DNA from: Candidatus Wolfebacteria bacterium
GTDB taxonomy: Bacteria; Patescibacteriota; Minisyncoccia; Phycocordibacterales; Phycocordibacteraceae
Length of the DNA stretch: 45,419 nucleotides
Assembly: GCA_002400985.2 (NCBI GenBank)
Contig: NVRX02000006.1
Location: 169,368 to 214,786 of the forward strand
Direction: 5' to 3'
The notes beneath the pieces were generated by a model, which did not search any database, was not told the DNA's origin, and saw only the letters and a list, made by a program, of their open reading frames with translations. Of the stretch, positions 1-45,419 are shown piece after piece; the stretch's first letter is position 1; each line of letters opens with the position of its first letter. Position numbers and translations under genes: made by a program.

Positions 1-315
1 ATGATCCACCAACTGAAGGCCATTATTGGTTTCCAGGAGGAGGAGCTTGAAGTTCCTGCTCCAGTTGAAGAAGAGGCTGTTGAGGAAGAAAGTGCAGATG
101 CACCAGAAGACCTTAACAAGACTCGAATTGAAACACTTGAGCTTGGAGGACGTGTAGCAGGTGCTCTTGATGAAGCAGGTATAAGGACAGTAGGAGGACT
201 TGTAAAGAAGAGTGCAAAAGAGCTTAAGACTCTTGACGGTCTTGGAGCAAAGGGTGTTGATGAGATTGAAGAGTCTCTAAAGAAGCTTGGAGGAGCACTT
301 AAGGAAGATAAGTAA
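1..315 (+). CDS. rpoA: DNA-directed RNA polymerase alpha subunit, C-terminal part (5' truncated by window)
   Basis: alpha-CTD-like sequence IETLELGGRVAGALDEAGIRTVGGLVKKSAKELKTLDGLGAKGVDEIEESLKKLG; followed by rplQ. Confidence 0.9.
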   Translation: MIHQLKAIIGFQEEELEVPAPVEEEAVEEESADAPEDLNKTRIETLELGGRVAGALDEAGIRTVGGLVKKSAKELKTLDGLGAKGVDEIEESLKKLGGALKEDK

Positions 316-320
316 ATAGT

Positions 321-677
321 ATGAAAAAGCAAACAAAAGCAGGAAGAACATTTGGACGAGTAAGAAAAGTACGCACAGGACTTATGCGGTCTCTTGCACG
401 TGGACTTATTCTAGAGGAGAGTATTGAGACTACTGAAGCAAAGGCACGAAGTCTTCGTCCGTATGTTGAAAAGCTTGTTACTCGAGCAAAAGTAGACAGT
501 GTTGCAAACAGACGTCTTGTTGCAGCACGGCTTGGAAATGACACTGAGACTATGAATAAACTATTCACAGACCTTGGTCCAAAGTACAAAGACCGAGCAG
601 GAGGATATACTCGTATTGTAAAAAGCCCGCGAGTACTTGAGGATGGGCGAAAAGTAGCGTACATTAGCTTTGTTTAA
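321..677 (+). CDS. rplQ: 50S ribosomal protein L17
   Basis: bL17 family sequence, rpoA-rplQ synteny. Confidence 0.95.
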   Translation: MKKQTKAGRTFGRVRKVRTGLMRSLARGLILEESIETTEAKARSLRPYVEKLVTRAKVDSVANRRLVAARLGNDTETMNKLFTDLGPKYKDRAGGYTRIVKSPRVLEDGRKVAYISFV

Positions 678-678
678 T

Positions 679-1032
679 ATGGAAGATAAAATATACACAA
701 TTGATGCAACAAATCGTCCTATTGGGCGTGTTGCCACAGAAGTAGCAACTATTTTGCTTGGGAAGAATACTCCTCACTTTGCAAAGAACGTTGTTGTATC
801 TGCACAGGTAACTGTTGCACACATAGATAAGCTAAAGATTTCTGAGAAGAAACGTTCTCAAAAGGAATACCAACGGTACTCAGGATACCCAGGAGGACAA
901 AAGATCCAGACTCTACAAGATCTTATTGCTAAGAAAGGGTATGAAGAGGTTATGCGAAAGGCAGTGTACGGTATGCTTCCAAGTAACAGACTTCGAGCGG
1001 AACGAATGAAGCTACTAGCATTTAGTAAATAA
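679..1032 (+). CDS. rplM: 50S ribosomal protein L13
   Basis: uL13 motifs (RPIGRVATEVATILLGK, GMLPSNRLRAERMKLL); ATG at 679 preferred over upstream TTG at 670. Confidence 0.93.
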   Translation: MEDKIYTIDATNRPIGRVATEVATILLGKNTPHFAKNVVVSAQVTVAHIDKLKISEKKRSQKEYQRYSGYPGGQKIQTLQDLIAKKGYEEVMRKAVYGMLPSNRLRAERMKLLAFSK

Positions 1033-1034
1033 AT

Positions 1035-1433
1035 ATGGCAGAAACACGATACATAGAAGCAATTGGACGACGAAAAAGCGCAGCAGCACGCGTACGTATT
1101 ACTCCTGCAGATAAGATTAGTATTATCGTAAATGATAAGCCTGTAGATGAGTACTTTAGCTCTCGTGAGTATGTTGCTATTGCAGAGGAGGCATTTAAGC
1201 CCGAGGAAGTAACAGAGGATTTTTCAGTAACAGTAAAGGTAAAGGGAGGAGGACAACGAGCACAAGCTGATGCTGTACGGCATGGTATTGCTCGAGCTCT
1301 TGTAAAGAACAAAGAAGAACTACGAGGACCTCTAAAGTCTGGAGGACTTCTAACTCGAGACCCTCGAGTAAAAGAAAGGAAGAAACCTGGACTTAAAAAG
1401 GCTCGAAAGGCAGCACAGTGGAGTAAGCGATAA
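1035..1433 (+). CDS. rpsI: 30S ribosomal protein S9
   Basis: uS9 motifs (GRRKSAAARVRI, GGGQRAQADAVRHGIARAL, RDPRVKERKKPGLKKARKAAQWSKR). Confidence 0.96.
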   Translation: MAETRYIEAIGRRKSAAARVRITPADKISIIVNDKPVDEYFSSREYVAIAEEAFKPEEVTEDFSVTVKVKGGGQRAQADAVRHGIARALVKNKEELRGPLKSGGLLTRDPRVKERKKPGLKKARKAAQWSKR

Positions 1434-1439
1434 AGATGG

Positions 1440-1467
1440 AAACCGGCGAGAGTCGGTTTTTGTTTTT
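1440..1467 (+). terminator. intrinsic terminator after rpsI
   Basis: AAACCGGC-GAGA-GTCGGTTT stem-loop followed by T-rich tract. Confidence 0.8.
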
Positions 1468-1575
1468 AATATAAGAATCTCCCTCCTTTAATTGACTTTT
1501 ATAAAATAATGTACTATCGTCCATATTAGGAGTGTTCACAATTGTGTGTGCATTCCTTTAAAACAGGAGGGAAAG

Positions 1576-2208
1576 ATGCGTTTAGTTCTTTCTATATTTA
1601 CGTTTTTGTTGTTTATTGCAACAGGATCGTTCTATCTTAAATTTGGCTCTACAGCTAATGCTGGATGGATTGTAACAATTGTTATAGTTAGTATCCTTTT
1701 AGCTTTTGCATGGCGACATGGCCTTTCAATGGGCATGAATCCACCAGCTCTTCCATTTGCGCCATCACCACTTGCTGATCGCGGACACAATGTGTATGCG
1801 GTTGCAAATGAAGATGTGCGCAATCTTGTGCAAGTCGCGTTCATAAAAGCGGGGTATGCACTGCAAGGCACATTCAGTGTTGGACCAACGAATCAAAGAT
1901 TATTTGGTTCTGACTTGGTGCTCATGCTTTTAGATGGTGCACCAGAAAAAGATCCGAACTATGATCCGGAAGTACTTCCGTTCATTGCTCGATCTCTTGT
2001 GGTTCCAAGTCCTCAAATTGACGCGCTTCATTTTGTACACTTGCTTCGACAAGAAGGTTTTGCAACAAAAGTGCATGAACCACTTCCAGATCATTTTGAA
2101 AAGTTTTACATGATTACAAGTGATGCTTTTCTTGGTGGATGGGGTCTTGCCTTTCGTGTCTCGGGCCCTAAAATGGGCAAACCTGATACGTGGAGTGTTG
2201 GAAGATAA
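1576..2208 (+). CDS. hypothetical protein with N-terminal transmembrane segments
   Basis: ORF with SD AGGAGG 5 nt upstream of ATG 1576; hydrophobic N-terminus. Confidence 0.7.
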   Translation: MRLVLSIFTFLLFIATGSFYLKFGSTANAGWIVTIVIVSILLAFAWRHGLSMGMNPPALPFAPSPLADRGHNVYAVANEDVRNLVQVAFIKAGYALQGTFSVGPTNQRLFGSDLVLMLLDGAPEKDPNYDPEVLPFIARSLVVPSPQIDALHFVHLLRQEGFATKVHEPLPDHFEKFYMITSDAFLGGWGLAFRVSGPKMGKPDTWSVGR

Positions 2209-2224
2209 TAACTGCCAAATTAAC

Positions 2225-2260
2225 AAGAGTCGCTTTTTCTGAAAAGGCGACTCTTTTTCC
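2225..2260 (+). terminator. intrinsic terminator
   Basis: AAGAGTCGC...GCGACTCTT stem with T5 tail. Confidence 0.8.
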
Positions 2261-2288
2261 TTGACACAGCCCTAAAAATTCCCATAAT
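2261..2288 (+). promoter_or_regulatory. sigma70-like promoter of grpE-dnaK-dnaJ
   Basis: TTGACA(2261-2266)-16 nt-CATAAT(2283-2288), ATG 8 nt downstream. Confidence 0.6.
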
Positions 2289-2296
2289 AGTACCAA

Positions 2297-2806
2297 ATGA
2301 GCACACACGAAGAAGACATTGAAATTGTAGAAGAAGTAGAAGCTGAGTCTTCTATTAAGACTGCAGATATAAAGAAGGTGAAGGAGCAATTAAAAGCTTG
2401 CAAGTCTGAAAGACAGGAGTATCTTGATGGATGGCAGAGAGCAAAAGCAGATTTCATAAATACGAAAAAACGACTGGAAGAAGAAGGGGGAAAGAAATTT
2501 GAGTATGGAGTTCAAGCTTGCATTGAAAAGGTTTTACCCGCTCTCGACAGTATAGACATTGCACTTTCTCAAAAAGAAGATGAAGGGCTTGCGATGATTC
2601 AAAAACAAATACTTGAAGGTCTTGGTATAGAAGTGCTAGACCCAATGGGAGAAACATTTGACCCAAAAATACACGAACCTATGGGAACCGTAGAGGGAGA
2701 AAAAGACCAGGAAGACAAAATCGTACAAGTTTTACAAAAAGGATACACATTAGGAGATACCATTATTCGCCCACCAAAAGTACAAGTAGCAACATACAAT
2801 AAATAA
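2297..2806 (+). CDS. grpE: nucleotide exchange factor GrpE
   Basis: GrpE-like C-terminal region ([53 protein letters not shown]), grpE-dnaK-dnaJ synteny. Confidence 0.95.
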
Positions 2807-2814
2807 AAAATAAT

Positions 2815-4731
2815 ATGAGTAAAATTTTAGGAATAGATCTAGGAACAACAAACTCAGCAATGGCTATTGTTGAAGGAGGAGAGCCAACTATTATAGAAAA
2901 CAGTGATGGTGCACGAACAACACCGTCTGTTGTTGCTATTGCAAAGAATGGAGACCGTTTGGTAGGAACAGTAGCGCGTAGGCAAGCAGTAACAAACCCA
3001 AAGAATACTGTATACGGTATTAAGCGATTTATGGGACACCGATTTGATGATAAGTCAGTACAAAAAGATCAGGAGTTTGTACCATATGAACTTAAAAAAG
3101 GTTCTGATGATGGTGTGCTTGTAACACTTGGAGACAAAGACTATCGACCTGAGGAAGTATCAGCAATGATTCTTTCAAAGATGAAAACTGATGCAGAAGC
3201 AAAAATAGGAGAGAAAATAACAGAGGCAATTATAACAGTGCCTGCATATTTTGATGACGCACAACGAAATGCAACAAAGGCTGCAGGAAAGATTGCTGGT
3301 CTTGATGTGAAGCGAATCATCAATGAGCCAACAGCAGCAGCTCTTGCATATGGATTTAATAGAAAGAAAGATGAAAAGATCGCAGTATATGACTTTGGAG
3401 GAGGAACCTTTGACGTTTCTATCCTTGAAGTAGGCGATGATGTTATTGAAGTGCTTTCAACTGACGGAGACGCACACATGGGAGGTCGTGATATTGACCT
3501 TGCAATTATGAAGTATATTGCTGATGAGTATAAAAAGGATAGCGGTATTGATGTAAGTAAAGACCCTCTTGCGCTTCAGCGTCTCGATGAGGCTGCAGAA
3601 AAGGCAAAGCACGAGCTTTCAAATAATTCAGAGACAGAAATAAACATTCCATTTATTACATCAGATGCTGATGGTCCAAAGCATCTTCTTCTTACACTTA
3701 CACGTGCAAAGCTTGAAGAACTTGCAGATGAGTATGTGTCACGTTCAATTGATATTACAAAACGTGCGCTTGAAGCTGCAAATATGAAGGCATCAGATAT
3801 TGATGAGATTATCCTTGTAGGAGGACAAACTCGAATGCCTAAGGTACAGGAGCTTGTAAAAGAACTATTTGGAAAAGAACCAAACAGGTCTATTAACCCT
3901 GATGAGGTAGTAGCACTTGGTGCAGGAATACAGGCTGGAATTATGCAGGGAGATGTAAAAGACATTCTTCTTGTAGATGTTATCCCTCTATCTCTAGGTA
4001 TTGAGACTATGGGAAATGTTTCAACAAAGCTTATTGAAAAGAATACAACTATTCCTACACAGAAAACACAGGTATTTAGTACAGCAGCAGATAATCAACC
4101 ATCTGTTGAAATCCACGTAACACAAGGAGAGCGAGCTATGGCAGCAGACAATAAGAGTCTAGGACGGTTTGTGCTTGAAGGTGTTGCTCCAGCACCACGT
4201 GGCGTACCTCAAATTGAGGTTATCTTTGATGTAGATGCAAATGGAATCTTGAATGTAACCGCAAAGGATAAGGCAACAAACAAAGAACAATCTATTAAGA
4301 TTGAGGCAGGAACAGGGCTTTCAGATGAAGATATCGAAAAGATGATGAAAGATGCAGAAGCACATGCTGATGAAGATAAAAAGAAGAAAGAACTTGTAGA
4401 TGCAAAGAATGCAGCAGATCAGATGATCCACTTTGCAAGTAAGTCTCTAAAGGATGCGGGAGACAAGGTACCAGATGATGTGAAGACTGAGATTGAAGAG
4501 AAATCAAAAGCTCTTACTGATGTAAAGGAAAAAGATGATCTTGAAGCAATAACAAAGGCTTCAGAAGAACTTTCAACAAGTATGCAGAAGATTGGTGAGA
4601 TATTGCAAAAGCAGGCAGAGGAAGCAGCAAAAGCTGAAAAAGAAACTCCAAAAGATGATGTGAAAGATGCAGACGTGAAGGAGGAGGAAAAAACAGAGGA
4701 AACAAAGGAAGAAGAGAAAACTAATGAATAA
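2815..4731 (+). CDS. dnaK: molecular chaperone DnaK (Hsp70)
   Basis: [14 protein letters not shown]-type start, [18 protein letters not shown], long Hsp70 sequence. Confidence 0.98.
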
Positions 4732-5785
4732 GGATTATTACAAAATTTTAGATGTAGAGAAGTCTGCAACACATACAGATGTGAAGAAGGCTTTTCGTAA
4801 GCTTGCTCAAAAGTACCATCCAGATAGAAAGACTGGAAATGAAGCAAAGTTTAAAGAAGTTTCTGAAGCCTATAGTGTTATTGGAAATGAACAGAAGCGA
4901 AAAGAGTACGATTCATACGGAAAGACCTTTGGGGGCGGGCAACAGCAAGGTGGCGGTTTTGATTTCTCAGGATTCCAGCAAGGAGGGTTTGGTGGAGGTA
5001 TCGATATAGAAGACATTCTTCGAGGTTTTGGTGGTGGATTTGGACAGCAACAGCAACAGGTACGAAAGGGAAGAGATATTTCTATGGATATTGAAGTATC
5101 TTTCAAAGATTCTATTTTTGGAACCCAAAAGAAGGTACTCATTGCAAAAGTATCAAAGTGTTCAGAATGTGACGGATCTGGAGGAAAGAAAGGAACCTCT
5201 ATGAGTACGTGCGCTGCATGTAATGGGCAGGGGAAAGTGCATCAAACACAAAATTCATTCTTTGGAGCATTTCAAACAGTTGTTGAGTGTATTGAATGTG
5301 TAGCGACAGGAAAGGTTCCAAAAGAAAAATGTAAAGACTGTAGAGGTGCTGGAGTACGAAAACAGGAGGAAGAAATAACGGTAACAATACCTGCGGGAAT
5401 CAATGCTGGCGAGATGATTCGCATGGGTGGACTTGGGGAAGCTGTTAAAAACGGTACTCCTGGGGATTTATATATTAAGGTCCACGTAACGCCGCACGAG
5501 CTCTTTAAGAGAAGTGGGGTCAACTTGGTGGTAGAAGTGCCACTGAAGCTAACTGATGCACTCTCAGGGACTGTATACAACCTAACCACACTTGAAGGAA
5601 AGAGGCTTGAAGTAAAGATTAGTCCTTTGAAAAAAACGGAGGAAACCCTTCGTGTAAAAGGGTATGGAGTACCACAAGGATCAGCTCGAGGCGATATTTA
5701 TTTGAAACTATCAGTATCTCTTCCACAGAAGCTCTCTTCTAAAGCGAAGGACCTTGTGTCACAATTAAAAGAACATGGACTCTAA
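4724..5785 (+). CDS. dnaJ: molecular chaperone DnaJ
   Basis: J-domain with HPD, Gly-rich region, four CxxC zinc-finger motifs. Confidence 0.96.
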
Positions 5786-6308
5786 CCTAAGTTTTGAAGC
5801 TGCAGGAGAACTATTTCAAGCTACTACTGCAAATGCAGGGAACTTCGTAAATGATTTTCTTCTAATCATTATTCTTGTAGGGCTGATGCTTTTCTTCATG
5901 TTCCGAAGTGGAAGGAGAGGAGTTGTTGCCCTTACTATGGCAGTGTATATTGGCATTTCTTTATACGAACTTTTCCCATTTAAGGAAATGGTACTTGAAG
6001 CTGCTGCAGATTCTCCGATGGCGAACCTTGCACTTATGGCAATAATGCTTATCGCTCTTACAACTTTCCCATACATTGTATTAAAACGCGTTGTGGTTAC
6101 TGATTTCTTAGGGAGATTGGGAATTGTATTTCTATTAATCGTTTCATTCCTTCTTACTGCAACATTATTGGCAAGTGCATACCATATTCTCCCTATACGA
6201 GAGTTTTATGCATTTACCCCAGCGCTTGATGCGCTCTTTGCGCCAAAAGAGTTTTTCTTCTGGTGGTTTATCTCTCCACTAGTTGCTTTATTCGAGATGG
6301 CGAAGTAA
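5775..6308 (+). CDS. hypothetical multi-pass membrane protein
   Basis: hydrophobic ORF overlapping the dnaJ stop. Confidence 0.7.
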   Translation: MDSNLSFEAAGELFQATTANAGNFVNDFLLIIILVGLMLFFMFRSGRRGVVALTMAVYIGISLYELFPFKEMVLEAAADSPMANLALMAIMLIALTTFPYIVLKRVVVTDFLGRLGIVFLLIVSFLLTATLLASAYHILPIREFYAFTPALDALFAPKEFFFWWFISPLVALFEMAK

Positions 6309-6382
6309 GTCAAATTGCATAAAAAGCTATTGATTCTTTGCTAAAAAAGTGCCATAGTATCTAATACTATTCGAACTGCACT

Positions 6383-7897
6383 ATGAATGAAGATTTAATA
6401 AAGCTCCAAAAAAATCAATTGAAAAGGCTTCCGAATCTCCTGAAAAAGCAAAATTCAGATTATTGGATTAAGGCAGGAAATAAAGAAAAACTGCGTCTTT
6501 TTCATGCGGTTGCAGAAAACGTACCTGCGTATAAAGATTTTCTGCAGAAAAATAAATTGGACCCACGGACAATAAAGACAGTAGAAGATTTAAAAAAAGT
6601 TCCTACAATTGATAAAGATAACTATTTACGAGCATATCCACATGAAGATCTGATGTGGAATGGCACTTTAAAGAAACCTCTTACAATTCATGCCACGTCT
6701 GGATCAACAGGGGAGTCAACCTACTTTGAAAGAGAACTCTCATCAGACTTAAAAAGAGCTTTTATTGTAGATTCTTTTTATAAACAAAATAAAAAAACTA
6801 CCGAAGGACCAACTTTATTTATAGTTGCTTTCGGAATGGGTATTTGGTCTGCTGGAATGGGTATTTATACAGGAGTATATCTTGCTGGACAAATACACCA
6901 GTACCCAGTTTCAATTATCACGCCAGGAGTAAGTAAAGAAGAGGTGTTAAAAATATTAAGAAACATTGCACCAAGGTTTAAGCAGGTCATCATTGCAGGC
7001 TATCCTCCTTTTGTTAAGGATGTAATTGACGAAGCTCAATCTGAAGGAATTCCTTTAAAGAATTTCAATTTAAGATTTATTTTTACAGGAGAAGCCTTCA
7101 CAGAGGAGTTTCGAGATTATCTATCAAATCGAGCTGATGTAAAAAATGTTCTTTTAGACACAATGAATACATATGGAACTGCTGAGCTTGGACCCATGGC
7201 TGTTGAAACACCTCTTGTTATATTAATTCGTCGTCTAACAGATAAAAAAATATTCTCAAAACTTTTTGGTGATATTACAAAAACTCCAACTCTCACACAG
7301 TATATTCCAAATTTTGTAAACTTTGATTGTGAAAATGGGGAACTTTTATTTACAGGCGATAGCACGATACCTTTAGTGCGCTATCGTTCAGGAGATCACG
7401 GAGGCATTCTTACTTATAAAGAGGTTGCAGGAAAACTCAAAAAACAAGGCGTTGATTTAGAGAAAAAATGTAAAGAGGCGGGAATTACTGACTATATATC
7501 ACAATTACCAATGGTGTATGTATATGAACGTAAAAATCTTGCGGCAACATTGTATGGAATCCTAATATATCCAGAGTTTGTAAAGTCAGCTGTTTTGCAT
7601 CCGACATTTTACGATATTCTTACCGGAAAATTTACCTTAGTCCAAAAGTACGACAAAAAACAAGACCAATATTTAGAGGTTAATTTAGAATTAAGAAGTG
7701 GTGCTGATCCAACTTCGAAACAGAAAGCTCTTATCCAAAAACGCATTTTAAACGTTCTTAAAAAAAGAAGTTCTGAATTTAAAGAGCTTTGTAAAAATTT
7801 GGATGAAAGAGTACACCCCAGAATTGTTTTTTGGAAAAATGAAGATCCAAAGTTTTTTACACCTGGTTCTAAACAAAAATGGGTGCAAAAAACCTAA
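6383..7897 (+). CDS. PaaK-like adenylate-forming (ANL superfamily) enzyme
   Basis: HATSGSTGEST P-loop, MNTYGTAELGP, C-terminal FTPGSKQKWVQK lysine motif. Confidence 0.75.
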   Translation: MNEDLIKLQKNQLKRLPNLLKKQNSDYWIKAGNKEKLRLFHAVAENVPAYKDFLQKNKLDPRTIKTVEDLKKVPTIDKDNYLRAYPHEDLMWNGTLKKPLTIHATSGSTGESTYFERELSSDLKRAFIVDSFYKQNKKTTEGPTLFIVAFGMGIWSAGMGIYTGVYLAGQIHQYPVSIITPGVSKEEVLKILRNIAPRFKQVIIAGYPPFVKDVIDEAQSEGIPLKNFNLRFIFTGEAFTEEFRDYLSNRADVKNVLLDTMNTYGTAELGPMAVETPLVILIRRLTDKKIFSKLFGDITKTPTLTQYIPNFVNFDCENGELLFTGDSTIPLVRYRSGDHGGILTYKEVAGKLKKQGVDLEKKCKEAGITDYISQLPMVYVYERKNLAATLYGILIYPEFVKSAVLHPTFYDILTGKFTLVQKYDKKQDQYLEVNLELRSGADPTSKQKALIQKRILNVLKKRSSEFKELCKNLDERVHPRIVFWKNEDPKFFTPGSKQKWVQKT

Positions 7898-7916
7898 TAA
7901 CTGTTAGATTAATAGT

Positions 7917-9038
7917 ATGGAAAACCCAATCATAATAAATCCTAAAGAGAAAAATTTAGAAAAAATAAAAAAAGAGTATTCACCAGACCATATAATCGAC
8001 ACCTACGAGCTACAACTTGAGGACCTTTATCAAATTAGAAACCCTCAATCAAAGTTCATGAAGGATTTCAGCAATGAACTAAAAAAGTTCATTGAAGAAC
8101 ACTCGCAAGGTGATTCTCTTGAGGATTGTGGTAGATGGGTTTATTTTCCCTGGAATAAAACACTTGTGCATTATCTTGAAGATGAAACTCATCAGGAGAT
8201 ACGTACGGCACGTAATAAAAATATTATTACCAAAGAAGAACAGGATAAATTTTATAATTTTAGTATTGGTGTTGCCGGCCTTAGTGTAGGAGGGCACAGT
8301 GCCTTAACAACCACACTTATGGGCGGAGCTGGAGAAATTCGCCTTGCTGATCCTGATGTTATTTCCCCAACAAATCTTAATCGAATACGTTTTGATTTCA
8401 GTCACGTTGGAAGAAATAAAGCAGACCTTGTTGCTGAGTATGTATACCAGCTAAACCCATACAATAAGGTCCATGTATTTGATGAAGGAATTACTGAAGA
8501 AAATATTGGTGACTTTCTAGACGGGTTGGATCTTCTGGTTGAAGAACTCGATGATATCGTAATGAAGGTAAGGCTTCGAGAAGAAGCTAAAAAGCGTGGC
8601 ATACCTGTGATTATGGCAACAGACAATGGGGATAATGTTATTTTGGATGTTGAACGTTATGATCTCAATCCCGATTATCCAATTTTCCATGGAAATCTTG
8701 ATGGTTTTGATTTGAAAGAACTTAAAGACTCTCCTCAAAAAATGTTTGAAGCAATGGGAAGAATCATTGACATAACTCTCGTACCAATTCGAGTCCAACA
8801 TTCTATTCATGAAGTTGGGAAGACCATCTATTCATGGCCGCAGCTTGCTTCAGCAGCAACCTTGTCAGGGGTGGTTATTGCCTACACAGCAAGAAGAATT
8901 GCTCTTGGACAGAAAGTAAAAGAAGGTAAGCTTGAGATAAATATTGAATCTGCAATTGATCCAGACTACCCACAAGTAAGAGAAGTACAATTAAAAGAGG
9001 CACAAAAATTCTTGAAGATGCTTGGAATTAAACAATAA
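7917..9038 (+). CDS. E1-like/ThiF-family adenylyltransferase (MoeY-type N-terminal half)
   Basis: Rossmann GVAGLSVGGHSALTTTLMGGAGEIRLADPDVISPTNLNR motif. Confidence 0.85.
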   Translation: MENPIIINPKEKNLEKIKKEYSPDHIIDTYELQLEDLYQIRNPQSKFMKDFSNELKKFIEEHSQGDSLEDCGRWVYFPWNKTLVHYLEDETHQEIRTARNKNIITKEEQDKFYNFSIGVAGLSVGGHSALTTTLMGGAGEIRLADPDVISPTNLNRIRFDFSHVGRNKADLVAEYVYQLNPYNKVHVFDEGITEENIGDFLDGLDLLVEELDDIVMKVRLREEAKKRGIPVIMATDNGDNVILDVERYDLNPDYPIFHGNLDGFDLKELKDSPQKMFEAMGRIIDITLVPIRVQHSIHEVGKTIYSWPQLASAATLSGVVIAYTARRIALGQKVKEGKLEINIESAIDPDYPQVREVQLKEAQKFLKMLGIKQ

Positions 9039-9054
9039 AATACATTTATCGCTT

Positions 9055-10101
9055 ATGAATAAAGAATTATTACAAAAGATTATTGAAGCAGGAAATATTG
9101 CACCGTCAGGAGGTAATTCACAGCCTTGGAAATTTCATGTACGAGGAGATGAAATTGATGTAATTGCACTTCCTGAAAAAGATCATGCGGTTTTGAATGT
9201 AAAAAACAGGGGAACATATATAGCAAATGGAGCACTGCTAGAGAATATTAGTATAATGGCCAAATCTCTCGGGTACAGAGCAAATTTTCAAATATCTACA
9301 GATGAGGAAGTTCTTGCAAAGGTGTCATTTTCTGATTCGGTAAAAGATAATGAGCTTGCGCCGTACTTAGAAAGTCGTCATTCTAATAGAAAGCCTTATA
9401 TAAAAGAGACTCTTTCAAAAGAACAAAAAGAATATTTGTTTGCCAGAGAAGAAGATTATGAAAACTGCACTATTGCTATTGTTGAAGGAGAATCAATAGA
9501 ACCTGCAGCAAAGATTCTATCGTATGACATCTCTCTTAATATGCAAAATAAATGTCTCCATAAAATGCTTTTCGAAGAAGTTTTATGGAAAGAAGAAGAC
9601 CAAAAAGATAAACCAGGATTATATGTAAAAACAATGGAAACGGAACCTCCAAAGTCTTACATGTTTAGACTTTTAAAAAATTGGAATGTTGCAAAGTTTT
9701 TTACTAAAATTGGGCTTATTGAAAAGATTCAAAGTGAAAATACAAAAACTACTTCCAGCGCTGCTTTAATAGGTGCAATTATTGTCTCAGATAATAATCA
9801 AGACTTTGTTTCTGCGGGAAGATTTCTTGAAAATATTTGGTTACGAGCAACAAAACTTGGTCTATCGATGCATTTGAGTGCTGCTGTATCTTTTTTGGGT
9901 CAACAAGTAGAAGCTGGTGAAGAATCTTGTTTTTCAAAAACAGAGGTTGATCTATTAAAGAAATTAAATGTTCAGTTAAAATCTTCTTTTAAGGTTCCAG
10001 AGGGAAAGCTAATTTCAATCGCATTTCGACTAGGGCGTGGAGAAGATCCTTTGGCAACATCCTATAAGAGGTCTCCAGAGATTGAGTGGAGTAAGTCATA
10101 G
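9055..10101 (+). CDS. nitroreductase-family protein (MoeY-type C-terminal half)
   Basis: NIAPSGGNSQPWKFHV and SRHSNRKPY motifs; ATG 9055 chosen because 9022 overlaps the upstream gene. Confidence 0.8.
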   Translation: MNKELLQKIIEAGNIAPSGGNSQPWKFHVRGDEIDVIALPEKDHAVLNVKNRGTYIANGALLENISIMAKSLGYRANFQISTDEEVLAKVSFSDSVKDNELAPYLESRHSNRKPYIKETLSKEQKEYLFAREEDYENCTIAIVEGESIEPAAKILSYDISLNMQNKCLHKMLFEEVLWKEEDQKDKPGLYVKTMETEPPKSYMFRLLKNWNVAKFFTKIGLIEKIQSENTKTTSSAALIGAIIVSDNNQDFVSAGRFLENIWLRATKLGLSMHLSAAVSFLGQQVEAGEESCFSKTEVDLLKKLNVQLKSSFKVPEGKLISIAFRLGRGEDPLATSYKRSPEIEWSKS

Positions 10102-10134
10102 AAGTTATCTCACAGTACGTTATTATATAAGTAC

Positions 10135-11769
10135 ATGTTTGAGTTTTTGCTAAACTTTCAAAATTTAGATCTTTTTTCTGTTGGTGCTGCAGTAGCGGGT
10201 ATGTTACTACTTGGTTTTGTTGTTCTCTTTGGAGACGTTAAAAGTGCAACAAACCGTACTTTTTTATGGCTCACAATTACTGCCAGTGCTTGGGGGATGG
10301 TTAATTATGCTGTATATCAACCTTTTTACTCGGAAGATTTTTCTTTAATATTACTGCGTATAGCAGTATTTTTCTCTGTTTGGGCTGCTTTTTCTACATT
10401 TACTTTTATTTATGTTTTCCCTAATAAAAAATTAGAATTATCGTGGCCTTATGTATATGTTCTTATTCCAATAACAATCTTTGTATCTTTTATTGCATTA
10501 ACACCGTTTGTATTTCAAAGCGTAACTGAACTAACTGCAGGAGGTAGTATTTTAACAGTGTTAAATGGCCCGGGTATTTACCTTTATGGAGCTCTCATAA
10601 CTTTTTTTAATGCAGGAAGTGTAATCCTTTTAATTAAAAAATTGTTAAAGAAAGATGAAAAACAAAATAAACAACTTCAACTAATTTTAGTTGGCGTAGC
10701 ATTAATGTTGGCCTTGATAACAACTTTTAATTTTATCCTTCCCGCTTTCTTTAATAATTCTAGCTTTATTGCTTTAGGAGGAATTTTTCAATTCCCATTC
10801 ATAGTCCTTGCTTCGTATGCAATACTTCGGCATGGATTATTCAATGTAAAAGTAGCAGGAGCAGCACTTCTTGTTCTAGCTTTGTCAGTTTTAACTCTTG
10901 GAGAGGTTATAAACGCTGGTACCTTAGGTCTTGTTCTTTTTAGAATTAGTATTTTCATATTAGTTTTGATATTTGGCATAAACTTAATTAGAAGTGTGAT
11001 TAGAGAAGTGAAACAGAGGGAAAGAATTGAAAAGCTAGCAAAAGATCTTGAAGTTGCAAATAAAAGATTAAAAGAACTTGACCGACAAAAATCAGAATTT
11101 GTTTCTATTGCATCACACCAGCTGCGAAGTCCTATTACCGCAATACGTGGATATATTTCTCTCATTATAGAAAAAGAGTTTGGAGATTATCCGCAAGCTA
11201 TTCGAGAGCCACTAGATCGTATTTTAGAGTCTAGTCGTCTCATGGTTAAGTCTATTGAAGATTACTTAAATATATCTCGCATTGAACAGGGGAGAATGAA
11301 ATATGAAATGAGCGATTTTGATATATCAAAATTATCTAAAACTGTCGTTAATGAATATAAGCCTATTGCTGACAAGAAAGGTCTAGACATAATGTTTAGC
11401 GGCCCAGAAAAAAATATGGTCCATGCTGATATTGGAAAAATAAAACAAGTTATTGCAAATCTTGTAGACAATTCAATAAAGTATACTCCAGCTGGAAATA
11501 TAAATGTAAAAGCAACCGCCTTTGAGGGTAAGGCAAGAATTACTGTTTCTGACACAGGAGTGGGTCTTGAAAAGGAGGACCTTGGTGACCTATTTAATAA
11601 ATTTGTACGTGCTCGTGGCGCAAATAAAATTAATACTTCAGGAACAGGTCTTGGACTTTATGTAGCAAAACAAATGATAGAAGCTCACAAAGGGAAGATA
11701 TGGGTAGAGTCTGATGGAAAAGGGAAAGGTTCAAGATTTATTTTTGAACTTCCAATAGCTACTTCTTAG
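10135..11769 (+). CDS. sensor histidine kinase with N-terminal multi-TM sensor region
   Basis: Multiple TM helices, H-box SIASHQLRSPITAIRGY, N-box VIANLVDNSIKYT, G-boxes DTGVGL / GTGLGLYV. Confidence 0.93.
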   Translation: MFEFLLNFQNLDLFSVGAAVAGMLLLGFVVLFGDVKSATNRTFLWLTITASAWGMVNYAVYQPFYSEDFSLILLRIAVFFSVWAAFSTFTFIYVFPNKKLELSWPYVYVLIPITIFVSFIALTPFVFQSVTELTAGGSILTVLNGPGIYLYGALITFFNAGSVILLIKKLLKKDEKQNKQLQLILVGVALMLALITTFNFILPAFFNNSSFIALGGIFQFPFIVLASYAILRHGLFNVKVAGAALLVLALSVLTLGEVINAGTLGLVLFRISIFILVLIFGINLIRSVIREVKQRERIEKLAKDLEVANKRLKELDRQKSEFVSIASHQLRSPITAIRGYISLIIEKEFGDYPQAIREPLDRILESSRLMVKSIEDYLNISRIEQGRMKYEMSDFDISKLSKTVVNEYKPIADKKGLDIMFSGPEKNMVHADIGKIKQVIANLVDNSIKYTPAGNINVKATAFEGKARITVSDTGVGLEKEDLGDLFNKFVRARGANKINTSGTGLGLYVAKQMIEAHKGKIWVESDGKGKGSRFIFELPIATS

Positions 11770-12538
11770 ACTCTTTGCTAATACGTTTTGCCTCACTATG
11801 TGCAAGATCAAAGATATTTTTTGACATTTGTGCAATTTCTTTATCTTCAATAATTACTGCTGTTCCACCATTAGCGCTATTCATGTAGGCGATTTTGTCA
11901 TCATAAATTGCATAATCAGAGGTAAAATCAAAAGATTTAGAAGGAATAAGTACTGCATCATCACGCGCTGTTTTACTAGATTTCATAGACATGAGAATTC
12001 TTCCAAGTTTATTGTCTGGGTGTATACCAATCATTTTTATTCCTAGTTCTGCTCTTTTGTCTATATACTTAGGCATATATAAAGGTAGTAGTTTACTTAT
12101 TTTTAAAACAGAAGAAGCAATGCGTATTACTTTTTCTTTTGTTTGAAGAGAGTCTTCAAATGTTGCTATTAAACCTTTTCTGCCTTCATAAACTCTAACC
12201 TTGGGCTTGCTCCTCGTGTCTTTGTGAAGGGCTTTTAACTCAGGAAGTATTTTGTGTAAACCTTCCTTAATAAGATTTTTCTCTTGAATGGTAGATTCAA
12301 TTTCTTGAATAAGGATTTCAGGATTAGTGGCAATATACTGTTTTACACTCTTGTCTTCAGAGATGCTTACCAATCCTTTGTTGAGTAGGGAATCAAGCAC
12401 CACATATGTAGAGCTTCGATTTACATCAGCTCGTTCTGCCACTTCATTAGCTGTTGCTACCTCAAGTTCAATAAGAGCAACGTATACTTTTGCCTCCTTT
12501 TCACTCAGCCCAAATTTTTCTAATTGCTTAGTTAACAT
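11759..12538 (-). CDS. TrmB-family transcriptional regulator
   Basis: N-terminal wHTH (FGLSEKEAKVYVALIELEVATANEVAERADVNRSSTYVVLDSLLNKGLV) plus PLD-like C-terminal domain. Confidence 0.85.
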   Translation of the reverse strand: MLTKQLEKFGLSEKEAKVYVALIELEVATANEVAERADVNRSSTYVVLDSLLNKGLVSISEDKSVKQYIATNPEILIQEIESTIQEKNLIKEGLHKILPELKALHKDTRSKPKVRVYEGRKGLIATFEDSLQTKEKVIRIASSVLKISKLLPLYMPKYIDKRAELGIKMIGIHPDNKLGRILMSMKSSKTARDDAVLIPSKSFDFTSDYAIYDDKIAYMNSANGGTAVIIEDKEIAQMSKNIFDLAHSEAKRISKESKK

Positions 12539-12548
12539 ATGTAATTAC

Positions 12549-12740
12549 GTGTTGGTTATATACAACATAAAAGCAGACTATTTGACATAATGCAAATATT
12601 GTTGTTGGAGACTAACAACAATATTGAAATAACCCTTTAACTAAAAGCTTTAAAACTGTTTGTTTCTGTTGGCTTGTTTTGACAGCTTAAATACTTTTAT
12701 TGCGTTGTTTTTGTTAAATATTTACGACATTTCTAAATAG
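12549..12740. promoter_or_regulatory. upstream regulatory region A (trmB-vanX divergent intergenic)
   Basis: 24-nt element (12549-12572) and 29-nt core (12704-12732) both repeated with the same spacing at 14787-14972; also contains a 12-bp inverted repeat. Confidence 0.65.
12595..12625. repeat. 12-bp perfect inverted repeat AATATTGTTGTT-ggagact-AACAACAATATT
   Basis: direct reading of sequence. Confidence 0.9.
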
Positions 12741-12780
12741 GGCAAAATTTATTTTGGATGTTCTATGAAAGGAGCTCAAA

Positions 12781-13587
12781 ATGTCTACAAATACAAAAAA
12801 CTCACTTTGCATGGAGTCAGCAATGCAAATAATTTCCTCCAATACTCAAAAAGCATACGCAAAAAGATCTTGGAAGGAAGTTCCCATTATTGCAAGCAAA
12901 GAACCCTTAATAAGTCTTCCGTCTGCAATATCTTCTCCTTACTATTCAAAAGTAATGAATCTTGGGGGCGGAAACACAATATATCTTAGAGAAAGTGTCT
13001 TAACTTCTTTGAATGAGGCGCGAGATAAATTACTTTCTCTCGGTTATGATTTACAAGTTTATGATGGTTGGAGGTCTGTAGAACTTCAAGAAGAACTTTT
13101 TTGGTTTTATATGAAGAAGTTCACTATTGAACTGTTTCCAGAAATAAAACACTTATTTGAGAAGGCTATAAGAATTTCTCAAATAAAAAACTGTTTTTAT
13201 GAATTGCCAATCATGAAGCAAAAGCTTGTAAAGAAAGCGAATTGTGAATACGTAAGTTGGCCGTCAAAAGACCCTATGGTTCCAAGTCCTCACTCTACTG
13301 GGGGCGCTGTAGATGTCTGGCTTTACAAGGATGGCAAGGCTTTAGATTTTGGCGTTCCCTTTGACTGGATGGAAGATTCAGCTGGGGCTTTCTATCATCT
13401 AAAAAAGAATCGAAAAAGATTTCCCAATGATTCTGAAGTCTGCAGGAACAGGACTCTGTTAACTTTGTCTATGGAAAGTGTTGGGTTTTCTTGTTATCCG
13501 TCAGAATTTTGGCACTTTAATCTGGGTAACCAGATGGATGGTCTTGTTAAGAATACAGACGCTTTGTATTCTTATATTGAACCATAA
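12781..13587 (+). CDS. VanX-like D-Ala-D-Ala dipeptidase (M15D)
   Basis: YDGWRS Arg, SPHSTGGAVDVWL (HxxxxxxD) and EFWHF (ExxH) motifs; SD AAAGGAG. Confidence 0.85.
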   Translation: MSTNTKNSLCMESAMQIISSNTQKAYAKRSWKEVPIIASKEPLISLPSAISSPYYSKVMNLGGGNTIYLRESVLTSLNEARDKLLSLGYDLQVYDGWRSVELQEELFWFYMKKFTIELFPEIKHLFEKAIRISQIKNCFYELPIMKQKLVKKANCEYVSWPSKDPMVPSPHSTGGAVDVWLYKDGKALDFGVPFDWMEDSAGAFYHLKKNRKRFPNDSEVCRNRTLLTLSMESVGFSCYPSEFWHFNLGNQMDGLVKNTDALYSYIEP

Positions 13588-13590
13588 TCT

Positions 13591-13616
13591 AACGGAGGGC
13601 AATTATGCCCTCCGTT
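13591..13616 (+). terminator. strong hairpin between vanX-like gene and ddl
   Basis: AACGGAGGGCA-ATTA-TGCCCTCCGTT. Confidence 0.7.
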
Positions 13617-13638
13617 TCTCTATGATAATATATTTAAA

Positions 13639-14688
13639 ATGCCAAAACGTAAAATAATACTTTTTTTTGGAGGAGAATCAGAAGAGCATAAAATTTCAAT
13701 TCTTTCTGCAAAAAACATATTGAGAGCAATAGACAAAGATAGATATCAGGTTTGTTTGGTTGGCATCACAAGGAGTGGTGTGTGGCGAAGAATAGAGCCA
13801 GCTCAATTATTAGACAGCTCGTATGACGAAGTTGAGGATAAAGACTCTGAAACTGAAGTACTTTTTTCTTTTAGTAAAAAAATGTTTTGTTTTGTTAAAA
13901 AAGGAAGTAAACAATGGATTAAGTTTGATAATGCTTTCCCAATTCTACATGGAAAGAACGGGGAAGATGGGACAATTCAAGGTTTTCTTGAAATTGCAGG
14001 AATTAATTATGTTGGCGGAGACGTTCTTGGCTCCGCAATTGGAATAGACAAAGAAATTTCTAAAAAAATATTACAACAGGCAGATTTATTAGTTGCAAAA
14101 TATCTTACAATTCAAAGTTCTGAAAAAACCCCAACTTATCAGACTGTATCAAATCTTCTAGGAAGATCTCTTTACGTAAAGCCAGCACGCTCAGGGTCCT
14201 CTTTAGGAGTGTCTAGAGTAGAAAATGAAAAACAGTATAAGGAAGCGCTGAAAGCTGCACACAAGGTCGATTCCAAAATTATTGTAGAAGAGAATATTAT
14301 TGGGCGAGAGATTGAATGTGCAGTACTTGGCAACTTACTACCAAAAGTTTCGACACTAGGAGAAGTGCTTGTAAAAGACAGGTTTTATAGTTATGAGGAA
14401 AAATATAATGCCACTTCTACAACTAAAGTAATAATTCCTGCAAAACTAACTGAACAAGAAGCTCTTACTGCAAAGAAATTAGCAATGCAAGCATATAAAG
14501 TCTTGCGTTGCAGAGGTCTTGCTCGTGTGGATTTATTTTTCTCAAAAAATATTTTTTATGTGAATGAGATAAATACAATGCCAGGTTTCACTAATAAAAG
14601 TATTTACCCAAAACTATGGGAAGACAAAGGCCTTTCATATAAAGAACTTGTAACTTGCTTGTTAAAGCTTTCTGATGAGAAAAAATAA
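13639..14688 (+). CDS. ddl: D-alanine--D-alanine ligase
   Basis: ATP-grasp ligase: FPILHGKNGEDGTIQGFLE, PARSGSSLGVSRV, FYSYEEKYN, FYVNEINTMPGFT. Confidence 0.92.
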   Translation: MPKRKIILFFGGESEEHKISILSAKNILRAIDKDRYQVCLVGITRSGVWRRIEPAQLLDSSYDEVEDKDSETEVLFSFSKKMFCFVKKGSKQWIKFDNAFPILHGKNGEDGTIQGFLEIAGINYVGGDVLGSAIGIDKEISKKILQQADLLVAKYLTIQSSEKTPTYQTVSNLLGRSLYVKPARSGSSLGVSRVENEKQYKEALKAAHKVDSKIIVEENIIGREIECAVLGNLLPKVSTLGEVLVKDRFYSYEEKYNATSTTKVIIPAKLTEQEALTAKKLAMQAYKVLRCRGLARVDLFFSKNIFYVNEINTMPGFTNKSIYPKLWEDKGLSYKELVTCLLKLSDEKK

Positions 14689-14786
14689 CTAGTGTTTCTA
14701 TTTAATAGTTTGACAGATTTATTGTCGAAGGTTCTTTTTGCTAAAAGTAGAGAAACACGACGCATAAAGAAATTAATTTATACGCT

Positions 14787-14982
14787 GTGTTAGTTATTCA
14801 CAACATAAAAACATGTCATTTAATATAGCTCTGCCTATGTTAGATATAGTCTAATGGTGACATATTCTAATGTCTTTTATACAAGCCATGATAAGTCACT
14901 AGTAGATGTGGGTGTATCTTGACAAAATAAATAGTTTTGTTGTGTTGTTTTTGTTAAATATTTACGACATTTTCTAAAATAG
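14787..14982. promoter_or_regulatory. upstream regulatory region B (paralogous to region A)
   Basis: gtgttagttattcacaacataaaa (14787-14810) and gttgtttttgttaaatatttacgacattt (14944-14972) shared with 12549-12572 and 12704-12732. Confidence 0.65.
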
Positions 14983-15049
14983 TAGTTTTACTTAAAGAGA
15001 AAGGCATTCTGCTTTTCTTAAAACTGTTCTTTACAGAAAGGAGGACACA

Positions 15050-15547
15050 ATGCGTACCAATTTACGTATCGTTGAAGACATTGATACTCAACTTTGTAAT
15101 GCAGCAAAATTATATGGTCAAATGCAAGAGTATTCGAACAAAGGTCTTCTAAATAAGTTGATCGAGGACGGATACTCACGCCATGATGCAAAAGAACTTA
15201 TTGACGATGTCAAAAAGTTTCTTGCATTAGCCGCAAGTGTTTCAGAAGCTATTGCTCCAACAAAAGCACTGGATATTGGATGGCACGCCTTTATTCTCTT
15301 TACAAGGGAATATAGTAAGTTTTGCTTACGGTATTGTGGTTGGTTTATACACCATGAACCAGTTGATAAAGAGTCTGATTTACCAGACTATGAAATGTTG
15401 CCACGAACAAAAAAGCTTGCAAAAGCTGCCTTTGGTGCACTTTCTAAAAATTGGGAAGTTACAAAAGGTCAAAATGATGTCGATTGCAACCCTATTGGGT
15501 GTCAAGACAAAGAATGTTCAGTTCCTGACTGTTCATCAAATCAGTAA
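15050..15547 (+). CDS. GRDP-like (glycine-rich domain-containing protein-like) hypothetical protein with Cys-rich tail
   Basis: LDIGWHAFILFTREYSKFCLRYCGWFIHHEP motif; C-terminus CNPIGCQDKECSVPDC; SD AAAGGAGG. Confidence 0.55.
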   Translation: MRTNLRIVEDIDTQLCNAAKLYGQMQEYSNKGLLNKLIEDGYSRHDAKELIDDVKKFLALAASVSEAIAPTKALDIGWHAFILFTREYSKFCLRYCGWFIHHEPVDKESDLPDYEMLPRTKKLAKAAFGALSKNWEVTKGQNDVDCNPIGCQDKECSVPDCSSNQ

Positions 15548-15551
15548 TACT

Positions 15552-15590
15552 GTGGGCGCATGTACACGTGTGTATATGCGCCCACTTTTT
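15552..15590 (+). terminator. intrinsic terminator
   Basis: GTGGGCGCAT...ATGCGCCCAC + TTTTT. Confidence 0.9.
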
Positions 15591-15601
15591 ATACTAAGAA
15601 T

Positions 15602-16180
15602 ATGAAATGGGATAAATATTTAACAAACACAGAAAATGGTCCGGCTAGGATTCTTTTAAAAGAATCTATTAAGTATTTAGAAATTTACTCAAAACCAAAA
15701 GCGTTGGACTTGGGTGCGGGATCTCTAAACGACACAAAATTCTTATTAAAAAAAGGATTTGATGTTGTTGCCGTTGATTCAAACAAAAAAGTTAAAGAGT
15801 TGGCAAAACATTTACCAAAAGAAAATTTTGAAATGAACGTATCTTCTTTTGATAAATATGATTTCAAAAAAAATTCTTTCAATATTGTTAATGCCCAGTA
15901 CGCTCTTCCATTTAACAGTCCTAAAACTTCTAATAAAGTAATTTCTGATATAAAAAACTCAATTAAAAGTAATGGAATTTTTGTTGGACAGTTTTTTGGG
16001 ATAGAAGATGATTGGTCAGATATAAAAAGTATGACATTTCATGCTTTGGAAGATGTAGAAAGTTTTTTTGAGAAAAACTGGGTTGTGCATAAACTTGAAG
16101 AAGAAAAACAATTTAAAAAAACAGCGGCTGGTAAAGACAAATATTGGCATGTCTTTCATGTTATTGCGCAGAAAATTTAA
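15602..16180 (+). CDS. class I SAM-dependent methyltransferase
   Basis: ALDLGAGSLNDTKFLLKKGFDVVAVDSN motif I region. Confidence 0.8.
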   Translation: MKWDKYLTNTENGPARILLKESIKYLEIYSKPKALDLGAGSLNDTKFLLKKGFDVVAVDSNKKVKELAKHLPKENFEMNVSSFDKYDFKKNSFNIVNAQYALPFNSPKTSNKVISDIKNSIKSNGIFVGQFFGIEDDWSDIKSMTFHALEDVESFFEKNWVVHKLEEEKQFKKTAAGKDKYWHVFHVIAQKI

Positions 16181-16181
16181 A

Positions 16182-16799
16182 ATGCTCAAAATACAAATAA
16201 AACACAATAGATTTTTAGATCCGGTTTTTTGGTGTCATTTTCAACAACGTTTTAAAATAACAATTTTAAAACGAGAAACTCAAGATGAAATAGATCTTAT
16301 TATAAAAGAATACAAAGAGACCTGGTTCAAAAATGAAAAGAAGATTTTAAAAGCAATACAGCAAATAACAAAATTGACTTTTAAGCACTCTCTTATTGAT
16401 GTACATATTGTTCGTAGAATAGATCGGAGTTTTAGTAGGCCTATAATTTTTGATATAAGAAAAGCTCCAGAAAATTTTTGTGATCAACTAACTCACGAGT
16501 TATTACACATAATTCTCCAAGAAAATAATAATATTGTTTCTTGGGAGGTTTTAGAGTGGTTAAACGAGAGGTTTCCAAAAGAAAGTGACACAACAAGAAA
16601 TCATATTTTTATTCATGCGGTTTTAAAGAAAATCTATATAAATATCTTAAAGAATCCTAAACGCCTTAAGGAAAACATGAAGCGATCACAAGGCCACCAC
16701 AACAATGATTATGTGAGGGCCTGGGAGATTGTAGAAGAGTATGGAGAAGATGAAATAATCAAAATGTTTACAAAATATTACAGAAGTGTAAACGCTTAA
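16182..16799 (+). CDS. hypothetical protein with HExxH-type metallopeptidase motif
   Basis: LTHELLHIIL motif; ATG at 16182. Confidence 0.5.
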   Translation: MLKIQIKHNRFLDPVFWCHFQQRFKITILKRETQDEIDLIIKEYKETWFKNEKKILKAIQQITKLTFKHSLIDVHIVRRIDRSFSRPIIFDIRKAPENFCDQLTHELLHIILQENNNIVSWEVLEWLNERFPKESDTTRNHIFIHAVLKKIYINILKNPKRLKENMKRSQGHHNNDYVRAWEIVEEYGEDEIIKMFTKYYRSVNA

Positions 16800-16840
16800 A
16801 TAAAATCAATAACTTTCCTCTGTGCTGTATACTTCTGAAC

Positions 16841-18589
16841 ATGCAAGACATACCCAGCAAACCTTTTAAGTTTCTAATATTTTCCAGCAAGCCATACAAA
16901 GGCTGGGCTTTTTCTGCACTTCTCGCGGTAACTATTGCAGAGGCACTTGCAACACTCCTGCCGTACTTTTTTGGAAAAATTGTAGATGCTGCAAATTCAG
17001 GGGAAAGTTTTGATGAGGTACAATTTTGGCTTCTTATAACCACGGCAACTCTTGCTCTTACGTATGTTGCATGGCGTAGTTCAGATTTTTTAGGAATGCA
17101 GTGGGTAACAAGAGCTAATGCATATAGTTACAAAAAGTTATTCTCGTATCTTTCAGGTCATAGCCATTCATACTTTGGTAACCGTTTTGCAGGGGCTTTA
17201 AGTAATAAAGTTTCAAATGCATCTGATGGAGCATCAGGCCTTACAGAAAGCATTCTTTGGCAATATTACAGCACCATACTTTCAATTTTATTCTCAGGAA
17301 TTCTTATTTTTATTGCCAATGTATATTTGGGATATATTTTTGTGATGCTCATTACAGCACTTATCATTCTAAATTACATACTAGTACTGATGCGAAAAAA
17401 ACACGTAATCAAATATGTAAAGGAAAACTCAACGCTACGTGGACAAGCTGTTGATATAGCAACAAATATGGACGCTGTGCGTGTTTTTGCACAAGGAAAT
17501 TTTGAGAAATACTTCCTTGGAAAACAAATTGACAAAAGACGTATCGCAAACATAAGGCAGTGGCGCTTTAGTGAGTACATTCTTGTATTAAACAATATAA
17601 TTATTGTTGCAGCAGTTGGTGGAATGTTCTTCTTGTTACTTAATCTTTTTGAAAAAAACGAAGTAACTTTAGGAGTGTTTGTTATGGTTCTTACGCTCGT
17701 ATTTAATTTATCTGGGACTCTATCTTACATTGGAAGTATGATGAATGGCTTTATTCGTAGGTATGGAGAAATTGAAGAAGGTCTTTCTGAAATTCTTCTT
17801 CCACACGATATTGTAGACATGAAAGGTGCAAAGAAGCTTTCTGTAACAAATGGATCACTTTCATTTGAAAACATGGCCTTTGCTTACAACAAAGAGAATG
17901 TTTTTACAGATTTTAATCTGTATATTGCACCTGGAGAAAAAGTTGGGATTGTAGGTCCTTCTGGAGCAGGAAAAACAACACTTATAAACCTGCTACTTCG
18001 CCAACATGATATAACAGGTGGTGCAATTAAGATTGATGGGCAAGATATTCTTCGGGTAACACAAGACAGTCTTCGAGAAGCTATTGCTGTTGTTCCGCAA
18101 GAATCACTTCTTTTTCATCGTTCAATACGGGAAAACATTGCATATGGAAACCAAAAGGCTACTCAAAAACAAATTGAAGAAGCTGCAAAAATGGCAGAGG
18201 CACATGATTTCATCATGGATACTCCTGAAAAGTATGATACTGAAGTTGGAGAACGTGGCGTAAAGCTCTCAGGCGGACAGAAACAGCGTATTGCAGTGGC
18301 TCGAGCAATGCTTAAGTCTTCACCTATATTAGTGTTAGATGAAGCAACAAGTGCACTTGATAGTGAAAGTGAGTCACTCATTCAAAAAGCACTCCATGAC
18401 CTTATGAAAAGAAAAACAGTGCTTGCGATTGCACATAGACTCTCAACACTGCGAGAGATGGATAAAATTATCGTTATGGAAAATGGTGTGATTGTACAAA
18501 GTGGGACACATCAAGAGTTAGTTGCTGAAGAAGGAAGTCTCTACGCAAGACTTTGGGCACATCAGGCAGAAGGATTTATAGCAGAATAA
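16841..18589 (+). CDS. ABC transporter, fused permease and ATP-binding domains
   Basis: TM domain; Walker A GPSGAGKTT; signature LSGGQKQR; Walker B ILVLDEATSALD. Confidence 0.96.
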   Translation: MQDIPSKPFKFLIFSSKPYKGWAFSALLAVTIAEALATLLPYFFGKIVDAANSGESFDEVQFWLLITTATLALTYVAWRSSDFLGMQWVTRANAYSYKKLFSYLSGHSHSYFGNRFAGALSNKVSNASDGASGLTESILWQYYSTILSILFSGILIFIANVYLGYIFVMLITALIILNYILVLMRKKHVIKYVKENSTLRGQAVDIATNMDAVRVFAQGNFEKYFLGKQIDKRRIANIRQWRFSEYILVLNNIIIVAAVGGMFFLLLNLFEKNEVTLGVFVMVLTLVFNLSGTLSYIGSMMNGFIRRYGEIEEGLSEILLPHDIVDMKGAKKLSVTNGSLSFENMAFAYNKENVFTDFNLYIAPGEKVGIVGPSGAGKTTLINLLLRQHDITGGAIKIDGQDILRVTQDSLREAIAVVPQESLLFHRSIRENIAYGNQKATQKQIEEAAKMAEAHDFIMDTPEKYDTEVGERGVKLSGGQKQRIAVARAMLKSSPILVLDEATSALDSESESLIQKALHDLMKRKTVLAIAHRLSTLREMDKIIVMENGVIVQSGTHQELVAEEGSLYARLWAHQAEGFIAE

Positions 18590-18591
18590 AT

Positions 18592-19149
18592 ATGAATTAT
18601 CCAAAATACTTTGCAACAGGAAACAGGAACAAATTACGTGAAGTGAACAGCATTCTTGAAGAAAAATTAGAACAAATCGATCTTGACCTTGTAGAGATTC
18701 AATCTACAGACGTTATTGAAGTTGTAAAAGCAAAAGCAATACAGGCTTATAAAGAAACAGGAAAGATTGTTCTTGTAGAAGACACAGGACTTTCTTTTGT
18801 TGCTTGGAATAACTTACCAGGGGCTCTCATTAAATGGTTCTTAGAAGAAGTTGAACTTTCTGAGATAATAAAAATGCTTGAAAGTTTTGAAAACAAAGAA
18901 GTTGTTGCGCATACAGCCTTTTGTTTCTTCGACGGTAGCAAAACACATATTTTTGAGGCAAAAATAAAAGGAAGTGTGGCGAAAGAAATTAAAGGCGAAG
19001 AAGGTTTCGGCTGGGATGCTTTATTTATTCCTGAAGGAGGTACAAAAAGTTTTGCCGAAATGAACCCTGAAGAAAAAAATAAAATATCTATGCGTCGCCT
19101 TGCATTAGAAAAACTGGCCAACATCTCTGTTGGCCAGCCTACTTCTTAA
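18592..19149 (+). CDS. non-canonical purine NTP pyrophosphatase (RdgB/HAM1 family)
   Basis: YFATGNRNKLREVNSIL, VLVEDTGLSF, GEEGFGWDALFIPEG. Confidence 0.88.
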   Translation: MNYPKYFATGNRNKLREVNSILEEKLEQIDLDLVEIQSTDVIEVVKAKAIQAYKETGKIVLVEDTGLSFVAWNNLPGALIKWFLEEVELSEIIKMLESFENKEVVAHTAFCFFDGSKTHIFEAKIKGSVAKEIKGEEGFGWDALFIPEGGTKSFAEMNPEEKNKISMRRLALEKLANISVGQPTS

Positions 19150-19733
19150 AACGGATCTTCCATCCTATACTTTTTCTTATATTCTTTCCATACAGGGAGA
19201 AAATTTTCTGGAAAAAGTTCGAAATGAACCTCGTCACATACTTTACCTCTCCGAATATGTTCACCTTTGAAAACAGCAACACGTTTATGTCCTGTTTTTT
19301 CGAGATAACGCATACTGCGTGGGTTAGTTGAAATTACAGAACTTCTAATTTTTCGAAGGTTTCGAAAGTAGAAAGCATAATAGAGCTGAAGCATTTTTGC
19401 CTCTGTGCCGTATCCTTTGTCGCAAAACTCAGGATCAAGCACCGCTCCGGTAACTGCAACACCGTCAGGTCTCAAATGAAGTCCAATGTGCCCAATATAT
19501 GTACTGGGCTCACCAGAATTCTTTTTAAGAATGGCAAAAACAATATCTGTCTTTGACTCTTCCAGACTATCCAACCATTCTTTTTCAGATTTGAGTGAAA
19601 GCGGTGGAACAGCAAGAAGGTACTGGGATACACGCACATCATTTATAATGCGAGTAACGTGTGTCAGATAGCTACTCTGCATTAACCCAAGGTCAATACG
19701 ATTACCGCGTAAGATAATTACATGATCAGTCAT
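19146..19733 (-). CDS. GNAT-family N-acetyltransferase (RimJ/RimL-like)
   Basis: GNAT fold sequence (GYGTEAKMLQLYYAF, RSMRYLEKTGHKRVAVF); SD AGGAG before ATG 19733. Confidence 0.8.
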   Translation of the reverse strand: MTDHVIILRGNRIDLGLMQSSYLTHVTRIINDVRVSQYLLAVPPLSLKSEKEWLDSLEESKTDIVFAILKKNSGEPSTYIGHIGLHLRPDGVAVTGAVLDPEFCDKGYGTEAKMLQLYYAFYFRNLRKIRSSVISTNPRSMRYLEKTGHKRVAVFKGEHIRRGKVCDEVHFELFPENFLPVWKEYKKKYRMEDPF

Positions 19734-19975
19734 GTGATACTCCTGTTTTAGATTTAAAGAACAATGCTGTAAAAAAGCCTCATGCTTATATACAGCTGAG
19801 GCTTTTGGAGGTTTCTTCAAGAGATTCAGCTACATACAAACATTACAAAGTCGGCCCTTTGCTAGGGATACTTCTGTAATATTCATATATGTGCTGAATA
19901 AATTCATACTTTTACTGTACCTAATATAAAAAACTTGTCAATAATCTCAATTCATATACTATAGAGAGATAAATT

Positions 19976-20050
19976 ATGCAGTCACAAAATCATCATACGC
20001 ATATCTCTCATATTGAAGCGCTCAATAGCGCTCGTAAGATGCGTGCTTGA
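19976..20050 (+). CDS. possible His-rich short leader ORF (MQSQNHHTHISHIEALNSARKMRA)
   Basis: short ORF after a plausible promoter (TTGTCA-16-TACTAT); 3' part overlaps small hairpins. Confidence 0.3.
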   Translation: MQSQNHHTHISHIEALNSARKMRA

Positions 20051-20074
20051 GCACAAAGCTTAACAACTAAATAA

Positions 20075-20902
20075 ATGCGTATGAATATACCCGGAACTAT
20101 TTCGGTTATGACTGGTCTCTCGACCGGAAAAAGACTTGTGGTTATGGTAGGAACCCATGGAAACGAAACATGTGGTCCACTAATGTTGAGAGAAAGATTT
20201 TCTGAAATACAAATACAAAGAGGGGAGGTAATCTTTATTGAGGGAAATCCAAGGGCTATAGAGGAAAATGTAAGATATATAGACGAAAACTTAAATCGAA
20301 TGTTTCGAGCTGTAGACTCCTATTCTGCAAAAGAAAGAGAATCTTATGAATTTAAAAGAGCGCAAGAGTTAAAGCCCCTTTTGTCTTCTTGTGATGCACT
20401 TCTTGATATTCACTCAAGTGGAACAAAAGATACTGTACCGTTTGTAATCTGTGAACAAAATTCATTTGAAATAGTAAAGGAGTTTCCTTTTGAGATTGTT
20501 TCGTATGGGTTTGATCAAATTGAACCAGGAGGAACAGATACTTACGTAAATGAAAATGGAGGAAACGGTATCTGTATTGAGTGTGGATACCACTATGACC
20601 CAAAAGCAAAAGATAGGTCTTGGGAATCTCTGAAAGACTTCCTTATTATTAATGGTGCAATAGATGGCGAACTTAATACTCCCAGAGATCAAATGGTAGT
20701 AAACTCAAACTACCTCTACAAAACAAAAGTTAACTTCAGACTACACAAATATTTTGCTGACTTTGAGGAAATAAGAGAGGGAGATTTCATTGGTACTGAC
20801 GGAAATGAAAAAATACATGCACCAAAAGACGGTTTGATTATATTTGCCCGTAATAGGGAAGACTCAGGAGAAGAAGCGTTTATTGTGGGAGATGTAGAAT
20901 AG
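20075..20902 (+). CDS. succinylglutamate desuccinylase/aspartoacylase (AstE/ASPA) family protein
   Basis: VGTHGNETCGP, DENLNRMFR, ALLDIHSSGT zinc-carboxypeptidase-like motifs. Confidence 0.82.
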   Translation: MRMNIPGTISVMTGLSTGKRLVVMVGTHGNETCGPLMLRERFSEIQIQRGEVIFIEGNPRAIEENVRYIDENLNRMFRAVDSYSAKERESYEFKRAQELKPLLSSCDALLDIHSSGTKDTVPFVICEQNSFEIVKEFPFEIVSYGFDQIEPGGTDTYVNENGGNGICIECGYHYDPKAKDRSWESLKDFLIINGAIDGELNTPRDQMVVNSNYLYKTKVNFRLHKYFADFEEIREGDFIGTDGNEKIHAPKDGLIIFARNREDSGEEAFIVGDVE

Positions 20903-20930
20903 ATGCAAAAGAATTTGCTACACTACACAC

Positions 20931-22163
20931 ATGAACCTAAAACAGGAACTCAAAAACCGAGGATTCATCCACCAAGTAGCAGGTGGAGAATTAGGGGATG
21001 TTCTTAAAGAAAAGAGAACCTTCTACCTCGGCCTTGATCCTAGTGCTGATTCCTTTCAAATAGGAAACTTAGCACCTCTCATGCTTGCAAAGCGACTTAT
21101 AGATCATGGACACAAAGCCATAATCCTCATTGGTGGTGCAACAGGACAAATTGGAGATCCAGGAGGAAAGAAGAGTGAGCGTGTATTGCAAGACGTAAAA
21201 GTAATTGAAAAGAATGCAAAAGCACAAATTAAGCAGATTCAAAAACTATTTGGTACAAAAGACCTAATGGTAGTGAACAATGCAGACTGGTTAAACAAAC
21301 TCAATCTCATTGATTTCCTCAGAGATATTGGAAAGCACTTTACCGTAAACTCTTTAATCAAGAGAGATTTAATAAAAGACAGACTTCAAGGAGACGAAAA
21401 CAGTATTTCATACACTGAATTCTCATATGCACTCCTTCAGGCGTATGATTTCTATCATCTCCATGAGAAATACAACTGTGACCTGCAAATAGGAGCATCA
21501 GATCAATGGGGAAACATTGTTTCTGGCATGGAGCTTGTTCGAAAGAAAACAGGTAATAGTGTATACGGGCTAACAATGCCACTCATAACAGACACAACAG
21601 GGAAGAAATTTGGAAAGAGTGAAGGAAATGCAGTATGGCTTGATATAAAAAAGACATCAGTGTTTGCCTTTTATCAATTCTGGTTCAATACAAAGGATCA
21701 AGATGTAGAACATCTACTCAATATCTATACTGAACTAACACATGAACAGATACGAGACCTCATGGATAAAGATCCTCAAGCACGAAATGCACAAAAAACT
21801 CTCGCACATGAAGCAACAACACTGGTACATGGAGAAAAAGAAGCAAGAGCTGCACAAGAGGCCTCAAAAGTACTCTTTTCTGGTGACTTGAGTACTATTA
21901 CGAAACAGACTAAGAAGATGCTTCTGGAGGGCGCACCAAGCCTTAGCGTAGCTTCTGGAGATGCATTCATAGACATTCTTATACACGCACACCTCGCACA
22001 ATCAAAAGGAGAAGCAAAACGACTTATAGAAGGTGGAGGTGTAGGAATAGGGAATAGAAAAGTATCAAATATTGGAGAAACTCTTAATTCAGAAGATTTT
22101 TCAAATGGATTGGCACTTCTAAAGAAAGGGAAGAAAGAAGTAGTACTTCTTGAGCTTACGTAG
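20931..22163 (+). CDS. tyrS: tyrosyl-tRNA synthetase
   Basis: LGLDPSADSFQIGNL, GGATGQIGDPGGKKSER, KFGKSEGNAVWLD (KMSKS variant), C-terminal S4-like domain. Confidence 0.95.
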   Translation: MNLKQELKNRGFIHQVAGGELGDVLKEKRTFYLGLDPSADSFQIGNLAPLMLAKRLIDHGHKAIILIGGATGQIGDPGGKKSERVLQDVKVIEKNAKAQIKQIQKLFGTKDLMVVNNADWLNKLNLIDFLRDIGKHFTVNSLIKRDLIKDRLQGDENSISYTEFSYALLQAYDFYHLHEKYNCDLQIGASDQWGNIVSGMELVRKKTGNSVYGLTMPLITDTTGKKFGKSEGNAVWLDIKKTSVFAFYQFWFNTKDQDVEHLLNIYTELTHEQIRDLMDKDPQARNAQKTLAHEATTLVHGEKEARAAQEASKVLFSGDLSTITKQTKKMLLEGAPSLSVASGDAFIDILIHAHLAQSKGEAKRLIEGGGVGIGNRKVSNIGETLNSEDFSNGLALLKKGKKEVVLLELT

Positions 22164-22195
22164 TCAACACTCTTTACATTCTTGACACTAATAAC

Positions 22196-22204
22196 TGCTA
22201 TACT
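22196..22204 (+). promoter_or_regulatory. extended -10 promoter TGCTATACT directly upstream of the endonuclease ORF
   Basis: TGCTATACT with 6 nt to ATG. Confidence 0.5.
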
Positions 22205-22210
22205 TTATAT

Positions 22211-23020
22211 ATGGTAACTAGATGGACAAAAGAAGAGGAATTTTTCTATAAAAAACAGTTAAAACAACTGTATGTTACAGAGAATCTTTCCATACAAGAA
22301 GTAGCAAATGTTCTTAAAATGTCAGACAAAGGAGTGTACGACCGTCTCGTAAGGCTTAATATCAAAACAACGCCTAATCTTAAAGTTAAATACTTAAATA
22401 GAAGGCCTCCGGTAAGACTTCCAAGAAAATCGAATGATCTCGCTGAATTCCTTGGAATAATGCTGGGTGATGGTCACGTTGCTCATTTTCAAACATTAGT
22501 AACTCTTGGAACAAAAGAAAAAGAATATGTCATATATGTCCAAAAACTAATGACAAAACTATTTCAAGTTCCAGCTACAGCAACTACAAATAAGAAAGGG
22601 TATAGCAATGTATACATTGGCTCAGTAGAAATAACCAAATTTTTAAAGCAAAAGCATGGACTTGTTCAAAACAAAGTTAAAGCACAGGTTGATGTCCCAT
22701 CTTGGATTTTTGAAAGAAAGTCATACATGAAAGCATTCTGTAAAGGATTTTTTGATACTGATGGGTCAATATATCGCTTAAAGTTTGGCGTGCAGATATC
22801 AATAACAAACTACTCAAAACCCCTGCTTCTCTCTTTACAAAGAATGCTTCGAACGTTAGGATACAGCGTATCTGAGATTAGTGTTGTTCGCTTTTACATA
22901 ACAAAAAGAAGTCATGTTGAGCGGTTTTTTGCAGAGATACAGCCTGCAAATAGCAAACACTGTGAAAGATACAAAAGATTCATGCGTCGATCGGATAGCG
23001 GCTATTCCAGGAGACTGTAA
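22211..23020 (+). CDS. LAGLIDADG-type homing endonuclease with N-terminal HTH
   Basis: LAEFLGIMLGDGHV and FCKGFFDTDGSI motifs; 3' end overlaps tRNA-Tyr. Confidence 0.85.
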   Translation: MVTRWTKEEEFFYKKQLKQLYVTENLSIQEVANVLKMSDKGVYDRLVRLNIKTTPNLKVKYLNRRPPVRLPRKSNDLAEFLGIMLGDGHVAHFQTLVTLGTKEKEYVIYVQKLMTKLFQVPATATTNKKGYSNVYIGSVEITKFLKQKHGLVQNKVKAQVDVPSWIFERKSYMKAFCKGFFDTDGSIYRLKFGVQISITNYSKPLLLSLQRMLRTLGYSVSEISVVRFYITKRSHVERFFAEIQPANSKHCERYKRFMRRSDSGYSRRL

Positions 23021-23065
23021 CTCTCCCGCCATCAGGCATCGTGGGTTCGAGTCCCTCTCGGCGCA
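22984..23065 (+). tRNA. tRNA-Tyr (GTA), class II with variable arm, CCA not encoded
   Basis: acceptor GCGTCGA/TCGGCGC (one G-U), anticodon arm GGAGA-ctGTAac-TCTCC, variable stem GCC/GGC, T-loop TTCGAGT. Confidence 0.93.
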
Positions 23066-23075
23066 CAACATAAAG

Positions 23076-23105
23076 AAAAAAGGTCGGTATATACCGACCT
23101 TTTTC
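23076..23105. terminator. bidirectional intrinsic terminator
   Basis: palindrome AAAAAGGTCGGTATATACCGACCTTTTT. Confidence 0.85.
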
Positions 23106-23123
23106 TTATATAAGCACCAGTCT

Positions 23124-23558
23124 CTATTTAAGAGGTAAGTTTGAACCTTGTCCTGCAAACTTTGTCTCCATATATCCCATAAAGAGCCCTATGATTACAC
23201 CATCAATAAGTGTCCAAAATGGTGAGCTGAGCCCTGTCCATGACACAATATTTGACTGCATAATCACCTCAAGTGAGTCATGGCTTAGCAGTATGTACAT
23301 TAATGTGAATAGAAAACCTGCAACAGCTCCTCGTATCCACCACCGCATCTTGAAACCAAAGATTGGATGATAATCAAACATTCCCATGAGTCCAAGAGTG
23401 AGTCCCATCAATACAAAAGTGATGAGTGTGCCAAAGCCAAACATGCTGAATAGAGAGAATCCAAAGATTGGTGACATGGTAATAACCAGAGCACCTATAA
23501 TCAGACCTGTCATAACTCCAATGAACATTCGGCCAGTCACTGATTGAATTTTAAACAT
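23124..23558 (-). CDS. hypothetical multi-pass membrane protein
   Basis: hydrophobic ORF, convergent with tRNA-Tyr. Confidence 0.7.
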   Translation of the reverse strand: MFKIQSVTGRMFIGVMTGLIIGALVITMSPIFGFSLFSMFGFGTLITFVLMGLTLGLMGMFDYHPIFGFKMRWWIRGAVAGFLFTLMYILLSHDSLEVIMQSNIVSWTGLSSPFWTLIDGVIIGLFMGYMETKFAGQGSNLPLK

Positions 23559-23639
23559 ATTTTTTACTAAAGATTAATACTTTCATTATATCATTGCCAC
23601 AGTTTTTTCTTGGTAATTGTTTGCTATAATTCTCTCCAT

Positions 23640-24611
23640 ATGACAAAGCCAACATTACTTTCAGGTGTAAAGCCATCAGGGCAACTACATGTTGGAAACT
23701 ATCTCGGAGCGATAAAGCAATTCGTAGATCTACAACATAAGTACAATATGTACGTAATGGTTGCTGACTATCACGCTCTCAATACCGTGCAATCTAAAGA
23801 GAAGATGCAACAGCAAACAAAAGAACTTGTTGCAGCGTATGTTGCCGTAGGACTTGATCCAAAAAAGGTAACTATCTTTAAGCAGTCAGACATACCGCAA
23901 CACACTGAACTCACATGGATTTTTAATACCATAACAACCATGCCGTATCTCATGCGTGCACATGCTTTCAAAGATGCGGAAGCAAAGAATAAGGACATAT
24001 CGGTAGGAACCTTTGATTATCCTATGCTTATGGCATCAGATATCCTTCTGTATAGCCCAGATGTAGTTCCTGTAGGGAAAGATCAGAAACAACACATTGA
24101 ATTTGCACGAGACACTGCACAAAAATTTAATAACACATATGGAGAAACATTTACGCTTCCAAAAGAACTCATTCCTGCAGAAGTAGCAATAATCCCTGGA
24201 ATAGATGGACAAAAGATGAGTAAGAGCTACAACAATGTAATCCCTCTCTTTGGAACAGATGAAGACATAGATAAAGCGGTAATGGGAATTAAAACTGACT
24301 CAAAAGAAAAAGGAGTAGCACTTGATCCTACAACTGACATAACATTCAAACTGCACGAACACTTTAGTAAAAAACAAATAGAAGAATTGAGAGAACGATA
24401 CCTAAAAGGAAGTATTGGATACAAAGAATCAAAAGAGATTCTCGCAACAAATATAAAAGAACTTGTTGGTCCTATGCGGGAAACGTATACTGCATTGCTA
24501 AACAATCCTAATAAGATTAAGAAAATACTAGACAAGGGAGCAAAAAGAGCAGGAAAGGTAGCGGCAGCAAAAATGAAGGAGGTTAAAAGAGCAATAGGAG
24601 TAACACAATAA
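23640..24611 (+). CDS. trpS: tryptophanyl-tRNA synthetase
   Basis: SGVKPSGQLHVGNYLGAI, PGIDGQKMSKSYNN; ATG 23640 preceded by TGCTATAAT. Confidence 0.96.
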   Translation: MTKPTLLSGVKPSGQLHVGNYLGAIKQFVDLQHKYNMYVMVADYHALNTVQSKEKMQQQTKELVAAYVAVGLDPKKVTIFKQSDIPQHTELTWIFNTITTMPYLMRAHAFKDAEAKNKDISVGTFDYPMLMASDILLYSPDVVPVGKDQKQHIEFARDTAQKFNNTYGETFTLPKELIPAEVAIIPGIDGQKMSKSYNNVIPLFGTDEDIDKAVMGIKTDSKEKGVALDPTTDITFKLHEHFSKKQIEELRERYLKGSIGYKESKEILATNIKELVGPMRETYTALLNNPNKIKKILDKGAKRAGKVAAAKMKEVKRAIGVTQ

Positions 24612-24613
24612 TT

Positions 24614-25957
24614 ATGGAACGAATACTTATAGGAGACTTAAAAGATCACATTGGGAAAGATGTAACTATAAAAGGATGGGTAGATGGCGTACGAGACCAT
24701 GGAAAGGTAGCTTTTCTGGTACTTCGAGATAGGAGTGGAAACGTACAAGCTGTTGCATCTGGTGATTATAACGAAACTGCATTGCCTGCAGCACAAGAGC
24801 TTGGTGAGCAATATGCAGTGGAAATAATGGGAGAAGTAAAAGAACGTCCTGAAAAGATGAAAAGAGAAGAAGTAAACGGAGAACTTGAGTTTGGTATTAA
24901 GGAAATAGTAGTACTTAGCAAAGCAGAACAGATGCCATTTGATATGTCTGCAGAACTAAACATAGACACACACCTAGATAATCTTCCACTAACACTGCGA
25001 ACAGAGAAATCTAGAGCAATTTTTAAAGTACAAAGTGAAATCCTTATTGCATACCGTGCATTCCTAAATAAAGAAGGATTTACTGAGTTCCAATCTCCAA
25101 AAATTACAGGTGATGATGCAGAAGGAGGAGCAAATACATTCTCTTTTGATTACTTTGGAGATACGAAAGCGCACCTTGCAACCTCTCCTCAATTCTATAA
25201 GCAGATAATGACCGGCGTATATGAGCGAGTATTCTCTACAGGAACTGCATTTAGGGCAGAAAAACATAGCACCAGCAGACATTTAAATGAATATACATCC
25301 CTAGACTTAGAGATGGCATTTATCAAAGACTATAAAGATGTGGCAAACCTTGTTGCTGATCTTATGCGACACATCGTAGAACACCTTAAAGAGACATGTG
25401 TGGCAGAATTTAAGCTTCTCGATGCTGAGTTTCCACTAGCGCCAAAGGAATTTCCAATGATGAAACTTGTAGAAGCACAGGAACTTATTAAAAAAGAAAC
25501 AGGAGAAGATACAGTGGGGGAACCAGACCTTGAACCAGAGCACGAACGATGGCTGTGCACCTATGCAAAAGAGAATCTAGACTCTGATTTCATCTACATT
25601 ACGCACTATCCAGTGTCTAAACGTCCAATGTACACATTTGAAGACCCAGAAACACCTGGATTTACCGGAAGTTTCGACATGCTCTTCAGAGGAGTTGAGA
25701 TTATGAGTGGAGGACAAAGAAGGCACGAGTATGACAACCTTGTAGAGGGAATAAAGATGAAAGGGCTTGATCCTGATAAATTCTCATATTATCTACAAGC
25801 ATTTAAGTATGGAATGCCAGCACACGGCGGAATTGGAATGGGACTTGAAAGACTAACTGCAAAGTTCTTAAATATTAAAAATGTAAAAGAGGCAACACTA
25901 TTCCCTCGAGACATGAATCGAATAGATACATTGCTCCACAAAAATGACAGCGAATAA
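24614..25957 (+). CDS. aspS: aspartyl-tRNA synthetase, archaeal/non-discriminating type
   Basis: 447 aa, OB fold then class II core with motif 2 FRAEKHSTSRHLNEYTSLDLEM and motif 3 GIGMGLERL; no bacterial GAD insertion. Confidence 0.88.
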   Translation: MERILIGDLKDHIGKDVTIKGWVDGVRDHGKVAFLVLRDRSGNVQAVASGDYNETALPAAQELGEQYAVEIMGEVKERPEKMKREEVNGELEFGIKEIVVLSKAEQMPFDMSAELNIDTHLDNLPLTLRTEKSRAIFKVQSEILIAYRAFLNKEGFTEFQSPKITGDDAEGGANTFSFDYFGDTKAHLATSPQFYKQIMTGVYERVFSTGTAFRAEKHSTSRHLNEYTSLDLEMAFIKDYKDVANLVADLMRHIVEHLKETCVAEFKLLDAEFPLAPKEFPMMKLVEAQELIKKETGEDTVGEPDLEPEHERWLCTYAKENLDSDFIYITHYPVSKRPMYTFEDPETPGFTGSFDMLFRGVEIMSGGQRRHEYDNLVEGIKMKGLDPDKFSYYLQAFKYGMPAHGGIGMGLERLTAKFLNIKNVKEATLFPRDMNRIDTLLHKNDSE

Positions 25958-26681
25958 CTTTCAAATAAAAACAGAATCCTTTGAAGGTCCGTTTGACCTT
26001 CTTGTATCTCTTATTGAAAAGAGGAAACTTCATGTAAGTGATGTGTCACTTGCACAAGTTGCAGATGACTACATCCAATACGTACACAAACAAACACATT
26101 TTCCTGTAGAGGAAACTGCACAGTTTATCCTTATTGCAGCCACACTGCTTCTTATAAAATCAAAAAATCTTCTTCCAGTACTAGATCTCAGCACAGAAGA
26201 AGAGGGAGATGTCGTAGAGCTTGAAAACAGATTGAGGTTGTATAAGAAATATAGACGTATTGCACTCCTATTGTGGCCACATTGGGGTAAGAATAAACTA
26301 TATGAACGGTCTTTTGTTCCGGCAAAAGAACCAATGTTTGTGCCAGATGACAATATTACCTCTGAAGTACTCGAAGGCTCTTTACATATATTCTTAAAAA
26401 AAGCACGAAAACAATTTATAGCCCTCCCCAAAGCAAAGGTGAAAGAGGTTATATCTATTGAAGATATGATGGAAAGTCTTTCAAAGAGAATTCAGTCTTC
26501 TCTCTCTATGTCTTTCAAAGATTTCTCTAGAATAGGAAAAGCAGAGAAGATAGAGGTTGTTGTGTCATTCCTTGCAATGCTTGAGTTGGTAAAGAGGGGG
26601 GCGCTGAGTGTAGTACAACAAGGAACATTTCAAGATATTGAGCTCTCTACAACATCTGTTTCTTCTCCGAAGTATAACTAG
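25944..26681 (+). CDS. scpA: segregation and condensation protein A
   Basis: FEGPFDLLVSLIEKRKLHVSDVSLAQVADDYIQY. Confidence 0.92.
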   Translation: MTANNFQIKTESFEGPFDLLVSLIEKRKLHVSDVSLAQVADDYIQYVHKQTHFPVEETAQFILIAATLLLIKSKNLLPVLDLSTEEEGDVVELENRLRLYKKYRRIALLLWPHWGKNKLYERSFVPAKEPMFVPDDNITSEVLEGSLHIFLKKARKQFIALPKAKVKEVISIEDMMESLSKRIQSSLSMSFKDFSRIGKAEKIEVVVSFLAMLELVKRGALSVVQQGTFQDIELSTTSVSSPKYN

Positions 26682-26682
26682 A

Positions 26683-26712
26683 ACATCCGCAAAGCAAGTG
26701 CTTTGCGGATGT
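26683..26712. terminator. 13-bp perfect hairpin between convergent genes
   Basis: ACATCCGCAAAGC-aagt-GCTTTGCGGATGT. Confidence 0.65.
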
Positions 26713-26716
26713 AGTT

Positions 26717-26971
26717 TTAAGAGAATGAATGTGCATATATTGCAAAAAATGTGCATATGCTCGCTGCTATTAAGCCAAATCTAAGACACCAAGACCAAAA
26801 AATGTGTTTCTTTCGAGCACCTTCTTGATCAAAAGTAAGTACTTTATAATCTTTCTGATGTGGATTATTTTGTTCTATGTTTTCCCGTTTCCAACAAGAA
26901 ATCGCAGCCCACAAACCAAAAACAGCAGTACACCCAAAAAATAACTTCGGATAGTTTATAAAACCTTCCAT
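26717..26971 (-). CDS. small hypothetical two-TM protein
   Basis: SD AGGAGG upstream of ATG 26971; hydrophobic segments. Confidence 0.6.
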   Translation of the reverse strand: MEGFINYPKLFFGCTAVFGLWAAISCWKRENIEQNNPHQKDYKVLTFDQEGARKKHIFWSWCLRFGLIAASICTFFAIYAHSFS

Positions 26972-27063
26972 GTAATCCTCCTTTATTACTGAGACGAAAT
27001 GTCCCTCTAAATAAAAGAATACAACACCAAATAGACTATTCCAAGAATGCTATACTCACACCA

Positions 27064-27615
27064 ATGGAAACAAGCATTCAGATTGAAGCAGTGCTTTTCG
27101 CACAAGGAGAGCAGGTTGCAATAAAAGATCTTGCAAAACTTTTTGAAATACCTGAGGCAGAAGTGAAGAGAAACCTCACTATTCTTGCAGAAGAGCTCTC
27201 ATCTCGTGGTATTACACTTCTTCGTACTGATACACATGCAGAGCTCCGAACAGCATCGGAAGCAAGCGAGATATTGAAGAAAATGCAAAAGGAGGAACTC
27301 TCTGGAACTATTGGAAAGGCAGGAATAGAGACTCTATCCATACTATTTTATAAAGGGCCATCTACACGAGCAGACATTGAATACATTCGAGGGGTAAATG
27401 CAGGAGCAGCACTTAGGACACTCCTTATGCGTGGACTAGTGTCTCGTATAACAAACCCAAAGGACTCACGAAGTTATTTATATAAACCATCAACAGAAGC
27501 ATTGGCACACCTTGGCGTTGGATCTCGAGAAGAATTACCAAACTATGCCGAACTATCAAAAGAACTAGCAGCACTAGAAGAAACACTGAAAGAGAAAGAT
27601 GAGGAAGATACATAA
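27064..27615 (+). CDS. scpB: segregation and condensation protein B
   Basis: ScpB-type wHTH pair; GIETLSILFYKGPSTRADIEYIRGVNAGAALRTLLMRGLVSR. Confidence 0.93.
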   Translation: METSIQIEAVLFAQGEQVAIKDLAKLFEIPEAEVKRNLTILAEELSSRGITLLRTDTHAELRTASEASEILKKMQKEELSGTIGKAGIETLSILFYKGPSTRADIEYIRGVNAGAALRTLLMRGLVSRITNPKDSRSYLYKPSTEALAHLGVGSREELPNYAELSKELAALEETLKEKDEEDT

Positions 27616-27625
27616 TATAAAAACA

Positions 27626-27647
27626 GGATGCGTATAAATACGCATCC
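27626..27647. terminator. hairpin between scpB and convergent small ORF
   Basis: GGATGCGTA-TAAA-TACGCATCC. Confidence 0.7.
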
Positions 27648-27654
27648 TTGAGTT

Positions 27655-27897
27655 TTAAAAATGAAGTGAAATTATGGCAGCTGCTACTGCTGTAACAAGT
27701 ATTGTAAAGGATGCCAAGAAAATAATAAGTAGAAATAAAAATTTCCTATCTACCTGCTCGTCATCCATAACTACCCGTAACCAAGTATGTTTATGCAAAT
27801 TCTTTTTAACAATATATTCAGCGCCAAGAAAAGAAGTTGTGGCGATGATATATAAAAACAAGAAAACGCCTGCCATGAGAAACTGTTGAGCTTCCAT
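27655..27897 (-). CDS. small hypothetical two-TM protein
   Basis: ATG 27897 with SD-like GGAG; hydrophobic segments. Confidence 0.55.
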   Translation of the reverse strand: MEAQQFLMAGVFLFLYIIATTSFLGAEYIVKKNLHKHTWLRVVMDDEQVDRKFLFLLIIFLASFTILVTAVAAAIISLHF

Positions 27898-28018
27898 GTG
27901 TATCTCCATTTCCGAAAAGCGTCGGTGTTCGCTGAGGCAAAGTACCTCGTCTACATACAACCGTACAGTTCTGTTTACTAAACGTCAATAATCTGAGGTA
28001 TTTGCTATACTCATAGCA

Positions 28019-28942
28019 ATGAATGAGAGTACTCAACAAGGACAAAAGATTTTTACCATTGGAGGAATCCTACTTCTCCTTATTGCGTTACTCATTGGCA
28101 TCTCATACCTTGCTCCATCGAAGGCTATTGAAGTAGCCGCTGATCTTGAAATTTCTCTACCAAACCCATATGACGACATAACACTCTCTGCACAAGCAGC
28201 ACTTGTATATGACCTCAACACACAAGAGATACTATTTGGAATAGAAGAAGAGACACAACTTCCACTTGCATCTCTAACAAAACTCCTGAGTACATACCTT
28301 GCAACAAAAGAACTTGGAGAAAATAGGTACATACGCATAACATCTGAAGACCTTCGTACAGAAGGAGACAGTGGACTCTTTGTATCTGAAGTATGGAAAG
28401 TGGGGGACCTGGCTCGGTATACACTCATCTCCTCATCAAATGATGGAGCACATGCACTTACTCGTGCATTGAGTACACAATCAGGGAAAACTCCTGCACT
28501 CTTTCTCTCTCAAGCTGCAGCGGCACTTGCACTCCCTCAAACATTTGCGCTTAACGGAAGTGGGCTTGATACCAGCACACAAATGTCTGGAGCATATGGA
28601 TCTGCGTATGACATAGCAGTACTCCTTGGTGTGATATATAAAGAAAACAGAGATCTGTTGCTTGATAGCTCAAGTGCAACAGCAGTATTTACATCAGCAG
28701 ATGGCTTTACACATGAAGCTAAAAGTACAAACAGTCTTGCAGATACTCTTCCTCTACTTGTAGGGGCAAAGACGGGATACACAGACCTTGCAGGAGGAAA
28801 CTTAGCGGTACTTGTTGAAGTTGCTCCCGGGAGGCCAATTGCTATTGTTGTATTGAGTTCAACACGAGAGGGAAGGTTTACTGATGTAGAGACACTTGTA
28901 GAGAAAACTCTTCAACACTTTACCTATAACCCAGTATTCTAA
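28019..28942 (+). CDS. serine-type D-Ala-D-Ala carboxypeptidase (PBP5/6-like)
   Basis: SLTK, SSN and KTG penicillin-binding motifs; N-terminal TM/signal. Confidence 0.92.
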   Translation: MNESTQQGQKIFTIGGILLLLIALLIGISYLAPSKAIEVAADLEISLPNPYDDITLSAQAALVYDLNTQEILFGIEEETQLPLASLTKLLSTYLATKELGENRYIRITSEDLRTEGDSGLFVSEVWKVGDLARYTLISSSNDGAHALTRALSTQSGKTPALFLSQAAAALALPQTFALNGSGLDTSTQMSGAYGSAYDIAVLLGVIYKENRDLLLDSSSATAVFTSADGFTHEAKSTNSLADTLPLLVGAKTGYTDLAGGNLAVLVEVAPGRPIAIVVLSSTREGRFTDVETLVEKTLQHFTYNPVF

Positions 28943-28960
28943 CTGGTATAGTATATCCAC

Positions 28961-30025
28961 ATGATTGAATCTGAAATTCTAAAAGTATTTGTCCCTGCTA
29001 TCGTTGCTTTTCTCGTAGGTATTGGAGGAGCTCCTGTACTTACTCATTTTTTATACAAACATAAAGCATGGAAAAAGGTTGGTGGAAGAGGTGTTGGTAT
29101 GGGTGGGGGAGCGACACCAATATTTGATTCATTACACGGAGAAGATGAGACAAAAGTGCCTCGTATGGGAGGAATACTCATTTGGGGATCAGTAGCCATT
29201 ACACTTTTTGGTATTTTTATATTTGCACAACTTGCACCCAATACTATTGCAACAGAACTTGATTTTCTTTCTCGAAGCCAAACATGGATACCTGCAGCAC
29301 TCTTCTTTCTAGGAGCGTTTGTTGGTTTAATTAATGATCTCATTGAAGTTGTGCAAGGAAAGGCTGGTCTTAAACTTCCTGCGCGCCTTCTTATTGTTGG
29401 GTCTGCTGCGGCACTTGCTGCTGTATGGTTTTACACAAAACTTGAAGTTACCTCTATTGGGATTCCTTTTGCGGAACCGCTTGAGCTTGGTATATGGATT
29501 ATTCCATTCTTTATCCTTGGAACACTAGTTATTTATGCCAGTGGAGTTATTGATGGAATAGATGGACTCTCAGGTGGAGTGTTCTCTATTATATTTGGGG
29601 CATATGCAGCGTTAGCATTTTTCCAAGGACAATTTGATATTGCCGCTTTCTCCGCAACAATTGCAGGAGCAACACTTGCATTCCTTTGGTTCAATGTGCC
29701 TCCTGCACGTTTTTATATGACAGAGACAGGAACCATGGCACTCACGCTCGCTCTCGCTACCATTGCCATAATGACAGACACCCTTGGAGACGGTATTGGT
29801 ATTGCAGTACTTCCAATCATTGCACTCCCTCTTATTGGTACAGTTATTACAAATGTGATTCAAGTGTTCTCAAAAAAGGTATTTAAGAAAAAAGTATTTA
29901 AGGTTGCACCTATACATCATCACTTTGAAGCAATAGGGTGGCCATCTCATAAAGTTACAATGCGATATTGGATCATTACCCTTATGTTTGCAATTATTGG
30001 CGTAACGATAGCGATCATTGCCTAA
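28961..30025 (+). CDS. mraY: phospho-N-acetylmuramoyl-pentapeptide-transferase
   Basis: VPRMGGILI, INDLIEV, DGIDGLSGGV, APIHHHFE motifs. Confidence 0.96.
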   Translation: MIESEILKVFVPAIVAFLVGIGGAPVLTHFLYKHKAWKKVGGRGVGMGGGATPIFDSLHGEDETKVPRMGGILIWGSVAITLFGIFIFAQLAPNTIATELDFLSRSQTWIPAALFFLGAFVGLINDLIEVVQGKAGLKLPARLLIVGSAAALAAVWFYTKLEVTSIGIPFAEPLELGIWIIPFFILGTLVIYASGVIDGIDGLSGGVFSIIFGAYAALAFFQGQFDIAAFSATIAGATLAFLWFNVPPARFYMTETGTMALTLALATIAIMTDTLGDGIGIAVLPIIALPLIGTVITNVIQVFSKKVFKKKVFKVAPIHHHFEAIGWPSHKVTMRYWIITLMFAIIGVTIAIIA

Positions 30026-31124
30026 CATACTTAAAAAGGTAGATAAAACATTCCTCATTACCGTGGGGATTCTTGTTATTATCGGTTTCTTTACCTTCTC
30101 CTCTGCGAGCTTGGGACTCCTTCCTAGAGAAAGTGTCTCAGTATCAAAGCTTTTTGCTACACAGCTCATCCTAGGACTCCTCCTGGGGAGTATCGCACTA
30201 ACCATAACCCTCTTTATTCCTCATAAGTTCTATAAGCGTGTAGCATTCTATGGATACATAGCTGCAGTAGCTGCAACAACACTTGTATTTGTCCCTGGTC
30301 TTGGAATAACAGCCAATGGAGCAACGAGGTGGCTTGATCTTGGAGGATTTTCTATACAGCCTGCAGAGTTCTTAAAAATTGGATTGGTATTATATTTGGC
30401 TACATATCTATCTGCTGCAAAGTCACGTATAAAGTTTATGCGTACAGGACTTATTCCTTTTTCTATAATCCTTGGTATTCCCGTACTGATACTTCTCCTT
30501 CAGCCAGATACAGGGACTGCGCTTGTACTTATTGCAACAGCAATAGCAATGTACTTTGCAGCTGGTGCACCATGGAGAGATATAGGACTCCTTGGTCTTG
30601 GAGGTGTGTTGGGGCTTGGAGTGTTAGCTGCCTTCCGTCCATACGTACTTGAGAGGTTTATGACATTCTTGCAACCAGGGAGTGATCCACTCGGTGCCAG
30701 CTACCAAATACAACAATCTCTCATTGCTATTGGTTCTGGAGGAATCTTTGGGAGGGGAATAGGGCAGAGTGTACAAAAGTTTAGTTATCTTCCAGAGCCT
30801 GTAGGGGACTCAGTGTTTGCGGTATTTGCTGAAGAAGTTGGATTTATTGGTGCATTAATACTTCTTGCTCTCTTTGTTGCACTCTTTACCAGAGGTATGA
30901 ATATAGCAACACGAGCACCCAATCAATTCACAGCCCTTGTTGTTGTTGGAATAGTTTCTTCTATTACATTCCAGTCTATATTGAATATAGGTGCAATGCT
31001 GGGCGTATTCCCCCTAACAGGGCTTCCTTTGATTTTTGTTAGCCATGGAGGGACAGCCCTCTTGGTTGCTTTGGCTTCTGTTGGTATCATTCTTCATATA
31101 TCGGCGCATAGCAAGAAGGGGTAA
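30018..31124 (+). CDS. ftsW: FtsW/RodA/SpoVE family (cell division protein FtsW)
   Basis: NGATRWLDLGGFSIQPAEFLKIGLVLYLA, multi-TM; TTG start at 30018 overlapping mraY. Confidence 0.93.
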   Translation: MPNILKKVDKTFLITVGILVIIGFFTFSSASLGLLPRESVSVSKLFATQLILGLLLGSIALTITLFIPHKFYKRVAFYGYIAAVAATTLVFVPGLGITANGATRWLDLGGFSIQPAEFLKIGLVLYLATYLSAAKSRIKFMRTGLIPFSIILGIPVLILLLQPDTGTALVLIATAIAMYFAAGAPWRDIGLLGLGGVLGLGVLAAFRPYVLERFMTFLQPGSDPLGASYQIQQSLIAIGSGGIFGRGIGQSVQKFSYLPEPVGDSVFAVFAEEVGFIGALILLALFVALFTRGMNIATRAPNQFTALVVVGIVSSITFQSILNIGAMLGVFPLTGLPLIFVSHGGTALLVALASVGIILHISAHSKKG

Positions 31125-31142
31125 ACCGTCGTCACTAATAAA

Positions 31143-32006
31143 ATGACCGTAGTAATAGGACAACATTTTTTTGAAGGAGTAATAATAATAGCTGATAGTA
31201 GATCTAGCATTCAAAAAAATGGAGCTGTTGTTCCTTGGAGAGATAACACTCAAAAGATATTCTTTTTAACAAAAGATATCGTCATTAGTTTTGCAGGAGA
31301 CGTTGAATTTGCAGGAGCTATCATTTCTTTCCTTTCAGATCAAATTAATAAAAGACCTAAGTTAGGTATATTAAGTATTTTTATAACCAAAGGTCCGCGA
31401 CTTATAAAATATGCTTACAACTTACTTTCAAATAAAAAAGGTTTCCGTGATGTTGGTTTTATAATTGCTGGGATAGATCCAAAAAGACCTGCACGAGTCA
31501 ATGACTCTAACGGTAAGCAAACTGGTTATATTAATATTTATGATAAAAAAGTTCTAAAAGTTGTTTCTCCAGATTTTGAAACTCAAGAAGCAACCATTAA
31601 AAATCCTTTTGTAATTATGGGAAGTGGAGAACAAGGGATTGAAGGTTTGGAAAAAGATTTTCAAAAACTTCAATTTGGACAATTTTCTAACAACTTAGCT
31701 TTTCAGGCAGTAATAATAGAAACCTCTCTGCGTAAAAAAATAGAATCTCTAGGAATTGATACAGTAGGAGGTCTCTCTCAAATTGCAATAATTGATAGCC
31801 AAGGAGCAAGATTCCAAGGGTATCAAGGAAAGAGAGACCCTTTTGAAGATGGCGATCTGAATGTTGAAATGATCGTTGAAAATGGAAGATTTATTCAAAA
31901 GGATCTCAAAACCGGAAAGGAAATAAAACTTCTTTATCCTCCAGAAGTATTGAGTGTAAATGAGGATGGTAGTGACTTATTTGCAGAACTTGATAATCTA
32001 AAATAA
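31143..32006 (+). CDS. proteasome-beta-like N-terminal-nucleophile hydrolase
   Basis: M-T1VVIG...IIIAD17SR, ...NTQK-IFF, VIMGSGEQGIEGLE (GSG motif), GIDTVGGLSQIAIID (D-x-x-GG motif). Confidence 0.75.
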   Translation: MTVVIGQHFFEGVIIIADSRSSIQKNGAVVPWRDNTQKIFFLTKDIVISFAGDVEFAGAIISFLSDQINKRPKLGILSIFITKGPRLIKYAYNLLSNKKGFRDVGFIIAGIDPKRPARVNDSNGKQTGYINIYDKKVLKVVSPDFETQEATIKNPFVIMGSGEQGIEGLEKDFQKLQFGQFSNNLAFQAVIIETSLRKKIESLGIDTVGGLSQIAIIDSQGARFQGYQGKRDPFEDGDLNVEMIVENGRFIQKDLKTGKEIKLLYPPEVLSVNEDGSDLFAELDNLK

Positions 32007-32008
32007 TA

Positions 32009-32671
32009 ATGGAGTCTGAAACAGTAAATTTTCAAGCTTGGAACACAGTAATTCTTGCAATAACAGCTTTGGTCATCTGGGCTTATACTTTTGAAGCTCA
32101 AAAAAGTAATGAGATACAAGAGCGTCCTTTGCTTGATTTTTATATTAAAAAAACAAGTACTGGCGCAAACACTGATCTACTTTTTTATATTAGAAATATA
32201 AGTAAACGCACAGCGTTTAATATAGAAATTGAATCAATAAGAACACATGGAAATTTTATTTACACTCCAAACATGGAAGATGAGGTGAACATGAGAGTCT
32301 CTCCACTATCAGAGGAAGAGATTAGATTTTGGATCAAAATGCCTGACAATGCCACTCAAATCTACCCTACAATTACTGGCGTTCAATCTTTAATTTCCAG
32401 ACTCTTTTGTATAGATGCTAATCTTGCGAATGAGCAACTTCGCAAGATTGGAGGTTTATTTGTAGTTAATTTCCAAGCTGCTAATGGAAAATTTTACCAT
32501 GAAGTTTTTCGATTTTACCCACCGCTAACACTTATTTTTGATAGCGACTTAATAGTTCAATTTGTAACAGGAGGTAGTGGTAAAATAACAAAAGCAGAAG
32601 CTTTAGCAGAAGCTGAAACAATGCCACTATTAAAACATGCAGCAGAACGTAACACGCAAGATTTAGTATAA
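32009..32671 (+). CDS. hypothetical single-TM protein, probable partner of the upstream gene
   Basis: N-terminal TM, soluble domain; starts 2 nt after the upstream stop. Confidence 0.65.
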   Translation: MESETVNFQAWNTVILAITALVIWAYTFEAQKSNEIQERPLLDFYIKKTSTGANTDLLFYIRNISKRTAFNIEIESIRTHGNFIYTPNMEDEVNMRVSPLSEEEIRFWIKMPDNATQIYPTITGVQSLISRLFCIDANLANEQLRKIGGLFVVNFQAANGKFYHEVFRFYPPLTLIFDSDLIVQFVTGGSGKITKAEALAEAETMPLLKHAAERNTQDLV

Positions 32672-32679
32672 TAAACAAC

Positions 32680-33825
32680 ATGAAAATCGCACTAACAGGA
32701 GGAGGATCAGGAGGGCACTTTTATCCACTTATAGCAGTAGCGGAGGAAATCCGTGCTATTGAAGATGAAAGGCACCTCGTACCACCCAAACTCTTCTATT
32801 TCGCGCCATCTCCATATAACAAACAAGCACTCTTTGAAAATGACATTGAGTTTGTGAGAATACCCGCAGGGAAGGTATATAGGTATTTCAATATAAAAAC
32901 CTTCACGGGTATCTTCGTAACACTATGGGGAACACTCATTGCGCTATGGACGCTCTTTCGTATATACCCAGACGTTATCTTCTCTAAAGGAAGCTTTGCG
33001 AGTGTGCCCGTAACACTTGCTGCACGAGTACTCCGTATCCCTTTAATAATCCATGATTCAGATGCAAAGCCAGGGAGAGCAAACCTTTTGGCAAGTAAGC
33101 AAGCATTCCGTATTGCGGTGTCATTCCCAGACACAACAAAGTACTGGCCAGAGAAAGTACACGCAAAGATTGCATACACGGGGACACCAGTGCGAAAAGC
33201 ACTCCATACTCTAGATGGGGAAGGTGCACGAGAGTATTTGAATATAAAAGACAATCTTCCTGTTGTATTGGTTGTAACAGGATCTTTGGGAAGTCAGTAT
33301 GTAAATCAGGTGGTGGTAGATGCGCTAACAACAATACTTCCTAAAGCACATGTAATACACCAAACAGGGAAGAACCTCTTTAAAGGAGTGAAGGCACGAA
33401 CAGGTGTAATACTGCATGAGAAAGAATATAAGGATAGATACCATGTACAGCCATACCTTTCAGCGAGTGCACTGCAACAAGCAGCAAGTATTGCTGATGT
33501 AATAATATCTAGATCTGGAGCAACTGCTTTATCTGAGTTTGCTCTATGGGGGAAGCCTTCAATCCTTATCCCTATACCTGAGAAGGTATCCCATGATCAG
33601 CGTACAAATGCATACGCATACGCAAAGAGTGGAGCTGCTGTTGTATTAGAGCAAGAAAATATGAGTCCAGGCATCTTGGCTTCTCAAGCACTTTCTATAA
33701 TTTCAGACAATAACAAGAAGCTGGTTATGGGCTCAGCCGCAAAACACTTTGCACGCCCTGATGCAGGGAAGGTAATAGCAGAGGAACTAGTACGTATAGG
33801 CCTTGAACACGACTCGAAGGAATAA
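32680..33825 (+). CDS. murG: UDP-GlcNAc--lipid II GlcNAc transferase
   Basis: ALTGGGSGGHFYPLIAVAEEI, GT28 C-terminal domain SRSGATALSEFALWGKPSILIPIP. Confidence 0.95.
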   Translation: MKIALTGGGSGGHFYPLIAVAEEIRAIEDERHLVPPKLFYFAPSPYNKQALFENDIEFVRIPAGKVYRYFNIKTFTGIFVTLWGTLIALWTLFRIYPDVIFSKGSFASVPVTLAARVLRIPLIIHDSDAKPGRANLLASKQAFRIAVSFPDTTKYWPEKVHAKIAYTGTPVRKALHTLDGEGAREYLNIKDNLPVVLVVTGSLGSQYVNQVVVDALTTILPKAHVIHQTGKNLFKGVKARTGVILHEKEYKDRYHVQPYLSASALQQAASIADVIISRSGATALSEFALWGKPSILIPIPEKVSHDQRTNAYAYAKSGAAVVLEQENMSPGILASQALSIISDNNKKLVMGSAAKHFARPDAGKVIAEELVRIGLEHDSKE

Positions 33826-33826
33826 C

Positions 33827-33858
33827 AAAAGCCCCGCACATGATATGTAGGGCTTTTT
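33827..33858. terminator. intrinsic terminator after murG
   Basis: AAAAGCCC...GGGCTTTT + T tract. Confidence 0.8.
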
Positions 33859-33880
33859 TGTAGATTTAATTAAAGAGTTT

Positions 33881-34165
33881 TTATGGCCAGTTATTTTCAG
33901 CCATTTCTCCAAAGTTCTCATACTTGCGGCATGAGGTCTTTTCCTTTTTGAGACCCCTAAATATAAGAACGGATCCCATAAATAGGACAGTAGAGATAAT
34001 GGCAGTGATCGTTGGGACAATCCCCCCGAACACACCTTGGTTCTCCACAGGATATAACATGTTAAGTCCTGCGAGTACTGACATAGCAAAAAATGCAAGT
34101 GCCAGAAGAAAGATAAAACAAGCTGCTCCTAACTCTAAATTAAGTTGTATTTTTTCAAGTGACAT
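33881..34165 (-). CDS. small hypothetical two-TM protein
   Basis: SD GAAGGAGGC just upstream of MSLEKIQ start; two hydrophobic segments (start position uncertain by about 1 nt). Confidence 0.55.
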   Translation of the reverse strand: MSLEKIQLNLELGAACFIFLLALAFFAMSVLAGLNMLYPVENQGVFGGIVPTITAIISTVLFMGSVLIFRGLKKEKTSCRKYENFGEMAENNWP

Positions 34166-34297
34166 CGCTGCCTCCTTCAAATTTTCATGTTTCTAGTTCT
34201 AATCAAGAATATATCACACATATTGTCTTTTGTCAAAGTAGAAGTATGTGGTACTTTATAAACAGAAATTTAACACAAACAAAGTGGAGAATGTCTA

Positions 34298-34696
34298 ATG
34301 ACATACGAAAACTACGCAGTAGCAACATTAGTTTTTGGCCCAACGGATATATTTCCAATGATCATGAACTTAAAAGGCTCGTCTGTACTTTATTGGAAAT
34401 TTCCAGAAGGACGAGGCAAAGAAGGAGAAGCTCCTGAAGAAACAGCTATACGAAAAGTGAAAGAAGAAACTGGTTTAATAATTAAAGACCGCATTGCACT
34501 ACTCGCTAAGAGAACCAGAAAGACTCATGTACTTTATTTCTTTCTTGCACAAACTGAATCTTTCGACACCTTGATAGAACAGGGCGAACACGGTGAATAC
34601 GTAGAAATGTTTACTGAGGGTGGAATTCTTCGGAACAGAACCTTCTTTGGTTTACACAGAGAGTTTCTAGAGCAGATACGGGACAAATATCCGTAA
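34298..34696 (+). CDS. NUDIX hydrolase
   Basis: Nudix-box-like GRGKEGEAPEETAIRKVKEETGLI. Confidence 0.85.
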   Translation: MTYENYAVATLVFGPTDIFPMIMNLKGSSVLYWKFPEGRGKEGEAPEETAIRKVKEETGLIIKDRIALLAKRTRKTHVLYFFLAQTESFDTLIEQGEHGEYVEMFTEGGILRNRTFFGLHREFLEQIRDKYP

Positions 34697-34719
34697 CCCT
34701 CTATATAAAATCAAAACAT

Positions 34720-34748
34720 CGGGTACGCAATTGCGTGCCCGGTTTTTA
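34720..34748 (+). terminator. intrinsic terminator
   Basis: CGGGTACGC-AATT-GCGTGCCCG + T tract. Confidence 0.8.
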
Positions 34749-35000
34749 TTTATTTATCATCTTCTTAAGATCCTCAACCATCTTGCGCATTTCCCGTTCA
34801 GTATTAGAACGCTCTGTTGTAAGTGTTAGAAGACCTCTCTCAATTGCATCGTATTCAGCTTCTAGTTTTCTAACAGTGTCCTTTGCTTTTGTAACCTCTC
34901 TTTCTTTTGAAGTTTTCTTGAGCTCCATTTGCTGCATTTCTCTTCCTTTTTTATCAAAGTCTCTTTTTAGAGTCTCCATCGCTTGTTTTGATACATTCAT
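34746..35000 (-). CDS. small coiled-coil hypothetical protein
   Basis: charged heptad-like ORF (MNVSKQAMETLKRDFDKKGREMQQMELKKTSKE...). Confidence 0.55.
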   Translation of the reverse strand: MNVSKQAMETLKRDFDKKGREMQQMELKKTSKEREVTKAKDTVRKLEAEYDAIERGLLTLTTERSNTEREMRKMVEDLKKMINK

Positions 35001-35091
35001 ATTTTAATGCCTATCTATAATGTATCTAGTATAACGCCAAAATGATAAAACAGTTTTACATACAACCCCTGTACCTGTTATTATTTAATCC

Positions 35092-35631
35092 ATGAAAAAA
35101 CTTCTCATACTTATAGTACTTGTACTCATTGCAGGATTTGGATACTACGCAATCTCTCCACTCTTTGATGTACAGGAGGTAGACGATGCACTCCCAGAGG
35201 TGGCAAGTGGTGTTGAAAAACTAACACCAGTACAGAAAGAAGAAATGGACGCACTTATAGTAGAGGCAAACAAAGAACCTATTGTAGAAATGGAAGAGGT
35301 AATGCCTGAAATGATTAGTGTTTCAAAAGCTTTTCCTGTTATGGGGACGTTTGGGCACCCTGCAAGTGGAAGCGTAAGAGTTATAAAAAGTTCAGGGGAG
35401 ACTATTCTTCGTTTTGAAGACTTTGAAACAATCAACGGGCCAAACCTTCACTTGTATCTAAGCAAAGATCTTGAAGCGGAAGATTTTATTGATCTAGGAG
35501 CTATACGTGGTACAAAAGGAAATATTAACTATACTGTTCCTGAGGGAGTAGACCTTTCTGAATACAGATATGTGATGTACTGGTGTGTGCCATTCTCTGT
35601 ACTCTTTAACTACGCAGAAATATATGAATAA
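35092..35631 (+). CDS. DM13-domain protein with N-terminal membrane anchor
   Basis: GHPASGSVRVIKSSGETILRFEDFETINGPNLHLYLSKD...YVMYWCVPFSVLFNYAEI. Confidence 0.82.
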   Translation: MKKLLILIVLVLIAGFGYYAISPLFDVQEVDDALPEVASGVEKLTPVQKEEMDALIVEANKEPIVEMEEVMPEMISVSKAFPVMGTFGHPASGSVRVIKSSGETILRFEDFETINGPNLHLYLSKDLEAEDFIDLGAIRGTKGNINYTVPEGVDLSEYRYVMYWCVPFSVLFNYAEIYE

Positions 35632-36949
35632 AATACGAACACGAATAGCGCCATCTCCAACAGGAGTACTCCACATGGGTACTGCACGTACCGCACTGGT
35701 AAACTATCTCTTTGCAAAAAAGATGGGAGGTGAATTTTTAATACGAATTGAAGATACAGACAAAGAACGAAGCACCAAGGAATTTGAAACAAACATCCTT
35801 GATGGGCTTGATTGGCTTGGATTGCAACACGATGCACTGTCTAGGCAAAGCGAGGATTTAAAACACCATACAGATGCAATAGCAAAACTTATTGAAAGTG
35901 GCGCAGCGTATGAAAGTGAGGAAGATAGTAAAAGGGAAGAGGGAAAGAAAGTAACCATAGTACGGCTAAAGAACCCTGGAAAGAAAATAACCTTTAATGA
36001 TCTCATCCGTGGAGATGTGACATTTGATACTACAGACCTTGGAGACTTTGTAATTGCGAGAAGCGTAACAGACCCTCTATACCACCTTGCGGTTGTTGTA
36101 GATGATGAGCGATCAAAAATAACTCACGTAATACGAGGAGAAGACCACATCTCAAACACTCCACGACAAATACTCATACAAGAAGCCCTTGGGTATGAGC
36201 GACCGCTATACGCACACCTTCCTCTTATACTTGGAGAAGATAAATCAAAACTCTCAAAGAGACATGGGGCAACATCAGTAGATGATTATAAAGAGATGGG
36301 ATACACCAAAGATGCATTCCTAAACTATCTTGCACTCCTTGGATGGCACCCAACAGACGAACAAGAGATATTCACGCTCGTTGAACTCGTAAAAGAATTT
36401 GATATTGCACGAGTACAGAAGGGAGGTGCAATCTTTTCTGTAGAAAAATTAGATTGGATAAATAAGCATCACATAGAGAAGCTTTCAGATGAGGCATACT
36501 TCGTAGGACTTGATCTCTCAGAAATAATAACGCTCCCCCAATACTCAGACGAAAGAATGAGCATGGTACTTCCTCTAGTGCGAGAAAGACTTCATAAGTT
36601 TGGTGATTTTGAACATGAAGAAATTGCATTCTTTTTTGATACGCCAACATACAAAACAGAAAACCTACTCTTTAAAGGCAAGGGTGATATCGCAGATACC
36701 AAAAAGCACCTTGAGCACGTACGTAAAACACTTTCAGAGCTTGGAAATGACGCATGGAGCGATACAGAAGTACTTAAAGCATCAATATGGGACTATGCAA
36801 GTGAAGTAGGGAGGGGGGACGTTCTGTGGCCTTTGCGATATTGTCTTTCTGGACGTGATAAATCACCAGATCCTTTTACAATTCTTCCTATTCTTGGAAA
36901 AGAAGAGTCTTTGAAGAGAATTGACACAGCACTTGAGGATATTGTGTAA
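35624..36949 (+). CDS. gltX: glutamyl-tRNA synthetase
   Basis: TRIAPSPTGVLHMGTARTAL, KLSKRHGATSV. Confidence 0.95.
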   Translation: MNKIRTRIAPSPTGVLHMGTARTALVNYLFAKKMGGEFLIRIEDTDKERSTKEFETNILDGLDWLGLQHDALSRQSEDLKHHTDAIAKLIESGAAYESEEDSKREEGKKVTIVRLKNPGKKITFNDLIRGDVTFDTTDLGDFVIARSVTDPLYHLAVVVDDERSKITHVIRGEDHISNTPRQILIQEALGYERPLYAHLPLILGEDKSKLSKRHGATSVDDYKEMGYTKDAFLNYLALLGWHPTDEQEIFTLVELVKEFDIARVQKGGAIFSVEKLDWINKHHIEKLSDEAYFVGLDLSEIITLPQYSDERMSMVLPLVRERLHKFGDFEHEEIAFFFDTPTYKTENLLFKGKGDIADTKKHLEHVRKTLSELGNDAWSDTEVLKASIWDYASEVGRGDVLWPLRYCLSGRDKSPDPFTILPILGKEESLKRIDTALEDIV

Positions 36950-36996
36950 TTAGTGTATATATAGAGATAGCTTGAACATTGAAAAGGAGAAAGCTT

Positions 36997-37476
36997 ATGG
37001 GAATACTTGTATGTCAGTCAATGACACGATTACTTGCCATGTCACCACCAAGGCTTGAACTAGGACCTTATAAAGTTCTTTTTCACACCAGAAACTCTCA
37101 TGTCATTTTGCAAAAAATGAACATTCGTCCATTTGGCGATCTTAAGAAGCTTAGTCATGACGGAAAATTTCTAACAGTTTGCGACGCAAAATACAAAACA
37201 GGACTCCGTTTTGTAAACGGAACAGCACCTGAAACACTGTTGCAACCCTTGCTTCAGCATTTTATTCCAGAACCATGGAAACAGTTCCGATTATTTTTTC
37301 TTGGAACCACTTTTTCTTCACTTGAAAAAGGCCAGGAGGAGACTCAATGGGTTCGATGTTTTTTTTGGAATAAGAGAGAACGAGTTTGGGCTTTGCAATT
37401 TGCAAGGCTAGACAAGGTGTTCGATCTTATCCATTCCAAAGATCTGGGAATTCACAAGGTGGTGACCTTAAATTAA
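36997..37476 (+). CDS. hypothetical protein
   Basis: ORF with AAGGAG SD 7 nt upstream of ATG 36997. Confidence 0.55.
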   Translation: MGILVCQSMTRLLAMSPPRLELGPYKVLFHTRNSHVILQKMNIRPFGDLKKLSHDGKFLTVCDAKYKTGLRFVNGTAPETLLQPLLQHFIPEPWKQFRLFFLGTTFSSLEKGQEETQWVRCFFWNKRERVWALQFARLDKVFDLIHSKDLGIHKVVTLN

Positions 37477-37494
37477 CGCAGTTTAAGTACTGCT

Positions 37495-37525
37495 AAAAAC
37501 CCCGCATATTATGTGCGGGGTTTTT
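37495..37525 (+). terminator. intrinsic terminator whose T tract abuts the next -10 box
   Basis: AAAAACCCCGCA...TGCGGGGTTTTT followed by GCTATACT. Confidence 0.85.
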
Positions 37526-37540
37526 GCTATACTACGAGTA

Positions 37541-38854
37541 ATGAAATACCTACTTGCCATAAGTATATTCTTTTTATTTGCCACCCCTGCATTTGCGGCA
37601 AGTATTGATAGTCTCAAAAATCAAATCGTAGATCGAAATGCACAGATTGCAGACATAGAAAGACAGATTGCAGAATACCAACAGCAACTCCTTGTAGTTG
37701 GATCAGAAAAGAAAAGTTTGCAAAGTGCCATTGCCTCACTTGATCTATCTCGAAATAAGCTTTCAGCAAGTATTCGCGTAACAGAAAACAGAATTTCAAA
37801 TGCAAACCTCACACTGCAAGAACTTTCACGAGAAATATTTAAAAATGAGAATGTAATAGCAGGGCACGAAAATGCTATTGCTAAATCGATACGTGAAATA
37901 CACAAAGCAAGTGCGCAAACACTTATAGAGCAACTTCTTTCAGAAAAGAATGTGTCCGATATATGGAATGACACTGGAATACTTCTTCAATTCCAAGGAG
38001 CACTCCAAGCAAGTGTTGCATCCATCACGCAAGTACAAGTAGCGCTTGCGGGAGACAAAGATTATGAAGAACGAAAAAAGAAAGAGCTTGCTGCTCTTAA
38101 ACAAGACCTATCGTCTGAGAAATATGGATTAGACATAAGTAAGAGAGAAAAAAATACTCTCCTTACACAAACAAAGAACAAAGAAAGTAACTACCAGAAA
38201 CTCATTCGAGAAAAAGAAGAAGCACAAGAAGCTTTTGAAAAAGATCTCTTTGCGCTTGAAGCAGAGTTACAAATTGCTATTGATCCAAATAGTATTCCAA
38301 GTGTAGGATCAGGAACACTCAAGTGGCCATTTTCTGCAGACTTTATGCGTAGGTGTGCAGACAGGGAAAGCTGGTATGGAAACATCTTATGTATTACTCA
38401 GTATTTTGGAAATACTCCTTTTGCTACAGCAAACGCACAAGTGTATAGCGGAAAAGGGCATAACGGAATGGACTTTGGTGCATCTACCGGAACACCACTT
38501 GAGGCTGCACTTGCAGGTGTAATACAAGGAACAGGGAACACCGATCGATATGCAGGATGCTACTCATATGGAAAGTGGATTCTTATAAAACACGGAAATG
38601 GTCTTGCAACACTCTATGCTCACTTATCTGAAATAGCGGTATCGCCTGGACAGCAGGTAAGTACCGGGGATGTTATTGGATATTCGGGAAATACTGGCTT
38701 CTCTACAGGGCCACACCTACACTTTAGTGTGTTTGCAAACCAGGGTGTAAAGATAGTTCGCTTTGGAGATGTGAAGGCTATAACTAACTGTCCAAACGCA
38801 CATATCCCCATAGCCCCTCGCGAAGCGTACCTAAATCCGTTATCATACTTATAA
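37541..38854 (+). CDS. EnvC/NlpD-like murein hydrolase activator, M23 peptidase domain
   Basis: signal peptide, long coiled coil, GHNGMDFGASTGTPLEAALAG and HLHFSVF. Confidence 0.9.
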   Translation: MKYLLAISIFFLFATPAFAASIDSLKNQIVDRNAQIADIERQIAEYQQQLLVVGSEKKSLQSAIASLDLSRNKLSASIRVTENRISNANLTLQELSREIFKNENVIAGHENAIAKSIREIHKASAQTLIEQLLSEKNVSDIWNDTGILLQFQGALQASVASITQVQVALAGDKDYEERKKKELAALKQDLSSEKYGLDISKREKNTLLTQTKNKESNYQKLIREKEEAQEAFEKDLFALEAELQIAIDPNSIPSVGSGTLKWPFSADFMRRCADRESWYGNILCITQYFGNTPFATANAQVYSGKGHNGMDFGASTGTPLEAALAGVIQGTGNTDRYAGCYSYGKWILIKHGNGLATLYAHLSEIAVSPGQQVSTGDVIGYSGNTGFSTGPHLHFSVFANQGVKIVRFGDVKAITNCPNAHIPIAPREAYLNPLSYL

Positions 38855-38856
38855 AC

Positions 38857-39060
38857 ATGTGGCATTTACTTAAATTGGCAATACTTGTAATCGCAATACT
38901 TTTCGTACTGAGCTTCTTTGGTATCTCAATACAGGGAATTATTGAATCTCCTGCGGGACAAGCAAACATTGGTTTCGTCTGGGGATATATTCTTATAGCG
39001 TGGCAATGGATTATAGAATTCTCACTAGACTTATTAGACGTTATTATTTTCTGGAATTAA
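38857..39060 (+). CDS. small hypothetical membrane protein
   Basis: hydrophobic ORF tightly linked to the upstream gene. Confidence 0.6.
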   Translation: MWHLLKLAILVIAILFVLSFFGISIQGIIESPAGQANIGFVWGYILIAWQWIIEFSLDLLDVIIFWN

Positions 39061-39061
39061 T

Positions 39062-39310
39062 ATGGAAGAGAAAAAACAAATACAAATCGCAATACCCAAT
39101 GAAGCAAAACCTTCATTTTCTAATGCAACACAGATCACGGTAAATGATGATGCGGTAACAATGCAATTCGCATACGTACGACCAAACACAGAACAAGGAC
39201 AACTCATGTCTGAAGTTATCCTTACGCCAAAACATGCCATGGACTTTCAAAAGGCACTTGATACAACTCTAAAGAAGCACTTTACAAAGCATTTAGACGA
39301 AAATGAATAA
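39062..39310 (+). CDS. DUF3467-like protein
   Basis: MQFAYVRPNTEQGQLMSEVILTPKHAMDFQKAL resembles DUF3467. Confidence 0.7.
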   Translation: MEEKKQIQIAIPNEAKPSFSNATQITVNDDAVTMQFAYVRPNTEQGQLMSEVILTPKHAMDFQKALDTTLKKHFTKHLDENE

Positions 39311-39791
39311 AAAAGCATACTTTGCAGGTGGGTGCTTCTGGGGAATAGAAGATTTATTTAAAAAGATTGATGGAGTTATTGATACTGAGACAGGATACAC
39401 AGGAGGAAGTAATGAAAATCCCACATACCAAAACCATGAAGGACACGCTGAAGCACTAGAAGTAACGTACGATACAGACAAAGTTTCGTACAAAACACTT
39501 CTGGATTGGTTTTTTCGAATACACAACCCAACCACACTCAACCAGCAGGGGAATGACAAAGGAACTTCATATAGGTCTGCTATTTTCTATCAAGATGCTG
39601 AGGAGAGGGGAGAGGCATCTTCTTTTATAGATATTGTAGATGAATCAGAGAAATGGCCTAATCCTGTTGTTACAACTCTTGAAGAGTTTTCTACATTCTG
39701 GGCAGCAGAGAGTGAGCACCAAGACTATCTTCAAAACAATACTGGAGGATATACCTGCCATGCTGTGTATTTTGATAGTTATATAAAATAA
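39303..39791 (+). CDS. msrA: peptide methionine sulfoxide reductase MsrA
   Basis: YFAGGCFWGIEDLFKKIDGVIDTETGYTGG. Confidence 0.95.
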   Translation: MNKKAYFAGGCFWGIEDLFKKIDGVIDTETGYTGGSNENPTYQNHEGHAEALEVTYDTDKVSYKTLLDWFFRIHNPTTLNQQGNDKGTSYRSAIFYQDAEERGEASSFIDIVDESEKWPNPVVTTLEEFSTFWAAESEHQDYLQNNTGGYTCHAVYFDSYIK

Positions 39792-39820
39792 TAAAAACCG
39801 CCAGTTAAGACGGTTTAGGT

Positions 39821-39990
39821 GAATGCTTAGATAAAAGAGGGGGACTGTTATTGTTACAGCCATCGGGTGCCAGAACCCTGACACGGGATTGGAGAAACCA
39901 CACTCTTTAGACGATTCTGGACAGCAAACTGATCTGCTCATACTGGGCCTTTAGATACCCAAGCGTTCATATAGAGCATACACTTTTTTC
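39821..39990 (+). ncRNA. candidate structured non-coding RNA, class unknown
   Basis: closing helix GAATGCTT/AAGCGTTC, inner helices CTGT/ACAG and CCAGAA/TTCTGG, terminal T6 tract; no credible ORF. Confidence 0.4.
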
Positions 39991-40058
39991 TTCATAGACA
40001 AAATATTTTAATATTTAATACATGCTGTCAACAATGTAAAGAAGTTTTCCACAGTAGG

Positions 40059-40091
40059 GGAGTACACATTCTTTACACAGTGGTATACTCC
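40059..40091. promoter_or_regulatory. possible operator dyad over the promoter of the LexA-like gene
   Basis: GGAGTA (40059-40064) ... TACTCC (40086-40091), right arm overlapping TGGTATACT. Confidence 0.45.
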
Positions 40092-40097
40092 ATGTAT

Positions 40098-40742
40098 ATG
40101 CACGTAACACAAGCACAATTATTGACACTTATCAGAGGGAAAGCAAAGCTAGGAAGCCTTAGTTTGCGACAAATTGCTAAATTAATAGAACAAGAAGGAA
40201 AGCCGCAGATTGTAAAGTATCACCTACAACAGCTTGAAAAAGCTGGTCTTATACAGATTGATCTCTCAAAAGGCGTTATAAAGCCTGTTAAGCGAGGATT
40301 TGCAACAGGAGTAAAGAGTTTATTCTATTCAATACCTATTGTAGGGGCTGCTAACTGTGGACCTGCAACAATCTTCGCTGAGGAGCGTACAGAAGGGTAT
40401 GTGAAGGTTTCTTCAAGTCTTCTGCCTAAACGTCGCCAGGATCTCTATGCGCTTGTTACAAACGGACCTTCTATGAATAAGGCTGTTATACGTGGGACTC
40501 TTACTATTGAGGATGGAGACTTCGTTATTGTAGATAAGTCTCAGGTAGTACCTAAAGATGGAGATATTATCGTAGCGGTAATAGACGGGATGGCCACTAT
40601 CAAAAGGTACAAACTAGACAAAGAAAATGAACGTATCATGCTTGACGCTGACTCTACTGAAAATTATTCTCCAATACTTATTAGTCCAAATGATGATTTC
40701 CAGATTAGTGGGAAGGTGATTGATATTATCAAAAAGAGTTAG
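40098..40742 (+). CDS. LexA/S24-like autocleaving transcriptional regulator
   Basis: N-terminal wHTH; Cys-Gly cleavage candidate (AANCGPA); GPSMNKA Ser; GMATIKRY Lys. Confidence 0.82.
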   Translation: MHVTQAQLLTLIRGKAKLGSLSLRQIAKLIEQEGKPQIVKYHLQQLEKAGLIQIDLSKGVIKPVKRGFATGVKSLFYSIPIVGAANCGPATIFAEERTEGYVKVSSSLLPKRRQDLYALVTNGPSMNKAVIRGTLTIEDGDFVIVDKSQVVPKDGDIIVAVIDGMATIKRYKLDKENERIMLDADSTENYSPILISPNDDFQISGKVIDIIKKS

Positions 40743-40761
40743 ATTTGTTATACTAGGCTTT

Positions 40762-41199
40762 ATGAATGAAAACTTCTCAATAGAGGCATCTTTACTTTGT
40801 GAAAAAGTTATATCGAGCACAAAAGGAAGACTTAGTATTATAAATATTTTTGACAGAACAAGCATACCTTCTAATGGAATTACCAGAGATGAACTAAACG
40901 TGGTTTTTAGGGTTAAACGAACTAACCCAACAAGACAAGAGTTGAGTGTTTTAAAGGTGAGAGTGATGAAGCCTGACGGAACTCAACTTCAGGCAAGGCG
41001 TGATGGAAACCAAACTCTATCGCCTGTTGAGCTCACAAAAAATTACTTATGGACAGACAAAAACTACTTAAACTACATAACGACTTTTAAAAATTTGCAC
41101 CTGATAGATACTGGACTGTATTCTATAGATCTTTTTATTGATGGTGGAGATGATCCTATAAAAAGTATCACTTGGGAAGTTATAACAAAACAAACTTAA
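40762..41199 (+). CDS. DUF6941-like hypothetical protein
   Basis: EASLLCEKVISSTKGRLSIINIFDRTSIP resembles the family N-terminus. Confidence 0.5.
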   Translation: MNENFSIEASLLCEKVISSTKGRLSIINIFDRTSIPSNGITRDELNVVFRVKRTNPTRQELSVLKVRVMKPDGTQLQARRDGNQTLSPVELTKNYLWTDKNYLNYITTFKNLHLIDTGLYSIDLFIDGGDDPIKSITWEVITKQT

Positions 41200-41202
41200 C
41201 TT

Positions 41203-41535
41203 ATGGTTCCCACAGTAGAAATATATGGAGAACCTCAAAGTGATCCAGATACAGGATCTGGAAATACTTCAAATGATAATTCCTTTGATGCTGACGTAGA
41301 AAAAAAACTTAATAATCAAGAAGTTCGAATTGGCCAAATGGAAGACCTGATGCAACTTGGACACATGATTCTTCTTATTACTGCACTTGGAGTAGCAATT
41401 GGTTTTACAACAGTTGTAATAACTTCAGTTTCTTCTTTATCAAACAATTGGACTCAAGTAGAGTTACTTAAGATGGGGCAGCTGAATGATCTAAACTCAA
41501 AGTTACTAGATAAAAGATTTTATATTATTGAATAA
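41203..41535 (+). CDS. hypothetical single-TM protein
   Basis: ORF with a coiled-coil-like segment followed by TM. Confidence 0.55.
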   Translation: MVPTVEIYGEPQSDPDTGSGNTSNDNSFDADVEKKLNNQEVRIGQMEDLMQLGHMILLITALGVAIGFTTVVITSVSSLSNNWTQVELLKMGQLNDLNSKLLDKRFYIIE

Positions 41536-41683
41536 GTCGCAAAAGATATATTGTGCGACGTATACATAATTAAAGCCACCCTACACATTAAATACATGTT
41601 TACTCAATAATCTATCCTCCCCTACTGTATACTTATGAGAGTTGAACATTTACTAATTAAACTTAATTAAACAATTAATTATT

Positions 41684-42115
41684 ATGAAAAAACTTCACGA
41701 ATCTCAAAGCTATGAACTTTGGGCTCCTGTATTGGGACGAGTTTTAATTGCCTCTCTCTTTATTATTGCAGGTTTAGGAAAACTTATGGATTTTGCTGGA
41801 ACTGTAGCATTTGCTACAGCCTTCAATGTTCCTTTTCCTGAGGTAGCAATTGTTATTGCAATTATCATAGAGCTTGGAGGTGGACTATTACTCCTATTTG
41901 GATTCTGGTCACGTCTTGTAGCATTCAAGATTGGATTATTCCTTCTTGTAGTTACATTATTCTTCCACACTGATTTTGCTGATCAGGCACAGATGATGCA
42001 GTTCTTAAAGAACATGGCAATCATTGGAGGTCTTCTGTATGTAAGTGTTCATGGAGCACGGAAAGCTGCACTTAAAAAATGTGACTTACCACACAACGTG
42101 CACGAAGCACACTAA
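41684..42115 (+). CDS. DoxX-family membrane protein
   Basis: LGRVLIASLFIIAGLGKLMDFAGT, four TM. Confidence 0.88.
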   Translation: MKKLHESQSYELWAPVLGRVLIASLFIIAGLGKLMDFAGTVAFATAFNVPFPEVAIVIAIIIELGGGLLLLFGFWSRLVAFKIGLFLLVVTLFFHTDFADQAQMMQFLKNMAIIGGLLYVSVHGARKAALKKCDLPHNVHEAH

Positions 42116-42122
42116 GACACGT

Positions 42123-42147
42123 AAAAAGCCCCGTGAGGGGCTTTTTT
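42123..42147. terminator. bidirectional intrinsic terminator
   Basis: AAAAAGCCCC-gtga-GGGGCTTTTTT. Confidence 0.9.
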
Positions 42148-42148
42148 G

Positions 42149-42853
42149 TTAGCACTTGGCGTTCTCTACAATATATTCGTACGCATCGTCTACGGAGTCT
42201 ACAAGCTTATATAGATTCACGTCTTCTTTGCTAATTGTTTTGTATCCTTTTACAAAATGAGAATCGATGAGATCGAGAATTGGTTGCCAATATGCTTTTC
42301 CAACAAGAACAACTGGCACTGGTTTAATTTTCTTTGTTTGTATAAGTGTAAGTATCTCAAACAACTCATCCATGGTTCCAAAACCTCCTGGATAGTATAT
42401 GTATACCTCTGCAGCAAAAGCGAGCATTACCTTTCGACTAAAGAAGTGGTCGAAGCTTACACTTTCGGTAAGATACGGGTTTGAAGTTTGTTCGTTAGGT
42501 AAATCTATATTCATCCCCACAGATTGCCCCCCCGCTTCAAATGCACCTTTGTTAGCAGCTTCCATAACCCCATGACTTCCTCCGGTAATAATAGTGAAGC
42601 CTCGCACTGCAAGCTTACCTGCAAGTTCTTCCGCACTTTTATAAATTTCATCACTCATAGAGCAACGCGCGCTTCCAAAAAAGGTTGCGACTAGACCATA
42701 TTTTTGAATCACTTCAAATCCAGACGCAAACTCGCTCATAATTTGAAAGATTCTCCACGGCTCTATGTTAACCGGCTTACACACAAGAGGTGCTACGGTC
42801 TTTGGCACTTTGATATTTTGATTTTTTCTAACTTCTTCAATAAATTCTCGCAT
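42149..42853 (-). CDS. LOG-family (TIGR00730-type) protein
   Basis: YYPGGFGTMDELFEILTLIQTKK (PGGxGTxxE). Confidence 0.92.
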   Translation of the reverse strand: MREFIEEVRKNQNIKVPKTVAPLVCKPVNIEPWRIFQIMSEFASGFEVIQKYGLVATFFGSARCSMSDEIYKSAEELAGKLAVRGFTIITGGSHGVMEAANKGAFEAGGQSVGMNIDLPNEQTSNPYLTESVSFDHFFSRKVMLAFAAEVYIYYPGGFGTMDELFEILTLIQTKKIKPVPVVLVGKAYWQPILDLIDSHFVKGYKTISKEDVNLYKLVDSVDDAYEYIVENAKC

Positions 42854-42884
42854 ATACGCTCTAATGTATCACATCTCTACCCTT

Positions 42885-43547
42885 CTATTTCCATGGAATA
42901 TCCAACGTCTCGAATTCAGGAAGTAATTTCTTGTCGTACAGAAGTCTAGATACAACCTCGGCATGACTCATTGCACCAGTAAGTGCATTGTGTGGTTCTG
43001 GCTCATCCGGAATACCACAATAATTGAGTACTGCGTCTAAATTAAGTGCAGATCGATGCTTTTCATGCGCAGGAACAATATTTGCCTTTACCATGTGCAT
43101 ATACGCTAGTGTGTGCGTATCTATAGTTCGCACTGCAAACGGATAATTTAATCCTGCACGTTCTGCAGCATGTCTAATAAAATCTCTATCAAAAGAAACA
43201 TTTTGCCCTGCAAGAGTCCTGTCACCATCTATTGCTGTTGCCCACTCAATAAACATTTCTGTTATTGCTGCTTCTGTCTTTTTTGAAGGATCTGTTATTT
43301 CTTCTTTAGTAAAACCATTTACTTCAAGTGCCTGAGGATCTATGTGTGCTCCTTCCCATACTTTGCACTCCTCATAAAACTGATTGGTTGGATTATTAAA
43401 TTCAATTGCCCCAATAGAAACAATTGAGTGTTTTTCTGCATTTACTCCTGATGCTTCTATATCTAGTACTATCATTTCTTTATTATATACCCTTACAGTT
43501 CCCTGCTGGAGTATATCCAGAAAGTTCTGCATCTTCTTTGTTATCAA
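42885..43547 (-). CDS. DnaQ-like 3'-5' exonuclease domain protein
   Basis: VLDIEASGVNAEKHSIVSIGAIEF (ExoI DxE), HNALTGAMSHAEVV; actual start may be downstream at MIVLDIEASG. Confidence 0.82.
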   Translation of the reverse strand: MITKKMQNFLDILQQGTVRVYNKEMIVLDIEASGVNAEKHSIVSIGAIEFNNPTNQFYEECKVWEGAHIDPQALEVNGFTKEEITDPSKKTEAAITEMFIEWATAIDGDRTLAGQNVSFDRDFIRHAAERAGLNYPFAVRTIDTHTLAYMHMVKANIVPAHEKHRSALNLDAVLNYCGIPDEPEPHNALTGAMSHAEVVSRLLYDKKLLPEFETLDIPWK

Positions 43548-43830
43548 ACCAGATTTTATTTTCTTCTTTTATCCTCTTTGCTCCAGAACAACTTGGGAGA
43601 TGGTATTTTGCACCTGATATTGATGCCACATACTTCCCTTCTCCCTTTACTATCTCTGCATTATAGACTGCTGCACTTGTATCTATAAAAACCTCTTGTT
43701 TTAAGCCATCTTTTGCCGCCAGGTATCCCAAAGAGAAGCTTATACTTGAACTAAGCACCAAAACTATCAAAATAAAGAGATCTGTACCTACCACCCCCTT
43801 GAATTTTCTCATTCTCTCTGGTATATTCAT
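43483..43830 (-). CDS. membrane-anchored protein with Ada-like metal-binding motif
   Basis: AKYHLPSCSGAKRIKEENKIWFDNKEDAELSGYTPAGNCKGI. Confidence 0.75.
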   Translation of the reverse strand: MNIPERMRKFKGVVGTDLFILIVLVLSSSISFSLGYLAAKDGLKQEVFIDTSAAVYNAEIVKGEGKYVASISGAKYHLPSCSGAKRIKEENKIWFDNKEDAELSGYTPAGNCKGI

Positions 43831-43849
43831 CGGACTAAGTATATAACAT

Positions 43850-44122
43850 ATGGCACATAGAAAAGCAGGTGGTTCGGCAAAGAACCTACGGGACAGTAAT
43901 CCCAAATATCTAGGAACAAAGCTCGCAGACGGACAATCAGCAAAGATTGGTTCTATTATCGTACGTCAGCGTGGAACAAAGATTGAGGCTGGAGAGAACG
44001 TACGAGTAGGAAAAGACCACACTCTGTACTCTATAGCTGAAGGAACTGTTGCTTTCAAGAGTAGAAGGAAGACTCGTTTTGATGGAAAGATAGTAACAAA
44101 GAAAGTCGCACACGTTATATAA
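43850..44122 (+). CDS. rpmA: 50S ribosomal protein L27
   Basis: [28 protein letters not shown]. Confidence 0.97.
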
Positions 44123-44134
44123 CATTCTCCATAT

Positions 44135-44163
44135 AAAAAAGCCCCACATTGTGGGGCTTTTTT
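44135..44163. terminator. intrinsic terminator after rpmA
   Basis: AAAAAAGCCCCAC-att-GTGGGGCTTTTTT. Confidence 0.9.
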
Positions 44164-44282
44164 AGTGTCTTACGTAATATCAACACATTGACCTTGTCTT
44201 TAATTAATGGCATTATATGACAAGTAAGTAAGGGGTATTTTACCTAAACGTATCCGGCGTTTCTCGGAATTGGAAGGCTATT

Positions 44283-44477
44283 ATGCCAAAACTTATAAGT
44301 AAAATTCTCTACACATTGGTCTTTATTTTCAGCAGTAACATAATTATATTGGCAATTATTCTTGCTGGTAGCGATATTAACATCAAACAAATAGAGATTG
44401 ATGTAGTAACTATAATTGCTCTTATTGTGGCCACGATTGCAGCACTAGTTTCATTTTTAAAACTTATGCACAATTAA
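44283..44477 (+). CDS. small hypothetical two-TM protein
   Basis: hydrophobic short ORF. Confidence 0.4.
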   Translation: MPKLISKILYTLVFIFSSNIIILAIILAGSDINIKQIEIDVVTIIALIVATIAALVSFLKLMHN

Positions 44478-44543
44478 AACATCCGGCAACAAAACCAAAA
44501 AAGACCCACGTATTAACGCGGGGCTTTTTTTATTTACAAACCT

Positions 44544-44993
44544 CTACGAAACCTCTTCTACTATAGAGACAGTAATTGTTGCTGATACTTTATCATTTGA
44601 AACTGCAACTGAATACTCTCCAACAGCATCAAATGGCGCCTTGAGTGTAATTGAATCCTCTGGAAGTTCTGCATTTTTAACTTCAGAGATCTTTGAAATG
44701 ATTTCTTTTACATCAACCTTGTCATATAGCCCTCCTTTGTCGTTTACCTTCTTTGAGAAAGAAAGTACTTCCCCATCAAGAGATTTGATAATATCTCCCA
44801 AAAGCTCGTGCTGAACTTCTTTTCTGTCTGCTGCTTCACCCTTCTTTTGGATTGCATTCTTTGCAATATAACTCTTCTCTGATACTGCAAGACCTTGAGG
44901 AATAAGAAAATTGAGCGCATATCCGTCTTTCTGCTCAACAGCATCTCCTTTACTTCCAAGACCTTTTACATCTTTTATTAATACAACTTTCAT
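44544..44993 (-). CDS. rplI: 50S ribosomal protein L9
   Basis: MKVVLIKDVKGLGSKGDAVEQKDGYALNFLIPQGLAV. Confidence 0.95.
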   Translation of the reverse strand: MKVVLIKDVKGLGSKGDAVEQKDGYALNFLIPQGLAVSEKSYIAKNAIQKKGEAADRKEVQHELLGDIIKSLDGEVLSFSKKVNDKGGLYDKVDVKEIISKISEVKNAELPEDSITLKAPFDAVGEYSVAVSNDKVSATITVSIVEEVS

Positions 44994-44999
44994 ATCTGT

Positions 45000-45419
45000 C
45001 TATTTAAGTAATAAATCAACGGCAGCTTCTAGCTGTTCGTCTATTGTAGTATCAGGATCATACGCTACTTCTACGTCCGGAATCAAGCCCTCGTGTGAAA
45101 TTGAGATACCATTTGGTGTAAGCCACCTCGCAACAGTAACTTTGAGTGCTGTGTCACTTGTAATATCTATAAGCTCTTGCACTGATCCTTTTCCAAACGA
45201 AGTTGCTCCGATAAGTGTTGCTGCACCATGATCTCTCAGTGCTCCTGCGAGAATTTCAGATGCTGAGGCACTCCCGCCATCTATAAGCACAGCCAGATTA
45301 AGGTTTTCATTAAATGCATTGTACCCTCGAGACCTTTGTACCTTTTCTTTCTTTCCTGTCCCCTGATCTTCTCGAACAACAATTGCTCCATCAGGAAGGA
45401 ACCAGCTTGCCATGTCTAC
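45000..45419 (-). CDS. S41-family C-terminal processing peptidase, C-terminal part (truncated by window end)
   Basis: GGSASASEILAGALRDHGAATLIGATSFGKGSVQ. Confidence 0.92.
   Translation of the reverse strand, partial: VDMASWFLPDGAIVVREDQGTGKKEKVQRSRGYNAFNENLNLAVLIDGGSASASEILAGALRDHGAATLIGATSFGKGSVQELIDITSDTALKVTVARWLTPNGISISHEGLIPDVEVAYDPDTTIDEQLEAAVDLLLK

What the first reader, a model, noticed from the sequence alone, without database searches (positions are those of the whole stretch)
31143..32006. Proteasome-beta-like Ntn hydrolase inside the mraY-ftsW-murG cluster
The protein starts M-TVVIG, so Met removal would expose Thr1. Counting from that Thr, Asp falls exactly at position 17 (IIIADSR). 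A candidate Lys33 equivalent follows (NTQK), then a GSG motif (VIMGSGEQGIEGLE) and D-x-x-GG (GIDTVGGLSQIAII), the usual arrangement in proteasome beta/HslV/Anbu catalytic folds. It lacks a propeptide, has a ~60-aa C-terminal extension, and no HslU, Mpa or other unfoldase gene is visible nearby. It sits between two peptidoglycan/division genes. This may be a divergent, ATPase-independent self-compartmentalising peptidase or another Ntn amidase.
Basis: partly seen in the sequence, partly recalled or inferred. Interest (0 to 1): 0.78.

Follow-up and report, generated by a model that had tools for sequence, protein, structure and literature searches.

The report
Proteasome-like enzyme in defence-type gene cassette
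A tiny (0.59 Mb) genome, probably of a Patescibacteria (CPR) bacterium, carries a real relative of the proteasome's cutting subunit, dropped with a membrane-protein partner into a spot where a sister species keeps a predicted anti-phage system; relatives of both genes turn up inside restriction-modification loci, hinting that proteasome-like enzymes were recruited into bacterial defence.

Summary
The gene at 31143-32006 encodes a proteasome-like Ntn hydrolase: its AlphaFold model matches 20S beta subunits and Anbu (probability 1.00), and Thr2, Asp18, Lys38, GSG and D-x-x-GG sit where catalytic residues are expected. It is under purifying selection. It is not a 20S beta, HslV or connectase, and is the only PF00227 hit in the genome.

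The mur/division setting is incidental. The gene and the next one (32009-32671: N-terminal helix, probably membrane-spanning, plus beta-sandwich) form a two-gene insert with sharp edges between ftsW and murG. Genus-mates carry other genes there, one pair being PADLOC's defence candidate PDC-M34A/B; most more distant relatives have ftsW next to murG. The Ntn gene was found in 1 of 99 family genomes.

Homologs of the second gene lie beside restriction-modification genes or an HNH nuclease in 6 of 6 other genomes. Proteasome-like genes of other Patescibacteria lie within 5 kb of a DNA methyltransferase in 7 of 18 genomes (0.35 expected). One type I R-M operon holds both kinds of gene. Such proteasome homologs were described in 2021 without functional context. 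I favour a defence-associated regulated peptidase; the enzyme assignment is firm, the defence role inferred, substrate and assembly unknown.

The parts
31125..32679 (+). Two-gene insertion between ftsW and murG
   Evidence: DNA homology to genus-mates G732/G733 runs to the ftsW stop and resumes just before the murG ATG, with unrelated genes in between; in 9 of 13 family members of other genera ftsW ends within about 30 bp of murG. GC 32.5-34% against about 43% for ftsW and murG.
31143..32006 (+). Proteasome-like Ntn hydrolase, 287 aa
   Evidence: PF00227; profile vs PDB E=8e-11; AlphaFold pTM 0.80 and Foldseek to 20S beta/Anbu, probability 1.00.
31146..31148 (+). Thr2, predicted N-terminal nucleophile after Met removal
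   Evidence: Thr or Ser at this place in the aligned relatives.
31194..31196 (+). Asp18 (Asp17 of the proteasome)
   Evidence: Invariant in A4, A5 and A8.
31254..31256 (+). Lys38 (Lys33 equivalent, after a short insert)
   Evidence: Invariant in A4, A5 and A8.
31296..31298 (+). Gly52 (oxyanion-hole Gly47 equivalent)
   Evidence: End of strand 46-52, before helix 54-70 in the model.
31620..31628 (+). Gly-Ser-Gly 160-162 (Ser129 region)
   Evidence: G160 invariant; motif kept in L002, L009 and L005, GTG in L004.
31758..31772 (+). D206-T-V-G-G210 (Asp166 region; Gly where Ser169 stands)
   Evidence: GG invariant.
31818..32003 (+). C-terminal extension: beta hairpin (residues 241-254) and short helix (279-285)
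   Evidence: Model; similar tail in L002, L009, L004 and L005.
32009..32671 (+). Partner gene, 220 aa: N-terminal helix (probable membrane anchor) plus beta-sandwich domain; family found beside restriction-modification genes
   Evidence: Homologs in 6 other genomes next to hsdM/hsdS/hsdR, a type II MTase + REase, or an HNH nuclease; model helix 6-38 then beta strands, low confidence.
30018..31124 (+). ftsW, left boundary gene (not part of the cassette)
   Evidence: PF01098 E=4e-96.
32680..33825 (+). murG, right boundary gene (not part of the cassette)
   Evidence: PF04101 and PF03033.

Best explanation
The gene encodes an active-looking proteasome-like Ntn peptidase whose Thr nucleophile would be exposed simply by removal of the initiator Met. 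With the next gene, a probably membrane-anchored beta-sandwich protein, it forms an acquired accessory cassette of defence type at a variable site between ftsW and murG. Most likely mechanism (inferred): the partner acts at the membrane as sensor, scaffold or substrate, and the peptidase makes selective cuts in a target protein without a dedicated unfoldase, either to restrain or reset a DNA-targeting nuclease (as ClpXP does with HsdR in restriction alleviation, PMC4231737) or as an infection-triggered effector. Shown: fold, catalytic residues, purifying selection, insertion site, and genomic associations of both gene families. Inferred: catalysis, partnership, defence role, substrate.
For: Enzyme. 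Accessory insert: sharp boundaries against genus-mates; G733 carries PDC-M34A+B, a PADLOC phage-defence candidate pair (DUF5343 + HEPN_Swt1), and G732 an unknown ORF at the same site; ftsW next to murG in 9 of 13 members of other genera; Ntn found in 1 of 99 family genomes. Partner: homologs in G051 (hsdM-X-hsdS), G059 (after hsdR), G447 and G518 (N6/N4 MTase - MvaI/BcnI REase - X), G548 (N6 MTase, hsdM-like - X), G584 (HNH - X). Ntn genes elsewhere in Patescibacteria: MTase within 5 kb in 7 of 18 genomes vs 0.35 expected, P about 9e-9, with type I, type III and type II neighbours verified. The G059 type I operon holds both a proteasome-like gene and a homolog of the window's partner. A distant relative of the window enzyme (G278, 24-26%) also has a protein with the partner-family motif next door.
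Against: The two closest relatives (L002, 64%; L009, 53%) have neither the partner nor R-M genes beside them. The R-M association rests mainly on another subfamily (Ser nucleophile, LexA-type HTH neighbour). The window genome has no PF01555 or PF02384 methyltransferase match. PADLOC has no model for either window gene. The insertion site is not reserved for defence: one other family member has a NUDIX-like gene there and two have unknown ORFs. The motif match in G278's neighbour covers only 40 columns. Four of the six partner homologs are weak profile hits (E 1.5e-5 to 1.8e-4). No activity data.
Confidence: 0.48

Rival explanations
1. A self-compartmentalising, ATPase-independent housekeeping peptidase (ring or split ring like BPH or Anbu) that clears unfolded proteins, with the neighbour unrelated.
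For: Fold and catalytic residues match 20S beta and Anbu; no propeptide and no unfoldase nearby. L002 and L009 stand without the partner.
Against: Found in 1 of 99 family genomes and in only a few of several hundred Patescibacteria genomes, so not housekeeping. Oligomerisation was not tested.
Confidence: 0.17
2. A neutral or metabolic cargo gene pair with no role in defence.
For: The ftsW-murG site takes varied inserts: a NUDIX-like gene in G740 and ORFs without a recognised family in G732, G670 and G755.
Against: Purifying selection (dN/dS about 0.16) and repeated linkage of both gene families to R-M loci.
Confidence: 0.19
3. A Connectase-like specific protein ligase/transpeptidase or other Ntn amidase acting on one partner, not a general protease.
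For: Members of the same superfamily include the monomeric ligase connectase (PMC8665760). A short low-confidence insert precedes Lys38 (model residues 24-37), and the C-terminal extension is conserved in relatives.
Against: Helices H1/H2, absent in connectase, are present (residues 54-70 and 77-99), and there is no two-helix S3/S4 insert.
Confidence: 0.12
4. An enzyme of peptidoglycan synthesis or division, regulating FtsW/MurG or cleaving peptidoglycan peptides.
For: Position between ftsW and murG.
Against: The site holds unrelated genes in genus-mates and little or nothing in most other genera; relatives are not in mur clusters.
Confidence: 0.04

Closest known systems
Proteasome-like homologs of Fuchs, Alva and Lupas 2021 (PMC8665760), group II (PMI-1 to PMI-6 and others) and the related WPH and PHI
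   Same: Thr1/Ser1, Asp17, Lys33 and Gly47 on a proteasome-beta fold, no propeptide, no cognate AAA+, sporadic distribution with HGT; one PMI-3 representative (OGZ26396.1) looks like a candidate-phylum accession (from memory).
   Different: That paper reports no genomic context suggestive of function; here R-M and defence contexts are seen. Assignment to one of its clusters was not possible because its sequences are not held.
20S proteasome beta subunit (archaeal/actinobacterial)
   Same: Best structural match, same catalytic residues.
   Different: About 13-21% identity in the structural matches, NCBIfam arc_protsome_B 20.5 bits against a cut-off of 224, no separate alpha subunit gene found in the genome, no propeptide, extra C-terminal beta hairpin.
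Anbu
   Same: Foldseek probability 1.00, TMt 0.55-0.60; a C-terminal extension exists.
   Different: Anbu's extension is a long helix (H5) forming a coiled coil; here it is a beta hairpin and a short C-terminal helix.
ClpXP-dependent restriction alleviation of EcoKI
   Same: Precedent for a compartmentalised protease controlling an R-M enzyme (PMC4231737).
   Different: ClpP is not an Ntn hydrolase and is a housekeeping gene; here the peptidase genes are themselves carried in R-M/defence loci.
PDC-M34 (PADLOC phage-defence candidate)
   Same: Two-gene insert at the same ftsW-murG site in genus-mate G733.
   Different: Unrelated proteins (DUF5343 + HEPN_Swt1).

Membership tests
Proteasome-like (Ntn, PF00227 clan) | Proteasome-beta fold | tested here: met
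   Model pTM 0.80; Foldseek to 20S beta, probability 1.00, TMt up to 0.74.
Proteasome-like (Ntn, PF00227 clan) | N-terminal Thr/Ser nucleophile, Asp17, Lys33, Gly47 | tested here: met
   T2 (Thr/Ser in relatives), D18, K38, G52.
Proteasome-like (Ntn, PF00227 clan) | Sequence profile match | tested here: met
   PF00227 E=2.6e-4, just under the cut-off alone and just over it in the genome search; relatives' profile finds PDB proteasomes at 8e-11.
20S proteasome beta | Curated equivalog score; alpha subunit partner | tested here: not met
   20.5 bits vs 224; this gene is the only PF00227 hit in the genome.
HslV | HslV model match and an HslU gene nearby | tested here: not met
   No HslV NCBIfam hit at E<=1; no HslU-like ORF recognised by eye among ORFs of 100 aa or more at 24-40 kb.
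Anbu | Long C-terminal coiled-coil helix H5 | tested here: not met
   C-terminus is a beta hairpin and a short helix 279-285.
Connectase | No H1/H2; two-helix insert between S3 and S4 | tested here: not met
   Helices 54-70 and 77-99 present; the region before K38 is coil.
PMI clusters (PMC8665760) | Sequence clustering with PMI members; inserts between H3/H4 or after H1/H2 | tested here: inconclusive
Self-compartmentalising protease | Ring or split-ring oligomer with internal active sites | not testable with these tools
   No multimer prediction or biochemistry.
Anti-phage defence system | Protects cells from phage or plasmid | not testable with these tools
   Only genomic association.

The most novel reading that the evidence does not exclude
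Proteasome-like Ntn peptidases have been recruited repeatedly in Patescibacteria as built-in accessory proteins of restriction-modification and other defence systems, and the window carries a two-gene version (peptidase + membrane-anchored beta-sandwich partner) that acts as a defence cassette on its own.
Probability: 0.38. Interest if true: 0.78.

Novelty: new variant of a known kind. Interest (0 to 1): 0.6.

Why it matters
Twenty-two groups of proteasome homologs were described in 2021 with no clue to function. A statistically strong link between such genes and R-M loci in Patescibacteria, a shared family of membrane-anchored partners, and an insertion site also used by a defence candidate would give a first testable function: proteolytic control of, or an effector role in, bacterial immunity. 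It would add proteasome-type proteolysis to the defence repertoire and offers minimal two-gene systems for bench work.

Tried and rejected
Peptidoglycan/division role: rejected by synteny. Phage or plasmid carriage of the window type: no relative in phages, viral contigs or, apart from one distant Salmonella plasmid protein on two records (26.6% over 57%), plasmids. Recent transfer judged by codon usage: not supported; synonymous codon choice of the two genes is not an outlier, only GC and GC3 are low. Insertion site as a pure defence hotspot: not supported, since other family members have a NUDIX-like gene or unknown ORFs there. Single-sequence comparison of the partner with G278's neighbour: not significant; profile comparison: a 40-column motif match. 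Fold of the partner: no significant PDB match. The tree joins the distant relatives (G278, G227, Salmonella) to the window clade only weakly. Literature searches found no earlier report of proteasome homologs in R-M loci, within the held library only.

Full report
OBSERVATION. The ORF at 31143-32006 encodes 287 aa beginning MTVVIG; no other start codon lies in the six open codons upstream, so Thr2 becomes residue 1 after Met removal. D18, K38, G52, GSG 160-162 and D206-x-x-GG 209-210 occur where a proteasome-type site needs them, K38 about four residues later than canonical Lys33. Pfam PF00227 matches at E=2.6e-4, just under the curated cut-off alone and just over it in the genome search. A 9-row profile finds 192 distinct PDB sequences, all 60 listed being proteasome subunits, best 8e-11. 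The AlphaFold model (mean pLDDT 78.7, pTM 0.80) matches 20S beta chains and Anbu at Foldseek probability 1.00. dN/dS to the 64%-identical relative L002 is about 0.16 (pS 0.66, so dS is rough), hence a functional gene.

SURROUNDINGS. The genome is 0.59 Mb in 7 contigs, 95% complete, and the closest named relative of the protein is in a Patescibacteria MAG; I infer that the window is patescibacterial. The gene is followed by an orphan ORF (32009-32671, 220 aa), then murG. Both inserted genes have GC 32.5-34% against 43% for ftsW and murG, and the Ntn gene's GC3 (17%) is the lowest of the ORFs listed, although synonymous codon choice is not an outlier. In genus-mates G732 and G733, DNA homology runs up to the ftsW stop and resumes just before the murG start, with unrelated genes in between: an unknown ORF in G732, and in G733 the pair DUF5343 + HEPN_Swt1, which PADLOC calls PDC-M34A and PDC-M34B, a phage-defence candidate. 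Of 13 family members of other genera, 9 have ftsW ending within about 30 bp of murG, one has a 0.15 kb gap and three have 0.5-0.9 kb between them, holding by eye a NUDIX-like gene in one and unknown ORFs in two. The Ntn gene was found in 1 of 99 genomes of the family. The location is therefore a permissive insertion site, not a functional clue to cell-wall synthesis, and not by itself proof of defence.

RELATIVES OF THE ENZYME. Patescibacteria hold proteasome-like genes sporadically: 6 of 384 genomes of the class with one profile, 14 of 380 of the phylum with a broader one (both counts include the window genome). In the tree, (A) the window, L002 and L009 form one clade, with G278, G227 and a Salmonella plasmid protein weakly attached; the conserved C-terminal tail also links the window clade to G278 and G227. 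(B) Four ~233-aa enzymes (G694, G526, G507, G476) each sit directly downstream of a ~120-aa GIY-YIG-like gene; Pfam supports GIY-YIG weakly in two (E=0.028 and 7e-4) and gives no hit in the two others, so for those it rests on sequence likeness. (C) Larger enzymes with Ser in place of Thr sit mostly behind a LexA-type HTH gene.

LINK TO RESTRICTION-MODIFICATION. In G059 a group C gene lies inside a type I R-M operon: hsdM, LexA-HTH, Ntn, a small membrane-like protein, hsdS, an ORF, hsdR, and then a homolog of the window's partner gene. Others lie beside type III res + mod (G064), TdeIII + MTase (G090), a LexA-MTase fusion + BsaWI-type REase (G069), a LexA-S24-MTase fusion + MamI-type REase (G158), and an MTase (G507, group B). 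Using two methyltransferase Pfam families over whole genomes, 7 of 18 Ntn loci have one within 5 kb against 0.35 expected from their density (P about 9e-9; 5 of 18 within 3 kb, P about 9e-7). Approximate gene mid-points and rounded genome sizes were used. One of the seven (G290) is a ParB/methylase-like gene in a phage-like stretch. Six of the seven are group C, one is group B; none is in the window clade.

THE PARTNER. The 220-aa protein is predicted to have an N-terminal helix (6-38), probably membrane-spanning, and a beta-sandwich-like domain (pLDDT 68, pTM 0.65), with no significant PDB match and no Pfam, NCBIfam, PHROG or PADLOC match. Homologs were found in 6 other genomes. Two are strong (G051, E=8e-34; G059, E=4e-14) and four are weak but share the N-x-G-x-G-x-A-x-N type motif, with variations (E 1.5e-5 to 1.8e-4 per genome, about 0.08 false hits expected over 384 genomes). 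All six are encoded beside R-M genes or, in one case, an HNH nuclease. The distant enzyme of G278 also has a neighbour with this motif (40 columns). Thus two lines, one per gene, point to the same kind of context, and one operon (G059) contains both families.

INTERPRETATION. I infer an acquired defence-type cassette: a peptidase armed by Met removal plus a membrane-anchored partner. A dedicated peptidase could hold back a nuclease, as ClpXP degrades HsdR in restriction alleviation (PMC4231737), or act as an infection-triggered effector; the present data do not separate these. The window genome has no PF01555 or PF02384 methyltransferase match, which favours a self-standing role here. Weak points: the closest relatives L002 and L009 lack the partner and R-M neighbours; the R-M statistics come mainly from group C; nothing biochemical is known.

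KNOWN OR NEW. Fuchs, Alva and Lupas (PMC8665760) described 22 new proteasome-like groups in 2021 and reported no informative genomic context. The window protein belongs to that broad family; its cluster could not be tested here. It fails tests for 20S beta, HslV, Anbu and connectase. New here are the insertion site shared with a defence candidate, the partner family, and the R-M association in Patescibacteria. I rate it a new variant of a known kind.

Noticed in passing
L010:1138-2196, L011:1129-2223, L012:1051-2127, L013:1120-2201: A ~120-aa GIY-YIG-like gene lies directly upstream of a ~233-aa proteasome-like Ntn gene in four genomes: a conserved two-gene pair.
   Followed up: partly
L047, L048, L049, L051, L052 (wider context in L057, L063-L065, L067): LexA-type HTH gene directly upstream of a Ser-type proteasome-like gene of about 320-340 aa, mostly inside or beside R-M loci of types I, II and III.
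   Followed up: partly
L068:6174-7736 and L067:2410-4311: DNA methyltransferases fused behind a LexA-like N-terminus; in L068 Pfam shows LexA HTH + Peptidase_S24 + N6_N4_Mtase, i.e. a possible SOS-cleavable methyltransferase beside a restriction enzyme.
   Followed up: no
L057:7152-7715: 187-aa protein with an N-terminal hydrophobic stretch between the proteasome-like gene and hsdS in the G059 type I R-M operon.
   Followed up: no
L005:19-1764 (G227): 581-aa protein with an N-terminal proteasome-like domain and a long C-terminal part weakly like DUF6941; a DUF4365 gene lies next to it.
   Followed up: partly
L061:4684-6298 (G103): A proteasome-like gene followed by a 279-aa ORF with no Pfam match that might be a diverged second subunit.
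   Followed up: no
L007:8001-9041 (Salmonella plasmid pRSE21): 346-aa distant relative (26.6% over 57%) annotated as hypothetical protein, near a VapBC pair and an IS3 element.
   Followed up: partly
L065:5052-11933 (G130): Proteasome-like gene near DUF2779, an HTH-reverse transcriptase and GmrSD genes: looks like a defence island.
   Followed up: no
L016:2682-3443 (G732), L020:1000-1500, L026:2640-3500, L029:640-1500: Other inserts at the same ftsW-murG site: unknown ORF in genus-mate G732, NUDIX-like gene in L020, unknown ORFs in L026 and L029.
   Followed up: partly
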